From: Pelagomonas calceolata
Lineage: Eukaryota; Sar; Pelagophyceae; Pelagomonadales; Pelagomonadaceae
Reading direction: 5' to 3'
Length of the DNA stretch: 64,000 nucleotides
NCBI GenBank assembly: GCA_918797485.1
Contig: CAKKNE010000004.1
Coordinates: forward strand, 1,612,001 to 1,676,000
Every line of letters begins with the position of its first letter. Position 1 is the first letter of the stretch. Positions 1-64,000 of the stretch are shown piece by piece. The notes beneath the pieces are model-generated. The model was not told the DNA's origin. It made no database searches and was given only the letters and a program-made list of their open reading frames with translations. The position numbers and the translations under genes were made by a program.

Positions 1-1024
1 CCGGCACCGGCCATGCCGGGCGCGATGCCGGGTGCGATGCCCGGCGCCATGCCCGGCGCCATGCCCGGCGCGCCGCCGCCGCGGCTGAGCCCCCCGAGCC
101 GGCCGGCCCGCCGCCGTTGCAGCCGCTCAAAGCCAAAGCCCGAGATGCCGGGCGCGCTCAACGCGGCGCCCCCAGCGCCTTCGGCGCCCGCTGTGCCCGG
201 CCTGCTCCAGCCGACGCCCTATGCGCCGCCGGTGCTCGCGCCCGTGCCTCAGCCAACGGGCGCCCTCGACCTCTTCGGGCTGCCCGTCGCCGCGCCGCCG
301 CCCGCCCAGGCGCCGGCGCCGCCGCCGCAGGAAGAGAGCTGGGGCCTCGACGGCCTCGACCTGAGCGCGGGGCCCGCGGCGCCGGCGCCCTCCGGCCGTC
401 TGGGCGCAGCTCCCGGAGGCCATGCAGCGCGAGATCCTGATGCAGCGCGGCGGCGATCCGCACGCCGACTCCGCGACGGCGGCCGTGCCGCCGCCGCGCG
501 GCGCGGACGCCTGCCGCTCCCAGACGCACGCCGAGGCGCCGGCGCACAGCATGCACGGCGTCGTGCAGATCGAGTGCCTCGCGCGGTGTTCTTTACGCAC
601 GCTGAATAAGGTCTGGAAGCCATCGGTCGTCATCATCAAAGGACATAGGGAGCTCCTCGTGTTCCGCAATTCGTCGGACTGGGCGCAGTACCGCACCGCA
701 AGCGTCCATCGGGGCGGCGACATCGTCCAAGCCATGAAGGCCGTGACGCCCTTAATCAAGCTGCACATCATGCTCAGCGCCGTGCATGTGACGGATGAGG
801 TGAAGGCCAAGGAATACAAGACCTTCGGGCCGACCTTCGGGCCACTGCACCACTTCACGCTGTCGGAGACGAGCGCGGAAGGGAAAGAAAAGGTCGTCGC
901 CAAGTTCGCGTCGCGCGGCGCGCGCGAGTGCCTCGACCTGCGCGGCGCGATCAACGCCGCCGTCCGCAGCGGCGGCGCGTCCCGTTCCGGTGGTGGCGAC
1001 GCCGTCGGCCGCTACAACTCGTGA
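1..1024 (+). CDS. 3' part of a low-complexity protein with a C-terminal PH-like domain (partial)
   Basis: The gene enters from the left edge. The first 400 nt encode a Met-Pro-Gly-Ala pentuplicate followed by Ala/Pro-rich sequence and a short acidic patch (EESWGLDGLDLS). From about nt 392 the convincing frame changes: WAQLPEAMQREILMQ and everything to the stop at 1022-1024 lie one frame over. A tiny intron, a sequencing indel or a true shift therefore sits near nt 365-400. The last 130 residues (LNKVWKPSVVIIKGHRELLVFRN, then an ATVHRGGDI-like strand and a helix near GARECLDLRGAIN) look like a pleckstrin-homology fold, which commonly binds phosphoinositides or proteins. I could not name a family. 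Codons are far richer in G+C than in most genes of the window. PH assignment is inference from pattern only. Confidence 0.5.
13..72 (+). repeat. 12-bp coding minisatellite (Met-Pro-Gly-Ala repeats)
   Basis: Five consecutive 12-nt units of the type ATGCCCGGCGCC encode MPGA five times. Degenerate sequence of the same type continues to the left edge, so the array is probably longer. Third positions differ between units while the peptide is constant, which suggests the peptide is maintained. Confidence 0.8.
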
Positions 1025-1726
1025 GTAGTTAGAGTGAGTAGTATAGGGTTTCGTGTACTTCATGCCCCCATACTGACAAATGACCCGGATGCAAAGACGC
1101 ATACAAAATCCGAATTTTGAAATCCGATATATAAAAACTAACATATCCCGTCGACGGGTTATGTTATACGGACGCAGGCCAAGCGGGGAACAGATGATCC
1201 GTTTTGCAGAAGATTGGTGGCGCATGTTGCCGCGTATCTAGACGTGCTTCCTCGGTTCCGGTCCGCGTATTCAAACTATGTTTTAAATTATAGTTCGAGC
1301 ACCCTTCAAGCTCGGCGGGTTCGTGAAACTTGAACGATCATGATAAATGTTGTATGGTTACATTTTTACTAGCGCCGCCATGTTTAGTCATTTTTGTAAA
1401 TTAAGAGATCTGATATTAGTTGCAATTGAAAAGAATTAATCCAGGAGCACAAAAGACATGTTTTTCGGTATCGTAAAAACTTGAAGTTGAAATTAGAGAT
1501 AACTGGGACTCGGAAAAAAGAAATTCATCTTCTTGACTCGGAGCAGGGAGAAGGCTCTTAGTAGGTTTTTTCTATTTTTAGGTCTACCTTAATTTATTTA
1601 TTTATTTATTCAACTTGAAAGTCTATTTATTTTAGTAACCGGTGATGAATCCCTAAACATGGAACAGCGATGACACCGGTGACAAGCGATAGTATATATA
1701 AGACAAGTCACACGGCGAACGACACA
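1025..1726. other. AT-rich intergenic stretch, no gene seen
   Basis: Convergent gene ends flank this 700-bp stretch. It is visibly richer in A+T than the genes on either side and contains a short TTTA/ATTT run near 1592-1612. The segment just after the first gene (about 1033-1095, GTAGTATAGGG followed by an ATGCCCC-TACTGACAAATGA stretch) is related to sequence at about 3878-3945, so it is a diverged dispersed repeat. Confidence 0.5.
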
Positions 1727-3256
1727 CTAGATCCCGAGCACTGCGTAGTCGTGGATGAAGCAGTAGGCGAAGAAGAGCAGGTACCCCAGTATGTAGAAGA
1801 TGCCCGACAGCCGCGTCTGCACGTAGCGCTGAGTCACGGCGCTCACAACCGTGAACAGGAACGCGCCTGCGATGATGCCCGAACCTAAATCGGACGTCTG
1901 CACGAGGATGGGCTTCCCGTTTATAGCGGTCGAGATCGCCCACGGTAAACCCAGCGCAAATAACACATCGAAGATGTTCGATCCAAACACGTTCGCCACG
2001 GCCATCGTGCCCTCGCCCCGCCTAGCGACATCGAAGCTCACGAGGGCGTCCGGCAGCGACGTGCCGATGGCTCCGACGGTTAAACCGACGACGGCCGGCG
2101 ACAGCCCTATCAAACACGAGCACTTCTCGAGCCACTCCATCATCAGGAACACGATCAAGGTCAGCCAAACCAGGGAAGCCAAGAATAACAATACGAAGCG
2201 ATCCCGGTCCTTGAGCGGTCCTAACGTGCGCGACACGGGCGGCGCCCACGTGCGCTCCACGCCATGTAAACACGCGGCGCAGCCTGTATAACACTTTGCA
2301 CGTTTTCGAGGTTCCAGGTCATCATTTGCTTCGATGCCGCCTACGCCGCCGTCCCCTGTCGCTTTCTCGGGAGGTTTTGTGGGTGGTTCATCTCGCAGGT
2401 CAACATCTTCCAGATCCGTTTCCTTCGTCTCGGGAAGCTCGACCCCCTTGTTCGTTTCTTCTTCTCGGGAATTCTCCCAGAGCATTGTCACGTCGCTCTG
2501 GCAGCCCAGTTCCACGACTAATTGTTTCTCGGCCTTGCCTAAGGAAGCTGGTAAAATGCGCTTCTCGATGCACGTCCAGATCGCGCACAGGAACACGTAA
2601 AAGATATACAAGATGAGCATGGTCCACGCCTCGGCGGTCTCCACCATGCCGTCCCGGAACACCAGCACCAGCACCACAATCGTAACGGCGTAGAAGCCCA
2701 CATCTCGTATTAATGCTCTTGGATCGAGAATCATCCTCTGTCCGGGCGAGGCCAAGATCGCCCCGCCGATAATGATCAACTGGTTGAACACCGCGCTTCC
2801 AACCACAGTTCCCGTACCGACGTCGTTCGTGTCGGTGACAAACGTCGCGATCAGCTCCGCTATTAACTCTGGAGCTGAAGAACCAGCCGCCATCAAGGTA
2901 GCCCCCGCGACGGCCGGCGGCAACTCCCACGCGGCCACCATGCACGCGATGGCGACGGCGAAGTACTGCTCCGCGACGTGGGCGATGCCCGCGAAGCACC
3001 AGCAGACGCCCACAAAATACAAGGGAATGGCCCACGGCGACTTGATGCCCGCCGGGTCGGCCCAGCTCTTTTTACAGGCGGTCGTCGACTCACCGCGGCG
3101 CGCGTGGTGGTCCAGTTCCTCCCTGTCCTCCTCGGTCTCGTCGTCGTCATTGGCTAGGCGGCGGCCCCGCAGGTTGCCGGGTGCGACCGCTCCGTGGAAT
3201 AGCGGGGATAGCGCCGCCGCAGCGACCAGCAGGAGCAACCATTTGCGCTGTCGCAT
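1727..3256 (-). CDS. K+-dependent Na+/Ca2+ exchanger-like antiporter (NCKX/CaCA superfamily)
   Basis: A single exon encodes 509 residues. The chosen ATG (3254-3256) starts a signal peptide (MRQRKWLLLLVAAAALSPLF); the frame is open further upstream but without ATG. Two hydrophobic halves carry the inverted alpha repeats of the cation/Ca2+ antiporters. Alpha-1 (about residues 115-165) has VAGATLMAAGSSAPEL and VGTGTVVGSAVFN. Alpha-2 (about 385-440) has VGLTVGAIGTSLPDALVS and AVANVFGSNIFDVLFALG. The conserved acidic ion ligands (Glu in SAPEL, Asp in SLPDA and NIFD) are all present. An acidic, charged cytosolic loop separates the halves. Known members extrude Ca2+ across the plasma or an internal membrane in exchange for Na+, often with K+. 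Codon use is GC-rich like the first gene. Na+ or K+ dependence itself cannot be read with certainty. Confidence 0.9.
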   Translation of the reverse strand: MRQRKWLLLLVAAAALSPLFHGAVAPGNLRGRRLANDDDETEEDREELDHHARRGESTTACKKSWADPAGIKSPWAIPLYFVGVCWCFAGIAHVAEQYFAVAIACMVAAWELPPAVAGATLMAAGSSAPELIAELIATFVTDTNDVGTGTVVGSAVFNQLIIIGGAILASPGQRMILDPRALIRDVGFYAVTIVVLVLVFRDGMVETAEAWTMLILYIFYVFLCAIWTCIEKRILPASLGKAEKQLVVELGCQSDVTMLWENSREEETNKGVELPETKETDLEDVDLRDEPPTKPPEKATGDGGVGGIEANDDLEPRKRAKCYTGCAACLHGVERTWAPPVSRTLGPLKDRDRFVLLFLASLVWLTLIVFLMMEWLEKCSCLIGLSPAVVGLTVGAIGTSLPDALVSFDVARRGEGTMAVANVFGSNIFDVLFALGLPWAISTAINGKPILVQTSDLGSGIIAGAFLFTVVSAVTQRYVQTRLSGIFYILGYLLFFAYCFIHDYAVLGI

Positions 3257-4429
3257 GCTGCTTGCGCCGGAGCCTGCCCCACCGTTGCGCAAACAATTAG
3301 TCTAGGCTGCCCGAAGTTGGGTCTCGTAGCGAGCGCGCGTTCGCAATGCAACTGCCAGCCTCGCCGCCGGTCGAACCTTCAGTCGAACCTCAGCACGTGA
3401 TCGAGGCGCAGGCGCGCCGCGCGATGAGACCATCGGAAAGGTCTGCGTAGAAGTCGCCGGTGAGTCGCGCCTCGAGAGGCCTCCGGGCTTGCCAAATCGC
3501 ACCCGAGATCATGCTAGTGTCTTACAGGCCGCTAGCTGCGCGCCAGACTCTAAGTTCTGATTTGCGGGATCGGCGATGAGTCAGCGACGATGAGGCAGTC
3601 TGAGGGGGTGTCGCTCCGGGGTGCGGCTTCCAGGGCTTCCCGCGCGTGGAGGAAATCCCGCGGCTAGCGGCCTGTAAGACACTAGCAAGCAAGCGCCAGG
3701 TCCACCGGGCGCCAGGACGTGATAGCTGTCACTTGCTGGCGCACGTCGCTGCCCAGGACTGCGGGCACAATGGTGCTCGACCGCCGCTCCCTCAGCTACG
3801 CCGCTATCGGCCTCAGCCTGAGCCCATCATGGATGCTCTTAGACCTCGAGGTACGGCCAGCCGCGGCAGATTCCAACGTAAGTAGTATAGGGATTTATAT
3901 ACTTTTTATATACTTTATGTCCCATCCTGACGGATGATACATAAAAGCATGCGGCCGACCGTGCCCGCCCCGGGGATACACGACCCCGTGCGATTAGATC
4001 TCATAAAGATGCGCGTGGCTGTACGCTCAGGCTCATTGCGCCGCCAAAAAATAAAATCAACGTTAGCCTAAGGCTAAGCGCTTGACCCCGCTATAAATTT
4101 CGAGGTTTCCACGGAGCCTAAGCGTCGTAGGCTACTAAATCATTCTAATTAGAGCTCAGGCTCACTGGCAGGCTCACTGGCACTGGCCCGGGCAGGCTGG
4201 CCCGGGCCCGAGTCTACGAAAGCGTGTCGAGCTCGATGGCGACGAGCGAATCCGCGCTCCCGCAAGACGCTGGCGAGCGCGCCGCCGCGTAGACACCAGT
4301 CCTTATCCTAGTCTACCTTTCCGAACGCCTAGGTATTGTCTAGCCCCCCACATTTTGTCCAAATTATCAGTGGACCGGTAACAAACTCGTAACCATCGCG
4401 ACTGCGCGCCGAGGGCCTGGTGGGCTGAC
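3257..4429. other. Divergent intergenic region with a fold-back repeat
   Basis: This lies between the start of the exchanger gene (minus) and the start of IFT74 (plus), so promoters for both should be here. It holds the 25-bp perfect inverted repeat listed separately and, from about 3878 to 3945, a diverged copy of sequence also seen at about 1033-1095. The right half carries short recurrent words (GGCTCACTGGCA, GGCCCGGGC). No further gene is supported. Confidence 0.45.
3512..3687. repeat. Fold-back element: perfect 25-bp inverted repeat around a 126-bp loop
   Basis: The left arm (3512-3536) and right arm (3663-3687) are exact reverse complements over 25 bp; each arm begins or ends with GCTAG. 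The loop is GC-rich and has no open reading frame. No target duplication is obvious outside the arms, so it may be a decayed MITE or a simple fold-back. Confidence 0.75.
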
Positions 4430-6225
4430 ATGTCACGACAGATGATCGGAACCAGAGGCAACTTGACTTCGTCGATGGGAACTACCGCTGCCCAAGGGGT
4501 TGCCTTAGGAACGGCGGTTAATATTTCAGAGCGCCCTGTGACACAGCAGGGCATGCGAGGCATGAAGACTACCCACGGACCTGCACGAAAAGTTCAAGAT
4601 TCTTCTTATTATGTTGGTGTTCTCCGGAATAAGGTCAATGTTCACCCGCCGTACTTACCCGGAACACATCTTTAGGTGACTGAGTTGACTACCGAAATCT
4701 ACAGTCTACAAACAGAACATAAGCAACATGAGCGATCAGTGAATGAGCATGGCGGGCTCCAAAAGCACCATGATAGTCTCTTGAATCGAGTGCGCATTCT
4801 AGAGGGTACATTGGCCGATTACAATCTAGCACTGGACAAAGCCCGTGTTAGTACGCACTAGCGTTCGACCAAATAAAATATAAACGCAGAACCTTCCTAT
4901 TGATAGGCACCGACCCAGTGGAACTGGACGAATATATATCAGGATTCCGAGCTAAAAACAAGCAATTTGCCAACGAAGTTGATCGCATATTTGTGATTAA
5001 AAAACAAAAAGACGAAGAGACTAAGAAGCTGGATACACAGATTCAGGAAGTGCATGAGCTCATTCGCTGCAAGATAGCAGATCTTGATACAGACAAACTG
5101 GCTCTATACAGCCAACTTTTGGGATTTTCATTGGAGCTTTCTAAAAAGCAAGATGTGGCTCTCGCAGATGTTGATAGTCTCATTTCCCAAGTGGACAACG
5201 ATAGCGGTGATCAACGACAGCATTTCTCTGATGATTACGCACAACTTTTGAAACGCCACACGTGGCTACAAAAAGAAGAAGGGAGTCTTGCTGAGGAGGT
5301 CGCCATCTGGGAGTTGTCAGATCCCTCTGAAGCGCTTCTCAACCTCAAGCACCGTGTTGAGGCGCAATCGAAACAGATAAGGAGGTGTGAGGAATCTACA
5401 AGAAGACTCCGGGAGCAAATTGAAGCTGCGCAAACGCAACTGGCTGAGTTTCACGACGAGATGAAGGAACGTAAGGTCGAGGCAAGTAGTGACAGCGAAA
5501 AATATGAGAAGTTAAGGCAACGTGAGACTGAAATGAGCCAGTTTATATCGCAATTTGAGGCTACACGTGAGTTAGTAGCTCAGGATCAAGTGCAAGCCCA
5601 GGATACGATTGCAACGCTGTTGGAACATATATCGCAAGGACTTGAGCAGCGGAGCTCGATGCCGTCGCAGCAACGGCTACGAGAGATGCGCGACGAAGCA
5701 AGCTTCAAGGAACGTCAACTGGAGTCTAGCCAACATACAACGTTGAGACTCACCCAAGAACGCAAGCAACGCGAAGCAGAGATGGCTAAGATTGAAACAT
5801 TAGAGGAAAAAATCCAAATCGAACTTAGTTCACTACAGCAGAAGATGAAAATGATGCAAAGCGATATGATTGAGTTTGATGACGTAAATGGTCTTCGTAA
5901 ACGCGCGTCAACCACAATGACTGCTCTATCGAGGCTAATAAAAGAGTACCAAGGTCGTCGTGAATCAGTTAAGTGCCAGGTGACACAACTGACATCCAAG
6001 TATGAAGCATTAAAAGGGAAAATTCAGTCTTCAGAAGCGGCAAGATCACTATCTACGCTAGAAGCAAAACTACGCACATATGGTCAGACTATATTTCACC
6101 TTCGAGAATACGCTGAAACGAAAACTCGCGAGACAGACTACACGCTACTTAAAGATTCCTGTATGGCTACTGTCGAAAAGCTAAATACTCACGCTAAGAC
6201 AGCAGTCAACATGGGTCATCTTTGA
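4430..6225 (+). CDS. IFT74: Intraflagellar transport protein 74 (IFT-B core)
   Basis: Three exons (4430-4633, 4676-4844, 4907-6225) join to 563 residues. Introns of 42 and 62 nt are GT-AG. The N-terminus is short and basic, then RPVTQQGMRGMKT and a QDSSYYVGVLRNKVTELTTE segment align with the IFT74 signature that precedes the coiled coil. Next come GTLADYNLALDKARTDPVEL and long coiled coils, ending with REYAETKTRETDYTLLKDSC, the equivalent of the vertebrate end IATKSQESDYQPIKK. IFT74 pairs with IFT81 in the IFT-B core, and the basic N-terminus helps bind tubulin. It works in anterograde transport inside cilia. The protein is complete though somewhat shorter than the roughly 600-640 residues usual in animals and green algae. 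Confidence 0.96.
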
Positions 6226-6712
6226 TTCAAGGTAAACGCCATACATTGCAATGCCACATGCAGCGTAATCTTTGGAGTCTTAATCATTAAATAATGGCAT
6301 GCGCGGGAAAGCGTAGCTTTGTGTTACTACAAAAGACAGCAAGGATACCAAAAAATACTAAATAGATTGTGCGTTTGTGCATCACGCAGAGGCAAGTGCG
6401 GCTCGGGTGCCTATGCCTAAAGAAATATTGTACCCTAAGCGCCCTCGCGTTGTGCTGCTTGAGGAATCACAATACGGAGGCCCAGGGGTTGAAATGCCGA
6501 ACAATTCCCCTTCTGAAGTTAGAAGACGGCCTTCAAATTCCAAAGGCCTAGCTGGCTGCGATTAGTACGCGGGTGGAAGCAAACGAAGAATCAAGCATAG
6601 CGTTCCTCGAGTCAAAGCTTGAACGACAAAACTCGCCACAACTGAGCTTGGGGGGTGGCTCACACCACGCCGGGGCATCCGTGCTAGGCTGACAATCGCC
6701 CGTAGTAGTATA

Positions 6713-6799
6713 TGAAGTAGAGCCCATTTTGCATCAAAACGGACGCTCACGGGAAAAGCCGTTCGCTAACCGTTTGGATGCAAAATGAGCTCTACTTCA
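6713..6799. repeat. Hairpin: 30-bp inverted repeat with 27-nt loop
   Basis: Arms 6713-6742 and 6770-6799 are complementary at 28 of 30 positions (each contains TTTTGCAT or its complement ATGCAAAA). It could be a small fold-back transposon remnant or an intergenic hairpin transcript; nothing decides between these. Confidence 0.7.
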
Positions 6800-7509
6800 A
6801 TTATATTACGACCGAAATCCATGGTTCTGGGTGGCCGATTTTGGGGGTCTAATGAAGGGGCCGGACCCCACCTTGGGGATTCCCTCCACCGAGCGCCCGA
6901 AGGGGGCGCATCGGTCGGGGAGACTCGTAGGGCCCTCTTAAGGGTCGGCTGAGGTCAGGGTGGTGTATGGGGATCGGGACTAGGGCGCAGCGGCGCGCTG
7001 AAAACGGCAAAAACCCGTGAATCTCGATTAAAGGCGATTTGGTTTTGGCCTCGTGCGCAGCCTAAACGCACCCATAGGCAGCCCCAAGCTATTTCTGACC
7101 GCTCAAGGGGTCGGCCGAGGCGGTGCGCCAAGAAAAAGCGCGGCAGCACAACATTTCGCGATGCGCCAAATCGCTCTCCTACCACATGATGTGCGATACG
7201 CGATGTGGGCACGCCACTGCACAAAAAGCGGTGCGGACAGTACGGTGGGTATGCCCGGAGGCCCGCGGACAACTTCAGGCGCTCGAAAAGCTGGAAATCA
7301 TTGCACCGCGGCGGCCGCGTCGAGGTCGACGCGGGACGAATATGACGGCAGAGTACTCCTAGCTCAAAAGCCATACGTCTGGACCATTTACTGAACTCAG
7401 CACTGTTCATGTGATTTCCAGGGAATGCTTCTAGTGAATCCTCGTCCCACCCAAGTGGTGTTACTTGTCGTACTCAGGCTAGTAAGCGTTTAAATGTGAA
7501 ACATTTAGG

Positions 7510-7541
7510 CTAGTGTAGTACTAGGGGGTATATTCTTCGCA
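7510..7541 (+). repeat. 32-bp exact dispersed repeat, copy 1
   Basis: It is identical to 37115-37146 and in the same orientation. The core reads CTAGTGTAGTACTAGG followed by GGGTATATTC. Flanks are unrelated, so this is a short mobile or conserved element rather than part of a long duplication. Confidence 0.8.
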
Positions 7542-7747
7542 AGGTTTCCGGAAGTCACAGGTCTCCGACTTATATCCGCAACCCCGGCACCGTCCCCTGC
7601 TAAGCTCAGGAATGTGACCGAGGCTTGCCTTTCACTGGTATTACCGTAGGTACCTACGGTACCGTACCGTAGGTACCTACCTACGGTTTCGCAATGTGGA
7701 CACGGTACTGCGGGTTTCGCAATGCGGACCCATGCTGCCCCTAGGTG

Positions 7748-10609
7748 ATGACCGTCGCCATTTGTGCTAGACGCATTAGTCATCAAATAGGAGCTACGCT
7801 GGTATTTTCGCATCTGTTTTTTTTTTGTGCCCCCACGAATGCCAACCTTATTGATTGGCTGCGGCTTAAAGGGGGGATTGCGAATGGGCTCGAGATGGCT
7901 GAATTTGAGGGCATGGGCTACGGCCTAAGATGTTCATCACGACTCGAGACAGGCGCCCAGGCACTATTTGTACCATCATCTGTGATATTCAGTGGTGGGA
8001 ACGGGAATACAATTGCGCGTGCCCACGGGCAAATTCAGCCGCTTAGTGATGCAGATGCTATCGCCTTTAATCTGCTCTTGGAGCAGGCTAAAGGTCCGAA
8101 ATCTGTTTGGGCATTGTACATGTCTATGCTACCTCCCGCTGTCCTCACGCCGAAATTGTTTGGACAACCAGCCCTTAGCGCGTTGCATGAACCACAAGTT
8201 GCCAGACGTGCTGCAAGAGCACACGATCTAGCTGCAGCTACATTGGTGCGGGTCTCGCCAAGCCTTAGACGCGCAGTGCGGGCAGGCTGTGCTTTGGCGA
8301 GCGCCTCGGACATGAACATATGTATTGAGGCACACACGTCGATGGCAAGCTGGGCCTGGGCATTGTCGATTGTGAACTCAAGGGCATTGATATTCAAGGG
8401 CGTTCGTTTCCTCGTACCCATCGCAGACCTTGTCAATCATCGGACACACATTGGTGCGTGGATGCGGGAAGTTGAACATGGCAATTTCTTCTTGAAACAC
8501 CACGTTTTATCTACTTCAGGGCTTCACACATCAAGCGATCGCAACTTCGCTCCAGGCTACCAATTTTTTGAAGACTACGGTGACAACCCAACTCACATTT
8601 ATGTTGAACACCATGGCTTTGTCCCGGAAGAAGAGAATCCTTTTGACTGTGCGCCTGTCAAGCTTCCTAGCCTAAATCACGACGGGAATGGCCGCGCAAA
8701 TAGTCGAATTGACGTCCTGACTGCAGTTGGTGTCCATAGGATGCCATCAAAATGCATGCCTGGCGAGCTCAATCGCGTCCGTCAGGATGTACGCATCTTG
8801 ATATGGGCGCTCAGCATAAACACCACACAGCTTGAGGCCTGTCCTGCCACACTTAGCGACGGTGCTGCATCCTCTCAATGCGAGTATGCTTTTCCGCTGC
8901 CATCTTTGCACGAACGTGTAATCGCCCCCGCATTACTCAACGAAGCAACGGGCGGGCTTGCGGCCTTTAAGACGACACTAAAGAAAGATGAGATGGCTCT
9001 GGTAGATCCTTTGCTCGCACACGATCTGCGCCTCTCTATTTGCTTCCGAAAATCCCGGAAGCGTGTCTTGATGCGACTCGCCAGCGAAGCTGCGGCCGCC
9101 ATAATATGCGAAACTTCTAATAACAATCCCCACGATAAAAATGACGACCGTGTTGCACATGCGCCATTTGTGGAGCTTAAAAAAACTGTGATGCTGGGTC
9201 CACTAACAAAACGTGTCGCTGACTTCAATGCATGGACAAGCTCACGTAATTGGCCAGTGCTTCACGTAAAAGCAGCGATCCTGTCGTCACATGGAGGCCG
9301 GATTGGTGCGGTTGCAACTAAATCTTTAAATCAGGGGGAAGTCTACGTAGACGTCCCAGAGACTGACTGTCTAACAACAAGTGCTGCCCGCCGCGAGATT
9401 GGTACTGCAGTGCGTTCTCTCGATGACTTCCATGCAATTTTAATTTTTCTGGTGAAGTGCGTTGTGGCTTTAATCGGCAGTGATGGCAATGTCAATACCA
9501 CAAACAATCAGTTTGGACCCTACCTCGCTCTGCTTCCAGGAATTGATGAAATTGTCAGTTTAACCCTTGGCATCACATTGGGCCAGGATCATCACAGTGC
9601 CCAGAGCCCCCCGCTACTTTGGGCCAACTTGCCCACAAAGGCTGCAACTTTTGCACGGGACCGTCTTGAGGGCTCGGCCCTTGTGATCGCCCTACCTGCA
9701 TACGTCGCCTCGACGCAGCGTACCTACAATGCCATACTCCAGCGTATCAACCGGCGGGCTCTTGGAGCAGCCATCCGGCACTCTGACGTCGCTCTGTCTT
9801 GGCCCGTCTTCCGATGGGCTGCTCAGATCCTCGATAGTCGCTCTATATGGTGGAACGGTCAACGCCATCTAGTCCCAATGCTTGACCTTGTCAATGCGGT
9901 ACTTTTCATGTTTGGAATAGTCTTTAAGGTCAATTCCGGCGTAGGCAGATGCATTCGAGATACCACCCGGCACGAGCGTGCATCGCACCTCAACAGCAGT
10001 GCGAGATAGAAAGCGATTTGCCATTACATCTGCTGCGTGGCAGTTTGATCAAGGGGAACAAGTCCCTCGCCACGTCTAATTGAATTTACGAGCTTATTCT
10101 TTGGGTGTGTATTGTGGTAATCACAGGTTCTTGAGAATTATGGGCAACCGAATCATATCCTTTACCTTTATCATGGCTTTGCTCTAAGTGCCAATGACCA
10201 CGACTGCGTGCGTCTCGACTTTAAGATGACCATGGCCCATGATTCGGACGCACTGGACTCTGAAACTCCTGAATCTGCGGCCGTGAAGCGGCGTCTCTTG
10301 ACTTTTGGCTTCGGTGCATTGGATTACACCACTTGTGTCACGTCTGGTTCCCCGCATCTTGGGCGTCTGCTTGAGTTCATATCTATCAAGCACGGTGTTT
10401 CTCATAAAATTCATCACTCCCACTCGGGCGCTTATCTAGCACTGCTCGAGGAGGTTGACCACCGCATTTATATTTACGACCTGAATACCCGAGGTACTGT
10501 CGGTCACGCAAAGACGCTGATCTATAACGAGCTCGACCATCTCCGGAAGCTGAGAAGTGAACTTACCTACCTGCTTGGGTACAATGCGTTTCTTCCACTC
10601 GGGCGCTAA
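7748..10609 (+). CDS. Protein with two tandem SETD3/LSMT-like SET modules
   Basis: Exons 7748-9898, 9945-10061 and 10127-10609 (introns 46 and 65 nt) give 916 residues. The start ATG precedes a hydrophobic N-terminus (IGATLVFSHLFFFCA) that looks like a signal or transit peptide. Module 1 runs from LIDWLRLKGG to about residue 300 with GMGYGLRCSSRLETG, a VPIADLVNHR motif and FFEDYGDNPTHIYVEHHGFV. Module 2 (about 500-860) repeats the plan: GGRIGAVATKSLNQGE, MLDLVNAADAF and QVLENYGQPNHILYLYHGF. These match the SETD3/Rubisco-LSMT class of methyltransferases, which use S-adenosylmethionine to methylate Lys or His on non-histone proteins. The second module has Ala where the first has the His of the NH motif, so it may be inactive. 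Targets are unknown. A separate Rubisco substrate-binding domain is not evident. Confidence 0.82.
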
Positions 10610-10727
10610 TTCATACTAGTTCTGTGCTGCCATTGATACCGTGACGAGTACTTCTCGTACTCCCCCAACTGACCTACTTTGCCGCTAAGTTATAAGCTGA
10701 GGTCGACACTTAAAGCGCAATCTGCCG

Positions 10728-10985
10728 CAGCCACGCGCCGGCCGAATGGCGGCAAACTTTCGCTGAGGCGCAGGTTCCGTATGCTAAAATGATGGGCTGT
10801 GCACAGTTTGCTGCGGTGCGGGCAGCCTCGCGAAGAAAAATCAGCTGAGACGCGGTGCGATGATGCGTGGTCAGATGCCAGTGTGAGATTAAACCCGCCC
10901 CAACCATATCGCTCCAAAGACAGTATAAATGGACGCGTATAGAGGACGCGCAATTACGCCCTAATTTCCCCCTATCGTCCCCCAG
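10728..10985 (+). repeat. Dispersed repeat family A, copy 1
   Basis: It shares with the other copies the blocks CGAATGGCGGCAAACTTTCG, CCGTATGCTAAAAT, AAAAATCAGCTG and, with copy 2, a long block ending in CCCGCCCCAACCATATCGC. It is truncated on the left and diverged on the right. No coding capacity is evident. Confidence 0.7.
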
Positions 10986-11745
10986 TCGCAATCGTACCTA
11001 CTGGAATTTCCGGTGTTCGCCCGGGTGAGTGAGCAAAGTCAGATAAACAAAATAAAAAAAGTTGAAAAAAAGGAATAATTTCAATAAATAATAGGAACTT
11101 GAGGACCTCAACTTGAAAAGTTTTGTCAATGACAAAAATGCCTCCGATACGCCCACACATTTTATTTAGCAACGGCGAATACCCACCTAGCTAGGACTGA
11201 CTGAGCAGGGGCCACTTGGCGAGTGCGGAGAAGGGAGGAAGGAGAGGAGAGGAGGCTAAATGATAATTAATCGTCGTGTTAATTAATCGTCGTGCCGTGC
11301 CCTATGGACGCTTTGAATAAGTCCCAGCCCCTGTGACCTTTTAGCGCACGGATTTCGGTCGCCATTGGCCCGGGGACCCGCGGTTGGTAATAATAGCTAG
11401 TAGTATAACCACAGGAATCCAGCGGTGACGACGTTTCTCGCCTCACATCTCAAAAGAAAGAAACGGGATGGACCTGCCTCAAGTTTAATTAACAGTCTGA
11501 AGTGCAGTCTTCTAAAGGAATGTATAACCGAAAAGGAAAAAGGGCCGGGCAGGTTCGTGGATTTTGTAACGAACACTCATTCAACATCGCCAGGGGGTTG
11601 ATTGATTTACTTGGACCACGGAGGCACTTTCTAACGAATTTCCGAGCCATGAACCGCCTTACGTTAGAGCCTTACGTCACGAAAGAACTGATGCGTTGCT
11701 GCGAGTTTGGGGGAGTGCGGCGAGTTTTTGTCTTTCGGGCGGGGC

Positions 11746-11761
11746 GGGGGGGGGGGGGGGG
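11746..11761 (+). repeat. Poly-G tract
   Basis: A run of about 16 consecutive G after a GGGGC lead-in. On the complementary strand it is poly-C. It is a likely assembly or sequencing weak point. Confidence 0.85.
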
Positions 11762-13424
11762 TTGCGCCAAGATTTGGATATCCCAGACTAAAGGCCCAGA
11801 GGAGGGACACCGAAACACCAAAAATTTGCCGTATCTCTATAACTAGAGGCGTCCCTGCTGACCTAAGTGCCAGTGCAGTTCCCGCGGGCCGTGTCTGGCG
11901 TCCGATCCAGCCGCGCCCACGCATTCGCCCAAATTACCATAGGATGGCGGGCTACTTCGCGACCGCGTCCTGCCGCAAAAGTGATCCATTCCTTCCCGCA
12001 CATGGTCTCCTTGGGAGTCCGCAGCCAAATCTCAAATTAGCCCCCTACGCATGCCTGGTCTAGCGCACATCTCCTCGCAATTCAGGCCAAAGCCCCTGAA
12101 TTCCCTCCGGTCCCGGGATACCGAAAAAAAAAGACTCTGCGCAGCTGTCATAAGGGGATCTTCCCATAACGCTGTTTCTTCCTCTGCGCGGACCCCGGAG
12201 GGCGCCGCGCCGCCCCCAGCGACCCGCAAAGCGGCGCCATAAGCTCGACTAAGCTGCTTTTTATGGCCGCCAAACTGAGTCTAGGGATGGACGCACGGCT
12301 ACACTGCCCTCGAAGCAGACAGGCGCCGTACTCTGTTGATTTCTTATGTGTTTTTGCTGAGGTACCGATCGCTACTCCCGCGTGTCGATAAGAAGGTCTA
12401 AGATTGTTGATTTTTTTACAGGCTCCCACAGGGGCCCTAACGCCTCCGCCTCCGTTGCCTCGGCAAGACCAGGCGAAGCTTGAAAGCGCACCACTAGTTC
12501 TAAAATCCAACGCCACGGGCCTCACTCGGACGGCCCAGGGTGATAGATCGTTTGACTGGGGAGCCTTTCTCGATGTAACTAGTGGGCTGGTGGCTGGATT
12601 TCTGGACTCGCCGCATACCTTCTAAATCTTGCCCAAGACAGAATGACCCCGTTTATGTTGTTCCTGTTTGGTTGCGTGTGACCGTACAATGCGCATCTGA
12701 AGCGATGTGTGCCGCACGGTAGTTCGACGCGCATTTGACCTCGGATCTAAGATTTTGTCTAGCTACTTGTCTAGCTAGGTTAATTTTTGTTGTCAAACAA
12801 AATTCCAACATCGTGAACTCGCGTGCTGCGCGCCTTAGGACTTTGCGCTCTTTAGCTGCGCCGAGTTATCACGCCGTTGTCCGCGGCAAAGCGAAATTAG
12901 AGCCTTAACTTTTTGCCTCAGCCGTGGCGCCGCGATTTCCCGGTAGACTCGGCGCCGCGGCCGCTCAGCATGCGTGTTTGACCCCGCGTAAGTTTAAATA
13001 TACGCGTTGTTGGAGTACCCTCTCAACCGCGACATGATACCGTGGCGCCGGGATCTGCCGAGCGTCGCCCTTGGTGACATAACCGTGGGGACTGCAATGC
13101 CCCACCTGTTCACAGTGAGCTGACCTTCCAACTCAATGTCAAGGAGACTTTTCCTCTGAGCCGTCCCCACGTTCGGCTCGTGCCGGCATCATGCCGTGGA
13201 TCGCTACCGGCAACGCGCGATCGTGCCTCACTAGGGCCTATTCAGTAGACCCGGGCGGGATGACTGACCCCCAATAGTAGTACTAGATAGTACCCATTGG
13301 CTGCTGATATGACTGGGCGCGCCTATAAATTACCGATATTGTGCGACTTGTGTTTTAATGCTAAGACACTGGAGCAAGGCTCTGATTCTTAGGGTCACAC
13401 GGTCGTTACCAGCTGCTTAGGCTC

Positions 13425-13935
13425 TGTTCCCTAAGGCCGGAAACCGGTTAATTCTTTGGAGTAAGATTCTTCCTTACCTTTCTTGTCTCTAATCAGAATG
13501 AAATTAGACTGCGACGCTTAATTAAGACTCCTTGGAGACTTCGAAATTCATAGGGGTCGAGCGCAATAGTCGACGTTGGCAGGTTTTTGGCCAATTGAGC
13601 GTACAGCCACGCGCCGACCAAATGGCGGCAAATTTTTGCTAAGGCGCAGGCTCCGTATGCTAAAATAATGGGCTGTGCAAAGTTCGGTTTACTGTGGGCA
13701 GCCTCGCGCTGAAAAATCAGCTGCGACGCGGTGCGATGATGCGTGGTCAGATGCCAGTGTGAGATTAAACCCGCCCCAACCATATCGCTCCGAAAGACGG
13801 TCCGGGCGACGGTCCGAGATAAACCCGCCGAAAACCAATCTCTCCAACGGACGGGATAAATCGGCCTCTAATTATCCACTAATTATTTCCTATTGTTCCA
13901 TATCTATGTAGGGCTGCTAGTGAATATCCGGCTTC
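13425..13935 (+). repeat. Dispersed repeat family A, copy 2 (longest form)
   Basis: Order of blocks: GGTTAATTCTTTGGAGTAAG, a GACGCTTAA-GACTCCTTGGAGA segment, GTCGACGTTGGCAG, CAAATGGCGGCAAATTTTTG, CCGTATGCTAAAATAATGGG, AAAAATCAGCTGCGACGCGG, CTCCAACGGACGGGATAAAT, ACTAATTATTTCCTAT and GGGCTGCTAG ending in CCGGCCCTGC. The same order holds in copies 3 and 4. It has no long terminal or inverted repeat that I can see, so its class is undetermined. Confidence 0.75.
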
Positions 13936-13974
13936 CGGCCCTGCAGCATGAGGCTCTGTCATTTGCTCGTAAAT

Positions 13975-14270
13975 TGGAAATAGCTATAGTCAATTCGGGT
14001 TTTTAAGGGCAAGCCTAGCTTAGGGAGGGGTGTCGGGGTTGTGAGCGTGTACGTAAGCTTGCTGCCGGTCGCAGACTCGTAAATATTATCGTGCGGACAG
14101 ATCCGGGACAACTTTGCCTCGGCCTGACGCGTCGCAATGAGTTTGCCCCGGGGAAAGCGTCAAGCGGCGTCGCCGTAGGGAGGGGTCTTTCCGTCGCTAG
14201 ACCGCTAGGGCAAACCAATCTGGCAGTTTGGTAAATTTGGCGACACTCCTCTGAGGAGACGCTCGGGGCC
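13975..14270 (+). repeat. Diverged dispersed repeat (family B)
   Basis: The left part (about 13975-14035, containing CTATAGTCAATTCGGGTTT and AGGGAGGGGTGT) recurs at about 38677-38735, and a shorter piece recurs at about 17772-17800. The right part (about 14095-14270, with TTTGGTAAATTTGGCGACAC) recurs as reverse complement at about 47005-47165. Confidence 0.6.
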
Positions 14271-14666
14271 AGTGTAATTCTAGTACTGTACTTTACTTCA
14301 AGTTGGAATAAAGAAAGACAGAAGAAAGAAAGAGAAAGGCCCGGTTTTTTTACAGTCAAAGCCCGGTTCTTTCCAGCGAGCCTCCAACTCCCCGTGCAGA
14401 GCCGTGGTCGGCGTCGCCAGCTTCAAGTCTGTTCCATTTGCGCGGCGCGTCATTCGAACATCTGACGGTCGATTCCTCGGGTCGTCAGATCGCAACAACA
14501 ATCTACATAACTCCACCAGACATGGCTTCGGGAGGATCCTATACGTCCTTCAAATATCCCATGAAGTGCCCGTTACAGACATGATCAGTACAATAGATTG
14601 GCGTTAGACCAGCAGCAGATAGCTTGCAAGCCCTTATCCACACCCCATATTTAGTCTATGTGTGTG

Positions 14667-16922
14667 TCACGAATCGTATGATAGGCTGTGAATGAGGGAA
14701 AGATGCCGTATAGTAGGTCGACCATGAGGGCAGCTCCAGGGCCCGTCTAGAGTCGCAAGTTGATCCAAGAGTTTTTTCATCCCAGGGAGCGCGAGCGCAG
14801 TGCCAATCATCACAGCAGAGCGGCATGCCTTCGACGCAAAAAGGGAATGGAGCTTTGGAAACCGGGGCAAGTCTTCATCTCTGGCTACATCTTTGAGTTC
14901 AGCAAGCAAAGAGATGAACTCACGGATGTCCTTTGTGCCAAATGTGATGCCTTTGGCACTCGGCACGCCTGAGACTTTCACGCGACCGCCAGCCTGTGCA
15001 TTCTCGTCAACGGTAAGCACAAAAGCATTTCTTTCAAAGACCTCGCGCTTTTCAATAAGGAAAAGCTCATCCGCTGCGCTCAGATTAAGTATGAGTGGTG
15101 CCAGCAGAGGCTGAGTCCGTATTTTGGTGCTCCTCCAGTTATGCTCATATCGGAACTTTTCGTCTGCAGCATGTTGATCTACAATGAAGAGGTGCCTCGC
15201 GAATTTACATATTAGAAAGCCAAGATTGAACTGGCCCAATACTTCCATCTGAGTGAAGTCGCTTTTGCTCATCACTGCTCCCAGCTTTTCTTCCACAGTG
15301 CCTTCATTTTCTTCAGCACCAGAACTATATTTTGAGGCCCCAACGTCCATTTGCACCACTATCCTTGCAGATCTGCGCAGCAGCTGAACAGACTGCACAA
15401 ACTGACTCAATCCTGGAGCAAACCGAAAGCATCGGTGTGTCCTTCGGTCCCTCTGACTGTGACTGCTAAGAGGGTTTGATTCAGATTGAGAATCTGCGCT
15501 CTTGGCAGATAAAGGAACTTGAAGTGAACTCTTAATCCCGTTGTTGTCCCCTCGCGGATCCGCAGTTGTCGAAATGGCCTTGGACAAAGGTCTGCGTACT
15601 TTTGGAGTTTTTGTTTTGCTCACCAAACCGTCGTCAAGCTGCATTTCGATATCTTCCTTAGCTGCTCTTGACGTGGGGAGTAAATGCTTCTCGCCGATGG
15701 CCATGTGATATTTCTGTGATGCCTCGGCATTATTAGCTTCAGACCCTTGAGAATTCATCCGGGAAACGTTGCAAGTCTTACTAGGTGCGATAGAGTGCGA
15801 ATAGCGAGGCCGGTACGGTAGAATCAGAGAATGCTTTATACCAACATGACCCTGTGTTTGCTCCCAAAAGTTAAGAAGGGCAGTCTTTAGACAACATATC
15901 ACAGAAGCCTCGCAAGCAAAGACGGCTTCCCGTTTGTCCGGTTGTATGTTCACATCTACTTCTGCTCTTGGTAACTGAAGATTTAAGACAAATGCTGGCT
16001 TCTGCTTCTTTTCAAAGGTACGCCAAACATCATTGATGGCACGAATGATTTTATGTGCATTGATAGGACGCCTGTTGATAAATATAAATTGCCGGTCACT
16101 CTCTGACCGTCCAATGCCCTCACCTACACGTGACACAAGCCCAACTGCTACCCTACGGATCGCCGCGTGTGGTGAAGAGTGTTCATCTTTTTCATTCAGT
16201 ATATCTAGCTCATTCAAAGACACGCTTATTGGCTCTAGTGTCTGAGGAAAATTTGTGCCGAAGAGAGACGACAACCCCTCTTTGATTGAACGACCACTTT
16301 GAACTGTAATTGCACTGCTCCGCTTGCTGCCTGCTTGCAACATGACGCGCAGCCGACAGTGTGTCGCAATCAACGCATATCCATGAAGCAATCGCAACGT
16401 CTTTGTGTACTGTCGTTTTAAGTTACGTTGAAGATCAGCACGACGGACAGGCAATGCTGCGAATAATTCCTTGACGGTAACTGTCGTGCCAACTTTCCTT
16501 GCAGTTGGTATCCTCGCTGTCAGGGCACCATTTCGATTAAAGACCAGTCGTGTACCAACCTTCTCCGCTTCGCAACGTGTGACCACAGCAAGACTACTCG
16601 CCAATTCGCATAGAGAAGCAAGGGCCTCTCCCCGGAATCCAAGGCTATCTACATTACGCAGCGTCTCAAAATCTCGCAACTTCGAAGTTGAATAGCGTTG
16701 AGCCATAATTTCGAAGTCACTCGGGGGGATCCCACATCCATTGTCAGAACATTCTATCGCGGAGGTCCCATACTCAACCAATCGCACGTCGATTGATGTT
16801 GCACCCGCATCCAAAGCGTTCTCAACCAACTCTTTGGTTGCCGCCGCGAGATCCACGATTACTTGCCCGGAGCATATCATACGCACAGAGTCTACATCTA
16901 GCCTCGCTATGCCAGGTGTCAT
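14667..16922 (-). CDS. PMS2: MutL-family mismatch-repair endonuclease, PMS2 (yeast Pms1) type
   Basis: A single exon gives 751 residues from the ATG at 16920-16922 (MTPGIARLDVDSVRMICSGQ). An upstream in-frame extension lacks the family's features, so this start is preferred. The GHKL ATPase motifs are present: KELVENALDAGATSIDVRL, DNGCGIP and GFRGEALASL, then the transducer domain with FAALPVRRADLQR. A poorly conserved linker follows. The C-terminal domain has GQFNLGFLICKF, the metal-binding nuclease motif DQHAADEKFRYE (about residue 582), SKACRSAVMIGTAL, and CPHGRPTIRHL. PMS2 pairs with MLH1 and nicks the discontinuous strand after MutS recognition in nuclear mismatch repair. All catalytic elements are retained, so it should be active. 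Confidence 0.97.
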   Translation of the reverse strand: MTPGIARLDVDSVRMICSGQVIVDLAAATKELVENALDAGATSIDVRLVEYGTSAIECSDNGCGIPPSDFEIMAQRYSTSKLRDFETLRNVDSLGFRGEALASLCELASSLAVVTRCEAEKVGTRLVFNRNGALTARIPTARKVGTTVTVKELFAALPVRRADLQRNLKRQYTKTLRLLHGYALIATHCRLRVMLQAGSKRSSAITVQSGRSIKEGLSSLFGTNFPQTLEPISVSLNELDILNEKDEHSSPHAAIRRVAVGLVSRVGEGIGRSESDRQFIFINRRPINAHKIIRAINDVWRTFEKKQKPAFVLNLQLPRAEVDVNIQPDKREAVFACEASVICCLKTALLNFWEQTQGHVGIKHSLILPYRPRYSHSIAPSKTCNVSRMNSQGSEANNAEASQKYHMAIGEKHLLPTSRAAKEDIEMQLDDGLVSKTKTPKVRRPLSKAISTTADPRGDNNGIKSSLQVPLSAKSADSQSESNPLSSHSQRDRRTHRCFRFAPGLSQFVQSVQLLRRSARIVVQMDVGASKYSSGAEENEGTVEEKLGAVMSKSDFTQMEVLGQFNLGFLICKFARHLFIVDQHAADEKFRYEHNWRSTKIRTQPLLAPLILNLSAADELFLIEKREVFERNAFVLTVDENAQAGGRVKVSGVPSAKGITFGTKDIREFISLLAELKDVARDEDLPRFPKLHSLFASKACRSAVMIGTALALPGMKKLLDQLATLDGPWSCPHGRPTIRHLSLIHSLSYDS

Positions 16923-19034
16923 TTTATATACCGCTAAGATCCGCCTATCACGATCCCTACAGCTGGACCATTGGAGCCGAAGCAGCACCACCCGACCCAG
17001 CTATAGTTTGGTCCCACCCCCCCTTCGCCCACATGACCCATATAGCCCATATAGCCCACTGCCCGCGCTCGCTGACGACGGCCGCGGCGCCGCGCCGTTT
17101 GCGGCGGCTATCTCCGCGATAAAAAAGAGGTCGACGGCCTACGGGCGCCCTCGCGCGCCACGGCGCGGAAGGCCGCGCACGGGGCAGCGTCCATCGCGTA
17201 GCGCTGCCTACCTACTAGCCTAAGCCCATTTTCGAGCCGTCGACGGACGAGTGCGCGCCCGCCGCACTCGTCGAGGTCTAGGGGGGCGCCCCCTCCGGCA
17301 AGCGGGGCAGCCCTCGTCGATGGTCGATGGTTCGACTCGGCAGCCTCGGGCCATAACCCATATAGCCCATTGGCGCGCTTGGCTGCCTTCCGCCCCGTCA
17401 TTTTGTGAGCGCTCGTAGTATGATAGAGAGACCCCCGCGGCCAGGGTCTCGACCATTTTTTAGCGGCAGACGGGCGCCCGCGGCGCCACACTGCACTGCC
17501 CCATCAGCACGCACCCTCCGTACGTCGCCGCATGACGTCGTACCATGACCGTCTTTCGAAATGACCTTCACCCAGAAGCCACGGACGGCTGACCGCAAGG
17601 GTTTGGGGTGCGATGAAGTTTGACCGTAAACGCGGGTGTAAAACGAGGTGCGTCGACCACCGATACGCGAAGTGCGAAGCGGGTCCCTTTGTTGGCGTGG
17701 AGCTTCAAAGGGACCGTGGGGACTGCGCAGACCGCTTGGTTGCTCGGGAACCCCTTTTTTACTATAAAATGTCCAGGAAATAGCTATATTCATTTCGGTT
17801 TTGCCAGAGGGGGCACACGTGCAAAAAATGACCAATTCTTATTCTTACTAAACGGGTTTCGTGGCGGAGAGACTCCGGCGAAGCAGTATGCTAGCGGGTA
17901 CATAGCAGGCGAAGCGCGCCCCATCACACACACGCGCACTCGCTCGCAACAAACTGACATCACAGGCACATAATCGGTCTGAAATGAAAAGGGGGCACGG
18001 CCATCTCGACCTCGCGTGAAGTAAACTAGCTCGCGCGCGCCTCTCTTCGAAGTTGTCAGAGACACTTCGCCTGTCCTGTAGTCCACGTGTTTGTGGCGTA
18101 CACGAGGGTGCATCATGACAAGAGAGGAGCTACGCGTGATGATGCGCGCGATGACGGCGCAACGCCGTGCGCGCGCGCGCGACAAACTTTGCGGTCATCT
18201 CGAGCCCTCGTAGTGTCGTAGATCGTTGGGCGCAAAGGTCGCGAAGCACCAGAAGCGGCGAGTTAAGCGAGTACAGCACGTACGCCCTTCTTCGGCTGCG
18301 TCGAAAAGCGCAACGCCAAAAAGAAGGCCCAGCGCTGCCGTAAAGCGCAGCCGCGCGACCGCTTCGCGTCGCGGCAGGTTGGGGGTATGGGGGGCGACAC
18401 GCAGGCAGCGCCCCGCGGCCCAATCTGCATGGGCGATGGCAATGGGTTATGGGCGCGGCGTAACCTTACTTACCTTATCTATACCGGCCTCGACGCGCCA
18501 CCCTTCGCCGAGCAATAACTATTGCGTGCCAGTGCAAAATAAAATGCCATAATCGTCTACGACGTCGTTATACGGTAGGAGTCAATCCTCTAGGTCAATC
18601 CGACTGAGTCAGGCTCCCGGCCGCACTGCAGTCCTCGGCTGGTGGCACAGGGTATTGGCTAGGCTCTAACTACTAGTAACATCCAATTTGATGTATTAGG
18701 AATAATGGAATAATATTTATGACGGCGATAGCCCTCCCAAAACGGCCGATTCCGATATCGGCGACCAGCCTGGGCATGACAATGGACCCAATGAGTCGGG
18801 CGATTCAGAGCATGTCGTCGGACATTCAGCATTCGCTTATTCGTCTATAGCATTTCCTCGAAAACGTACACGGGCTAATGAAAATCAAGAGCACTCACTG
18901 GTCCGGGGCGTTCTCCGGGAGCGAACAATAAAGCTAGCTCGAAATCCAGTCTAAAACGTATTCTTCCCAAGCGACGTGGTGCGAGAACAGCGCCCACGCG
19001 ATACTCGCTCAGTATAGAATTCGCAAGCATATAA
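16923..19034. other. Intergenic region between the PMS2 start and an unidentified plus-strand gene
   Basis: From 17000 to 18550 the sequence is GC-rich with many unrelated short frames and no protein-like one. A small copy of the CTATA-TCATTTCGG repeat lies at about 17772-17800. From 18706 to 18950 a frame lacking an ATG reads like an acidic linker followed by a basic patch (FPRKRTRANENQEH). It may be an upstream exon of the next gene, but I could not define its ends. Confidence 0.4.
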
Positions 19035-19622
19035 GATGAGATCGTTTATCAGGACCGTGCTTGTTTCCCATCGGATATGAACGTCACGATTCCCTGGTTT
19101 CGGCCGTGGGTCTTCTACTGCCGCGAGCCATTCATTGGCATAGCCGCAAAATCATTCCAGGTGCAGTTTGGAACTTCGATGGCTCTGGGAGCTAGTTCAA
19201 ATGAGAGAAGAATCATATGGATCCCAACAATTAATCAGTCTCTTTTTCCGGACACCGTGACCGTGTAGGTAAACAATGTATCATCACTGGCAAAACTAAC
19301 TTGAATAGTTGCCTTGTTAATGCATCATAGCTAGACATAGCCTGGGTCTTGAGCTGGCGGACAGTCCTGCATTCTGTAGCGTACCAGCAGGATCCCTACA
19401 GGCGGGCAAGCCTGTGCAGCGCTGGTGCGAGCCGGACTGCAACATAACAGCTTGGTTTTGTGCTAGACCCAATAGCCCCTCCGATGAGCATATCGTGGAG
19501 ATTTGCTTGATTGTTACAAGGCACATTGAATGTAAGTAGAAAAATTCTCTGAGATCACCGTGCGCACTTGACCTCTTTGGCAGTTTGTCTTGGAACTGGT
19601 TGCATTGTGCTGCGGGACCTAG
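19035..19622 (+). CDS. Unidentified small multi-exon gene (3' exons)
   Basis: Three protein-like exons are proposed. The first (about 19035-19264) reads EIVYQDRACFPSDMNVTIPW, then WVFYCREPFIGIAAKSFQVQ and ASSNERRIIWIPTI. The second (about 19403-19531, or starting nearer 19340) contains GKPVQRWCEPDCNITAWFCA and DEHIVEICLIVTRHIE. The third (19584-19622) is joined through a GTAAGT-CAG intron at 19532-19583 and ends in ELVALCCGT. The last intron is well supported; the earlier junctions and the 5' end are not. I do not recognise the family. The segments look like beta-rich globular sequence with several Cys. It ends 6 bp from the stop of the O-GlcNAc transferase gene on the other strand. Confidence 0.4.
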
Positions 19623-19628
19623 AGTTAG

Positions 19629-22600
19629 CTACATGATAATTGCAGCTTGCTCATTCTTTCCTAGTGGTGCTTTATCAAGGATAATCATGTCAGTTGGTGC
19701 CTTCCGATCAAGCTTTCTTCCCCATATGGCTTGATAACCAGCTTCAAGATGCCTGAGCGTCTTGATTGACTCAAAAAGTGGTGCTTGGTGAGGCCCAACA
19801 CGGGACATTTTAAGCTTCTGACGATACGTGTGCAACTTAACTTCATCAACAGCTAGGGATGTGGCAAGGTTCTTGTAATCATCGAGAGAATCTGTGATAA
19901 GCTCTGGGCAACCAGCAGCGGTGCACAAACTTGCAGATATGCGCGTCGCAATTGTTTGGCCCAGAAAGGTAACCACTGGCGTTCCAGCCCAAAGTGCATC
20001 TATCGTGGCGTCGACGGCATTATAACCAGGCGTATCTAGAATAAGATCAGCAAGCACATTGCAAGATATGCATATATCTTTCTGAGCGAGGTCAGTAAAG
20101 AATAGTCGACATTCCTCTACCTGAAAAGAAGCGCATTCTTGCTTAAGGCGGTCAATAGCACCCCTTCTCGAGCATATATTCAACCAAAGTATTGCATTGG
20201 GAACGCACTGTAATATCTTCATCCACGTGGTGAATATAACCGGGTCCAGCCATTTGAGCGGGCCAAAGTATGCAAATACAAATGCATCCTCCGGAATACC
20301 ATAAGTCTCGCGGGTGCATGCGCCCCTGGGGGGATCATCAAGAAGATAATTGTATTCCATTGCATGCCCGTTCAAAATACATGAGTCCGGCAGCAGTAGC
20401 GCACATTCATCAATATCATATTGGGTTCCAGGGGCACCAGGTGGCTTGGGGGGACCAAGCACAACACGATCAGCAACAAGATAGTCCAAGTAGTCTGCAC
20501 CGCAGGTACCATGGAAACCAAGCACGAAGGTGAGCTGGATCGGAGCTGGACGTAAAGCAAGAATCTCATTGTGGGCGTGTGCAGTGTGGCCATCAAGATG
20601 CGCAAGGATATGAACTCCATCTGCGTGGATGGCACTTGCTGCTTCTTTGGCGGTAATCCGGCTCAAATCTTTGAAAGTTCCTGCCAGCTCACATTCGCTT
20701 CTCACAAATTGTGCGCCTTGATCTAGCTGATCTAGTGGCGATAGCGAGTAGCAAGTCACGCAAAACCTTGTCATGTCATGATACTTAAACAATGGGGCAA
20801 ACAGATGCCGAATAGAATGTGTCCAAAAATTTGAACTTATGTAGCCCACATGGATTCGCCTTTCATTAGGAACTGCAATTGAACATAAAGCATGGTGGTG
20901 TCGAAATGAATTGAGGGCCAATAAAGCGATATTTGCCCTGGCTCTTGCTGCAAATCGCCTAGTGAGTCGCTGTACATCACGTGGTGCAATTGAGTCCGTG
21001 AGAGCTAAAGCATCAATTGGTTGGATGCAGGGCAAGGACGCACTAAACACGTGACCAGACTTATTACTGTTAGATTCTGGCTGTTCAACTAAACCCGCAG
21101 AGGATCGTCGTCTGTAATCTAAGATTGTGTCATCATAATTGTCCAGCTGCAACTGGATTGCAACAACTAAGGCAAGGCTGCTTAGGTGTGGTGCGCGCAT
21201 AGTCCAATCACACACGGAATCTTTGGCTTGAAGTAGGCCAGCAAATGCACCAAGAAAGTTTGGGTTGAGACTTAGTGCTTGCTCATAACAGTGGATTGCA
21301 TCTTCGTAGTTCCCTTTATCTCCATGTGCCTAGCGTGATCGACGCAAGTAAGATAAGTTTCATGCAAGAGACTATGACTCGTGACTGCAGCAAGCGCAGC
21401 ATGCCCTTCAGCAAGGTGCGTTGAGATATCAAGGGCTGTTGTGAAACATTTAATAGCATCATCTAACCTGATGTGATCACAGAATGAGGACGTAAGATTT
21501 TTTGCACGGAATTGCTCTGCTAATGGCTGGCGAATGTCACGATATGTGTTGCCAAGGTTTAGGTATGCTTCTGCAAAATCCGGGTCAAGGGCAATAGCTT
21601 GGTGGTAGTGCGCGATAGCTTGTTCAAGTTGACCTTGCTCACGCAAGAGAGAACCAAGATTGGTATGTGCTGGTGCAAACGAGGGCATCAGTCGTGCTGC
21701 TGTTACGTTGCAGTGAATTGCCTCGCGCACAAGGCCTCGATCACGCATTGCATTACCGAGGTTGCTGTATGCATGCGGATGATTCGGCTGGAGCCGAAGT
21801 ACCGTGCGGTAACATTCAATGGCCTCACCCGCATCGGCTTTCCGCTGATGTTTTTGGGAGAGTTCACGGCTCATTAGTTCGGTTGTGTCTCCTTTTATCA
21901 TTCTAAATTCGCCACTAAGCTGTAGCATCGCGAATGGTTTATTGAAGTCTCGAAGTGCATTGCCAAGATTATTGTAAGCATCCGGGAAGTTTGGCTCAAG
22001 TTGAACAGCACGTCTCAAGGCGCAAATTGCACGTTGCACCTCGCCAGATACGAGAAGGCAGCTACCTAGATTGCCATGGGCAATTGCGAAGTCAGGTCTG
22101 ATGCGTATTGCAGTACTGTAGCATTGAAAGGCTTCTAGGACATTACCTTGCTCCTGCATTGCTGACCCGAGATTACTATAAACATCGGCAAATTGTGGAC
22201 AGAGGCGGATTGCTTCACGATAATACGCGATAGCTGTTGAGGTTTGTCCCTCCTCTCTAAAGATTCCAGCAAGATTCGACCAGGCAATCGAAGATTCGGG
22301 CTTCAAGCGAATTGCCTCCATATAACACTGGCGTGCCAACTTTAATTTTCCTTGAGCCTTAAATATGTTGCCGAGGTTACAATGGGCACCAACTAGACCT
22401 GGGTCAACCACAATGCTCATCTGAAATGCCTCAATTGCATCATCGACCTGTCCTATCTGAATGTGGGCCGTGGCAAGGTTGTTGTATGCATCGCCAAAAC
22501 GAGGATTGCACTTGATGGCTTTGAGGTAAAACCTGGTTAATTTCTCCTATTGCGCCGAGATGCGTGATTGTTGACACTGTTTACCTGCCCCATTGATCCT

Positions 22601-22982
22601 TGTACATCACCAAGCTCCCTGAGGGCATTTGCCAGGTTTGAATGCGCCTCCGCCATCTGGGGCTCAATGCGGATTGCCTGGGGAATGCAATCTTAAAAAC
22701 TATGAGTATATGCTTCAGCACCTGCTGATTGAAAAATACCGCCTCAGAAAAGTTTCGCAATTGGAAATTGATGGCTCCCAGCAGAAGCAGGTTGTCTGAT
22801 CGAGCCTGTATAGCGCAAAAAGGCGACTCGGGAAATATCAAAGCTTTTTTTGTTACCGCATCAATTGCATAAATTTCCTCTGCTATACGAAGGGATTCCA
22901 CGTATTTACCACAGTCGTACGTCATGTACGCCTCATGCTGCAGTCTTACTAGCATTGCACCTTTGCTCACTAAGGAGGACAT
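19629..22982 (-). CDS. OGT: O-linked N-acetylglucosaminyltransferase (OGT/SEC type, GT41) with TPR array
   Basis: Exons, in coding order: 22982-22722, 22677-22585, 22546-21386 and 21329-19629. Introns of 44, 38 and 56 nt give an in-frame 1071-residue protein. The N-terminal half is about a dozen 34-residue TPRs (AYSNLGNAMRDRG, AIRLKPESSIAWSNLAGIF) that form the substrate-binding superhelix. The C-terminal half is GT41: RRIHVGYISSNFWTHSIRHL with the conserved His, GVHILAHLDGHT, LRPAPIQLTFVLGFHGTCGA, GPLKWLDP with the conserved Lys, and LWAGTPVVTFLGQTIATRIS. The enzyme transfers GlcNAc from UDP-GlcNAc to Ser/Thr of nuclear and cytosolic proteins. Two TPRs carry in-frame insertions of about 30 and 18 residues. 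The UDP-site motif usually His-Thr-Thr reads Val-Asp-Ala here. Start chosen as MSSLVSKGAML. Confidence 0.93.
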
Positions 22983-23171
22983 GAGCGCCGCCGCGGCAGA
23001 TACGGTCTGGATACATATCCTCGAGTTGAAAGCACCCTTCTTGTCGATCCGTTGCCTGCCGCTGGATCGGGGTGGCCCGGGCGGCATCAAGATGACTCTG
23101 ACTTGGATAATCAGGCTACTGCTGACAACGACGACCCCCACCACGACCCCCCCTTACGTAACATGCCTTGA

Positions 23172-23910
23172 GGCTCCGCCCCGATTTCGGTTGCCGTGAG
23201 GCTCCGCAGGGTTTGATATCGTAGTGCAGCTCCGATTGTGGCTTGTAAAGGGTTGCACTTGTCCTCAGTCCCGAAAGTCGTCGATTTATTGATGTCGCCG
23301 CGTAGGCCGAGAACTTCAAATCGGACTCTCGCGACGCAAGACGGCCACTACGATACGCCAAGATGACCGTAGCTTCGCCCGGTCGTAGCAGGATAGCAGC
23401 CGCGCGGAGGGCAGCTACTGCGCACGCCCGGCGAGATTCGTGCGTACGAAGGTGGGGATTCACCTGTAGCTGGATCTTGGCGCTACGTGCGTCCTTTTAT
23501 ATGCCGAAAGCCGAGTATCCCGCATTTCCGGGCGCTCGGGCAGCCCGAATATCTCGTTTATTCGGCCTTTTCTCTTAGGTAGGGGGGGGGGGATCAAAGT
23601 GACCCCCCCGATTTCGGTTGCCGTGAGGCTCCGCGGGGTTTGTCCTCAGCCCGAAAGTTACTAGTACTAGATAGAAAGTTATCGATTCACTGGATAGTTT
23701 TTTTTTTGACGCCGCGTACGCCTAGTACCTCGAATCGGTTTCTCGCGACGCTAAGGCGGTCACTATGATACGCCAAGATGACCGTAGCTTTCAGCTATGC
23801 CACTTTTAGCGGCTATGCCCGGCCGCTTTTGGCTATGCCACCGTGACCGGGCGTGCGCAGAAACTGCCCTCCGCGCGGCTGCTATCCTGGTACGCAATCT
23901 CGAACATAAC
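23172..23910. repeat. Direct duplication of a 270-300-bp element, second copy partly inverted
   Basis: Both copies begin with CCCCGATTTCGGTTGCCGTG and continue through GTCCTCAG, TCTCGCGACGC and GATACGCCAAGATGACCGTA in the same order (starts about 23180 and 23606). After that block the order differs. The segment GCAGCCGCGCGGAGGGCAG of copy 1 appears as its reverse complement in copy 2 (CTGCCCTCCGCGCGGCTGC). Confidence 0.7.
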
Positions 23911-25223
23911 GTAAAATGGCGGACACTGCAGAAGAGAACGTCGGCAACCCTCCTTGGAGAGGCAATGCTGAAGACATTTCTCCCACTGGCATGGTAAGAT
24001 TCACCCACCCGGGCCTTGTGTCACGGTGGTTCCCAGCGAGCTTTCGCCACTCACGCTATCAAAGGGGGCCGGGGAGTTCCTGAATCTAAGGAGCTTGTTC
24101 CTTTTAGAGTTGTTAGTTTGAGCCTCCGGTCTTCCTTAATTTCAAGTTATTCATTTTACTTCATTTGGGTCCCGCCCGGGGCCGGGGGAGGGTTATTATG
24201 ACAGTGTTCGTGGACTCCGATGGGACTTCTTGAAATATCTACCTGGCAGGTAGACTAGACATCGAAGATAGCGGACGCATGAGATGACCCTGTCACGGTT
24301 TTGAAAATCAGTCCAAGCCCATCTGTGGCTTAACGGTTCGTGGCCTAGGCCACAAGACTAAGTCATCTCTGGCCTTTTCCTCGCTGCCAACAGAGCCTGC
24401 ATGTCTCTGATAGTTCCAGGCTAACGGCAGTGGCAACCTTAACAAGCATACCAGAAGCACATAGCTTGCTGGACTCAAAGTCCTTCCTATGAGTGACTTA
24501 AAGAAATGGTAGTTAGTATGTCTCTTCTTACCTCATTCTTGATATCTCTGCCTCTGTAGAAATCTTCATGTCTGTGAATTCATCCGCACAACATGTCTGG
24601 ACAACCACAAACTCTAACTTCTACGAGGGAGAATCTCGCACCTTATTGCCAGATCCCTGAAATAAAGCCTCCCGTCCCTTGTAGATCTGATTTATGACTG
24701 TCTCGGCTTCGCGCTTGGCTTCTTTGATACGCTCACCGCGGGCTACAAGACGATGATCCAGGATTTTGGTTGAATATTGAGAACAAACCCGCGCGTGCTT
24801 CGGTTACAATCTTCGAAGCACGATTTTCCGCTGTCATGAGCTCAGAGATTCCATCTCGAGTCATCGTGCAGCTAAAGGCTACGTTACCGTAGCTCTACCT
24901 TCTGCGGTACGAAGTTTGTTGCGTGCTGCGGTAGGTAGCTGCTATTATAGCAACCGAAAAACTTAGTACCCCAAAAAATACACACACGATGGGCGGCGGT
25001 GGCGTGCCCCTTCGATGAGTCGGCGTCCTCCACAAGGTCCCTGTCGGCCTCCGAATCCTCCGGTATTTCGCCGAACTTGCCGAAGACCAGGTCGCGGATC
25101 AGGGTGGTGTACTCCGGTATCCGAGTCCCCTTAGTAGGGATCCCGGCCAGGTCGCGGAAGTCGCCTCCCACTCCTAACTATACATCATCCTGAGTCACTT
25201 TATTTCCCCCTGCATCGCAATGA

Positions 25224-25245
25224 CAACAACAACAACAACAACAAC
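25224..25245 (+). repeat. CAA trinucleotide microsatellite
   Basis: About seven perfect CAA units in non-coding sequence. Confidence 0.9.
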
Positions 25246-26060
25246 CGTCCCGCGCGATTTCCGCCGTGGTGCCGCGCAAGAGAAAAAAGAATCCGGCGTG
25301 CGCGCAACGCCACCACCCGCAGCTTAAAGAGCACCTCTATACGTCTCGTGTAGACGGGTTCTCCACTGGAAGCGGCCGCCAGAGATAACTTGGCTCCGAG
25401 CGCAGCCTGAGCGCGTAGTGTAATATGCGCGCCAGGAATTTTGGCGTGCACGGGCCGTTTCTGGTGATCTCGGCGACTCTGTCGGGTCGTAGCATCGCTC
25501 CCGCACCCACGTGCAGGCGGAAATGTGCCCACGCTGCGGTTTCTTGTTCCAAAAACTTGATTGAACGTATGCGCCGCGTGCCGCACGCCGCCGACGCGTG
25601 TCATGGCCCCGACGTTTCCGCTTACCTGACTCCCGAGGACATCACTGCTGAGTCAATTTCCCGACTCGGCGAAACAGCTCGCCAACGGCCGCAACGCCAT
25701 TACAATATAAATAGCCTCTTTTCATCACTAGTACCCCGGGGTGTTACCTCCTCGTCTAAAACATATTCGGGTTTGGGGTGCTGCCCGGGGGAGCTATCTC
25801 CCACGAGCGTGCCCGTAATCTTGCTGCCGGTCGTAGAAGCGTGCGTCGGCATGGCCGTGCGCGGGCGCGTTGGCGAAGTCCGGGTTGCCGCTGACGAGCC
25901 GGAGGGCCGATCTTGATCCGGGCGTACTCGCGCGCGGTCTTGATGCCCCAGCGACGGTAAAGCGTTTGTGTCGTCGCGAGCGTGCTGTCGCTGCTTTTCC
26001 GGTGGTTCCGGTCTTGGAGTAGGACAAAAATATATGTCATAAGCGCCAGTGGCGGGCCGT

Positions 26061-26075
26061 GGGGGGGGGGGGGGG
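26061..26075 (+). repeat. Poly-G tract
   Basis: Fifteen consecutive G in intergenic sequence. Confidence 0.9.
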
Positions 26076-26275
26076 CGACGTAGCGTCCATGATAGATACG
26101 CGCACCTAGCCCTTGAGCACCTTTTGTTGTGCCTGCCCGCTGTAGTGTTAGCCGGAATGTGCACATGCCTTCTCAAACGCACGGACCAACGTAGTTTTAG
26201 CCGGAAACTGTGAACAGCCCTAGTCCTTGGCATAAGCACGGCAGCAGCAGCTTCTTGCTTGCTAGTCATCACACC

Positions 26276-28232
26276 ATGACGGACGAGCAAGCGACGGTGA
26301 AACGCGCAGCCCGTCTACTGCGTGCACGCGAATTGGTCGCGCAAGGGCATTTCAGGGCCTGCGAGACGACCGAGTTGCAGATCATCTCAGAGAATGACAC
26401 AAGTAAGGGAAATACTTTGACGCCAGCCTCAGGACCGGAATTCCCCGGACGCGGACGCGGAAACAATTGGAAGGCGCGTGGTGGTCGCTCTTCTCGTGGT
26501 AGCGAAAACCGGAATCGCACCTCTTTGCCTCGGATTCCCCGGCCGCATACATCTGAACAACCTGTACGATCGCGGCAGCAAGTCTCTGTCGGTTCCGTTG
26601 CGGCTTCACGCAAAGTTTGGCAACCCAAGTCAGCACGTGCTCTTGACATGGTTTCGTCAGCATCCAAGGGACCAATATCTGCAGAGGTGGATGCGCCCGT
26701 GATGGTTTTCTCTGGAGAGGATGATGTAGAACGGCCAACTCTACCAATACACAGGATATCTGCATATGATGCCTTGGGGGAACTCGGGAAGGGGCAGTTT
26801 GGCATTGTATCGCAGGCTGTCCGATGCAAGAGGGGCGGTGCAAAAGAGGTTGTGGCAATTAAGATGCTTAAGTTTGACTTTTTGAAAGAGGGGTTTCCAC
26901 TAGAGGCTTTGCGAGAGATCACATTACTGTCCTCCCTGCGTCACCCAAATATTGTACGAATGCACGCAGTTGCTTGCGGCAGTGGTGAGGCCCCGAGTGA
27001 ATGGCACCTGGTCATGGAGCCAGCTGGCCACGAACTGACAACACTGGTCAAGGGTGCGCGGCAACGGCCCATGACCGAAGCACAAGTTAAGCATCTTATG
27101 CTACAGCTCCTGCGAGCGCTTGCCGCCCTTCACAGTGTGTGGGTGATGCACCGGGACCTCAAGACGCCAAATGTGCTGGTGGATGATAGAGGGTTGTTGC
27201 GACTGTGTGATTTCGGCCTTGCACGGAGAGTTTGCTGCGGCCTCGAACTTGATCCATCCTATACTACCAGCCAGCACGAGAGTGCTACAGTGAGTAAGCA
27301 CAACTTTTTTTACGTATCTGGTCAAGACAAAACACATAAACGCATGCGCACGGCTATCAACGAGAGCCTAACCAGTCGTAGCAGAAGGTTCAACGAACCT
27401 TATGCTACACACACTCCAAATGTCATTTCTGGCCACTACCGACCCCCAGAAGTTCTCCTTGGATGCCGAGATTATGGGCGAGCTGCCGATCTCTGGTCGG
27501 CTGGGTGTATTTTTGGTGAACTTCTTTCAAGACAGGTCCTTTTCCCCGGAAAAGATGAGCCGGACCAGCTAACCATAATCTTTGATCTTCTTGGCGAACC
27601 AACTGAAAAGAGATGGCCTCTTTATCCGTGCGTAGCCTGTGTCAAAATTTAGTTTTAACGGCCAGGATGGACAGTTTGTTGACAGGCAACTTGCGCGACT
27701 GCGTGGCTTCCGCTTTGCGCCTTCATCACCGATACCAACGGTCATGGCTAAGGGTGGGACAGACCTTCTTCGACGCAAGTTCCCTGCTTCTGGATTTGAT
27801 GGGACCCATGCACCCTTAAATGCAATGTCTCTGGTGACCCCACTAACCCAAATCACCACAAGCTTGAGCAATACGGGTTTCTTTCTGTTATCTAAATTGC
27901 TGGAGAAATCCCCCGAACATCGCATTGTGGCAGCAGATGCTAAAGGCGATCGCTGGTTTGCATCACGCCCTTCTCCTGAGGCCCTGAGTGTCACAGATAT
28001 CATGCCCCTTCTTCAGCTTGCTAAGATTGAGGATGTTGCCACTCAAAATGTACCACAATTCGCACCCACGGGCTTCTCGGGAGCTTCCCTGCCGCAATCT
28101 AACGTGCTAGCACCAACTGAAGGTAATACCCAAAACCCGTCCTTGGTGAACCAATCCCAAGGGGACGTCAGTGCTGCTTTGGCAGTAGCTCGAGCTCGGG
28201 CTCATGCTCTCAACCGCCAGCGTCACCTTTGA
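26276..28232 (+). CDS. Cyclin-dependent kinase of the CDK10/CDK11 group with activation-segment insertion
   Basis: Exons 26276-27627 and 27686-28232 (58-nt intron) give 632 residues. The ATG at 26276 sits in CACACCATGAC; an earlier in-frame ATG exists at 26210. A 160-residue basic, disordered N-terminus is followed by the kinase domain. It contains LGKGQFGIV, AIKMLKFDF, the cyclin-binding helix GFPLEALREITLLSSLRHPN (PITSLRE-like), VMHRDLKTPNVL, DFGLARR, HYRPPEVLLG and DLWSAGCIFGELL. The C-lobe ends around EKSPEHRIVAADAKGDRWF. CDK10/11 kinases act in transcription and splicing control with cyclin M or L. The DFG-to-PPE stretch is about 60 residues longer than usual. It contains GTGAGTAAG at 27292, so part may be an in-frame intron (for example 27292-27366). 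The Trp usual before YR is His. Confidence 0.85.
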
Positions 28233-29122
28233 GTTCTGGGACCTCTGTCTTTGAGCCTCTATAGCCCGTGGTCTCCTCGATAGTGAGCTGGCACATCCAA
28301 GTCGAGTGTGTATACCGTGACTTTCGCAACACTATGCGTTCCTCATTTCAAGTTGATGCTGGACCCGGAAGTTACTAGTAGATGCAATAATACCGGGGTC
28401 GTATGACAAATGGTGACGGAAGGGACCGGATGATGATATAGTTGTAGCATTCACCATTTTCGAGATTTTATTTAGAGGCCGATTAAGCCCTATTTGCTGC
28501 GCTCATGGGACAATGATAAAAAACGACACAACCGTGACCAAAAATTACCAAATATATATAATTTAAGACTGGATTTCGAGCTAGCCTTATCGTTCGCTCC
28601 CAGAGAAGCGGCCCAGACCAGTAGATGCTCTTCAAGTTTATTATTATTAATAGTAACCTCAGCCTGACTTGGCCAAAATGGGCACCTCCGACTCGGACTC
28701 GGAGTCAACTTGAACTTGAAAGGCCCGGGCCCCGGCGGGCGGCCGGGCCCGGATGCACTTCCGTGGCAAGCTAGTGTCGCTGTGTGCTTAGGATGCCCCT
28801 GGGGCCAAACGGGCCAAGTTTCCGGATTAGGGTTCTCCCGATCGGCCGCGAGTCTGGCTTGCGACGGCCCGGGGAGGCCCGGGGCAGTGACCGTGACCGT
28901 GACTCGGACTCGGCCGGGCGCCTGAGCTGAGCTCCAGTCACGGTGAATAAAAGTGACACAACTTGGTACTTGTCTTCTCATACAGTATAAAGTCCCTGAT
29001 ATTTCAGAACCCCCGAGGCTCTTGCCCTTCTACTAGTGGGAGGACCGGGTGCGCATCGGGCAGTATCCAGGTATCTTTGACCTGTGCCCTGCTGGTGGCA
29101 TCTTGCCTTTTTATACTTGGCA
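28233..29122. other. Intergenic region between the CDK-like kinase and ARL6
   Basis: It holds a repeat block at about 28459-28512 (AAGCCCTATTTGCTGCGCTC and neighbours) related to 47237-47286. A second block at about 28766-28806 (GGCAAGCTAGTGTCGCT, then TTAGGATGCCCCT) is related to 61366-61408. No gene is supported. Confidence 0.5.
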
Positions 29123-29837
29123 ATGTTAAAACGTCTTACAGCTGCGCTCTCAAAAAAAGACAAGGATGTGCACATTCTAGTACTCGGACTTGACAACAGT
29201 GGTAAATCATCCCTCATCCAGCATATTAAGCCAAAGAAGTACCAAGAAAAAGCTGCAACATACGAAGCAACGCCCACGGTGGGGTTCCAAACGGACAAGT
29301 TTCATGTAAATTCCCCCTTCATCGTGTGGATAAGCAATATTGGATTCTTAGGTGAACAACCTCGCCATCACTTGTTTTGACATGTCTGGTCAGTCACGCT
29401 ATAGATCACTTTGGGAACACTATTATGTTCAAGTTGAGGCTATAATTTTTGTCGTTGACTCTACTGATAGGTAATTCTCGCGGATTGGATTTCCCATGAT
29501 AGAACACGTGCTAGGATTAGAATGTGTGTTGCAAAAGATGAGCTTGAAATGCTTTTAAAGCACCGCGACATTTGCGCCAGTCCGGTTCCTATCATATTTT
29601 TTGCCAACAAAATGGATATTCCGGGTGCACTCACACCTTTCGAGTGTAGCCAACAGCTTGAACTTGACCGCATATCTGATCGACCATGGCATATAGCGTA
29701 GGTGCAGGGGTCCTTGATGAATGTATTGCTATAAACGTAGGCCAAGCGATGCGCTAAGGGGAGTTGGCCTACAAGAGGGCATGGAATGGCTCGCTTCTCA
29801 TGTGACCCCTAAAAGTCGCAAGTGGAGCCGCAAGTGA
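29123..29837 (+). CDS. ARL6: ARF-like GTPase 6 (Bardet-Biedl protein BBS3)
   Basis: Four exons (29123-29305, 29352-29470, 29515-29697, 29741-29837) with introns of 46, 44 and 43 nt give 193 residues, the size of ARL6 elsewhere. The amphipathic N-terminus [20 protein letters not shown] leads into the P-loop GLDNSGKS. Then come switch I TPTVGF, the ARL6-diagnostic switch [19 protein letters not shown] (Met-Ser instead of the Gly-Gly of most ARFs), FFANKMD, and [17 protein letters not shown]-bound ARL6 recruits the BBSome coat to membranes at the ciliary base for sorting of ciliary membrane proteins. With IFT74 in the same window it supports a ciliated life stage. All nucleotide-binding motifs are intact. 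Confidence 0.95.
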
Positions 29838-31978
29838 ACCGAGGTGGCGGAGCTGCAAAGTGACCAGCGGCAATATTTTGCTCAAGACTATGACTCGCCC
29901 AAAGCCAACGCTATAGACCAGAGTCTGGAATCAGCTGCCTGAACGTCACGTCTCCAGTACTATGCCAATAGCAGAGAGTTACCTTCCCCCTATTTGATGC
30001 GCAGATGCATACGTGACTAAACTCGACAGAATGAGCATTATCGAGACCGCGAGTTTGATGTTGCCAGGAGGCTTAACTAGTATGAAACATCCTCCTTTCG
30101 TGGTCACATTCGCATGGGACTGTGCCTGGCATCCAACACTACGGTCCCACTCGACCCGGGCTCGTGGTCTAATGGGGTCCACGGCTGAGATAGCGTGCTG
30201 CCAATGCCGTGGGTTGCCAACACACTTTTGAACTTCGCCGAAATTATTGCAAACCCCCTGCTTTGGCACCAGTTTCCCGGGCGGTATAGTACGAATATTT
30301 TTTTTCCTATCGGCGTTCAAGTTCCGGGCAATATTTACATAAGGCCCAAGTCCCCAAGGCCGGACATCGGTTAATTCCTTGGAGTAAGATTCTGCCTTAC
30401 CTTCCCTTAGCTCTAATTAGAATGAAGTAGCCTGCGACGCTTAAGACTCCTTGGAGATTTCGACTCGGAACTTGAAATTTATAGGGGGTCAAGCGCAAGT
30501 CGACGTTGGCAGCTTTTGGCGCAATTGAGCGCACAGCCAAATGCCGACCGAATGGCGGCAAACTTTTACTCAGGCGCAGGTTCCGTATGCTAAAGTAATG
30601 GGCTGCCACAGTGTGCAAAGTTCAAGTTTGGTGCCAGTGCGGCGGTGCGGGCCGCAGCCTTGTGCTGAAAAATCAGCTGTGACGCGGTAGGAGGCTCAGC
30701 TGGAAACCCGCGAGCTCTGGAGGCCCGGGGCTCGTCGCCCGTTGATTTATCTTTTGCCTTAGTCTACTCTGACACGGCACGATCATACTATGATCATACG
30801 ATGGCCGAGATAAAACCCGCCCGGAAACCAATCGCGCCAACGGACGGGATGAATCGTCCTCTAATTCACCACTAATTATTTCCTATCGCCCCATATCTAT
30901 AGGGCTCCTAAGGAACATCCGATATCCGGCCCTGCTTACTAGTAAGGCCCACTGGCAAGAGGGACTCCGAGTCCGAGTCGGAATTTCGGGGTTGTCACTG
31001 TGTCTAGGTCGAATTACTCTAGGGCCAGGCGTTACAGTGCACACATCAGGCCAGCGCCCGGACCTGATCATAGCTTGTTGAGGGATTCAAGTTGCCAGTG
31101 CCAGTCACGGTGGTACTTCAGCGATCTATCATGATGATGATAATGAGTCGAGTCGTGGCTGAAGTGGCCCAGGGTTTAATTCAAGCTCGGCCTGCAGCTT
31201 GGAGGTAGCAGAACTTGAACCTTGAAAAATGTTGTAGAAAATAAAATTTACACTCAGGCTGTAAAAAATGCCGCGGCTATTTGGAAGTGTGGTTGCCGGT
31301 ACTTTCGCCCCGGGGACCGGAAGGCGCCGAACAGTGGCAATATTCACCGATCATCTCCTCGAAAGTCGCAGCTCACTGGACGTATTGCTTTTTACTGCTT
31401 TTTGCTCTAAATTTTTTAGCAAGCCGATAATCATGATCATGATGACTTTCAATGTCGTAAAGAAATTCAAACTTAGCCTGAGGGCCTATATAGCTTGAAT
31501 CGAAAATTCTAAACGGGCCTCAGGCTATAACACCCTATGATCGCCCAGACATCCGGAGAGAAGTACTACTAGCCTGGGTTCCTGCGGTTGCGTAGGTCAG
31601 TAGGATAGGATGAGTAGCTTACTCAGGCTAGTCACGGCCCGGGTACTACTAAGCGCTGACGTGATCTAGGCTAGCCACTTGGCTAGCCGCGGCATCTGAA
31701 AATCTCGAGCCAACTAGGGGAGGGATAAGGTAGATCACGCGCATTGCTGACTCGGAGATTCTGTGTTTGCAAATATAGCCTTGTGTTCCGAGTCAAGTTT
31801 CCGAGCTTCAGGCTGCCGGCGGCGGACGACGCCCCTCCATGGTTACCCCTAAGAGTCCTGCGAGGAGCCTCCGCGCTTCCCGGGCAAACTTAAGGTGTTC
31901 GCCCTCCCTGCCCTGCCCTGGAGAGGGCTGGGACTTTAGATTGCGGCCCTACTGATCCCGCCTACCGTAGGTAGGCAC
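29838..31978. other. 2.1-kb intergenic region with family A copy 3
   Basis: Apart from the repeat at about 30355-30940 it contains many short recurrent words (GACTCGGA, TTCAAGTT, CTCAGGCT, TACTAGTA) and a CCTACCGTAGGTAGGC palindrome at about 31960-31976, immediately upstream of the next gene. No protein-like frame is seen. Confidence 0.5.
30355..30940 (+). repeat. Dispersed repeat family A, copy 3
   Basis: The same block order as copy 2, from GGTTAATTCCTTGGAGTAAG to CCGGCCCTGC. An unrelated insertion of roughly 100 bp sits around 30688-30800, after GTGACGCGGTA, and small expansions such as GTTCAAGTTTGG occur at about 30621-30632. Overall orientation is plus, as in all four copies. Confidence 0.75.
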
Positions 31979-34900
31979 ATGTATCAGGGCTACATGGCGG
32001 CGGGTAAAATGATTTCAAATTTTGCGACTTGTTGCATTGTACTGCTCAGAGGCACGTGTGCGCTGTCAGAACTTTCCGTGAAGATCCTCGCACAGAAGCG
32101 AGTTGAACCTCTACATCGCCTTTTGTCGTCGCTTCAAACTACCTTATACCCGCCCACGGCAAATGTCGATGTCGAGATCCATGTGGACCAATTACCCTCT
32201 GAGGGGTTTCATCTCTGGTCGCGGAGGTCCGCGCGGGATATAGAACAACGTGAAAAGGTTCTCGAGCTCTCTGACAATTTCGTGCGAAACTGGAGTCACG
32301 GTAATGCCAGAGTTGTGAAGCTAGAGAAATGGCATGGTGTCCGAGGCATGTGGCTTGCTTGTGCTGATCCTGGATTATATGGCGAGGAATTCTCGCGCTT
32401 TGTGATTTTCGAGGATGACGTTGAATTATCCACTGCCTGGTACGTATTTCCCCAGCTGCCTATGCTCTGAATCACCACCTAGGTTTGAATATCTTGCAGC
32501 AGCACATCGCGCGTACTCGATGAGTACCGGCATTGCTGGGATATCACTTCAGCGTCAAGCGGGTCGCATGGATGCCTACCCCGAAGAACTCGAGGGCAAA
32601 CGAGTTCGCCCTGGCAAGAATCAGCCGTTGGCTGCATTGAAGCCAACGACATACCGCGATACGCTCTATCTATTCCCACACGTTGGTAGCTGGGGATTTT
32701 CACCAGAGCCTAAAGTGTGGCATGATTTTTTGGACTGGTTTAAAAATCTTGAGGATGTAGATGCCCCCGAGAACTGGGTAACGCTAGTAGATACGGGCAA
32801 ACAAGTGAATCCAAAGCGTGAATCCCTCCCGTCTAGGTGGTATAGGCACGCGTTGAGCTCGCAGCGTGGTGAGCTGGGCATCTCGCAGGGGGGGGTGGCA
32901 GAGACAACTTCAAGCATGTGGACAGCCCACTTTGATACATTTTGCATGCAACGAGGTTTGTTTACATTGCACCCTCATCTCTTTGTATCCCAGGATGATG
33001 GGGGCGATTCGTTGGAGGTAGGACTTGCCAGGTCATGGCGGGAAGATGGAGCTCACTATCGGGGCTTCAATACACCAGATAGTTCCTTGCTTAGCCTGAA
33101 AGCCTGGCGAACTAAGTATTTATCTGGCTCGCTTACTGGTTTGTTTTTACCCGATGATGAAGTAGCACGGTTGACCCACGGGGGTGAGCGGCTTTCCAGT
33201 TCCGACGTGGCATATTTAAAGCGGCAATACGCAGCTAACAATCTCCAGCTCTCTGTGAATGCAGAAGGCCGGCGCTTGTTTGACTTGGACGTGTATTGGA
33301 ATTTGGAGAGCTCCATAGCACTCGATGATTTGACACATGCAGTGAATGGAAACACGTTTGGGTACTATAATCCACTCTCCACGATTACTCAAACCCAGGC
33401 ACACTGTATTCTTGGGGGGAAGTCGGTCGCCATTTTGGGTGATTCCATTTCCCGATATTTTACTTACACATTTAATCATTTTTTGGAGCACGGTGTGATT
33501 GCCGCCGAATGGGGGGAGCAAAATGGCGGCTGTGGAAAGTGGGGATGCGGTAACAGAGCAGATGGCGAGGCATGCTACGTCGGACCCTACTTTGATTGTG
33601 GCACAACTTGGACCGACGGCACGGACCGTTCCGGCAAAGCAGATCACCGCCAACACATTACAGCAACCATAGAAGGAGGTTACGGCGAAATAAAAACTAC
33701 TTTCTACTTCATTCAGGATACATGGTATGACGCCCTGCAAACTGAAGCTGCAGCAATTAAAGACCACGATGTGGTGATTGTAAATTCTGGCTGGTGGGAG
33801 CTCAAAGAAGACGACGACGACGATCACAGGTCAGATTCTTGCTCATTTGACGACGACGATGATGTTTCTGACTTTTACACTGATTCCGATTGCCTAGAGT
33901 CCTATGAGGACGACCTTAACGATCTGGTCGAAAGTATATTAAAATTCTTTGTTGTTGACGCTGAGAAGGCCGTGATATGGCGCCAAGTAACCTGTTGTGG
34001 CGTCAACTATATCGACTCCAGGCAGCGCATAGGCGCCATTGCTGTTGGAGCCATGAATGCGATCGCAGACAAAGTCATGGCTGACAACTCGATTGATACT
34101 GTTGCCGTGTACCAAATGTCCAATGTTGTCAATTTGATAAGTCGCACCTTCGACAACTTTCATCCTCGTTCCAATCAGTTGCATGTCTGGACACAGCTAT
34201 GCCTCAACAAAATTGCGAAGCAGCTCAACAAGGTTGATGAATGTCTCGTTTCTCCATCATCTACTCCATCAGCAAAGCCTGCCCCAACTCTAGGCTCAAA
34301 CCCTACAACGCCGTCGCCCTCTCATGGACAGCTCCCGTCTGCATCAGGCACACCATCACCAACAGCGCATCCGGCGACCGCAGCACCGATGGTTGTGACG
34401 CCAAGACCGACGAAAGCTCCATACCCATGGCCAACCAAACACCCCACTGAGGATCCTAATTTGAACATGGACTCTTCAGGATATGACATGGGTGAAGATG
34501 TGCGCGAGGCTTCAAGATCTCAGACCTTGATGGTCGGTAACCAGACATTTGAATTTACCTGTTTTTCATCAAATGACGGAATCACGTACAAAAACAAGCC
34601 AGCCTTGGACTTAGGAGAGTGTCCCACGGCTGGACAGAAAGTTTTATTGGCAATATTCATAGCTTCCTTGGCCTCGTACGTGATCGCGCTGATGCTGAAG
34701 CCACCAGGCACAAAAGGGTCTAGCTTGCGTGCATTTCAGGCGTCAGCAAGTAACTCCACGGGGCCATCTACAGCCAGCAAGACCGAGATATCTACTTTAG
34801 AAGACGAACTTTCTAACTCTGCACTTCAAGTTCTTCGCCAGATGGAGGACATCGAGGTTCGGTCTGGACCAAGCCAGCTCGCATCCGTTGCTGAGTGCAA

Positions 34901-36671
34901 AAATGAAAGCTGCGATTTTTCGGGCAAAGGCTCTGAAAGCTGCAACACAAAGGTGACAGCATCACGGGCCGTAGCTCGACAACGATCCTCAGCGCAACGA
35001 TCAGGACTAAGGGTTTCCTCCATACGTGATGGGAGCCACCACGCACCCCGAACTTCGGTATCTTTAGTCAACAAGACTCTTTCGGTCGCTGGTGCATCTG
35101 TCCGCACATCGTCTTACGCGGAACCCCATCTTGATCCTAAGGTTTCCTCGGTTGCATTTTCTTTCTATGATGGCGGAGACTCAGACGACGAAGAAGTTGC
35201 ACCGATCAATGCAGCCGTCCTAGATATATCAACTGGTAGTAAGCACGGACAGCAGGCTCGTGAGACTGCTCGGACAGCTCTCGAGTTTGCATTCCTGCTG
35301 ATGGTCTGCGTTGTCGGTGAACATCGCATGCCATCTGGCTTCCTACCTGCAGGAACCACGATAGCACCCGAGAATCCTGATCTCTGGTCCTTTATCATGG
35401 TTCTAGTTTTTCTCGTTTCGCTGCTCAATGTGGAAGTCCTCGAAGAAGGAACCGAGGTGTTCTTGTCGCGCGCCCAGGCCAATGAGTGGAAAGGCTGGAT
35501 GCAGGTTGCATTTGTTGCCTATCACTATACAAACAATAATGACGTCTATGTTCCGATACGTTGGTGCGTCTCTGCCTATGTCTGGCTCACCGGCTTTGGG
35601 AATGGAGTTTACTTTTGGTCATCGGGTGATTTCTCATTCAAACGCTTCGCCCAGCAACTTTGGCGCATGAACTTTCTTTGCCTTTTTCTCTCGCTTTCGA
35701 CCGGTACCCCCTGGATCGAATACTACTTTGTTGCCCTTGCCACGGTTCACTTTACACTTATTTGGGTCTCGTTGGGTCTGGCCAGGGCCTTTGGCCACTT
35801 TGTTGCAGAATGGGAGAAACCCGACAAGAAGGAAAGTAGAGAAGCATGCTATGTAGAGAAGGCCCTTGGGTGTGGAATTATGATTGGTCTTTGTTGTCTC
35901 ATCTGGCTTGATCCTCACAACGACGGAGAGGGTGTTTACGACGTTGTTTTTCGCCCGAGTCTTCTTACCATATCAGAGCACACAGAATGGTACTTCTGGA
36001 TGCGCACAAAAATGGACTTCCTCTCTTCCCTTCCCGGCCTTTGCTTCGCTGTTGTCTATACACCCTTTCGAGACTCCTGGCCATATGGTATTTCACGCAC
36101 TGCACGCTGGTGTATTGGGCTATTTTCTAGTCTTCTATTTGCGGCAGCGATATGGATTAGTCAGCTGAAACAATATTGCTGCAATGGTGGTGCCGATTAT
36201 CGCACCGTGAATCCGTACATTGGCACCCTCTGGATTCCTGTTTACCTCCTGTTACGCAATTGTATGCCGTGGCTTTCTCGTCGTATAATGAAGCCTATTG
36301 AATGGATAGGAATGCATTCATTGGAATTTTATCTTCTCCAGTTTCACATATTTCTAACATCAGCCTCCCATCGTATCCTCTATATCATTCCTAAGGAGAG
36401 TTGGGGCTACACGAATATGTGCATTGTTGGATGCATTTACTTTGTCGTCGTCATTAAGGCTCTCGAAGTTACCAACGTGCTAAGAAATATTGCCTGGCGT
36501 GCGAGCCGCAGGAAAGTAATTCTCTCAACTCTATGGACTATCGGTGCCTATACGACGCTTGCAGATGCCAATTGGGACGATGGCACATGCTCGCGTCTGT
36601 CATGGGTACTCTGGTTGATCTGGTGTGCTATAGTAACAGGCCTTTTTGCATATTGGACCATAGCCGTGTAG
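31979..36671 (+). CDS. Fusion of GT-A glycosyltransferase, SGNH hydrolase-like domain and CASD1/Cas1p multi-TM O-acyltransferase
   Basis: Exons 31979-32439 and 32483-36671 (43-nt intron) give 1549 residues. Residues about 20-430 are GT-A-like: ILAQKRVEPLHRLLSSL, then VIFEDDVELSTAWFEYLA with the metal-binding EDD at about 145. Residues about 455-725 form an SGNH/GDSL domain with AILGDSISRYF (473-475), SGWWEL and the catalytic pair in FDNFHPRS (Asp711, His714); it carries an Asp-rich loop. A Ser/Thr/Pro stalk follows (about 735-800), then one membrane helix near 873 and a 170-residue basic cytosolic loop. The rest is a polytopic domain with IGMHSLEFYLLQFHIFL, matching the Cas1p 10-TM acyltransferase signature. 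CASD1 proteins O-acetylate sialic acid in the Golgi using acetyl-CoA. Here the same protein probably also adds a sugar. Glycan and acyl donor are unknown. Confidence 0.88.
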
Positions 36672-38878
36672 CAATGCCGTGGGTCCTGTACTATTTCTCG
36701 AGGCGCGGCAGAAAGTCGGGTGGTGAAACAATGCAATTCATAGCGGATATCTTAGGTCCCCTTCCGACCAACTCGAAGATGGTTCCGCCCGCCGCAAAGT
36801 ACGCCGCGTTCTCCCATTAAAGAGTGCCAATCTGAGTAGGACGTATATACGATTTGGGGAGTACTACTAGTAGCCACGACGCCAAACCAACTTGGCAAGA
36901 TCCATTTCCCTAACTTGAACTTATCCCTATCTATTATCCCTCTCGGCCTATGCAGGAAATAAGTAGGGTGCGGTGGTATACCGACCCCTTGCAACGGTGT
37001 GAGTGAGTTTGGCGTAAGTGACTCCCCGTGTAATACTAGCACTAACTTGAAGAATGAATGTGGTGTAAACCTTCATTACGTCAAGGTGGGACTAAGTAGG
37101 AGAGAAAGAGGGGCCTAGTGTAGTACTAGGGGGTATATTCTTCGCACTCCCCCTGGACCTTGATATGGTTTGGTTTTTCCTTTTTTTTTCAGTTTGATGA
37201 GTAGAACTTCTGTGTCTACTCTATCGTCACGGTGTGAGCCACAAGCAAATAGTGCCTTGTGTGGTTCGTGGTCGGTGTGTCTAGAGTAATTCGCGGACAT
37301 GAAAGGTCCACAGGGAATATAACCCTTGTATGTAACGAATTGGGGACTTAATTATGTTCAGTCATCAAAGTGTGTCCTCATAGAGTCATTTTCTTCTCCT
37401 CTCGTCGTATCAGATTGATCCATCGTTGTCGGTGTTTTCATGTTGGTTCGAGGCTTTCTTGAAGACGATTGAGGGGGTTGCTCTTTAGCAGGTGTCTTAG
37501 GTTTAGTTTTTGTATCATCTGATGAAGACGCAGCCTCAGGCTGCCAGAGAGTATTAAGATTCGCAGGGTAATTTATCTTAATTAGGACTCATGGAGGATG
37601 TGCCAGTGTCAATTTCTTATCCGAAAAAATTACCCGGGGTTACTCGGGCCATATTGTCCGTCTAGCTAAGCAGTCTGGACACTTATCCGAGTCAGTCCCA
37701 AGACTAAATAGACTGAACCTAGAACTAGAACTGTGTGCCAGACGCGTCATCGAGCAGAACGCGCCATCGAAGCAGACAGGCGGGACGCGAATCAGGATGG
37801 GTGGGACGCGGAATTTGGATCTTCCTCAGGCTCATCAGCTGGACGCGGCAGCGAGCGGCAGCGACGGTTGCGATGCCCTGCTAGACGCGGCGTCGGGGCG
37901 GCGTGCACTGCCTGGGTCGCCGGGTCCACCGAACTTCCCGACCCGCCAAAGGCCTCAGGCTGCCCCGGGCCGCACGTCTACCCCGCCCCCAGTGTCTGGC
38001 ACGAGGCTCGAGCGGCAGCGGGCTCCGCGGCCTCGGACTGCTGGCGCCACCTGCTCGACGGCAGATGTATAGACACGAGTAAGATACACGAGTTGACTTT
38101 GGGGAGGGCTGGGCGCGGCGTCACGGTTGGCGACTTGGGGCAGCGTTTGAACAGCCACTCCTGTAAATATGAGTTTAATGAGCTCAGTCGAGTGTCGCTA
38201 GCGTGGCGCACTCACAAAAAACGGGAGCACCGTCACCCGAGACCCGGGGCCTGGGGTGTTGTTCAAGCTCATCTTTGTATGCGACTCGGAAGTATAGTAT
38301 CAGCCAGCAGCCCGAGTGCGGGCCCGCCCGGGCCGGCGGCTTCTACTTGAAAATAAAATCGAAGGTGAGTTTGTACCGCTAGCTCTTAGTGTTCTTCGCC
38401 GCTCGCCCTTTCAAGTTCAAGTTGTACTACCGTCTAAAAGCGCTCAGGCTCCTCAGGCTCAACCGTGAACCCCGGGGCCTTTGATGAGCACCTTTTTAAC
38501 CGTCGGAGCCGATGCTGCCGCGAATCTGCCGCCGACTAGGACCCCGGATCAGCTCTCACCCGACTCTACCCCCGGGCCCCGGGCCCGGCGGGCCAACCCG
38601 GGCCGTAGTGAGGCTTGCACATTGTGGACATACAGCGTACCGTAGGTACGGTCTGAGTCCAGGTACCGTCTTAGTTCGAAATAACTATAGTCAATTCGGG
38701 TTTGGGGGTGCATACGCCTAGGGAGGGGTGTACCGTCTTAGTCCTACTGCGGTACCTACGGTATTGTATCTAACCTACGGGTACCTACGGTATGGTTGAG
38801 CAATAAACGATTTGTCACATGCCCATGCTGTTTTACATAAATTTGTCCGTGATATAAAGATCAAACTACAGTAGCCGC
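36672..38878. other. 2.2-kb intergenic region
   Basis: It contains the second copy of the 32-bp repeat (37115-37146), a family B fragment at about 38677-38735, and palindrome clusters with GGTACCTACGGTA around 38637-38665 and 38753-38793. A GC-rich frame at about 37733-38350 has no recognisable motif and overlaps recurrent words; I do not call it a gene. Confidence 0.45.
37115..37146 (+). repeat. 32-bp exact dispersed repeat, copy 2
   Basis: Identical to 7510-7541, same orientation; flanking sequences differ. Confidence 0.8.
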
Positions 38879-41800
38879 ATGGCACCGGTTAAGAGTGGTC
38901 CCCAGAAGCACAATGATGATCCACTCATCTGGGACCTCACGTTGTTTGCAAGGCGCACGCTTAAGCAGGCGGTACGTACAGAGCGACTTGGAAGTACACG
39001 GGGGCGACAGCCTCGCGGGCTCAGGGTGAACCTAGGAGGCCCGAGGACGGAGAAGCACATGCCCTTCGTGCCCAAACCGTTACCTCGGGACATCCTCTTA
39101 ATGAGCCAAGACTCACTCTCGCTTAGATATGAGAAAGGCACGAGTCGCGCGAGCCAAGCAAGTACTCTCAATATTCCTACAGAAACAGCAAAGCTACCAG
39201 CGCTAAGCCCCAGGCCTAATGAGTGTAAGATCCTCAGAGATACGAGGCCATTATTGGAGGGGACGTCATCATCCGCACCTAAAAGTACTGTGCAGCCGGC
39301 CTCAGTCCAGAAGACAATTGAGGAATTGAAGGCTTCGCCATTCAATGGTATTGCTGGTGGACAAGCGCCCAGGCTACCCCTGCCCAGCCTTGCATCTCCG
39401 CATAACCTGTGCGAACTTAAGGGTAAAAATGCGAATATCGAGAAGACTGGGCCGACAATATGGTCTGTTGAGGACTTGAATAGCAAATATAGAAACAAGC
39501 TTCTGCGTAAGAGCGCTCACCACGTCTCACTCAAGGTGCAAGAGCTTCAGTCAGAGCTGGTGAAAGAGGAGTCATTGATTAGCGTTGTAGGGCTCACGAG
39601 ACATCCGCTGCTTGCCCTATGTGATCAGCACACAGAGACGGCAAACTTACTTTGCATAGGACGAGGCCGTGCACGTTGCGTGGCAAGGCGATTTGTATTG
39701 GAGGTTCATCAAATCTGGCTGACAAATCTTGACCACCTCGAAGCCTCAAATCGCGGTGCTATCCCGCGACACCGCCGAATAGACATTGATGCTATTCTTG
39801 GCGTGAAGTCACAGGTTCAATCAGTTGCCAGCAAAAACTCTTGGCGTCTCCTGACATCACAAAGCCCTGCATCAGCATTTCTCATCTCGACGCCCAGCTT
39901 GCTTTCTCTGCCGACGACAAAAAATGCCCTCCTCTTTGAGCAAGGTCTGGAAACCGTCACTATTTTATCATGTGAACACCTTATGCGTGGTGGTGTTGTT
40001 TACTTGGCGTCACTCATGCGAGAATTCTGGCCAGGGTACATGATACCAGCCAAGTGGCGATTCTCGTTTTACGACCCACTCACGGGCGTGAAAACGTCAG
40101 CTGTGACATATGAGGGTGCTGAAACATTTAGGAATTCCGCTGTGCCGCTTGCACCATTGATACTTGCACCAGGCTTGGCTCGTCCCCCATCGGTAGAACA
40201 TAATTTAGTTTACACGCAGGGTTGCCTAATTCAGGGAGCAAAATGTGGATCTGTTGCAGCCGCCATCTGTCAAGTTTTTGTTTGTAGCCCCCGCGCGGAC
40301 GACCGTAACCGCATTGTTTTCTTTGATTTTGTGCTATTACCATGCAATAAGATACTCGCTCCGTGGCAGATTCAACTTGATGCGCTTGATATAGTTGGGC
40401 AGCTTGGCCTCTCACACGCGCCGTGCACGGTGGCTGAGTGGTGGTGCCAGCAAGGACAGGCCGGACTCTATGCGTCACTGCTTGCCCAGTTTGTCTGGAA
40501 GGCCGATGCACTGCAGCTGCAAACACCTCGGGGGGAGTCCTCATTAGCGTGGGGCTTTGACTTCAAGTTGGTTGCAACTCGTGCCGCTGAGTACCTCGGT
40601 ATCTTGACTGTAGAATCGCCGCAGTCTGGTCATCAGCATATTGCTTGTTTGGAGTTAGAAGGAGAATCTTACGATGAGGATGTACGCGCTATCAACAACC
40701 AAAGTGATGTTTTAAATCAGGGTGTACTTGCTGAGGGAGGTAATCCGCAGCAACTTAAGCAAAGACCCGTAGCTTCTCTATCGCTCTCCGTCTCCGGCGC
40801 GTGGGATCGTGCTTTTCAAGTGCCTGGAACGACAGGCGTCGGCACTTCTAGGCGCAACGTTACGATCCACGATCTCACTTTGCGGACCCAGATTCTACAG
40901 AATTGCGATGATGATCTACTCACAGATGGCCCTGAGACGATTGCGAGCCTGTACCGCGCTAACATGAGACTCCTTGATAGTGTCATTATCAATGTTGCGC
41001 AGGCGTTAGAATGTATTATTTTCTCCCCAAGTCACATATCCTGGGATAACGTAAACTTGAACCCGCCAGACGTATTCAGTTTTACCCACACGATTTGCAT
41101 TCCAGTTGTGCAGAAAACCCATCTCTGTCATGGTTGCTATGCATTCCTGTCACCAGCCACATGCATCGTCAGTCGATGTATTTTTGTGCTTACAACCAAC
41201 ACAGTTTCAGCTGGCTGTGGTATTGGCTCCAAAGTGGCCCCCATTGAAAATATTCCCGAGAGTGATGAGCGTGGGTTCCGTGTCGTGGTTTCATGCGCCC
41301 TGATTTCCCCGGCTCGGGACCTGAATATCCATTTTTTTTCACTGACGCGGGACGTTGCAACTCCCAACAAGGGTGCGCTGACCGACCGAGCTAATCGACA
41401 CTCAACAGAAATTTGCATATTGATCCTCAGCCGCATCCGCGTCGTCGATGACTATATCCACATACTCCACAAAAAGTCCCATCAGGGAGCCAATGACCCA
41501 GGCTTCTACAGCATCCATCTGCAACATGCCGGGTTCAGTGCACTGAGCCGTAGTGACTTAGCAACATCAAAAGAAGTAATTTCCATAGAACAGGAGCACA
41601 ATTTGCTTAAGGAGAAACGACGCCGCCTTGAGGATAAGCTTTCAAAGGGCAGAAAGTTTCTTGCGGGTAGGGAACAATCAAGTCCACGCCCCCAAAACAC
41701 ACAGGCTGCCATGTGCGAGGATAAGAGCCTTGAGGTGGTAGGAAATAACATCAACCCGAACACTGTAGATGGCAAACTCGCCAAATCCAAGGAAAGTATG

Positions 41801-42706
41801 ATCACATCAAGAGCTGTCGTGGACCTGCTGGCAACAAAGCTAGGTATTTCACAGTTCCATGTCTCGCAAAGCGTGGGGGTTAGAAAGTTTGCACTAAGTT
41901 CCGACGAGGAAAATGCATTTAGCCCCTCGTCGAAGATGACAGAACCTCTAAACCGACGGCCCGCGCGACCCGATCTGCCGCCGCTGTTACCTGGGCAATC
42001 GATGAATTCCACTGTGACTAAGGGTCCACTCGCGTGGCGACGTATACATCGCCACTCAAAGGCAAAGTTAACCATGAAATCGTCGTTTTTGGAATCACGC
42101 ATCCAGGGCGCCATTGACTCTATTGTAAACACAGCGCCTCAGCCCGCAATTGTGGGCATGGTCCATCCAGCCACTGGAACTAAACACATTGTCCCTGCCT
42201 TTTTAACAATTCATGATGATTGCATATTGATTACAGAAATTCTTGAGGCAACAGTTCAATCTCTTGAGCACAAGAAAGGACTCAAGGCCGACACCGAACT
42301 ATCTGCCAAGGAACGTCTTCTTGCACAGTCGGACAAAGGTACGTCGTCGATTGCCGATCAGATTTCTGAGCTTGAGACTGTGGCCTTCATTCGTTGCAAG
42401 CTTGGACATGCCGATGGCGTTGAGGAATGCCTTGACCAGGAAGTTGCGATAGAAAACCGAGATGAGCACGGAAACACACTCTTGATAATTTCAGCACAGC
42501 AAAATGACAAAAAAATGCTCAAACTGCTCCTTCGTCGTGGTGCCGATATCAACGCCCAAAACTCAACAGGAAATACTGCGCTTCACTATACGAATGAGTA
42601 CAAATTTACTGCGCTCACAGAATATATCCTCAACAAGGGTGGAAATGACACTCTCCTTAACATGAAGGGGCTTACTTGCTACGAAGGTGTGAATGGAGTG
42701 AGCTAA
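38879..42706 (+). CDS. Large protein of unknown function with C-terminal ankyrin repeats
   Basis: A single uninterrupted exon encodes 1275 residues. Residues 1-190 are basic and low in predicted structure. From about 230 to 900 the protein looks globular and beta-rich (FWPGYMIPAKWRFSFYDPL, HNLVYTQGCLIQGAKCGSVA) but I recognise no named domain. A short coiled coil follows near residue 900 (EQEHNLLKEKRRRLEDKLSK), then a polar linker. At about 1165-1275 there are two to three ankyrin repeats: DEHGNTLLIISAQQNDKKML, LLLRRGADINAQNSTGNTAL, ending NMKGLTCYEGVNG. This ankyrin tail type is common at the C-terminus of long cytosolic protist proteins and mediates binding. No signal peptide or membrane segment is seen. 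Function is unassigned. Confidence 0.75.
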   Translation: MAPVKSGPQKHNDDPLIWDLTLFARRTLKQAVRTERLGSTRGRQPRGLRVNLGGPRTEKHMPFVPKPLPRDILLMSQDSLSLRYEKGTSRASQASTLNIPTETAKLPALSPRPNECKILRDTRPLLEGTSSSAPKSTVQPASVQKTIEELKASPFNGIAGGQAPRLPLPSLASPHNLCELKGKNANIEKTGPTIWSVEDLNSKYRNKLLRKSAHHVSLKVQELQSELVKEESLISVVGLTRHPLLALCDQHTETANLLCIGRGRARCVARRFVLEVHQIWLTNLDHLEASNRGAIPRHRRIDIDAILGVKSQVQSVASKNSWRLLTSQSPASAFLISTPSLLSLPTTKNALLFEQGLETVTILSCEHLMRGGVVYLASLMREFWPGYMIPAKWRFSFYDPLTGVKTSAVTYEGAETFRNSAVPLAPLILAPGLARPPSVEHNLVYTQGCLIQGAKCGSVAAAICQVFVCSPRADDRNRIVFFDFVLLPCNKILAPWQIQLDALDIVGQLGLSHAPCTVAEWWCQQGQAGLYASLLAQFVWKADALQLQTPRGESSLAWGFDFKLVATRAAEYLGILTVESPQSGHQHIACLELEGESYDEDVRAINNQSDVLNQGVLAEGGNPQQLKQRPVASLSLSVSGAWDRAFQVPGTTGVGTSRRNVTIHDLTLRTQILQNCDDDLLTDGPETIASLYRANMRLLDSVIINVAQALECIIFSPSHISWDNVNLNPPDVFSFTHTICIPVVQKTHLCHGCYAFLSPATCIVSRCIFVLTTNTVSAGCGIGSKVAPIENIPESDERGFRVVVSCALISPARDLNIHFFSLTRDVATPNKGALTDRANRHSTEICILILSRIRVVDDYIHILHKKSHQGANDPGFYSIHLQHAGFSALSRSDLATSKEVISIEQEHNLLKEKRRRLEDKLSKGRKFLAGREQSSPRPQNTQAAMCEDKSLEVVGNNINPNTVDGKLAKSKESMITSRAVVDLLATKLGISQFHVSQSVGVRKFALSSDEENAFSPSSKMTEPLNRRPARPDLPPLLPGQSMNSTVTKGPLAWRRIHRHSKAKLTMKSSFLESRIQGAIDSIVNTAPQPAIVGMVHPATGTKHIVPAFLTIHDDCILITEILEATVQSLEHKKGLKADTELSAKERLLAQSDKGTSSIADQISELETVAFIRCKLGHADGVEECLDQEVAIENRDEHGNTLLIISAQQNDKKMLKLLLRRGADINAQNSTGNTALHYTNEYKFTALTEYILNKGGNDTLLNMKGLTCYEGVNGVS

Positions 42707-43705
42707 AGCTGTAGTTATTTCTATGGCACGATTTCCTTCTTCCTGTGTCGGAGTTGGAATGTTCAGTTTCCATGTGCCACCAGGGGACATTTTTCTCAGG
42801 TGTAGAATCAACCCCTGTTAGGGCCATCATGATGTAGGATGGTTTCTTTCACGTAGGCCGGCCGGCCTAATTAAATTAGACTTTCACTAGCAGGAAATGA
42901 TTTCCCGAGGGTCCCGGGCCTCTATCCCAGGCCTGGATGCACAAACGTAGTCATTAAGCTTGGTGGCGTGCCAAAAGAATCGCGCGACGCAGCACGAATA
43001 CCACTAGCGCGATGTTTGGTCCAGGAAAAAAAAAATCCGCCGAATCCCAACCATTTCGCCTCCCTCTTTGTCAAAAGGGGGCGACAGACTTAAAAGTGTT
43101 AGTAGATTACTTGTAGTATGAAAAAATGCTGTGCCCATGGATTCATCTTTTTGTTGGACAAGTTCAAACGGTTTACCAAGTGCCAGTCCCGGTGCCGTTT
43201 TGTTGGACTTGCTGGGACGGCCTGAGGGCGAGGCCCCGCTTCCGCCCGCGGGGCTCACCGGGAATACCCTAGGAGCTCCTTTGACGCATGGGTTTCCTTG
43301 AACACTAACCTTCAAGTTCGACTGACGCTTCCTCCCCCCCGGCGCCGGCCAAAAGTGCACTGCCCCAGACAAAAGCGATCGCGCATCATAGTGGAGCCGA
43401 CGCTTTGGCGCTGCCTCGATGAACACACACCTTCCGAAGCCCCGTGACCCTGAACTTGAACTTGACTCGGAACTTGAAACGTTGCGCATCCTTGTACCGG
43501 TACTACGGCCACCTGCCCGCAGGTCTACTCCCACCTTTATTCGCCCGCCTCTGGATGGCGAAGATATGCGCTACGTCCAGATTACGCCCAGAGTCCGCTG
43601 TATAGGGTACAAGGTGGTACGGGCGTCAAGAGTACTATACTTCTCAATGAGACATATAAGGTTAGTTCCGTCTAGCCTCCATCAAGACCGGACTGCTCGG
43701 GACGC
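42707..43705. other. Intergenic region upstream of BRCA2
   Basis: No convincing exon. It contains GGCCGGCCGGCC and a dense cluster of recurrent words at about 43450-43480 (TGAACTTGAACTTGACTCGG). A frame at 43419-43790 overlaps the BRCA2 start in another phase and lacks recognisable features. Confidence 0.45.
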
Positions 43706-45730
43706 ATGCGTTACAAAGTTGTCTCAATCCCTTGGGCGGCAGATGGGACCCATGAACTTGATTGGGATGCTGAAGTGGCCACAACTTTAAAAGAGCAGAG
43801 TACTCATGTTAAATGCGTCATTCAACCTGCAGAAGCAGAGGGATCGGTCACCCGTCGCACGACAGCAGCGACACTAGCAAGAACAATGATGATGGTTGGA
43901 CATGAATTTATGGTTAGACCCCGACGCAATATTTCGGCCGGCATGCATCTATCTTTTTTCGGCGGGGCTCTTGGCACACGTGCTGACAGTTTGAAACCAG
44001 GTTTATTGGCGCAGCTACCTGAGGGACTATTATGGAGGAGAGAGGGGGGATCGGAAGTGGTTTTCGAAGTCAACGCCAAGAATGCATCAAGTGTAGTGTT
44101 CTCAAACTCACAGGGCGTTTCTCTGGTGTCAAGTTGGACTACTAAAGCTGAGCGCTGGGGCGCGGCAACTGTGTCTGCCTGCTTGGTTATCATTGGAAAG
44201 CGTGGATTGTCTGGAAAGTGGCGGGCATGGATAGAGAACCATTATCGATGGATTGTCTGGAAATTAGCAGCTGTCTCAAGGCAGTTTTGCGTAGCCCGGT
44301 TGACCTTTGAAAATATCCTCTTGCATCTCAAGTCGAGGTTTGAACGTGAAGTTGAACGTAGGTGCAGACCGGGATTAAAGGAATTGTGTCTGGATGAGTC
44401 AGGTAGCATGGGTCTCCTCATCCTAGTAGTCTCCAACATGTATGGTGGGAATGGTAAGGGCGAGATATTGGTGGAATTAACTGACGGTTGGTATAGAATT
44501 CATGGCATCTTCGACAAAGACCTCAGTTGCCGCTGTGCACGGGGCCAAATTCGTGTTGGCACAAAACTTGCTCTCCAAGGCTTTGAGATCTTGCGTGGTA
44601 CATTGACAGACAAATTTTCAGCGCTACTTGCAGGCAATGATGTACCGACCTTGTGGCTACATTTCAATGGAACACGTTTAGCCCGTTCAGCCGCCAGGCT
44701 GGGGTTTCAAAAGTATCGGAATTCAATGGTACTAACGCCATATTCTCTCTCCTCAAGTGGTGGCGTTATTTCAGCAGTTGAGGCTGTAGTGCAGCGCATT
44801 CGACTCCCATCCCAGATATCCTTGTTGCAAGAGCAAACCGTTCTGTGGCTCGCCGCACCAAAATTGCATGGAATCGCAAACGAGACACACCTCCGTATAT
44901 CATTTGACACCACACAGAATGGCACTTACACAGAAATTTGTGAAGGCGATACGATCAGAGTTCACTATGTCATTGCGGTTCCCGGTCACGCGGGCGAGTT
45001 TTTGCTCAAGCGAACATTTCATTCCCGCTGTGAAGCAATCGAATCGCCAGCTTCACTTCGCGATCTTGCCGCAAGTCAATATATCCCGCGGTCACTTTGT
45101 TGCGGATCACATCTTGCCTGCTTGGGCCGTGATAATGTTGGATCCCGAGTTGATACTGTTGGCATAATTTTGGCAACTTACGATAGCAGTGCCTCCTATA
45201 GTACGCTTGTTCTTTATGACTACTCCCAAGATCTCATTTTTGTTTCCCTAAGAAGAGATCGGAGACAACACAGCAGCCGTAATCTCTTGGGCATTCCGCC
45301 CGGATCTCAAGTTGCTGTGCTGCATGCTTCTCTACTTTCAACCCTAGATGACTGTGCCATGCTCACTTGTGATGACCTGGCTGTTGTTTGTTCCTCGAGA
45401 CGCTCTCTGGGTAAGGCGTCATTTGGAAGCACACGGGAAAGACTGCAAAATGACTGGGATGCATTGGAGCGATGGGCCAGGGTTCCGCTTGCCATGTTTG
45501 CTGAGGCGAGTTTACTGTGTCGGAAGATCAAGTGTACGATGTTACAGGCAAAAAGAAATTCCTATGGTGGCCTGTCAACCCCCTTGGCTCTTCTTGCTAA
45601 GTCACTCGACGGAAAATCCCGCGCGGAACTTGAGCTGGCTCAAGATGCTGAAGATCTTGATGTAGCAATCCGGGCCATGCACGCTAGTGGCAATCTGTAC
45701 TACGCTAATGAAAAGTACTACCTTATGTGA
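43706..45730 (+). CDS. BRCA2: BRCA2 homologue, compact
   Basis: One exon, 674 residues. The helical domain carries the BRCA2 hallmark NHYRWIVWKLAAVSRQF and LLHLKSRFEREVERR. OB1 contains LLILVVSNMYGG, ILVELTDGWYRIHGIFDKDL and GTKLALQGFEILRG, then ARLGFQKYRN and SSSGGVISAVEAVVQRIRLP. OB2 and OB3 follow (VHYVIAVPGHAGEFLLKRTF; VDTVGIILATYD), with a helical tail. The 130-residue tower that interrupts OB2 in animals is absent. Upstream of the helical domain is a possible single degenerate BRC-like motif (FSNSQGVSLVSSWTTKAERW, about residues 130-150). BRCA2 loads RAD51 onto single-stranded DNA in homologous recombination and binds DSS1 through the helical/OB1 region. Animal proteins are several times longer because of many BRC repeats; protist forms are often short. 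An undetected upstream exon with further BRC repeats is possible. Confidence 0.9.
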   Translation: MRYKVVSIPWAADGTHELDWDAEVATTLKEQSTHVKCVIQPAEAEGSVTRRTTAATLARTMMMVGHEFMVRPRRNISAGMHLSFFGGALGTRADSLKPGLLAQLPEGLLWRREGGSEVVFEVNAKNASSVVFSNSQGVSLVSSWTTKAERWGAATVSACLVIIGKRGLSGKWRAWIENHYRWIVWKLAAVSRQFCVARLTFENILLHLKSRFEREVERRCRPGLKELCLDESGSMGLLILVVSNMYGGNGKGEILVELTDGWYRIHGIFDKDLSCRCARGQIRVGTKLALQGFEILRGTLTDKFSALLAGNDVPTLWLHFNGTRLARSAARLGFQKYRNSMVLTPYSLSSSGGVISAVEAVVQRIRLPSQISLLQEQTVLWLAAPKLHGIANETHLRISFDTTQNGTYTEICEGDTIRVHYVIAVPGHAGEFLLKRTFHSRCEAIESPASLRDLAASQYIPRSLCCGSHLACLGRDNVGSRVDTVGIILATYDSSASYSTLVLYDYSQDLIFVSLRRDRRQHSSRNLLGIPPGSQVAVLHASLLSTLDDCAMLTCDDLAVVCSSRRSLGKASFGSTRERLQNDWDALERWARVPLAMFAEASLLCRKIKCTMLQAKRNSYGGLSTPLALLAKSLDGKSRAELELAQDAEDLDVAIRAMHASGNLYYANEKYYLM

Positions 45731-48502
45731 TCTATATGACAATTGAATTGACGTCCTAATAGTAATAAGTCCTGCCTGTTCCTCTCTTTTTCATGTCGGT
45801 TTGGCATAGAAATTGGCCCTCATGTCCACCCAAACGGGAGAAAGTGCCAAGCGCGGAATTGTTACGATTCGGCATTGATTTTTAACAGTGTGACTGTGGC
45901 AACTTGAAAAGATGTTGCAATGATTTATTGCCGGGTAAGCTAGCAGGGCAGGAGCGACTAGGCATGGGGGCAGGCCGTGACGAACACTGAGGCAGTGGCT
46001 GTGTGACTCGGGAGAGACAAAAGTCAGCTTCCAAGCAGGTCCCGCGGTGCGCCTTACTAAGAATGAATTGATAGCGAGATTTGGCAAATGGGGATCGAAG
46101 GCGGGTGATTTTGAGGTGCGCTCAACATAATCCACACCCATTCTTGAGCGGCCTGGAGCCTCCTGAGTCCTCGCCTGAGGGCGGGTCAGCCGGCCTAGAC
46201 AGCGGTCACGGTGAATCATATATAGATTCTTATATGCTCTACTCCGTACGTGTTGGCGTCGCGCTATCTCCGTAACTTGAAGATGGTACCTAGAGTACAC
46301 CACGACCCATTGAAGCGACTTTGCGACGGACCTGGGACGGGCCGCAAACTGCCATGTTCGGGCCTCTGCTATTGGAGAGCAAACGACCGATGATGATATA
46401 AGATGAGCCAGTTTTAACACCATTTTTAACTTGTAGGGGGGGACACCCAAAACTCGAATTTCTATGACTCCTCCCGGGACCCCCAGCGTCGTCACCATGC
46501 TTTAGAGGGACCTTAGTAAGCTGGGTTTGACCCAGGGTTGATAACAAACGGATCGGATGGCGCAAAGTTATGGGCGGTAGACGCCTACGTTTTTTATACG
46601 CGTTTTCGTCAGGAGGCCGAGCGCGGTCAGTGATGATACCAGGCGCTTTCGATACGGTCGTAGTGACTGGGAAAGCATGCCTGGTCTCGTGACGCCGCGA
46701 TTGTGACCGTGAGTGAGTCGATGACAATCTCGGCCGAGAACGAGTTCGGGCCTAAGGCGCGTTCCACAAGGACAGGGGCGTCTCACGTCGTGCGTGTCGA
46801 CCGGGGAGCCACGCGCGAATGCGCTGAGGTAAGAGAAACGCAGTCCCGTCGCGTCATTTGCCGATACAGCTGCCCCATGCTGCAAATGGGGCTGCTGCGG
46901 GCCGCGGCTGGCGCAACTGACGCGTTCGCAGCGTCCGCAGCATCGCAGACCGACGACAGGCCACGCGCAGATGCCCAATGTGGGCTCTCCCGGCCCGCCT
47001 TTAGCAGGCAAAGCCCCGAGAGCATCTCCTCAGGGAGTGTCGCCAAATTTACCAAACTGCCAGATTAGTTTGGACCAGCGGTCTAGCGACGGAAAGACTC
47101 CTAGGGAGACGCCCCTGGACGCTTTCCGTCAACTTTCCTGCGGTCCAAACTCATTGCCTCCCGCCAGGACGACTCAAAGTTCGCTAGAGCTATCGTAAAA
47201 TACCCGCACGTTACGACCACTAGCCCCCCCCTATTTTAAGATTTTAGAGGTCAATTTAGCCCTATTTGCTTGCTCATAGGACAATCGACCTCAAAATCAT
47301 AAAAATGATATAACCACCGGATGTATAGTAGGCTGGGGGACCGGGCTCTTAGTGGGGGGGTGTGGGGGGGAGGATAATGTGCATAACGGGGGTCAGCGTC
47401 TGGTGCGCGAGCAAATCGAGAATAAGGGGCCTACTTCTTCTACTTACCCGTCTAGCCTGACCAAAACGGACGAGCGAAACGATATCTGGCAGCCCCGGGC
47501 CATCGTACCCGGCCGCGCTTGCGAATGACTACGCCATTGGTAACCAGGGCCCCTGGGAGCGAATTACCAGCATAGAGACGAGTTTGATTTTTCAGCTCGA
47601 GCCTAGGCCCCATGACAGCTCAGCTGGGCAACTTCACGCGACCGCGGCGTCTCGTTGCGAAAGTAACCCCTCCCCACCAGCCATATTTGCCCTCGGCCAA
47701 GTGGCTGTGAACTCGAATCTCAAATTAGGCCCCCCGGCTAAGGCTTCTAGGGTGGGCTCCCCTTTCCAACCAAGTTACGTACTGTGGATCATACCTAAAT
47801 TAAGGAGGACCTAAAAAAGAAGGAACAAGTCCCTAGAGTCTTCTCCCTGCTCGGTCAGGATGCCCAACACCCGTTTTGAGACTATCTGGGCTCGCGCCGA
47901 TTGACAGCTCCGCAGAGAGTGGCTACCCCAAACTTGAACGCTGCCAGTGTCCCGTGGTCCGAGCCAATTGCTAGTTGCGTGCTGCTGCGAGCAATGTGTG
48001 CGCTTATGCGCCGCTCTCGTGTTGCTTTTGGCTAGCTTTATGGCTACCACAAGTTATTTTTACTACTAGTACGCTCTGGCTGTGCGTCACACAAATTACG
48101 CGTAAATCACGGCGCAATCTACGCGGGGCCGTTCCTCACGTAAAAATGCTTTGCGTAGACTGCACACCATAGGAAGATCTCCCTCGGTCATACGCCGTGC
48201 GTCAGGGCAAATCGAGTGTAAACTAGCCAAGAAAGCCTCGCGTTCGTTGAGTACGCTAACTTGAAAAAAAATTACGGGCGGGATGACGGTCTAGGCGACG
48301 TGCACTACAGCACTACAGTTTCGTCCCTGTCTGCGTCGGCCACGCGTTCTGAGAGATAGGTACTGTGAGGGTGCCCCCTTGGCCAGGGTGTGTTCTTGCG
48401 TAAAACGGCGGCGGGAGTTGCACCCTTGCTGCACTTTCAAGTGTAATTGCCTGGTTTGTGGGCTGCTAGTGGCAGATTCGACACTTATCATCGCATATAG
48501 AG
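45731..48502. other. 2.8-kb convergent intergenic region
   Basis: It lies between BRCA2 (plus) and the CD36-family gene (minus). It contains inverted family B sequence at about 47005-47165, the AAGCCCTATTTGCT-type block at about 47237-47286, and a diverged repeat at about 47625-47740 related to 11940-12060. Open frames here are short and unrelated to proteins I know. Confidence 0.5.
47005..47165 (-). repeat. Family B repeat, inverted copy
   Basis: It is the reverse complement of about 14095-14270. GTGTCGCCAAATTTACCAAA, CGGTCTAGCGACGGAAAGAC and CAAACTCATTGC are shared in order, with roughly four positions in five matching by eye. Confidence 0.6.
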
Positions 48503-51500
48503 TTAGTCGATGTAAATGCGCTTTCGAAATGAGGCCTCTTTTTGGTTTGTGCAATACCATGGTATTGCTCCAAACACAACAAGAGCCACGGCAACTGCAG
48601 TACCATAGAGTGTCGTGTAGAACAGTCGCTCCGGAATTTCAAGGACCTCTGCTTTGAGTCGCAGTGCTTTGCTACTGTCAATATGACGCTCCTCGGAAAC
48701 CCACCAGACTGGAAAGAACATGAAGCACCCGTAACCATTTTTGCTAAAATCTGCAGTTGGTACCTCGCATCGCTCTTGACTAGAGACAATTTGAGGAAAT
48801 TGCATGTTGCGTTCTATGCGAAAGTTGAATTGAAAACGACGGGCTTCACGAACAGTCTGGCCAGAGATGGGCTCAACGTCAATGTAGAAACTATGGAGCC
48901 TACGATCGTCATTTGTATTGAAATAGACCTCCCTGGCCTCAAGCCCCCCCCATATTTCATTGCCCCAAAAGTGAGGTAAACTAATAAAGCACGGCGAGTC
49001 TGCAATTGCTTCGAGCGAAATCATGCCATAAGGACAGCGGTAACGCTCGCCGTGGACGTCTTTTAAGCGATACCCAGCACGCTCACGGCCGTCAAGAAAT
49101 GTCTTTGCTGTAGTCTCGTAGCGATTTGCTCTAGCCCAGAAACGGCGAGTATAATTTTCAGCATCCAGCTTCTTGCGAATTGGCCATTCCGCATAAAACC
49201 TAGATCTCGACTCGTCCCCAACTTGAGCGTAAACATATGGACACCGTGATATACTCCTCTGAGAGATCTGCCATGCCAATCTCGAGGTTGCCGGTAGGAC
49301 ACCTTACTAGCTCAATGAGCATCAAGTGGTCTGCATTCAAAATATACATGACATCGGCACCCTGGAAACTGAGTCCCCTCGCCCTAGTAAGATATGTGAG
49401 GTTGTACTCTTGGAAGCCTTCCCAACCATAGGGTCGCATTTGATGGCTTAGGGTTCCTGCCATCGTCTCAATAGGATGCGCCTAAAAGCAGGCATGAACT
49501 ATCTCTCTCTTAGGTCTGGGCTACGCTGGTCCTCTGAGAACAAACTCGTTGCCAGTGATGAGGCTGGTGTTCCCTCGCCATTCTGCAACGCGCTGTACAT
49601 CATTGAGATTGTTTTTTCCTGTCACAAGAGTACTGGTGCAGTTCTGCCATTTCCCCTTTCCACCAAGAAAGCGATTCACACAGTCGGTTTCTTGGTGAAA
49701 TTTGCAAACTTCATCACCTTCGCAGCCACGACGCAAATTGATTGTAACGTCGGGCGCCCATAGTTTCCCAGGATAGATGGCGAAGGCTGGATTCTCGATG
49801 GTTAATGTCCGGCTCGATAGCGTAGCCATGGTGTCCTTAGGTTGAGTTTTAGGCTCAATGTAGTGCGAAATGTTGGTTGGATTTAGGATTATTTCGGGCA
49901 AATACCAGTCTCTCTTATGTCTGCCATTGTGTTGAAACTTCCTAGAAACCCCAAGTCTGTCTATAATTTCAAAACCACCATCAGTGCATTCGTTATTTTC
50001 TACTGGATTACAATACTCGTCAAGTTTGATTGTAGAATGATCCTGGCATCGCACAGATAGGTTATAATATTGTAGCTCTGAATTCAACAATGTCATTGCA
50101 ACTCTATCCACGTAGCCCTCAAACAATAGTCGCTTCGCTTGATGAGTAACAAAAAGTCCACCGTAGTTATAGGCACGGTCACAATACCCCTTTGATAAGC
50201 ACTCTGAGCAGTCTGGCTCATTGCAGACCAGTCTATTTTCTATAAGCACACGATAAGTCGACCACTCTTGAAGCCAGAAAGCAATAATGATTCCTCGCCG
50301 TCGACCATATGGGTGAATTGTCGCTGACTGGTAATCGTGGTTGTGGGCTGAATCGACCTTTAGGATTGTCTCAAGATCACAATAAATGCCGTAAGTTGGA
50401 TCAGAGATTAACGTTTCCCACGTCTTGCAATTTACCAGCCAAAAGCTATATCGTGGTTCAGTTTCAAGCCAGGAGCACTGTTTGTAATAGTCCTGAATAC
50501 GCTGGCAAGTAACAGCAGACGACATGAATTCCTCTGCAAGCAACGAAGCTGCCTGGTCTAAATTCTCATCGTCAGATGTATTGTTATTTACAGACGGTGG
50601 AACGGCCCCCAGGAAATTTCCAAAAGTATTTTGAGTCACGAAGTAGCTGCCGTTTGCCCGGCAGTCGCAATACCCAAAAAAATTGTTGTCATCCCCTATC
50701 CTCTCGTAGCAGTCGGCTGACGTTCGACGATGGAAGCTGCGAAAGGAGCTTGCATTTATAGCCATTCAAAAGGATAAGCAAAAACGCTGGACCGCACCGT
50801 ATACAATTTGCACTCTCACTGTCAGCACACCCACCGTCAGAACTGGCGTCTGGACAACGAAATGAAGTAGCAACCTCGCCGATCTTGCCGCGGAAAGTAC
50901 GTGCCCTGGGGCCGTTTGCAGCAAGAGCATCCAGCAAAATTCGTGCGCTTTCTTTGGTCATATTCATATTAGAATAGCCGACGGCCATGGCTTGTGAGTG
51001 AAACTCAATAAGATTCAATGTCGGTGAGGGAGATGCAATGCCAAACTTCCAATAGCCTTTTCGTTCAATATTTAAAACTGACGGTACCCCCCAGAGTGCA
51101 GATGTAACATAGCCTCCTCCCCATTGCGCGTAGCCGAGGTCTTCGAGGCGGCCAGCAAGAAATTCAAAGCCGGTGGCACGAGACATTCTCGATGCAACAT
51201 AGACTTCATGCCAATGATCTTTGAGAGCCCAAGCTTCGTAGAGGTGCCCCGCAACTGCGCATGCTTGTGCCTGGTATTGTTGAACCAAAGCGACCATGTT
51301 TGCCGTATTTGAACCTGTGATGCAAGAAACAAATCACATGTCCCCTGGGAAATTAAGATCATCGTACCATTGCCAGAAATGAATGTGCTATCATCCAGTC
51401 CTGCAGAGCGCGTATTCACAGTGGCGGAGAATGACTTGAGCGTGTGCTGGCTTAGATCAAACATGACCGCTGGAATGAAGGTTTCCGCCACACGGGATGC

Positions 51501-53400
51501 GTCTATCATGGCCTCACAACTAAATAGAGCTATGTGTCGTGACCGGGCACATGGATCATAGCTTACCTTGGGCTTCGACCGCTGCGAGACACATTACAGT
51601 ACTCATATACTTGCCACCATCGAACCAAATTTTCATCAGAGTGGATGCTAATGTCGTTGCGAGTATCTTCGTAGTCAGGATCGATAATCCACTTCGTAAG
51701 GGAAGAGTTCATCGGTGAAACGACAGCGTCATCTTCCCAGGGAGCATGGAAGTCTAACGAACTGGCAAGTCCCCAACTGCAACGGTAATAGTATAGACCA
51801 GGGCTTATGGCGACAGCAACGTCCGCGTACAGACCGGTGCTGTAGGAACCACAGTCACAACCGCCCCCCCGGAGAAAAGCTTGGTCCCCGGCCCACTCCT
51901 TGGTGCGATACTCATCGGCGCCCGGCGTGGTCATCCAACCCGTTGGCCCATAAAGGTGCCTTGCTATTCCCAGAGCGACAACTCTCGTTGCGTCGGGACT
52001 CTTCTCCAATACTTTGAGATCGTTGAGGACTTGATTGTATGCAAGCTGGTATGCAGGGCTGGCCTCATCTTCAAGCCCAGATGATTGCACTAGGCCCAAG
52101 TACCTTGCAGTGCCTATCCACAGGGGCACACCACGCTCATAGTTGAGCACAGAAATGGTGTTTGCGGGTTCAAGCAAATAAGCCGCCTGACGGGTAGTCA
52201 AAGTGGCTTCAGACTCAGCCACACCCGAAACAAGTGCTTCAGCTTTGATCGCGTCAGCTGTTCCAAAAGCCACATCTCCGGCTATAGGCGATAGGGACAG
52301 TGAGTTAAAATGCGAAATGGTGCTGCTGTCCGACAGGGCAAAAGAAATTGAGGCATCTGTACTACCAAGGGCCGACACAACTGCACCTAAGGCTGAGGAT
52401 GCATGCACCGCCAATCGATATGTCCAAACGTCAGAGATGGCATCTGGAGTGAGCTCCGCCTTGACCTGAGTATGAAGATAGTGATTGTCGTCGACGCCCG
52501 GTATTATTGCACGTACGGTTCTAGGAAATGCATCTGCAGCCACCATGGAATCGCGAATGTTAGCAAAGACAGACTGTGATAGCTCACCAAAGATTTCCTG
52601 GACGGTCCATCGATGCTGTAGTGCCACGAACTTTGGATTCAACATGGTCACCTGTATCAAACACAATGGTGGATGATCAGCTATCTCAACACACCGTTTC
52701 GTTGTCAGCAGCGCAACCTGCTGGTCGGTCTCGAGTGTGCTCATTATATTCACCCAAGCCCTGCTGGAAAAACATAAGTCGACACGCCTCTGTTGAATCG
52801 GCCTTTTGCAGATACCACCATTCCTTGTAGGTGACTTGTTTACCATCCTTGGACCAGTCCTACAAAAGTTTTGCACGTTTTTCTCATGAGTATTCCAGGC
52901 AACTTCTCACAATATGATATCTGTAGGCTTGCTTCACGTAGGCATAGGGCCCCTTCTCCTGGAGGCGTGGCTTATACCCTGACTCAATAAAATTTTCTGT
53001 ATTTGTCACGTGCCAAAGATAGAGAATGAATAAGTCTGTGGCCGAATCCTGCTCACGATGCCTACGAGACTCATGAGTCAAAGCCGCATAGCATGGGCGC
53101 GGCTAGCTGCTCAAAATCTTTGAAGGTCCAATCGTTTGTAAATTGGTCATATTGATTCAGCACAGCCTATGCAGTTTGAGTTAACCCCAAGCATGTCGAC
53201 AGCACTGCTTGGCGGACATCAAATGCGACGTTTGAGTCCAGCATTGTCGGAAAAAGATATTGGCTCCAGAGGAATGTCAGAACTATCAGGAGAACGGCGC
53301 CTGATGTGACGAAGCATTGACCTATCAGCCGAAATTTTAACGGCATGTGCCGCTCCCACTTCCGGGCCATGCCGCGCGATATTTTGACAGATTTTGTCAT
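48503..53400 (-). CDS. Giant CD36/SCARB-family (LIMP-2-like) scavenger receptor
   Basis: Ten exons are inferred. Introns lie at 53167-53205, 53062-53110, 52860-52910, 52652-52694, 51520-51566, 51315-51367, 50737-50797, 49482-49541 and 49200-49254. The joined frame is exactly 1480 codons. The second intron would be GC-AG; the others are GT-AG. A cytosolic basic N-terminus leads to TM1 (GAVLLIVLTFLWSQYLFPTM). The CD36 signature follows: LYLWHVTNTENFIESGYKPR, LQEKGPYAYVKQAYRYHI. Near the C-terminus are CFISLPHFWGN, SFYIDVEPISGQTVREARRF and TM2 (TLYGTAVAVALVVFGAIPWY) with a short tail. Family members have two membrane helices and a luminal or extracellular hydrophobic tunnel that binds lipids, lipoproteins or particles. 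Usual length is about 470-520 residues. The ectodomain here is about three times larger, Cys- and glycosylation-site-rich. The extra sequence shows no domain I know. Confidence 0.87.
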
Positions 53401-53758
53401 CAATACGATGATGGCTCCATGCCGGGACTTGATACAGGTTTGCGGCAGATGGAGCTACCGTGGAACGTATATCACCACAGTGAAAGAAATCAAATAAAAT
53501 CCTGCGGTTACCTATCCCGATACTGATACTACGGTACCGTAGGTACCTACGGTACAGTAACTTTACAGCGATTGTGCTATGATCCTGTAGTTACCTTTAT
53601 CTAGAGCTCCTCTCAGGTTCTAGTAGATATCAGAGGCTAGTGGCCTGTATCTTAGGATACTTCCTTCTCCCTCTTAACTCCTTTATTCCAATCATGATGA
53701 TTCTGTCTGGCAGGGTTGAGGGGCCCAGGCCCGGGGTTCCCACACTCTCACGTTTCAG

Positions 53759-54144
53759 CTAGGTTGCCATTTACCTGAGGGGTTTTTTACCCCTGGCGCC
53801 GCCCGGGGTTAATAACCCGGGTAATTACCGGTCAGTACGGGTAATTTACCCCAGAATCTTATAGAGGGGTCACGGTAGGGGAGGGGGCCTCACGGGCCAC
53901 TGGCGCGGGCCTGGGCCGCGCCGGGCCACATGACTTGGTACTTGCCTTGGCGCACCTGTACGTATCCAAAAGCTCAACGGGCTGCTTGCGCCCATCCGCT
54001 CGTCCGGAGGGGTCTTCGCTAATCTCACTAAACGGGTTTAGTCGAAAACCCGTCGGGTTATTGGGCGGGTTATTTACCCCGGATCCCCTTCGAGGGGTAA
54101 TAACAGGTAAATTGCCGGTTATTAACCGGTTAATGGCAACCTAG
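53759..54144. mobile_element. Non-autonomous hAT-like MITE, 386 bp, with 8-bp target duplication
   Basis: The terminal inverted repeats are CTAGGTTGCCATT at both ends (13 bp exact). The octamer CGTTTCAG directly flanks the element on the left (53751-53758) and right (54145-54152), a perfect 8-bp target duplication. Subterminal regions are rich in short palindromic pieces such as GGTAATTACC and GGTTATTAACCGGTTAAT. There is no transposase frame. The 8-bp duplication is typical of hAT elements; P-type elements are an alternative. Intact ends suggest a fairly recent insertion. Confidence 0.88.
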
Positions 54145-54781
54145 CGTTTCAGTGAGAGTCCTTCCTGTTGGTATCTCCGTGTCACATCGACACCCGAGAG
54201 ACCTAGCTACAACAGCTGCATTGTGCACTTGCTGCACCCAGCTCATTAGATTCAAGCACATACCAAAGCTAATATCGCTGAGGGTTACGGGCCCACAAGG
54301 TCTAACCAATAGGAAGCGATGGAGAGGGAACTTGGAGTCTCCTTGCGGGACGTAGAAGCTGCGGAAGCTGAAACGGTGCGGAGACTGGCCGCGGATCTGG
54401 GGGCCGCGGCGGCGCCGGTGCCGGCGGCCCGGGCAGCGGCGATTTTAAGGCACCTTGAGTAATTTTTGCCTTTAAAATACGCGTCCAAGTCTGCCTTGGC
54501 TAATTCGTCGAGTTGGACCGTGGGCCCCCACTTGCGAGGTGGGCCCAATGCTCCCGATCTATCGAAGTGTCACGGCCCGGGGATGTGGCGGGCGTAGATG
54601 CCGTCGCGCCGAGCAGGGGCCTCCAGAGCGCATTATCGACATTTATTTTACAGCACTTCTTGCCTCCGGCGGGAAGGGCAGCCATTGCCCCTGGCAGTTC
54701 CTTCCATATCGACGATTACCGTGACTCCCATTCGAAGGACCGTCGGCGAATCCTCAACATTATTGGCCCGGGCCCCTCAGC

Positions 54782-55420
54782 GTACAGCCACACGCCGACC
54801 GAATGGCGGCAAACTTTCGCTGAGGCGCAGCTTCCGTATGCTAAAATAATGGAAAAAGGTATAAACTCCTTCAGGGTCAGCTGCCCTGAAGGCAGCTATC
54901 CCATGGTTTTTATTATACAATATTTACGTGCGGGTTTTCGCCCCCCTCCACGCCCCCGGAAGGGGCGTGGCTATGCCTAGTCTAAGTGAAAGCAACTTAG
55001 ACCTAAAGAGAGGCTGCTTTGACCATGGTTTCCCCCCAAAACCCGAAATCAGTGGTTTATAATAAAAAAGTCTTAAACCCGAACCATCACCCCCCACGCC
55101 GGATTTGGCACCCTTGCGGAGCAGCCCCCGGCAGGGAAAAAGGCATGAACTCCTCCTGGGTTAGCTGCCCTCAGGGCAGCTGACCCTGAAGGAGTTTATA
55201 CCTTTTTGTTGCGTGCAAAGTTTGGTGCATGCGGGCAGCCTCGCGCTGAAAAATCAGCTGCGACGGTACGAGGTCGAGATAAAACCCGCCCGAAAACCAA
55301 ATTTCTCCAACGGACGGGATAAATCATTGAATCGGTCTCTAATTATCCACTAATTATTTCCTACCGTTCCATATCCATATAGGGCTGCTAGGGAATTTCC
55401 GGGGTCCGGCCCTGCTTAAT
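54782..55420 (+). repeat. Dispersed repeat family A, copy 4, interrupted by a MITE
   Basis: The left part (to 54852) matches the CGAATGGCGGCAAACTTTCG and CCGTATGCTAAAATAATGG blocks. The right part (from 55208) resumes with GTGCAAAGTTTGG, AAAAATCAGCTGCGACGG, CTCCAACGGACGGGATAAAT and CCGGCCCTGC. The intervening 355 bp is a separate inserted element. Confidence 0.78.
54853..55207. mobile_element. 355-bp MITE nested in family A copy 4
   Basis: Terminal inverted repeats of about 36 bp begin AAAAAGGTATAAACTCCTTC. They are exact for 37 positions or so apart from the inner edge. Each end also folds on itself through AGCTGCCCTGA-type arms. The right end is additionally a near-palindrome with a diverged second copy (AAAAAGGCATGAACTCC at about 55137). 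There is no coding frame. A target duplication cannot be defined, because the junction bases of the host repeat are ambiguous. Confidence 0.82.
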
Positions 55421-55604
55421 CTTCGCCCATCTGATTCACCCGGCGAAATTACTGAAGGCTTAAGACAGGCTGTTGGGAATAATTGCGTCCCAATCTTCCT
55501 ATCGTCCTATTAATTGAGGTCCGAGTGGACGTGCAAGTAGATTGATGGCAGCGATTCTATTTGGACCATGCCAGTAAGAAATTTGTGGCTTAGTGCTGCC
55601 TGAA

Positions 55605-57416
55605 CTAAGCACCAAGCACGTCATAAGCGAGTTCGTCATCGTCCTCATCTGAGTTCAGGCCCGATCCTAGGCCGGGATTCCCAAAGGCGACCGATGCAAG
55701 AGTGCGTTCATCGGTTGTGAGCGATATGTCGGGCTGAGTCGATGGCACTTGCAGCGGCGGAACTTTTTTTTTAATGCTCGTTCGTTTCTTACTCAGTGAA
55801 GCTTTGACGTACTTTTGGAGGTGGCGAAGAGTGTCATTGTCAAGGGTTTCGATGTCAACTTCAATTTCATCATCATCATGGCGGCCTCTTAGTGGCATTG
55901 ACTCCTGGACGATTTTTACAACATGGGCAAGTTTGTCCGGGGGCAGGGCATTAATGTCATCAGAGAGGGCCTCTTTTTCGTCAAAAGTGAGGGGCTTAGC
56001 AAAGCGAGGTACTTTGGATGAGCTGTAAGCAGATGGAGCTGCTGTCCCGACGCCAAGCTCCATATTCATCTGCACTTGAACCTCAGTTTGTGAGGCCTGC
56101 TTCTGTAGAGCAGCGATAGTTGCTTGCATAGATTCCATTTGGCGCTGCATGTTGATGAGATCAGCTACTGGTACCATACCAGTCCCCGAAGGCAGAGTAG
56201 AAATGTCATCGTCTCGTGGATACTTTTTACCCTTGCCACTTTTCTTGCCTGTACCTTTTCCATTCGTGACCTTGCCACGTTTGGTACCACCGTCCAAGTC
56301 AAGATCTGCATCACGCTTTAGCCCCCCTACTCTAGCCTTGGCACCAGCCAAAGTGCCGCCGGCCGCATGCTTCCAGAGGCCCTTGAGTTGGTCTTGAAAT
56401 TTCACATGAAGGTCACGTGCGGCCTCATGAACAGGTGCCTCTGGTAAAATATTGAAAGTCATGGCATTGCGAAATACAAGGCGCATATCTGTAGCAAAAG
56501 CATGTGGATCGGAGTACAAGCCACGGTCAAGGCTGTGCTTTACAGTACCCAAATCCATGGGCAAGTCGATAATTGCGCTGTAGTGGGGTACCCCAAGCGT
56601 GATCGCATCTACGGGCGTCAAAAACCAGCCTGAGCCAGTTGACCGCTCCAGTGACGCAACGATGGCATTGCAGCGCTTGAATGGCTCATTTGATGGGAAA
56701 CTACTTGAAATACTCCCGGGGAATGGTTCGTCACGAAGGTGTGATGGCATTTTGCGCGCACGAGTGGAACGTTTTCCGTCTGTTTCGGCCCCAACTGACT
56801 CGCTTCTACCTAACAAAGTTGAACTTTCAACAGCTTGATCGTCCGACCTTTTTAGTGCTTCCTGAACACGAGTTAAATCCTTGCCACTAGGCTTGCGCAC
56901 AGCTGACGATGTTTTTGGCTTGGCAGTCTGAGCACTTTTGGGTGCATAAACGCGCGCAAGCTCAAGATTACGACCATCATTGTCACAGGTACCAGAAATT
57001 GAGAAGGGACCATAGCGATTTTCTCCGTGACCACGCACATTAAGCTTGCCTGCAATATTTAAAGAGAATTCCAAAGACATGGCATTCTCTACAACTTTCA
57101 CTGGTGCGGTCCTTCCTGGCAGCTGCAGGAGAAAGTAGCCACTGTAGCTACCCGATTGCGGTCTTACTTGCTGCTCCGATGTCTCTGATGGGGACACGGA
57201 CTTGAATTTATACTCAAACTCTGATGTTAGTGATGGGTTGCCCGATTTTGCAGCTTGTTGTGTCATGCCCCAGACCCCACTTGCTACACCGGCGGTGATG
57301 GATCCCACAAGTGTAGGAACCGGGGCGCACGAAGCCGAGATAGGCAGTTCCGCCTTGGTATCCAAACTGAGCAACGAGTCTGCCGGTCGTGTCGCTGTGG
57401 CATCACCTTCATACAT
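55605..57416 (-). CDS. BET-type chromatin reader: bromodomain plus NET domain
   Basis: One exon, 603 residues. The N-terminal third contains a small domain ending GENRYGPFSISGTCDNDGRN, a pattern I associate with stramenopile proteins but cannot name. A basic linker leads to a single bromodomain (about 240-350): HYSAIIDLPMDLGTVKHSLD, YSDPHAFATDMRLVFRNAMT with the acetyl-lysine-binding Asn in TFN. A Lys/Gly-rich segment and a short coiled coil follow. The NET domain (about 475-545) has LTFDEKEALSDDINALPPDK and EIEVDIETLDNDTLRHLQKY. Bromodomain-NET proteins bind acetylated histones and recruit transcription factors, as plant GTE and animal BRD proteins do. One bromodomain, as in plants, rather than the two of animal BETs. 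The C-terminus is acidic (LNSDEDDDELAYDVLGA). Confidence 0.93.
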   Translation of the reverse strand: MYEGDATATRPADSLLSLDTKAELPISASCAPVPTLVGSITAGVASGVWGMTQQAAKSGNPSLTSEFEYKFKSVSPSETSEQQVRPQSGSYSGYFLLQLPGRTAPVKVVENAMSLEFSLNIAGKLNVRGHGENRYGPFSISGTCDNDGRNLELARVYAPKSAQTAKPKTSSAVRKPSGKDLTRVQEALKRSDDQAVESSTLLGRSESVGAETDGKRSTRARKMPSHLRDEPFPGSISSSFPSNEPFKRCNAIVASLERSTGSGWFLTPVDAITLGVPHYSAIIDLPMDLGTVKHSLDRGLYSDPHAFATDMRLVFRNAMTFNILPEAPVHEAARDLHVKFQDQLKGLWKHAAGGTLAGAKARVGGLKRDADLDLDGGTKRGKVTNGKGTGKKSGKGKKYPRDDDISTLPSGTGMVPVADLINMQRQMESMQATIAALQKQASQTEVQVQMNMELGVGTAAPSAYSSSKVPRFAKPLTFDEKEALSDDINALPPDKLAHVVKIVQESMPLRGRHDDDEIEVDIETLDNDTLRHLQKYVKASLSKKRTSIKKKVPPLQVPSTQPDISLTTDERTLASVAFGNPGLGSGLNSDEDDDELAYDVLGA

Positions 57417-57767
57417 GATTTACAATATCAAATATGTAAGTTCTTTAAGCACACGGGCCTGGCTACATCGCGCTGCGTTCGGGTCTAGAGTCCGCCTGCG
57501 GCGAGAATAGTGAATATCGCGACTAACTGGACTGCTCACGCGTGCACACACGATCCAGAATCTACTAACAAGCTCAAAGATGGCGTTGAACCTAAGTGCC
57601 GAGATAGTAAAAGGCAGAAATCACACACGCGGCATTACCACAATCATCGCTCTCTAGCTCCGCCATCCTGCGCTGAACTGACTTGGTATGCCCAGGGCTA
57701 GCTCTAGCTTTCTAGGCTAGCTCTAGCTTTACAAGGTGCTCCCCGGGTACTGGTGGTGCGGTCACCA
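57417..57767. promoter_or_regulatory. Divergent intergenic spacer, likely shared promoter region
   Basis: Only 351 bp separate the start codons of the BET-type gene (minus) and the V-ATPase subunit a gene (plus), so both promoters lie here. A direct repeat of CTAGCTCTAGCTTT occurs at about 57700-57732. No TATA box or known factor site can be assigned. Confidence 0.45.
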
Positions 57768-60700
57768 ATGGGGTCATGGTGGCGCTCGCGCGATATGAAA
57801 TACGTCTCTCTAATCTTGAGTGAGGATGCGGCCCACGAGTGTGTGCATAACCTGGGAGAACTCAGTGCTCTGCAATTCACCGATCTTAACCCCGAGCAAA
57901 CTGCTTTCCAACGACGCTATGTGAATTATGTTAAAAGGTAGGAAAAGAGCACGAGCATTCTCCATCTAGCTGTCAGGTGTGATGAGCTTGAGCGGAAGCT
58001 GCGTTTTATTCTTAAAGAGATTGAAGCCTTTGGACTGCAAATCTCGTGAGTACATTGTTCGTTTTGCTCTCAATTAAATCTCAGATCGACGAGCCATACG
58101 TATGAAATGGAGACAACCACATCGAAAACTACAGCTTCGCGGTACGTGAGAGAATTAAAATGCCTGTTATATCCGACAAGTGACCTCAGATCAAGTGCTC
58201 TACTATTGGACACGCTTGAAGCCGAACTCGAGGAATATGAAACACAATTACTCGAACTCAACACTTATTCCAATGAGTTAACACACAAATACAATGAAAA
58301 AGTGGAGTTTCAAGAATGTCTAGAAAAGGGTAGGAAGTTCCTGGCGGCGGAAGCAGATGGAGCCAGCTCTAAATTAGATACAGTGAATCCTCTGAGTAGT
58401 GCCTATGGTGCACCAGCTATTTCTGAGGACGGAATGCAGCCCCTTCTCGCAGATGCTAGCCGAGGCCACTCAGGTGCCTCTTCTGTTGTGCACAGAACCT
58501 TAGTTCCCTCTTGCTCAGGCCTTGCTTCCGGGGGATTTAAGCATGTCATCGAGGGCGAGATGAAATTTTCTTCGACTGTGGGCATATTGAAGGCCGATGA
58601 GAAATCTCGTTTTGAGCGCATGCTATTCCGTTCAACCCGTGGAAATTGCTTTGCGCGCTTTGCAGAAGTAGAAAGACCAATAGCAGATGCTGCTACAGGC
58701 AGACCTGAATTCAAGATTGTTTTCATTGTATTCTTTAAATCCGAAGTCATCTCTGCCATCATCAACAAAATTTGTGATGCATTTGGTGCCCGACAATACC
58801 CCGTACCAGACCACCTAACACTTGGAAATGCCAGTCAACTGGGTCTCATTGTTCGCGAGACTACCTCGGAGCTTGCAGATGTGGCCTTACTGCGTCATGT
58901 GATGTTCTGTGCGTCATAATTATCAAAAATCTGGTTTCATACAGGCGCGAGAGGTGCTCTTGAAGAATCGAGAGTTGCGTCTTGCTCTTTGTTCGCGCTT
59001 GGCGCGACGTTATTCTGAATGGAAAGCGGTTGTGCTCAGAGAGAAAGCCATTTATCACGTGCTCAATTTATTTCGCGCTGACGTAAGCGGGATGCTTCGT
59101 GGTGAGGGTTGGATTGTTGCCTCTGCAGAAGTAGATGCGCGCACGCTTATAAGTCAAACGCACGCGGCAATGGACCTCGCAGGTGCCTCAATGCTCTCAC
59201 AGGTGCCATTGCCGTGGCCGGTGCCACCAACCTCCTTCGATGTCAACGAATTTACTTATGCGTTCCAGGAATTTGTTGATACATATGGCGTTCCACGCTA
59301 CAAAGAAATCAACCCCGCACTCTTCACTGCGGTTACATTCCCATTTCTCTTTGGCATGATGTATGGTGATATTGGCCATGGAGCCTGCATCTTGCTCGGA
59401 GGGATATATCTACTCATTACGCATCCAGCCTACAGGAGATGTGTCAGCTCTGCCGGCGAGAACGAAATGCTTGGCGGTGTTTATGCTTCCCGATATATGC
59501 TGATCACCATGGGCTTATGTGCCATCTACGTTGGTTTTGTCTACAATGATTGCTTCTCTTTAGCATTGGCTCTTTTTGACTCTGGGTATCTCTGGGAAGG
59601 TAGCAAAGGCAGTGTGGCCGGTTCAGTTGATGGAGGAGCCGAAGCAAATTTATCAGCGCCATATGGATCAACAGGCTCCATTTACCCATTTGGTGTTGAC
59701 CCAGCTTGGCATATTTCTTCAAACGAGCTTCTGTTTTTCAATTCCATGAAAATGAAAACTGCTGTGATATTTGGCGTCGTGCAAATGACTGGTGGGATCT
59801 TCTTGAAAGGCCTCAACGCCCTTTATTTCGGCGACCGTGCAGTTTTTTGGCTTGAGTTCATGCCCATGATCATTTTTGACTTTTGCCTATTTGTCTATAT
59901 GGCAGTTCTCATCTTTACCAAATGGGCCATTAATTGGGATAGACGCCAACTCATGGGCAGCTGCGGAATTGATGGCTTAACCTTTGATCAGCGTCCTTGT
60001 TCAGATGGTGATTCCCTAAAACATAAATGCGCTCTCAATTTTGGTGGTGAGACGGGTGGCTGCGCACCACCCAATCTCATCAATCAGCTAATCAATATCG
60101 CCCTCAATCCAGGTGTTGTTGATGAGCCAATGTACAGTGGACAGGGATCTGCGCAGTCTGCTCTCCTCGCCATAGCATTCCTCTCTGTGCCGGTCCTTTT
60201 ACTTGGCAAGCCAGTGTATATATATTTCCAACATGCATCGCAACCCGCAAGCGCAAGTCAGCCAATTAGTACCCAAATTGAAATGGATCAAGATAGCACC
60301 TCTAGTGAGGATCCAAAATCCAAAGAAGTACATTCCTTCTCTGAAGTACTCATTCACCAGTGCATTGAAACCATTGAATTTGTTCTTGGGATGGTGTCCA
60401 ACACTGCGTCTTATCTTCGACTCTGGGCACTTTCCCTTGCACACACCGAACTCGCTCAAGTATTTTGGGAGAAAATCATGCGCACTGCCATCAATGCTAA
60501 TAGCATTTTTTTTGTTTTTGTAGCATACTCTACATTTGCAGTCAGATACTTCGGCGTCTTGGTATTGCAATGCAAGCTAGCATGTGTTTAAGGACAGGTT
60601 GTGACTGCCGCCGTCCTGCTTGCGATGGATCTTCTGGAGTGTTTCCTACACGCCCTTCGCCTTCACTGGGTACGTTATTCATCAAGAAAAGCCTCTCATT

Positions 60701-60791
60701 AAATGCACAGGTGGAGTTCCAAAACAAGTTTTACAAAGCAGATGGCACGAGGTTTACTCCATTCACGTTGGGTCAGCTTAGCGACAAGTAA
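57768..60791 (+). CDS. V-type H+-ATPase subunit a (Vo sector)
   Basis: Six exons (57768-57937, 57977-58045, 58085-58880, 58945-60540, 60598-60669, 60711-60791) give 927 residues; introns of 39, 39, 64, 57 and 41 nt. The N-terminus reads MGSWWRSRDMKYVSLILSED and LGELSALQFTDLNPEQTAFQ, as in all a-subunits. The cytosolic N-terminal arm includes coiled coils and EKAIYHVLNLF. The membrane half has FGMMYGDIGHGACILL, YNDCFS and the TM7 segment TASYLRLWALSLAHTELAQV with the essential proton-translocating Arg. It ends LRLHWVEFQNKFYKADGTRF. Subunit a forms the proton half-channels next to the c-ring and targets the pump to vacuoles, Golgi or contractile-vacuole membranes. A residue insertion of about 90 is present in the N-terminal arm. 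All essential features are intact. Confidence 0.97.
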
Positions 60792-61894
60792 TCGTGCTAA
60801 TGGATTGCCATGGATTATGCACAATCTCACAAGGACGACCACTTAAGTTGTCATTGAAGCCACCTTGAGTTGCAATACACCAGCAGTCAGCTGAAATCGA
60901 CAAGCAAAATTGGCTCTCGAGGATTTTGCAACCTGATAGTGCGGAGCACTGCTCTGTCCAAAAAATACTTCCCAGATAGTACTTGATGTATAATATTTAG
61001 GGTTTTGGTGGTGTTTTGATCGCATGTTTTAAGACTCCAGGGCTTCTCCAGCCGAACTCTTGGAAGTTGGAACTGCATTGGGTACGGGGTTTGAAATCGA
61101 ATCTGTCTGCGCGTAGGGTAGAATGTGGATGAATGACCCAGCGCGTCCGGTCCGAAGGGGCCGAACCAGACTAAATTGCGGGCTGTAGCGCCTCCCCTTT
61201 ATAGCCCGAACGGGGAAACTTACTGCGAATGGGCCCCAGGGGTGCTCCACATTCTGGCCGAGTGTGGAGCCCTAAAAGGCGAGGGGCCGGAAGGGCCCCC
61301 ACGCGAACATCGCGCCAGTGGCGTTTCGTGCAGGACTCGGAGACACCTCCGGGCTGAGGCTGAGGGCAAGCTAGTGTCGCTCAGGCTGTGGGCTAGGATG
61401 CCCCTTGGACCCACGGCCACGTCACTGTACGGTGGTAAACTGATCATGACCGCCGGTCTCGGCCCCGGGCCAGGCTCCGGCGGCTCCGAGTCAGGCTGTC
61501 ACTGACACTCAGGCTGGCCCGGGCCCGGCACGGCGGTACCCACTGGCACCGTGACGGCGAGAGACTGAGCGTGACTTGTTGTTCAAGTTCAAGCCTGAGT
61601 TTGGAAAAAATGTGACTTGAAATTGCCAGTGAACTAGAGGCAGGGGCAATAGTAAACAGTGTACACTCAAATTTTAGAGAATCATGGGAAGATACTAGTA
61701 CATCCCAGGGTAGGGAGGGCTAGAGGGTCTCTCTCTCTCTCTCTCTCTCTACTCGAGTACTCTAGAGTACCGTAGGGTACCGTAGATACAAGTGGTACCT
61801 ACGTACCAGCTCGTGATGTCATGATACGCAATTTATCCAATGAAAATGGATCACATATACCGACGTGACTTAAGAGGAGGCTGACTCGTGATTG
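60792..61894. other. 1.1-kb intergenic region
   Basis: A GCAAGCTAGTGTCGCT block at about 61366-61408 is shared with 28766-28806. A TC microsatellite lies at 61728-61750, followed by palindromic GTACC/TACCGTAG pieces to about 61806. No gene is supported. Confidence 0.5.
61728..61750 (+). repeat. TC dinucleotide microsatellite
   Basis: About eleven consecutive TC/CT units, directly followed by the ACTCGAGTACTC palindrome. Confidence 0.9.
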
Positions 61895-64000
61895 ATGAAT
61901 GACCCACTGACAATGGTGCTTTGGGACCTGCGCGGCAGGCTGCAGGCACATTACTTTTTCGAGCCTGCCGATCCAGTTGCTTTGAGTTCCCCGCAGTCCT
62001 TTGTCGGTCCAATTCACCTTGGAATGATTGCGAAAAAAGCCAAGACGCACTTATATAATGACATTAGCAAACAAAATCAGTTCGCCGATGATGTCCGCCT
62101 TGTGTTCAATAGCGCACTCATGGCAAAATGCAACCCAACATCACCGGTGTCTGTTGCTGCAAAGGAGCTATGTGTCTTCTTTGAGGCCAGATTTGGGGTC
62201 AAAAGCCTTGAACACTTTCCAGCGGTGATGGAAAAGTTCCCGGCTTCCTCTGAGTGTGGTCGTTTACTCGCGAAACTTGTAAATTCAAATGACTCCGAAT
62301 TTAACTATCCTATACAACACCCCAGTTCCACTCTCCCAGACCATTTTCGTGCCATCACTTCTCCACTTAGCTTTATCACCGTACAAAAAAAAATGGAATC
62401 TGGTCAGTATATGTCTGTGAGGGCTTTTGCCAGCAACATTTACGCAATATTCCGAAATGCAGCAAGATATAATAAGTTGCAGAGGAGTAGCGCAATTTTT
62501 AGTTGCGCGATAGGGCTTAGAAGTCTCTTTACAGAAGAGCTCCGGCTTATTGTAAGGGATTCCACGTTGTTGTCGTCACCTCGTTCAGCCGTGCTTAATA
62601 CAATGTGTACGCTTGTGAATGCGCTGGAACATGACGTTAGATACTTGGGTGCTCCTGACCGAGCTGCTGCCACGCAGTCTATGAAACTCAGTAGCATTTA
62701 CGAAAGAGTCTATACGGCCAAATATAAACAGTGGCTGCATATGGCGACATTTATAGACGATGTGCGTCTCGTGATTGTAAATGTTACAATTGGCCCGTGT
62801 CTATGTGCGCTTGGACTATTGTTCATTCGACTAGTTGCTATCGCACATGATTCAAATGGATTATGCCCTGTAGGCCATGAGTTCAAATGGATTCACTTCC
62901 CGATGCATGGCAGCCAAGAAGCGCCTGGCCGTCTTCGAGGCAGGCCTTGCAACCTGTAGATCCTTGACGCACAACCCCTCAAACAGCTTATTTCGTTTAG
63001 CTGGCCAAGATGATATTGCAACGTGTGAATTTCTTTGGGGCGTTATTGAGCCACTTGCGATAGCGACGGAATCATACCTCTTTCGCAAATGTCTTCATAC
63101 TTCTACTGGTATTCAAAGTTACCAAACACTCAACGAGTCATTCATGGATCTCAAAACTATTGACGTCAAAGGCTGTTGCAATGTCGCTACGCAGAAACTT
63201 CAGATTGCTCTTGAAATAAAGACAGCCCTCGTCAACCCAGAGTCACGTCATCATGTCGTATATTTAGCTTTTACTGCTGAGCACAGACACTCATAAAACA
63301 ATGCCGCTTGGATGCTCTCACTACCCCGTCACCGACTCGTGCAAATCGTCGAGTATCTCGCATGACATTGATGACGCTTCTTGACATTTTTGTGGAAGAA
63401 TCACCTACACACTTATATTTCAATCTCCCTGGCAACCTTGTAAAGGAGATACCTGACCACCTTAAAGTAAAAAAAGTACAGTGCACGATTTACATCTTTA
63501 GGTGGCATTCTTTGCAAATACCCATGCAGGTTATAAATCAGCCAATGGATCTAAAGACCATTGGATCTCGTGTCGAAAAGGGGTACTATCATTGCGTGGA
63601 TGCCTTTGTCGATGATCTCAGACTCATGTTAGCAAATACAATTCAACGCAACAACGTTGACCCGGCACGTCCGGTACTATCTAAACGAGTCTATGAAATC
63701 ATGAAGTTACCCTCCTGCCAACTCTGGCAACTCTGCTCCGCTTAGGTTCATCTCGCAACAGTGCATCTGAAAGGGCGCTTTGAGCATGCACTTAGAGAGC
63801 TTAAAGCAAGCGCCATAAAATCATCCACGCTCATGTGTGTCACGCGTGCAGCGAGTACGGGTGCGCACAAGAGATGTCTTGCCTTCAGCGACCCCGAACA
63901 TTGCATTTCGCAACTACCACTCGGTGAAGTTCATCACATATTTCGAGCATTAGTCCTGGATCAGCCTGCCTCAGCTTTTTTCCTCAAGCCTATTACGTCC
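61895..64000 (+). CDS. Serial degenerate bromodomain protein (partial, continues past the right edge)
   Basis: Exons 61895-62776, 62874 to about 63264, about 63285-63466, about 63530-63688 and 63747 onward. The 62777-62873 intron (97 nt) and a 63-nt intron ending at CATGCAG (about 63467-63529) are well supported; the rest are approximate. At least five bromodomain-like units follow each other. Their conserved pieces are FADDVRLVFNSALMAKCN, VRAFASNIYAIFRNAARYN, FIDDVRLVIAMSSNG, FMDLKTIDVKG and VINQPMDLKTIGSRVEKGYY with FVDDLRLMLANTIQRN. Each is followed by an A..L...FE helix (KGRFEHALRELKAS). A sixth unit begins at the edge. Several units lack the acetyl-lysine-binding Asn or ZA-loop residues. 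Serial bromodomains recall polybromo (PBRM1) of SWI/SNF complexes, but bromo-adjacent or HMG domains are not visible in this part. Upstream exons are possible. Confidence 0.78.

Follow-up and report, generated by a model that had tools for sequence, protein, structure and literature searches.

Glycan O-acetylation is usually carried out by enzymes separate from the glycosyltransferases, and how an acetylation pattern is set therefore stays an open question. A gene in the 64,000-nucleotide stretch of Pelagomonas calceolata DNA analysed here (the window) raises this question within one polypeptide, in which a probable glycosyltransferase domain, an SGNH domain and a CASD1-type acyltransferase follow one another. 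Such a natural fusion would link one given glycosyltransferase with an acetyltransferase of the CASD1 type, so that their coupling could be tested in one protein. Our favoured reading, held with modest confidence, is that a single Golgi protein couples GT-A sugar transfer to the O-acetylation of a glycan by two centres.

The gene lies on the forward strand, to which all coordinates below refer, and its two exons (31979-32439 and 32483-36671) together give 1549 codons and one stop. Exon 1 encodes residues 1-153 and two bases of codon 154, comprising a putative signal anchor and the first half of the glycosyltransferase region, and exon 2 runs from the end of codon 154 to residue 1549 and the stop. 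The GT..AG intron between them (32440-32482, 43 nt) is predicted to be spliced out. Its retention would bring a stop at 32468-32470, after 163 amino acids, and the Pfam family GNT-I is listed for the spliced product (E=0.011) but not for the unspliced open reading frame. Extending the intron to the following AG, at 32499, was ruled out, as this gives 73 stops. Exon 2 sits inside a single stop-to-stop frame of 1421 codons (32406-36668), which contains the SGNH and Cas1 parts together with the second half of the glycosyltransferase region. Because this frame covers parts of all three, their continuity does not depend on the intron. The three-part gene is real, and the frame, length, intron and coordinates given by the first-pass annotation were recovered exactly on recomputation. 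The order it had proposed, glycosyltransferase, SGNH and acyltransferase in one frame, likewise agrees with the motif positions and the frame.

The acetyltransferase end of the protein is firmly supported by its sequence. Residues 1123-1498 (35388-36515) match the multi-transmembrane acyltransferase family Cas1_AcylT (PF07779) with E=1.9e-51 and 175.8 bits against a cut-off of 27.3. At E up to 1, the whole-protein Pfam scan returned only one other family, a sub-threshold DUF3397 match inside Cas1_AcylT (E=0.0056, 17.3 of 25.9 bits). R1150, K1157, H1168, R1208, R1215 and Q1440 match R428, K435, H446, R489, R496 and Q714 of CASD1, a mapping made by spacing and motif, and all six are invariant in the three Cas1 paralogues compared (3 of 3). 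Three of the spacings are identical to those of CASD1 (7, 11 and 7 residues), and the His-to-Arg distance is 40 vs 43. His1168 (35523-35525) is the counterpart of the catalytic H446, at which changes abolish CASD1 activity, and Gln1440 (36339-36341), within LLQFH, is the proposed counterpart of Q714, where the Q714A change costs about 35% (PMC13043746). The four basic residues of CASD1, which bind acetyl-CoA, make themselves felt chiefly once the luminal site has been inactivated too (PMC13043746).

The SGNH domain stands before this membrane domain, as it does in CASD1 and Cas1p, an order that we take from motifs and from a BLAST match to a paralogue; it would lie on the luminal side. Its limits are estimated at about residues 450-745 (33369-34256), and the paralogue, located on C5 and the nearest in the genome, shares with it the GDS, Trp and DxxH features (E=1e-16). 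GDS (residues 473-475, 33438-33446) supplies the putative nucleophile Ser475, NSGWW (residues 588-592, 33783-33797) has Trp in place of GxND, and DNFH (residues 711-714, 34152-34163) provides the Asp711/His714 pair. It had been claimed earlier that GDS, the Asp/His pair and an LQFHI-type signature are retained, and all three are present, the last as LLQFH at residues 1438-1442. PC-esterases are defined by GDS, DxxH, the lack of GxND and W or H at the N position (Anantharaman and Aravind 2010, PMC2824669). The corresponding segments here are LGDSISR, IVNSGWWELK and DNFH, each with a counterpart in the C5 paralogue.

The Pfam PC-Esterase profile (PF13839) did not match the SGNH part at E up to 10 and, across the genome, lists three other places only, two above its cut-off and one below; most members escape such profiles according to the authors of the definition (PMC2824669). 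A profile built from the SGNH parts of this gene (C4) and of the C5 paralogue scored 7.8 bits against the PC-Esterase protein L011, which none of 300 shuffles equalled, and 0.7 and 0.5 bits against L010 and L012, equalled by 8 and 9 of 300. In pairwise comparisons of this gene's SGNH part alone with L010, L011 and L012, 41, 20 and 37 of 300 shuffles scored as high. A sequence search of the PDB with this part found nothing (best E=0.09), and single-sequence AlphaFold prediction reached a pLDDT of 34.5, a confidence that is uninformative. The domain is followed by a Pro/Ser/Thr-rich linker (about residues 746-872, 34257-34637) and a predicted transmembrane segment (residues 874-892, 34641-34697; hydropathy 2.63).

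The N-terminal domain is probably a GT-A glycosyltransferase. It follows a hydrophobic segment (residues 11-29, 32009-32065; hydropathy 1.57) that is a probable signal anchor or signal peptide, and its estimated limits, about residues 30-390, correspond to 32066-33191, with the intron inside. As in the GT-A fold, where such a motif closes the nucleotide-binding half, there is an acidic metal motif, EDD (residues 145-147, 32411-32419), about 110 residues past the first putative strand (VKILA, residues 34-38). The surrounding block aligns with GnT-I without gaps (7 of 14 residues identical) and runs across the splice junction. Scanned alone, the region matched GNT-I (PF03071) at E=0.011 and 0.023, and up to E=10 Pfam lists no other family for it, but with 14-15 bits the match stays below the cut-off of 25.4, and membership of GT13 was therefore rejected. 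GNT-I was absent from the whole-protein listing at E up to 1, and the domain reached no glycosyltransferase profile at its curated cut-off. The genome has three GNT-I matches above cut-off elsewhere. Test profiles were built from the GNT-I proteins of the alga itself, one leaving out rabbit GnT-I and one including it, and they put the region near, and not clear of, the range of shuffled sequences: with four sequences it scored 7.2 bits, in the EDD block only, equalled by one of 1000 shuffles (581 listed), and with three sequences one of 200 shuffles scored above it. A single-sequence hhalign comparison gave no meaningful match, a phmmer search of the PDB with residues 1-466 gave none (best E=0.67), and AlphaFold prediction of the exon-1 piece (residues 28-153 only, single sequence) had an uninformative pLDDT of 40.7. 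The GT-A assignment made in the first-pass annotation is thus backed by the colinearity of the EDD block with GnT-I across the splice, and support from Pfam above cut-off and from predicted structure did not follow; of the domains it had named for searching, Cas1_AcylT was recovered, PC-Esterase was not, and for the GT-A clans the match to GNT-I fell short. The sugar-adding part is in this way partly supported, by the motif and by weak similarity.

From these features we infer that the first domain has a GT-A fold and activity, that the protein sits in the Golgi with the topology given below, that the acyl group is acetyl and that the activities share an acceptor. The same holds for the first-pass suggestion that one Golgi enzyme both extends and O-acylates a glycan. 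The gene product would be one membrane protein within the secretory pathway, probably in the Golgi, whose short N-terminal anchor would hold the metal-dependent GT-A domain and the PC-esterase-type SGNH domain in the lumen. The Pro/Ser/Thr linker and one transmembrane helix would lead to a cytosolic linker and then to the CASD1/RWA-type transmembrane acyltransferase. Most likely, the first domain would transfer a sugar from a nucleotide-sugar onto a glycan. This sugar, or the one next to it, would then be O-acetylated while still bound. Two centres would do so, Ser475-Asp711-His714 in the lumen and His1168 within the membrane, the latter fed by cytosolic acetyl-CoA. We regard this as the best explanation because of the single frame, the Cas1_AcylT match, the retained residues, the EDD block resembling GnT-I and a match in the genome to Acatn, the SLC33A1-type transporter family, although this last is non-specific, as Acatn also matches in 3 of 14 control genomes (bacteria). 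Counted against it are the sub-threshold glycosyltransferase profiles, the low pLDDT values, the lack of glycosyltransferase relatives in the searches made and the PC-Esterase miss.

A rather unlikely alternative is that the domain has a glycosyltransferase-like fold without sugar transfer and instead holds or selects a glycan acceptor or nucleotide-sugar for the O-acetyltransferase. Only the EDD block is recognisable, and CASD1 acts on the nucleotide-sugar CMP-Neu5Ac (PMC13043746), so that a domain binding sugar nucleotides would fit without transfer. Activity is favoured, on the other hand, by a metal motif that is intact together with its flanks. We find it less probable still that the domain is no glycosyltransferase and that EDD is a chance match. 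This would accord with the sub-threshold Pfam score, the failed folding and the relatives not found in the collections searched, but the one family listed is GNT-I, in the very block of the metal motif, and the rest of the protein modifies glycans. Separate transcripts for the glycosyltransferase-containing first exon and the SGNH-Cas1 part, to which a start codon at 32415 in the exon-2 frame and the SGNH-Cas1 paralogue on C5, with no detectable glycosyltransferase, would lend themselves, are very improbable, since the second half of the glycosyltransferase region shares its uninterrupted frame with SGNH and Cas1 and splicing restores the GnT-I-like block.

A degenerate glycosyltransferase preceding the C5 paralogue was not supported (local alignment score 33, equalled by 206 of 500 shuffles). 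A protein search of the genome for paralogues of the domain brought up the two exons of the gene itself and nothing else, and two motif scans gave one protein-phosphatase-like frame; these scans were narrow, as their patterns miss the window's own codons. No relatives of the domain were confirmed among 17, 220 and 173 pattern stretches in viral_contigs or among 60 and 589 in genome_contigs, where confirmation meant a pattern match plus tblastn at E<=1e-3, a standard that distant relatives can escape. Plasmids and phages gave none by tblastn at E<=1, a Cas1 alignment found no relatives in viral_contigs (29 stretches), and PHROGs and NCBIfam gave no matches.

Compared with known systems, the protein is a variant of the Cas1p/CASD1 kind whose order is new among the open-licence papers searched; the earlier statement that no enzyme of this order has been described agrees with that search. 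Human CASD1 and Cryptococcus neoformans Cas1p likewise have a GDS/DxxH domain before Cas1_AcylT, and their six residues of the CTMR (PMC13043746) and Ser-Asp-His triad have counterparts here. Unlike them, the algal protein has a long linker between SGNH and CTMR and about 360 extra residues in front; the portions of the CASD1/Cas1p literature available to us describe no glycosyltransferase domain. Papers that name Cas1_AcylT include a Trypanosoma cruzi genome paper, with 10 mentions. Bacterial OatA and OafB (AT3-SGNH) also fuse SGNH to a transmembrane acyltransferase, but in OatA SGNH comes after the membrane domain, according to the available part of PMC6110886, and both lack a glycosyltransferase, a distinction drawn from descriptions of these proteins. 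GnT-I (MGAT1, CAZy GT13) resembles the N-terminal domain in the EDD block, but similarity outside that block was not detected.

As the likeliest candidate relative of this domain we take Arabidopsis At5g12260, whose motifs EDDLEVSP, LQR, VGTWG and PDS presumably resemble it. At5g12260 is an orphan GT-A protein with EDD, no Pfam domain and a best fold match to GnT-I 1FO8 (PMC3522684). It shares with the algal domain EDD, the lack of a Pfam domain above cut-off and, probably, the GT-A type, but no acetyltransferase part has been described in it and the function of its residues 320-624 is unassigned. The fusion would propose a partner activity for this orphan family. More tentatively, and with more doubt than belief, we suggest that the protein is a self-contained synthase-modifier of the Golgi, which would attach a sugar and, before letting it go, acetylate it at two centres. 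Acetylation would then be set in the act of addition and not follow as a later, partial modification; this would be a first functional clue to At5g12260-like glycosyltransferases. A literature search for O-acetylated polysaccharide in pelagophytes returned no papers naming pelagophytes. Speculatively, grazing, the attachment of viruses and degradability could all be influenced by acetylation of the surface glycans of such an ocean picoalga.

Plants use the same two chemistries in RWA (CTMR only) and TBL/AXY9 (PC-esterase only), but there, as far as the available text of PMC6110886 goes, the acetylation parts remain separate proteins. The alga has such separate parts as well, namely a Cas1-only frame of about 570 amino acids on C3 and the PC-Esterase matches elsewhere in its genome.

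We predict from the sequence that the GT, SGNH and Cas1 parts of the putative fusion protein (window 31979-36671, + strand) form one gene. Exon 1 (31979-32439, + strand) encodes the first 153 residues, including the EDD motif; exon 2 (32483-36671, + strand) supplies the second half of the glycosyltransferase (GT) region along with the SGNH and Cas1 parts. As the first-pass annotation had described, a 43-nt intron separates the two and the spliced product has 1549 aa; the intron has GT..AG borders. Exon 2 lies within an uninterrupted open frame of 1421 codons (32406-36668), which keeps the second GT half, SGNH and Cas1 together; all that depends on the intron is therefore whether the protein includes the 153 N-terminal residues and their EDD motif. 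With the intron retained the frame stops after 163 aa. Its removal gives EDDVELSTAWFEYL, colinear with EDDLEVAPDFFEYF of GnT-I (7/14 identical), and a Pfam scan lists GNT-I for the region once spliced (E=0.011) and not for the unspliced ORF. The GC content at third codon positions is 0.51-0.52 in the two GT parts and in the SGNH region, 0.50 in the multi-TM acyltransferase domain (CTMR) and 0.44-0.45 in the two linkers, so that the GT/SGNH border shows no compositional break.

The CASD1-type acyltransferase claimed earlier was borne out by a Pfam Cas1_AcylT match at aa 1123-1498 (E=1.9e-51). A profile search of the genome, comprising 8 contigs and 32,445,274 bases (C7, 90,574 bases; C8, 39,373 bases), found three Cas1_AcylT places: this gene, a C3 frame of about 570 aa consisting of the CTMR alone, and a C5 paralogue of about 1206 aa with SGNH and CTMR (L005, 2860-6552). 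The published Pelagomonas calceolata assembly is given as 32.4 Mb in six nuclear contigs, with a plastid of 90 kb and a mitochondrion of 39 kb (PMC9481584). The CTMRs of our gene and the C5 paralogue are 41% identical (E=1e-88). According to PMC13043746, the CTMR of human CASD1 is an acetyltransferase in its own right: complementation is abolished by changes to H446 and reduced by about 35% by Q714A, and the importance of R428, K435, R489 and R496 shows chiefly when the luminal site has been inactivated as well. Their respective counterparts here are H1168, Q1440, R1150, K1157, R1208 and R1215, mapped by spacing and motif rather than sequence alignment (Q1440 by motif alone) and invariant in all three paralogues. 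Three spacings are the same as in CASD1 (R-K 7, K-H 11, R-R 7); that from H to R is 40 here and 43 in CASD1.

The SGNH part retains GDS (aa 473-475) and the Asp/His pair as DxxH (aa 711-714), as had been proposed, along with a Trp-bearing NSGWW (aa 588-592); each has a counterpart in the C5 paralogue, to which this part is 25% identical (E=1e-16). GDS, Trp and DxxH are among the traits defining the PC-esterase family, as is loss of GxND (PMC2824669). Neither a Pfam scan nor a genome-wide profile search matched Pfam PC-Esterase to this region. When a profile of the C4 and C5 SGNH parts was compared with the genome's three PC-Esterase matches, 0/300 shuffles scored as high for L011, against 8/300 for L010 and 9/300 for L012; pairwise, our SGNH part gave 41/300, 20/300 and 37/300 for L010, L011 and L012, respectively, so that similarity to all three is weak. 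The C5 paralogue also has a Cys-rich stretch downstream of its SGNH domain.

The claim of a GT-A domain gained partial support from the EDD block, but Pfam GNT-I remained below cut-off: it was the sole family at E up to 10 for aa 29-366 (E=0.023), reached E=0.011 with a shorter piece, and was not listed on the scan of the whole protein. A profile built from rabbit GnT-I and the three GNT-I proteins of this genome aligned the EDD block only (7.2 bits; 1/1000 shuffles as high), and with the three proteins alone 1/200 shuffles scored above the GT region. AlphaFold, run on aa 28-153 from a single sequence without relatives, gave a low-confidence model (pLDDT 40.7). No relatives of the GT domain were found in this genome, the sole eukaryote covered, or in viral, genome-contig, plasmid and phage collections. 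As a lead only, the LQR, G-S/T-WG, RG and PDS motifs of Arabidopsis At5g12260 presumably resemble this domain. That protein is described as an orphan of the GT-A kind that carries EDD, lacks any Pfam domain and has GnT-I as its best fold match (PMC3522684). On contig C5, GNT-I (GT13) scored above cut-off at three distinct places (L015, L016 and L017), which suggests a GnT-I/POMGNT-like complement in P. calceolata.

The GT fusion is present in one of the three Cas1_AcylT places. About 200 aa precede the SGNH domain of the C5 paralogue; they have no Pfam match, and nothing detectable links them to the GT domain (206/500 shuffles as high), leaving a GT-derived N-terminus there unsupported. Fusions of SGNH or PC-esterase to Cas1/AT3 domains, and of PC-esterase to EGF, immunoglobulin-like and ATP-grasp domains, are already described, and the available text of these sources names no GT fused to SGNH, PC-esterase or Cas1 domains (PMC2824669, PMC12423673, PMC9487903, PMC9558356, PMC6110886). 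A literature search by title and abstract opening, covering mainly open-licence papers, returned no GT-SGNH-Cas1 order. We rate the protein as of the Cas1p/CASD1 kind, with the probable GT in front as its new feature within the literature covered.

Hydropathy (threshold 1.3) placed an N-terminal segment at 11-29, none from there to 874, one at 874-892 and seven, probably an undercount by this simple method, at 1081-1547. The GT and SGNH parts would thus be luminal, followed by a cytosolic linker and the CTMR. Most likely, the GT domain would transfer a sugar, and the two acetyl centres would O-acetylate this sugar or an adjacent one; both the acceptor and the sharing of a substrate are inferred. 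Acatn, the family of SLC33A1-type acetyl-CoA transporters, has a match in the genome (as it does in 3 of 14 control genomes), and both acetyl supply routes described for CASD1 would thus be possible.

The window (C4, 1612001-1676000; 51.4% GC) sits in a low-GC trough of C4, where 18 samples of 4 kb gave 62-65% at 1300-1450 kb (three samples), 46-53% at 1500-1605 kb (five), 67% at 1720 kb, 52-57% at 1760-1840 kb (three) and 64-73% at 1880-2100 kb (five). The sample at 1690 kb, at 79%, is flanked by low-GC stretches on both sides. Such troughs, one per contig, have been read as centromeric (PMC9481584). Besides this gene, 10 long frames of the window, out of 16 listed, were scanned; two matched no Pfam family and eight matched ordinary ones. 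A 753-aa open frame (7748-10006, + strand) had no match at E<=0.001, and a 1275-aa frame (38879-42703, + strand) had none at that level besides ankyrin repeats, confined to its C-terminus from aa 1173. Neighbours in the trough match the MutL, GT41, BRCA2, BET bromodomain and V-ATPase families.
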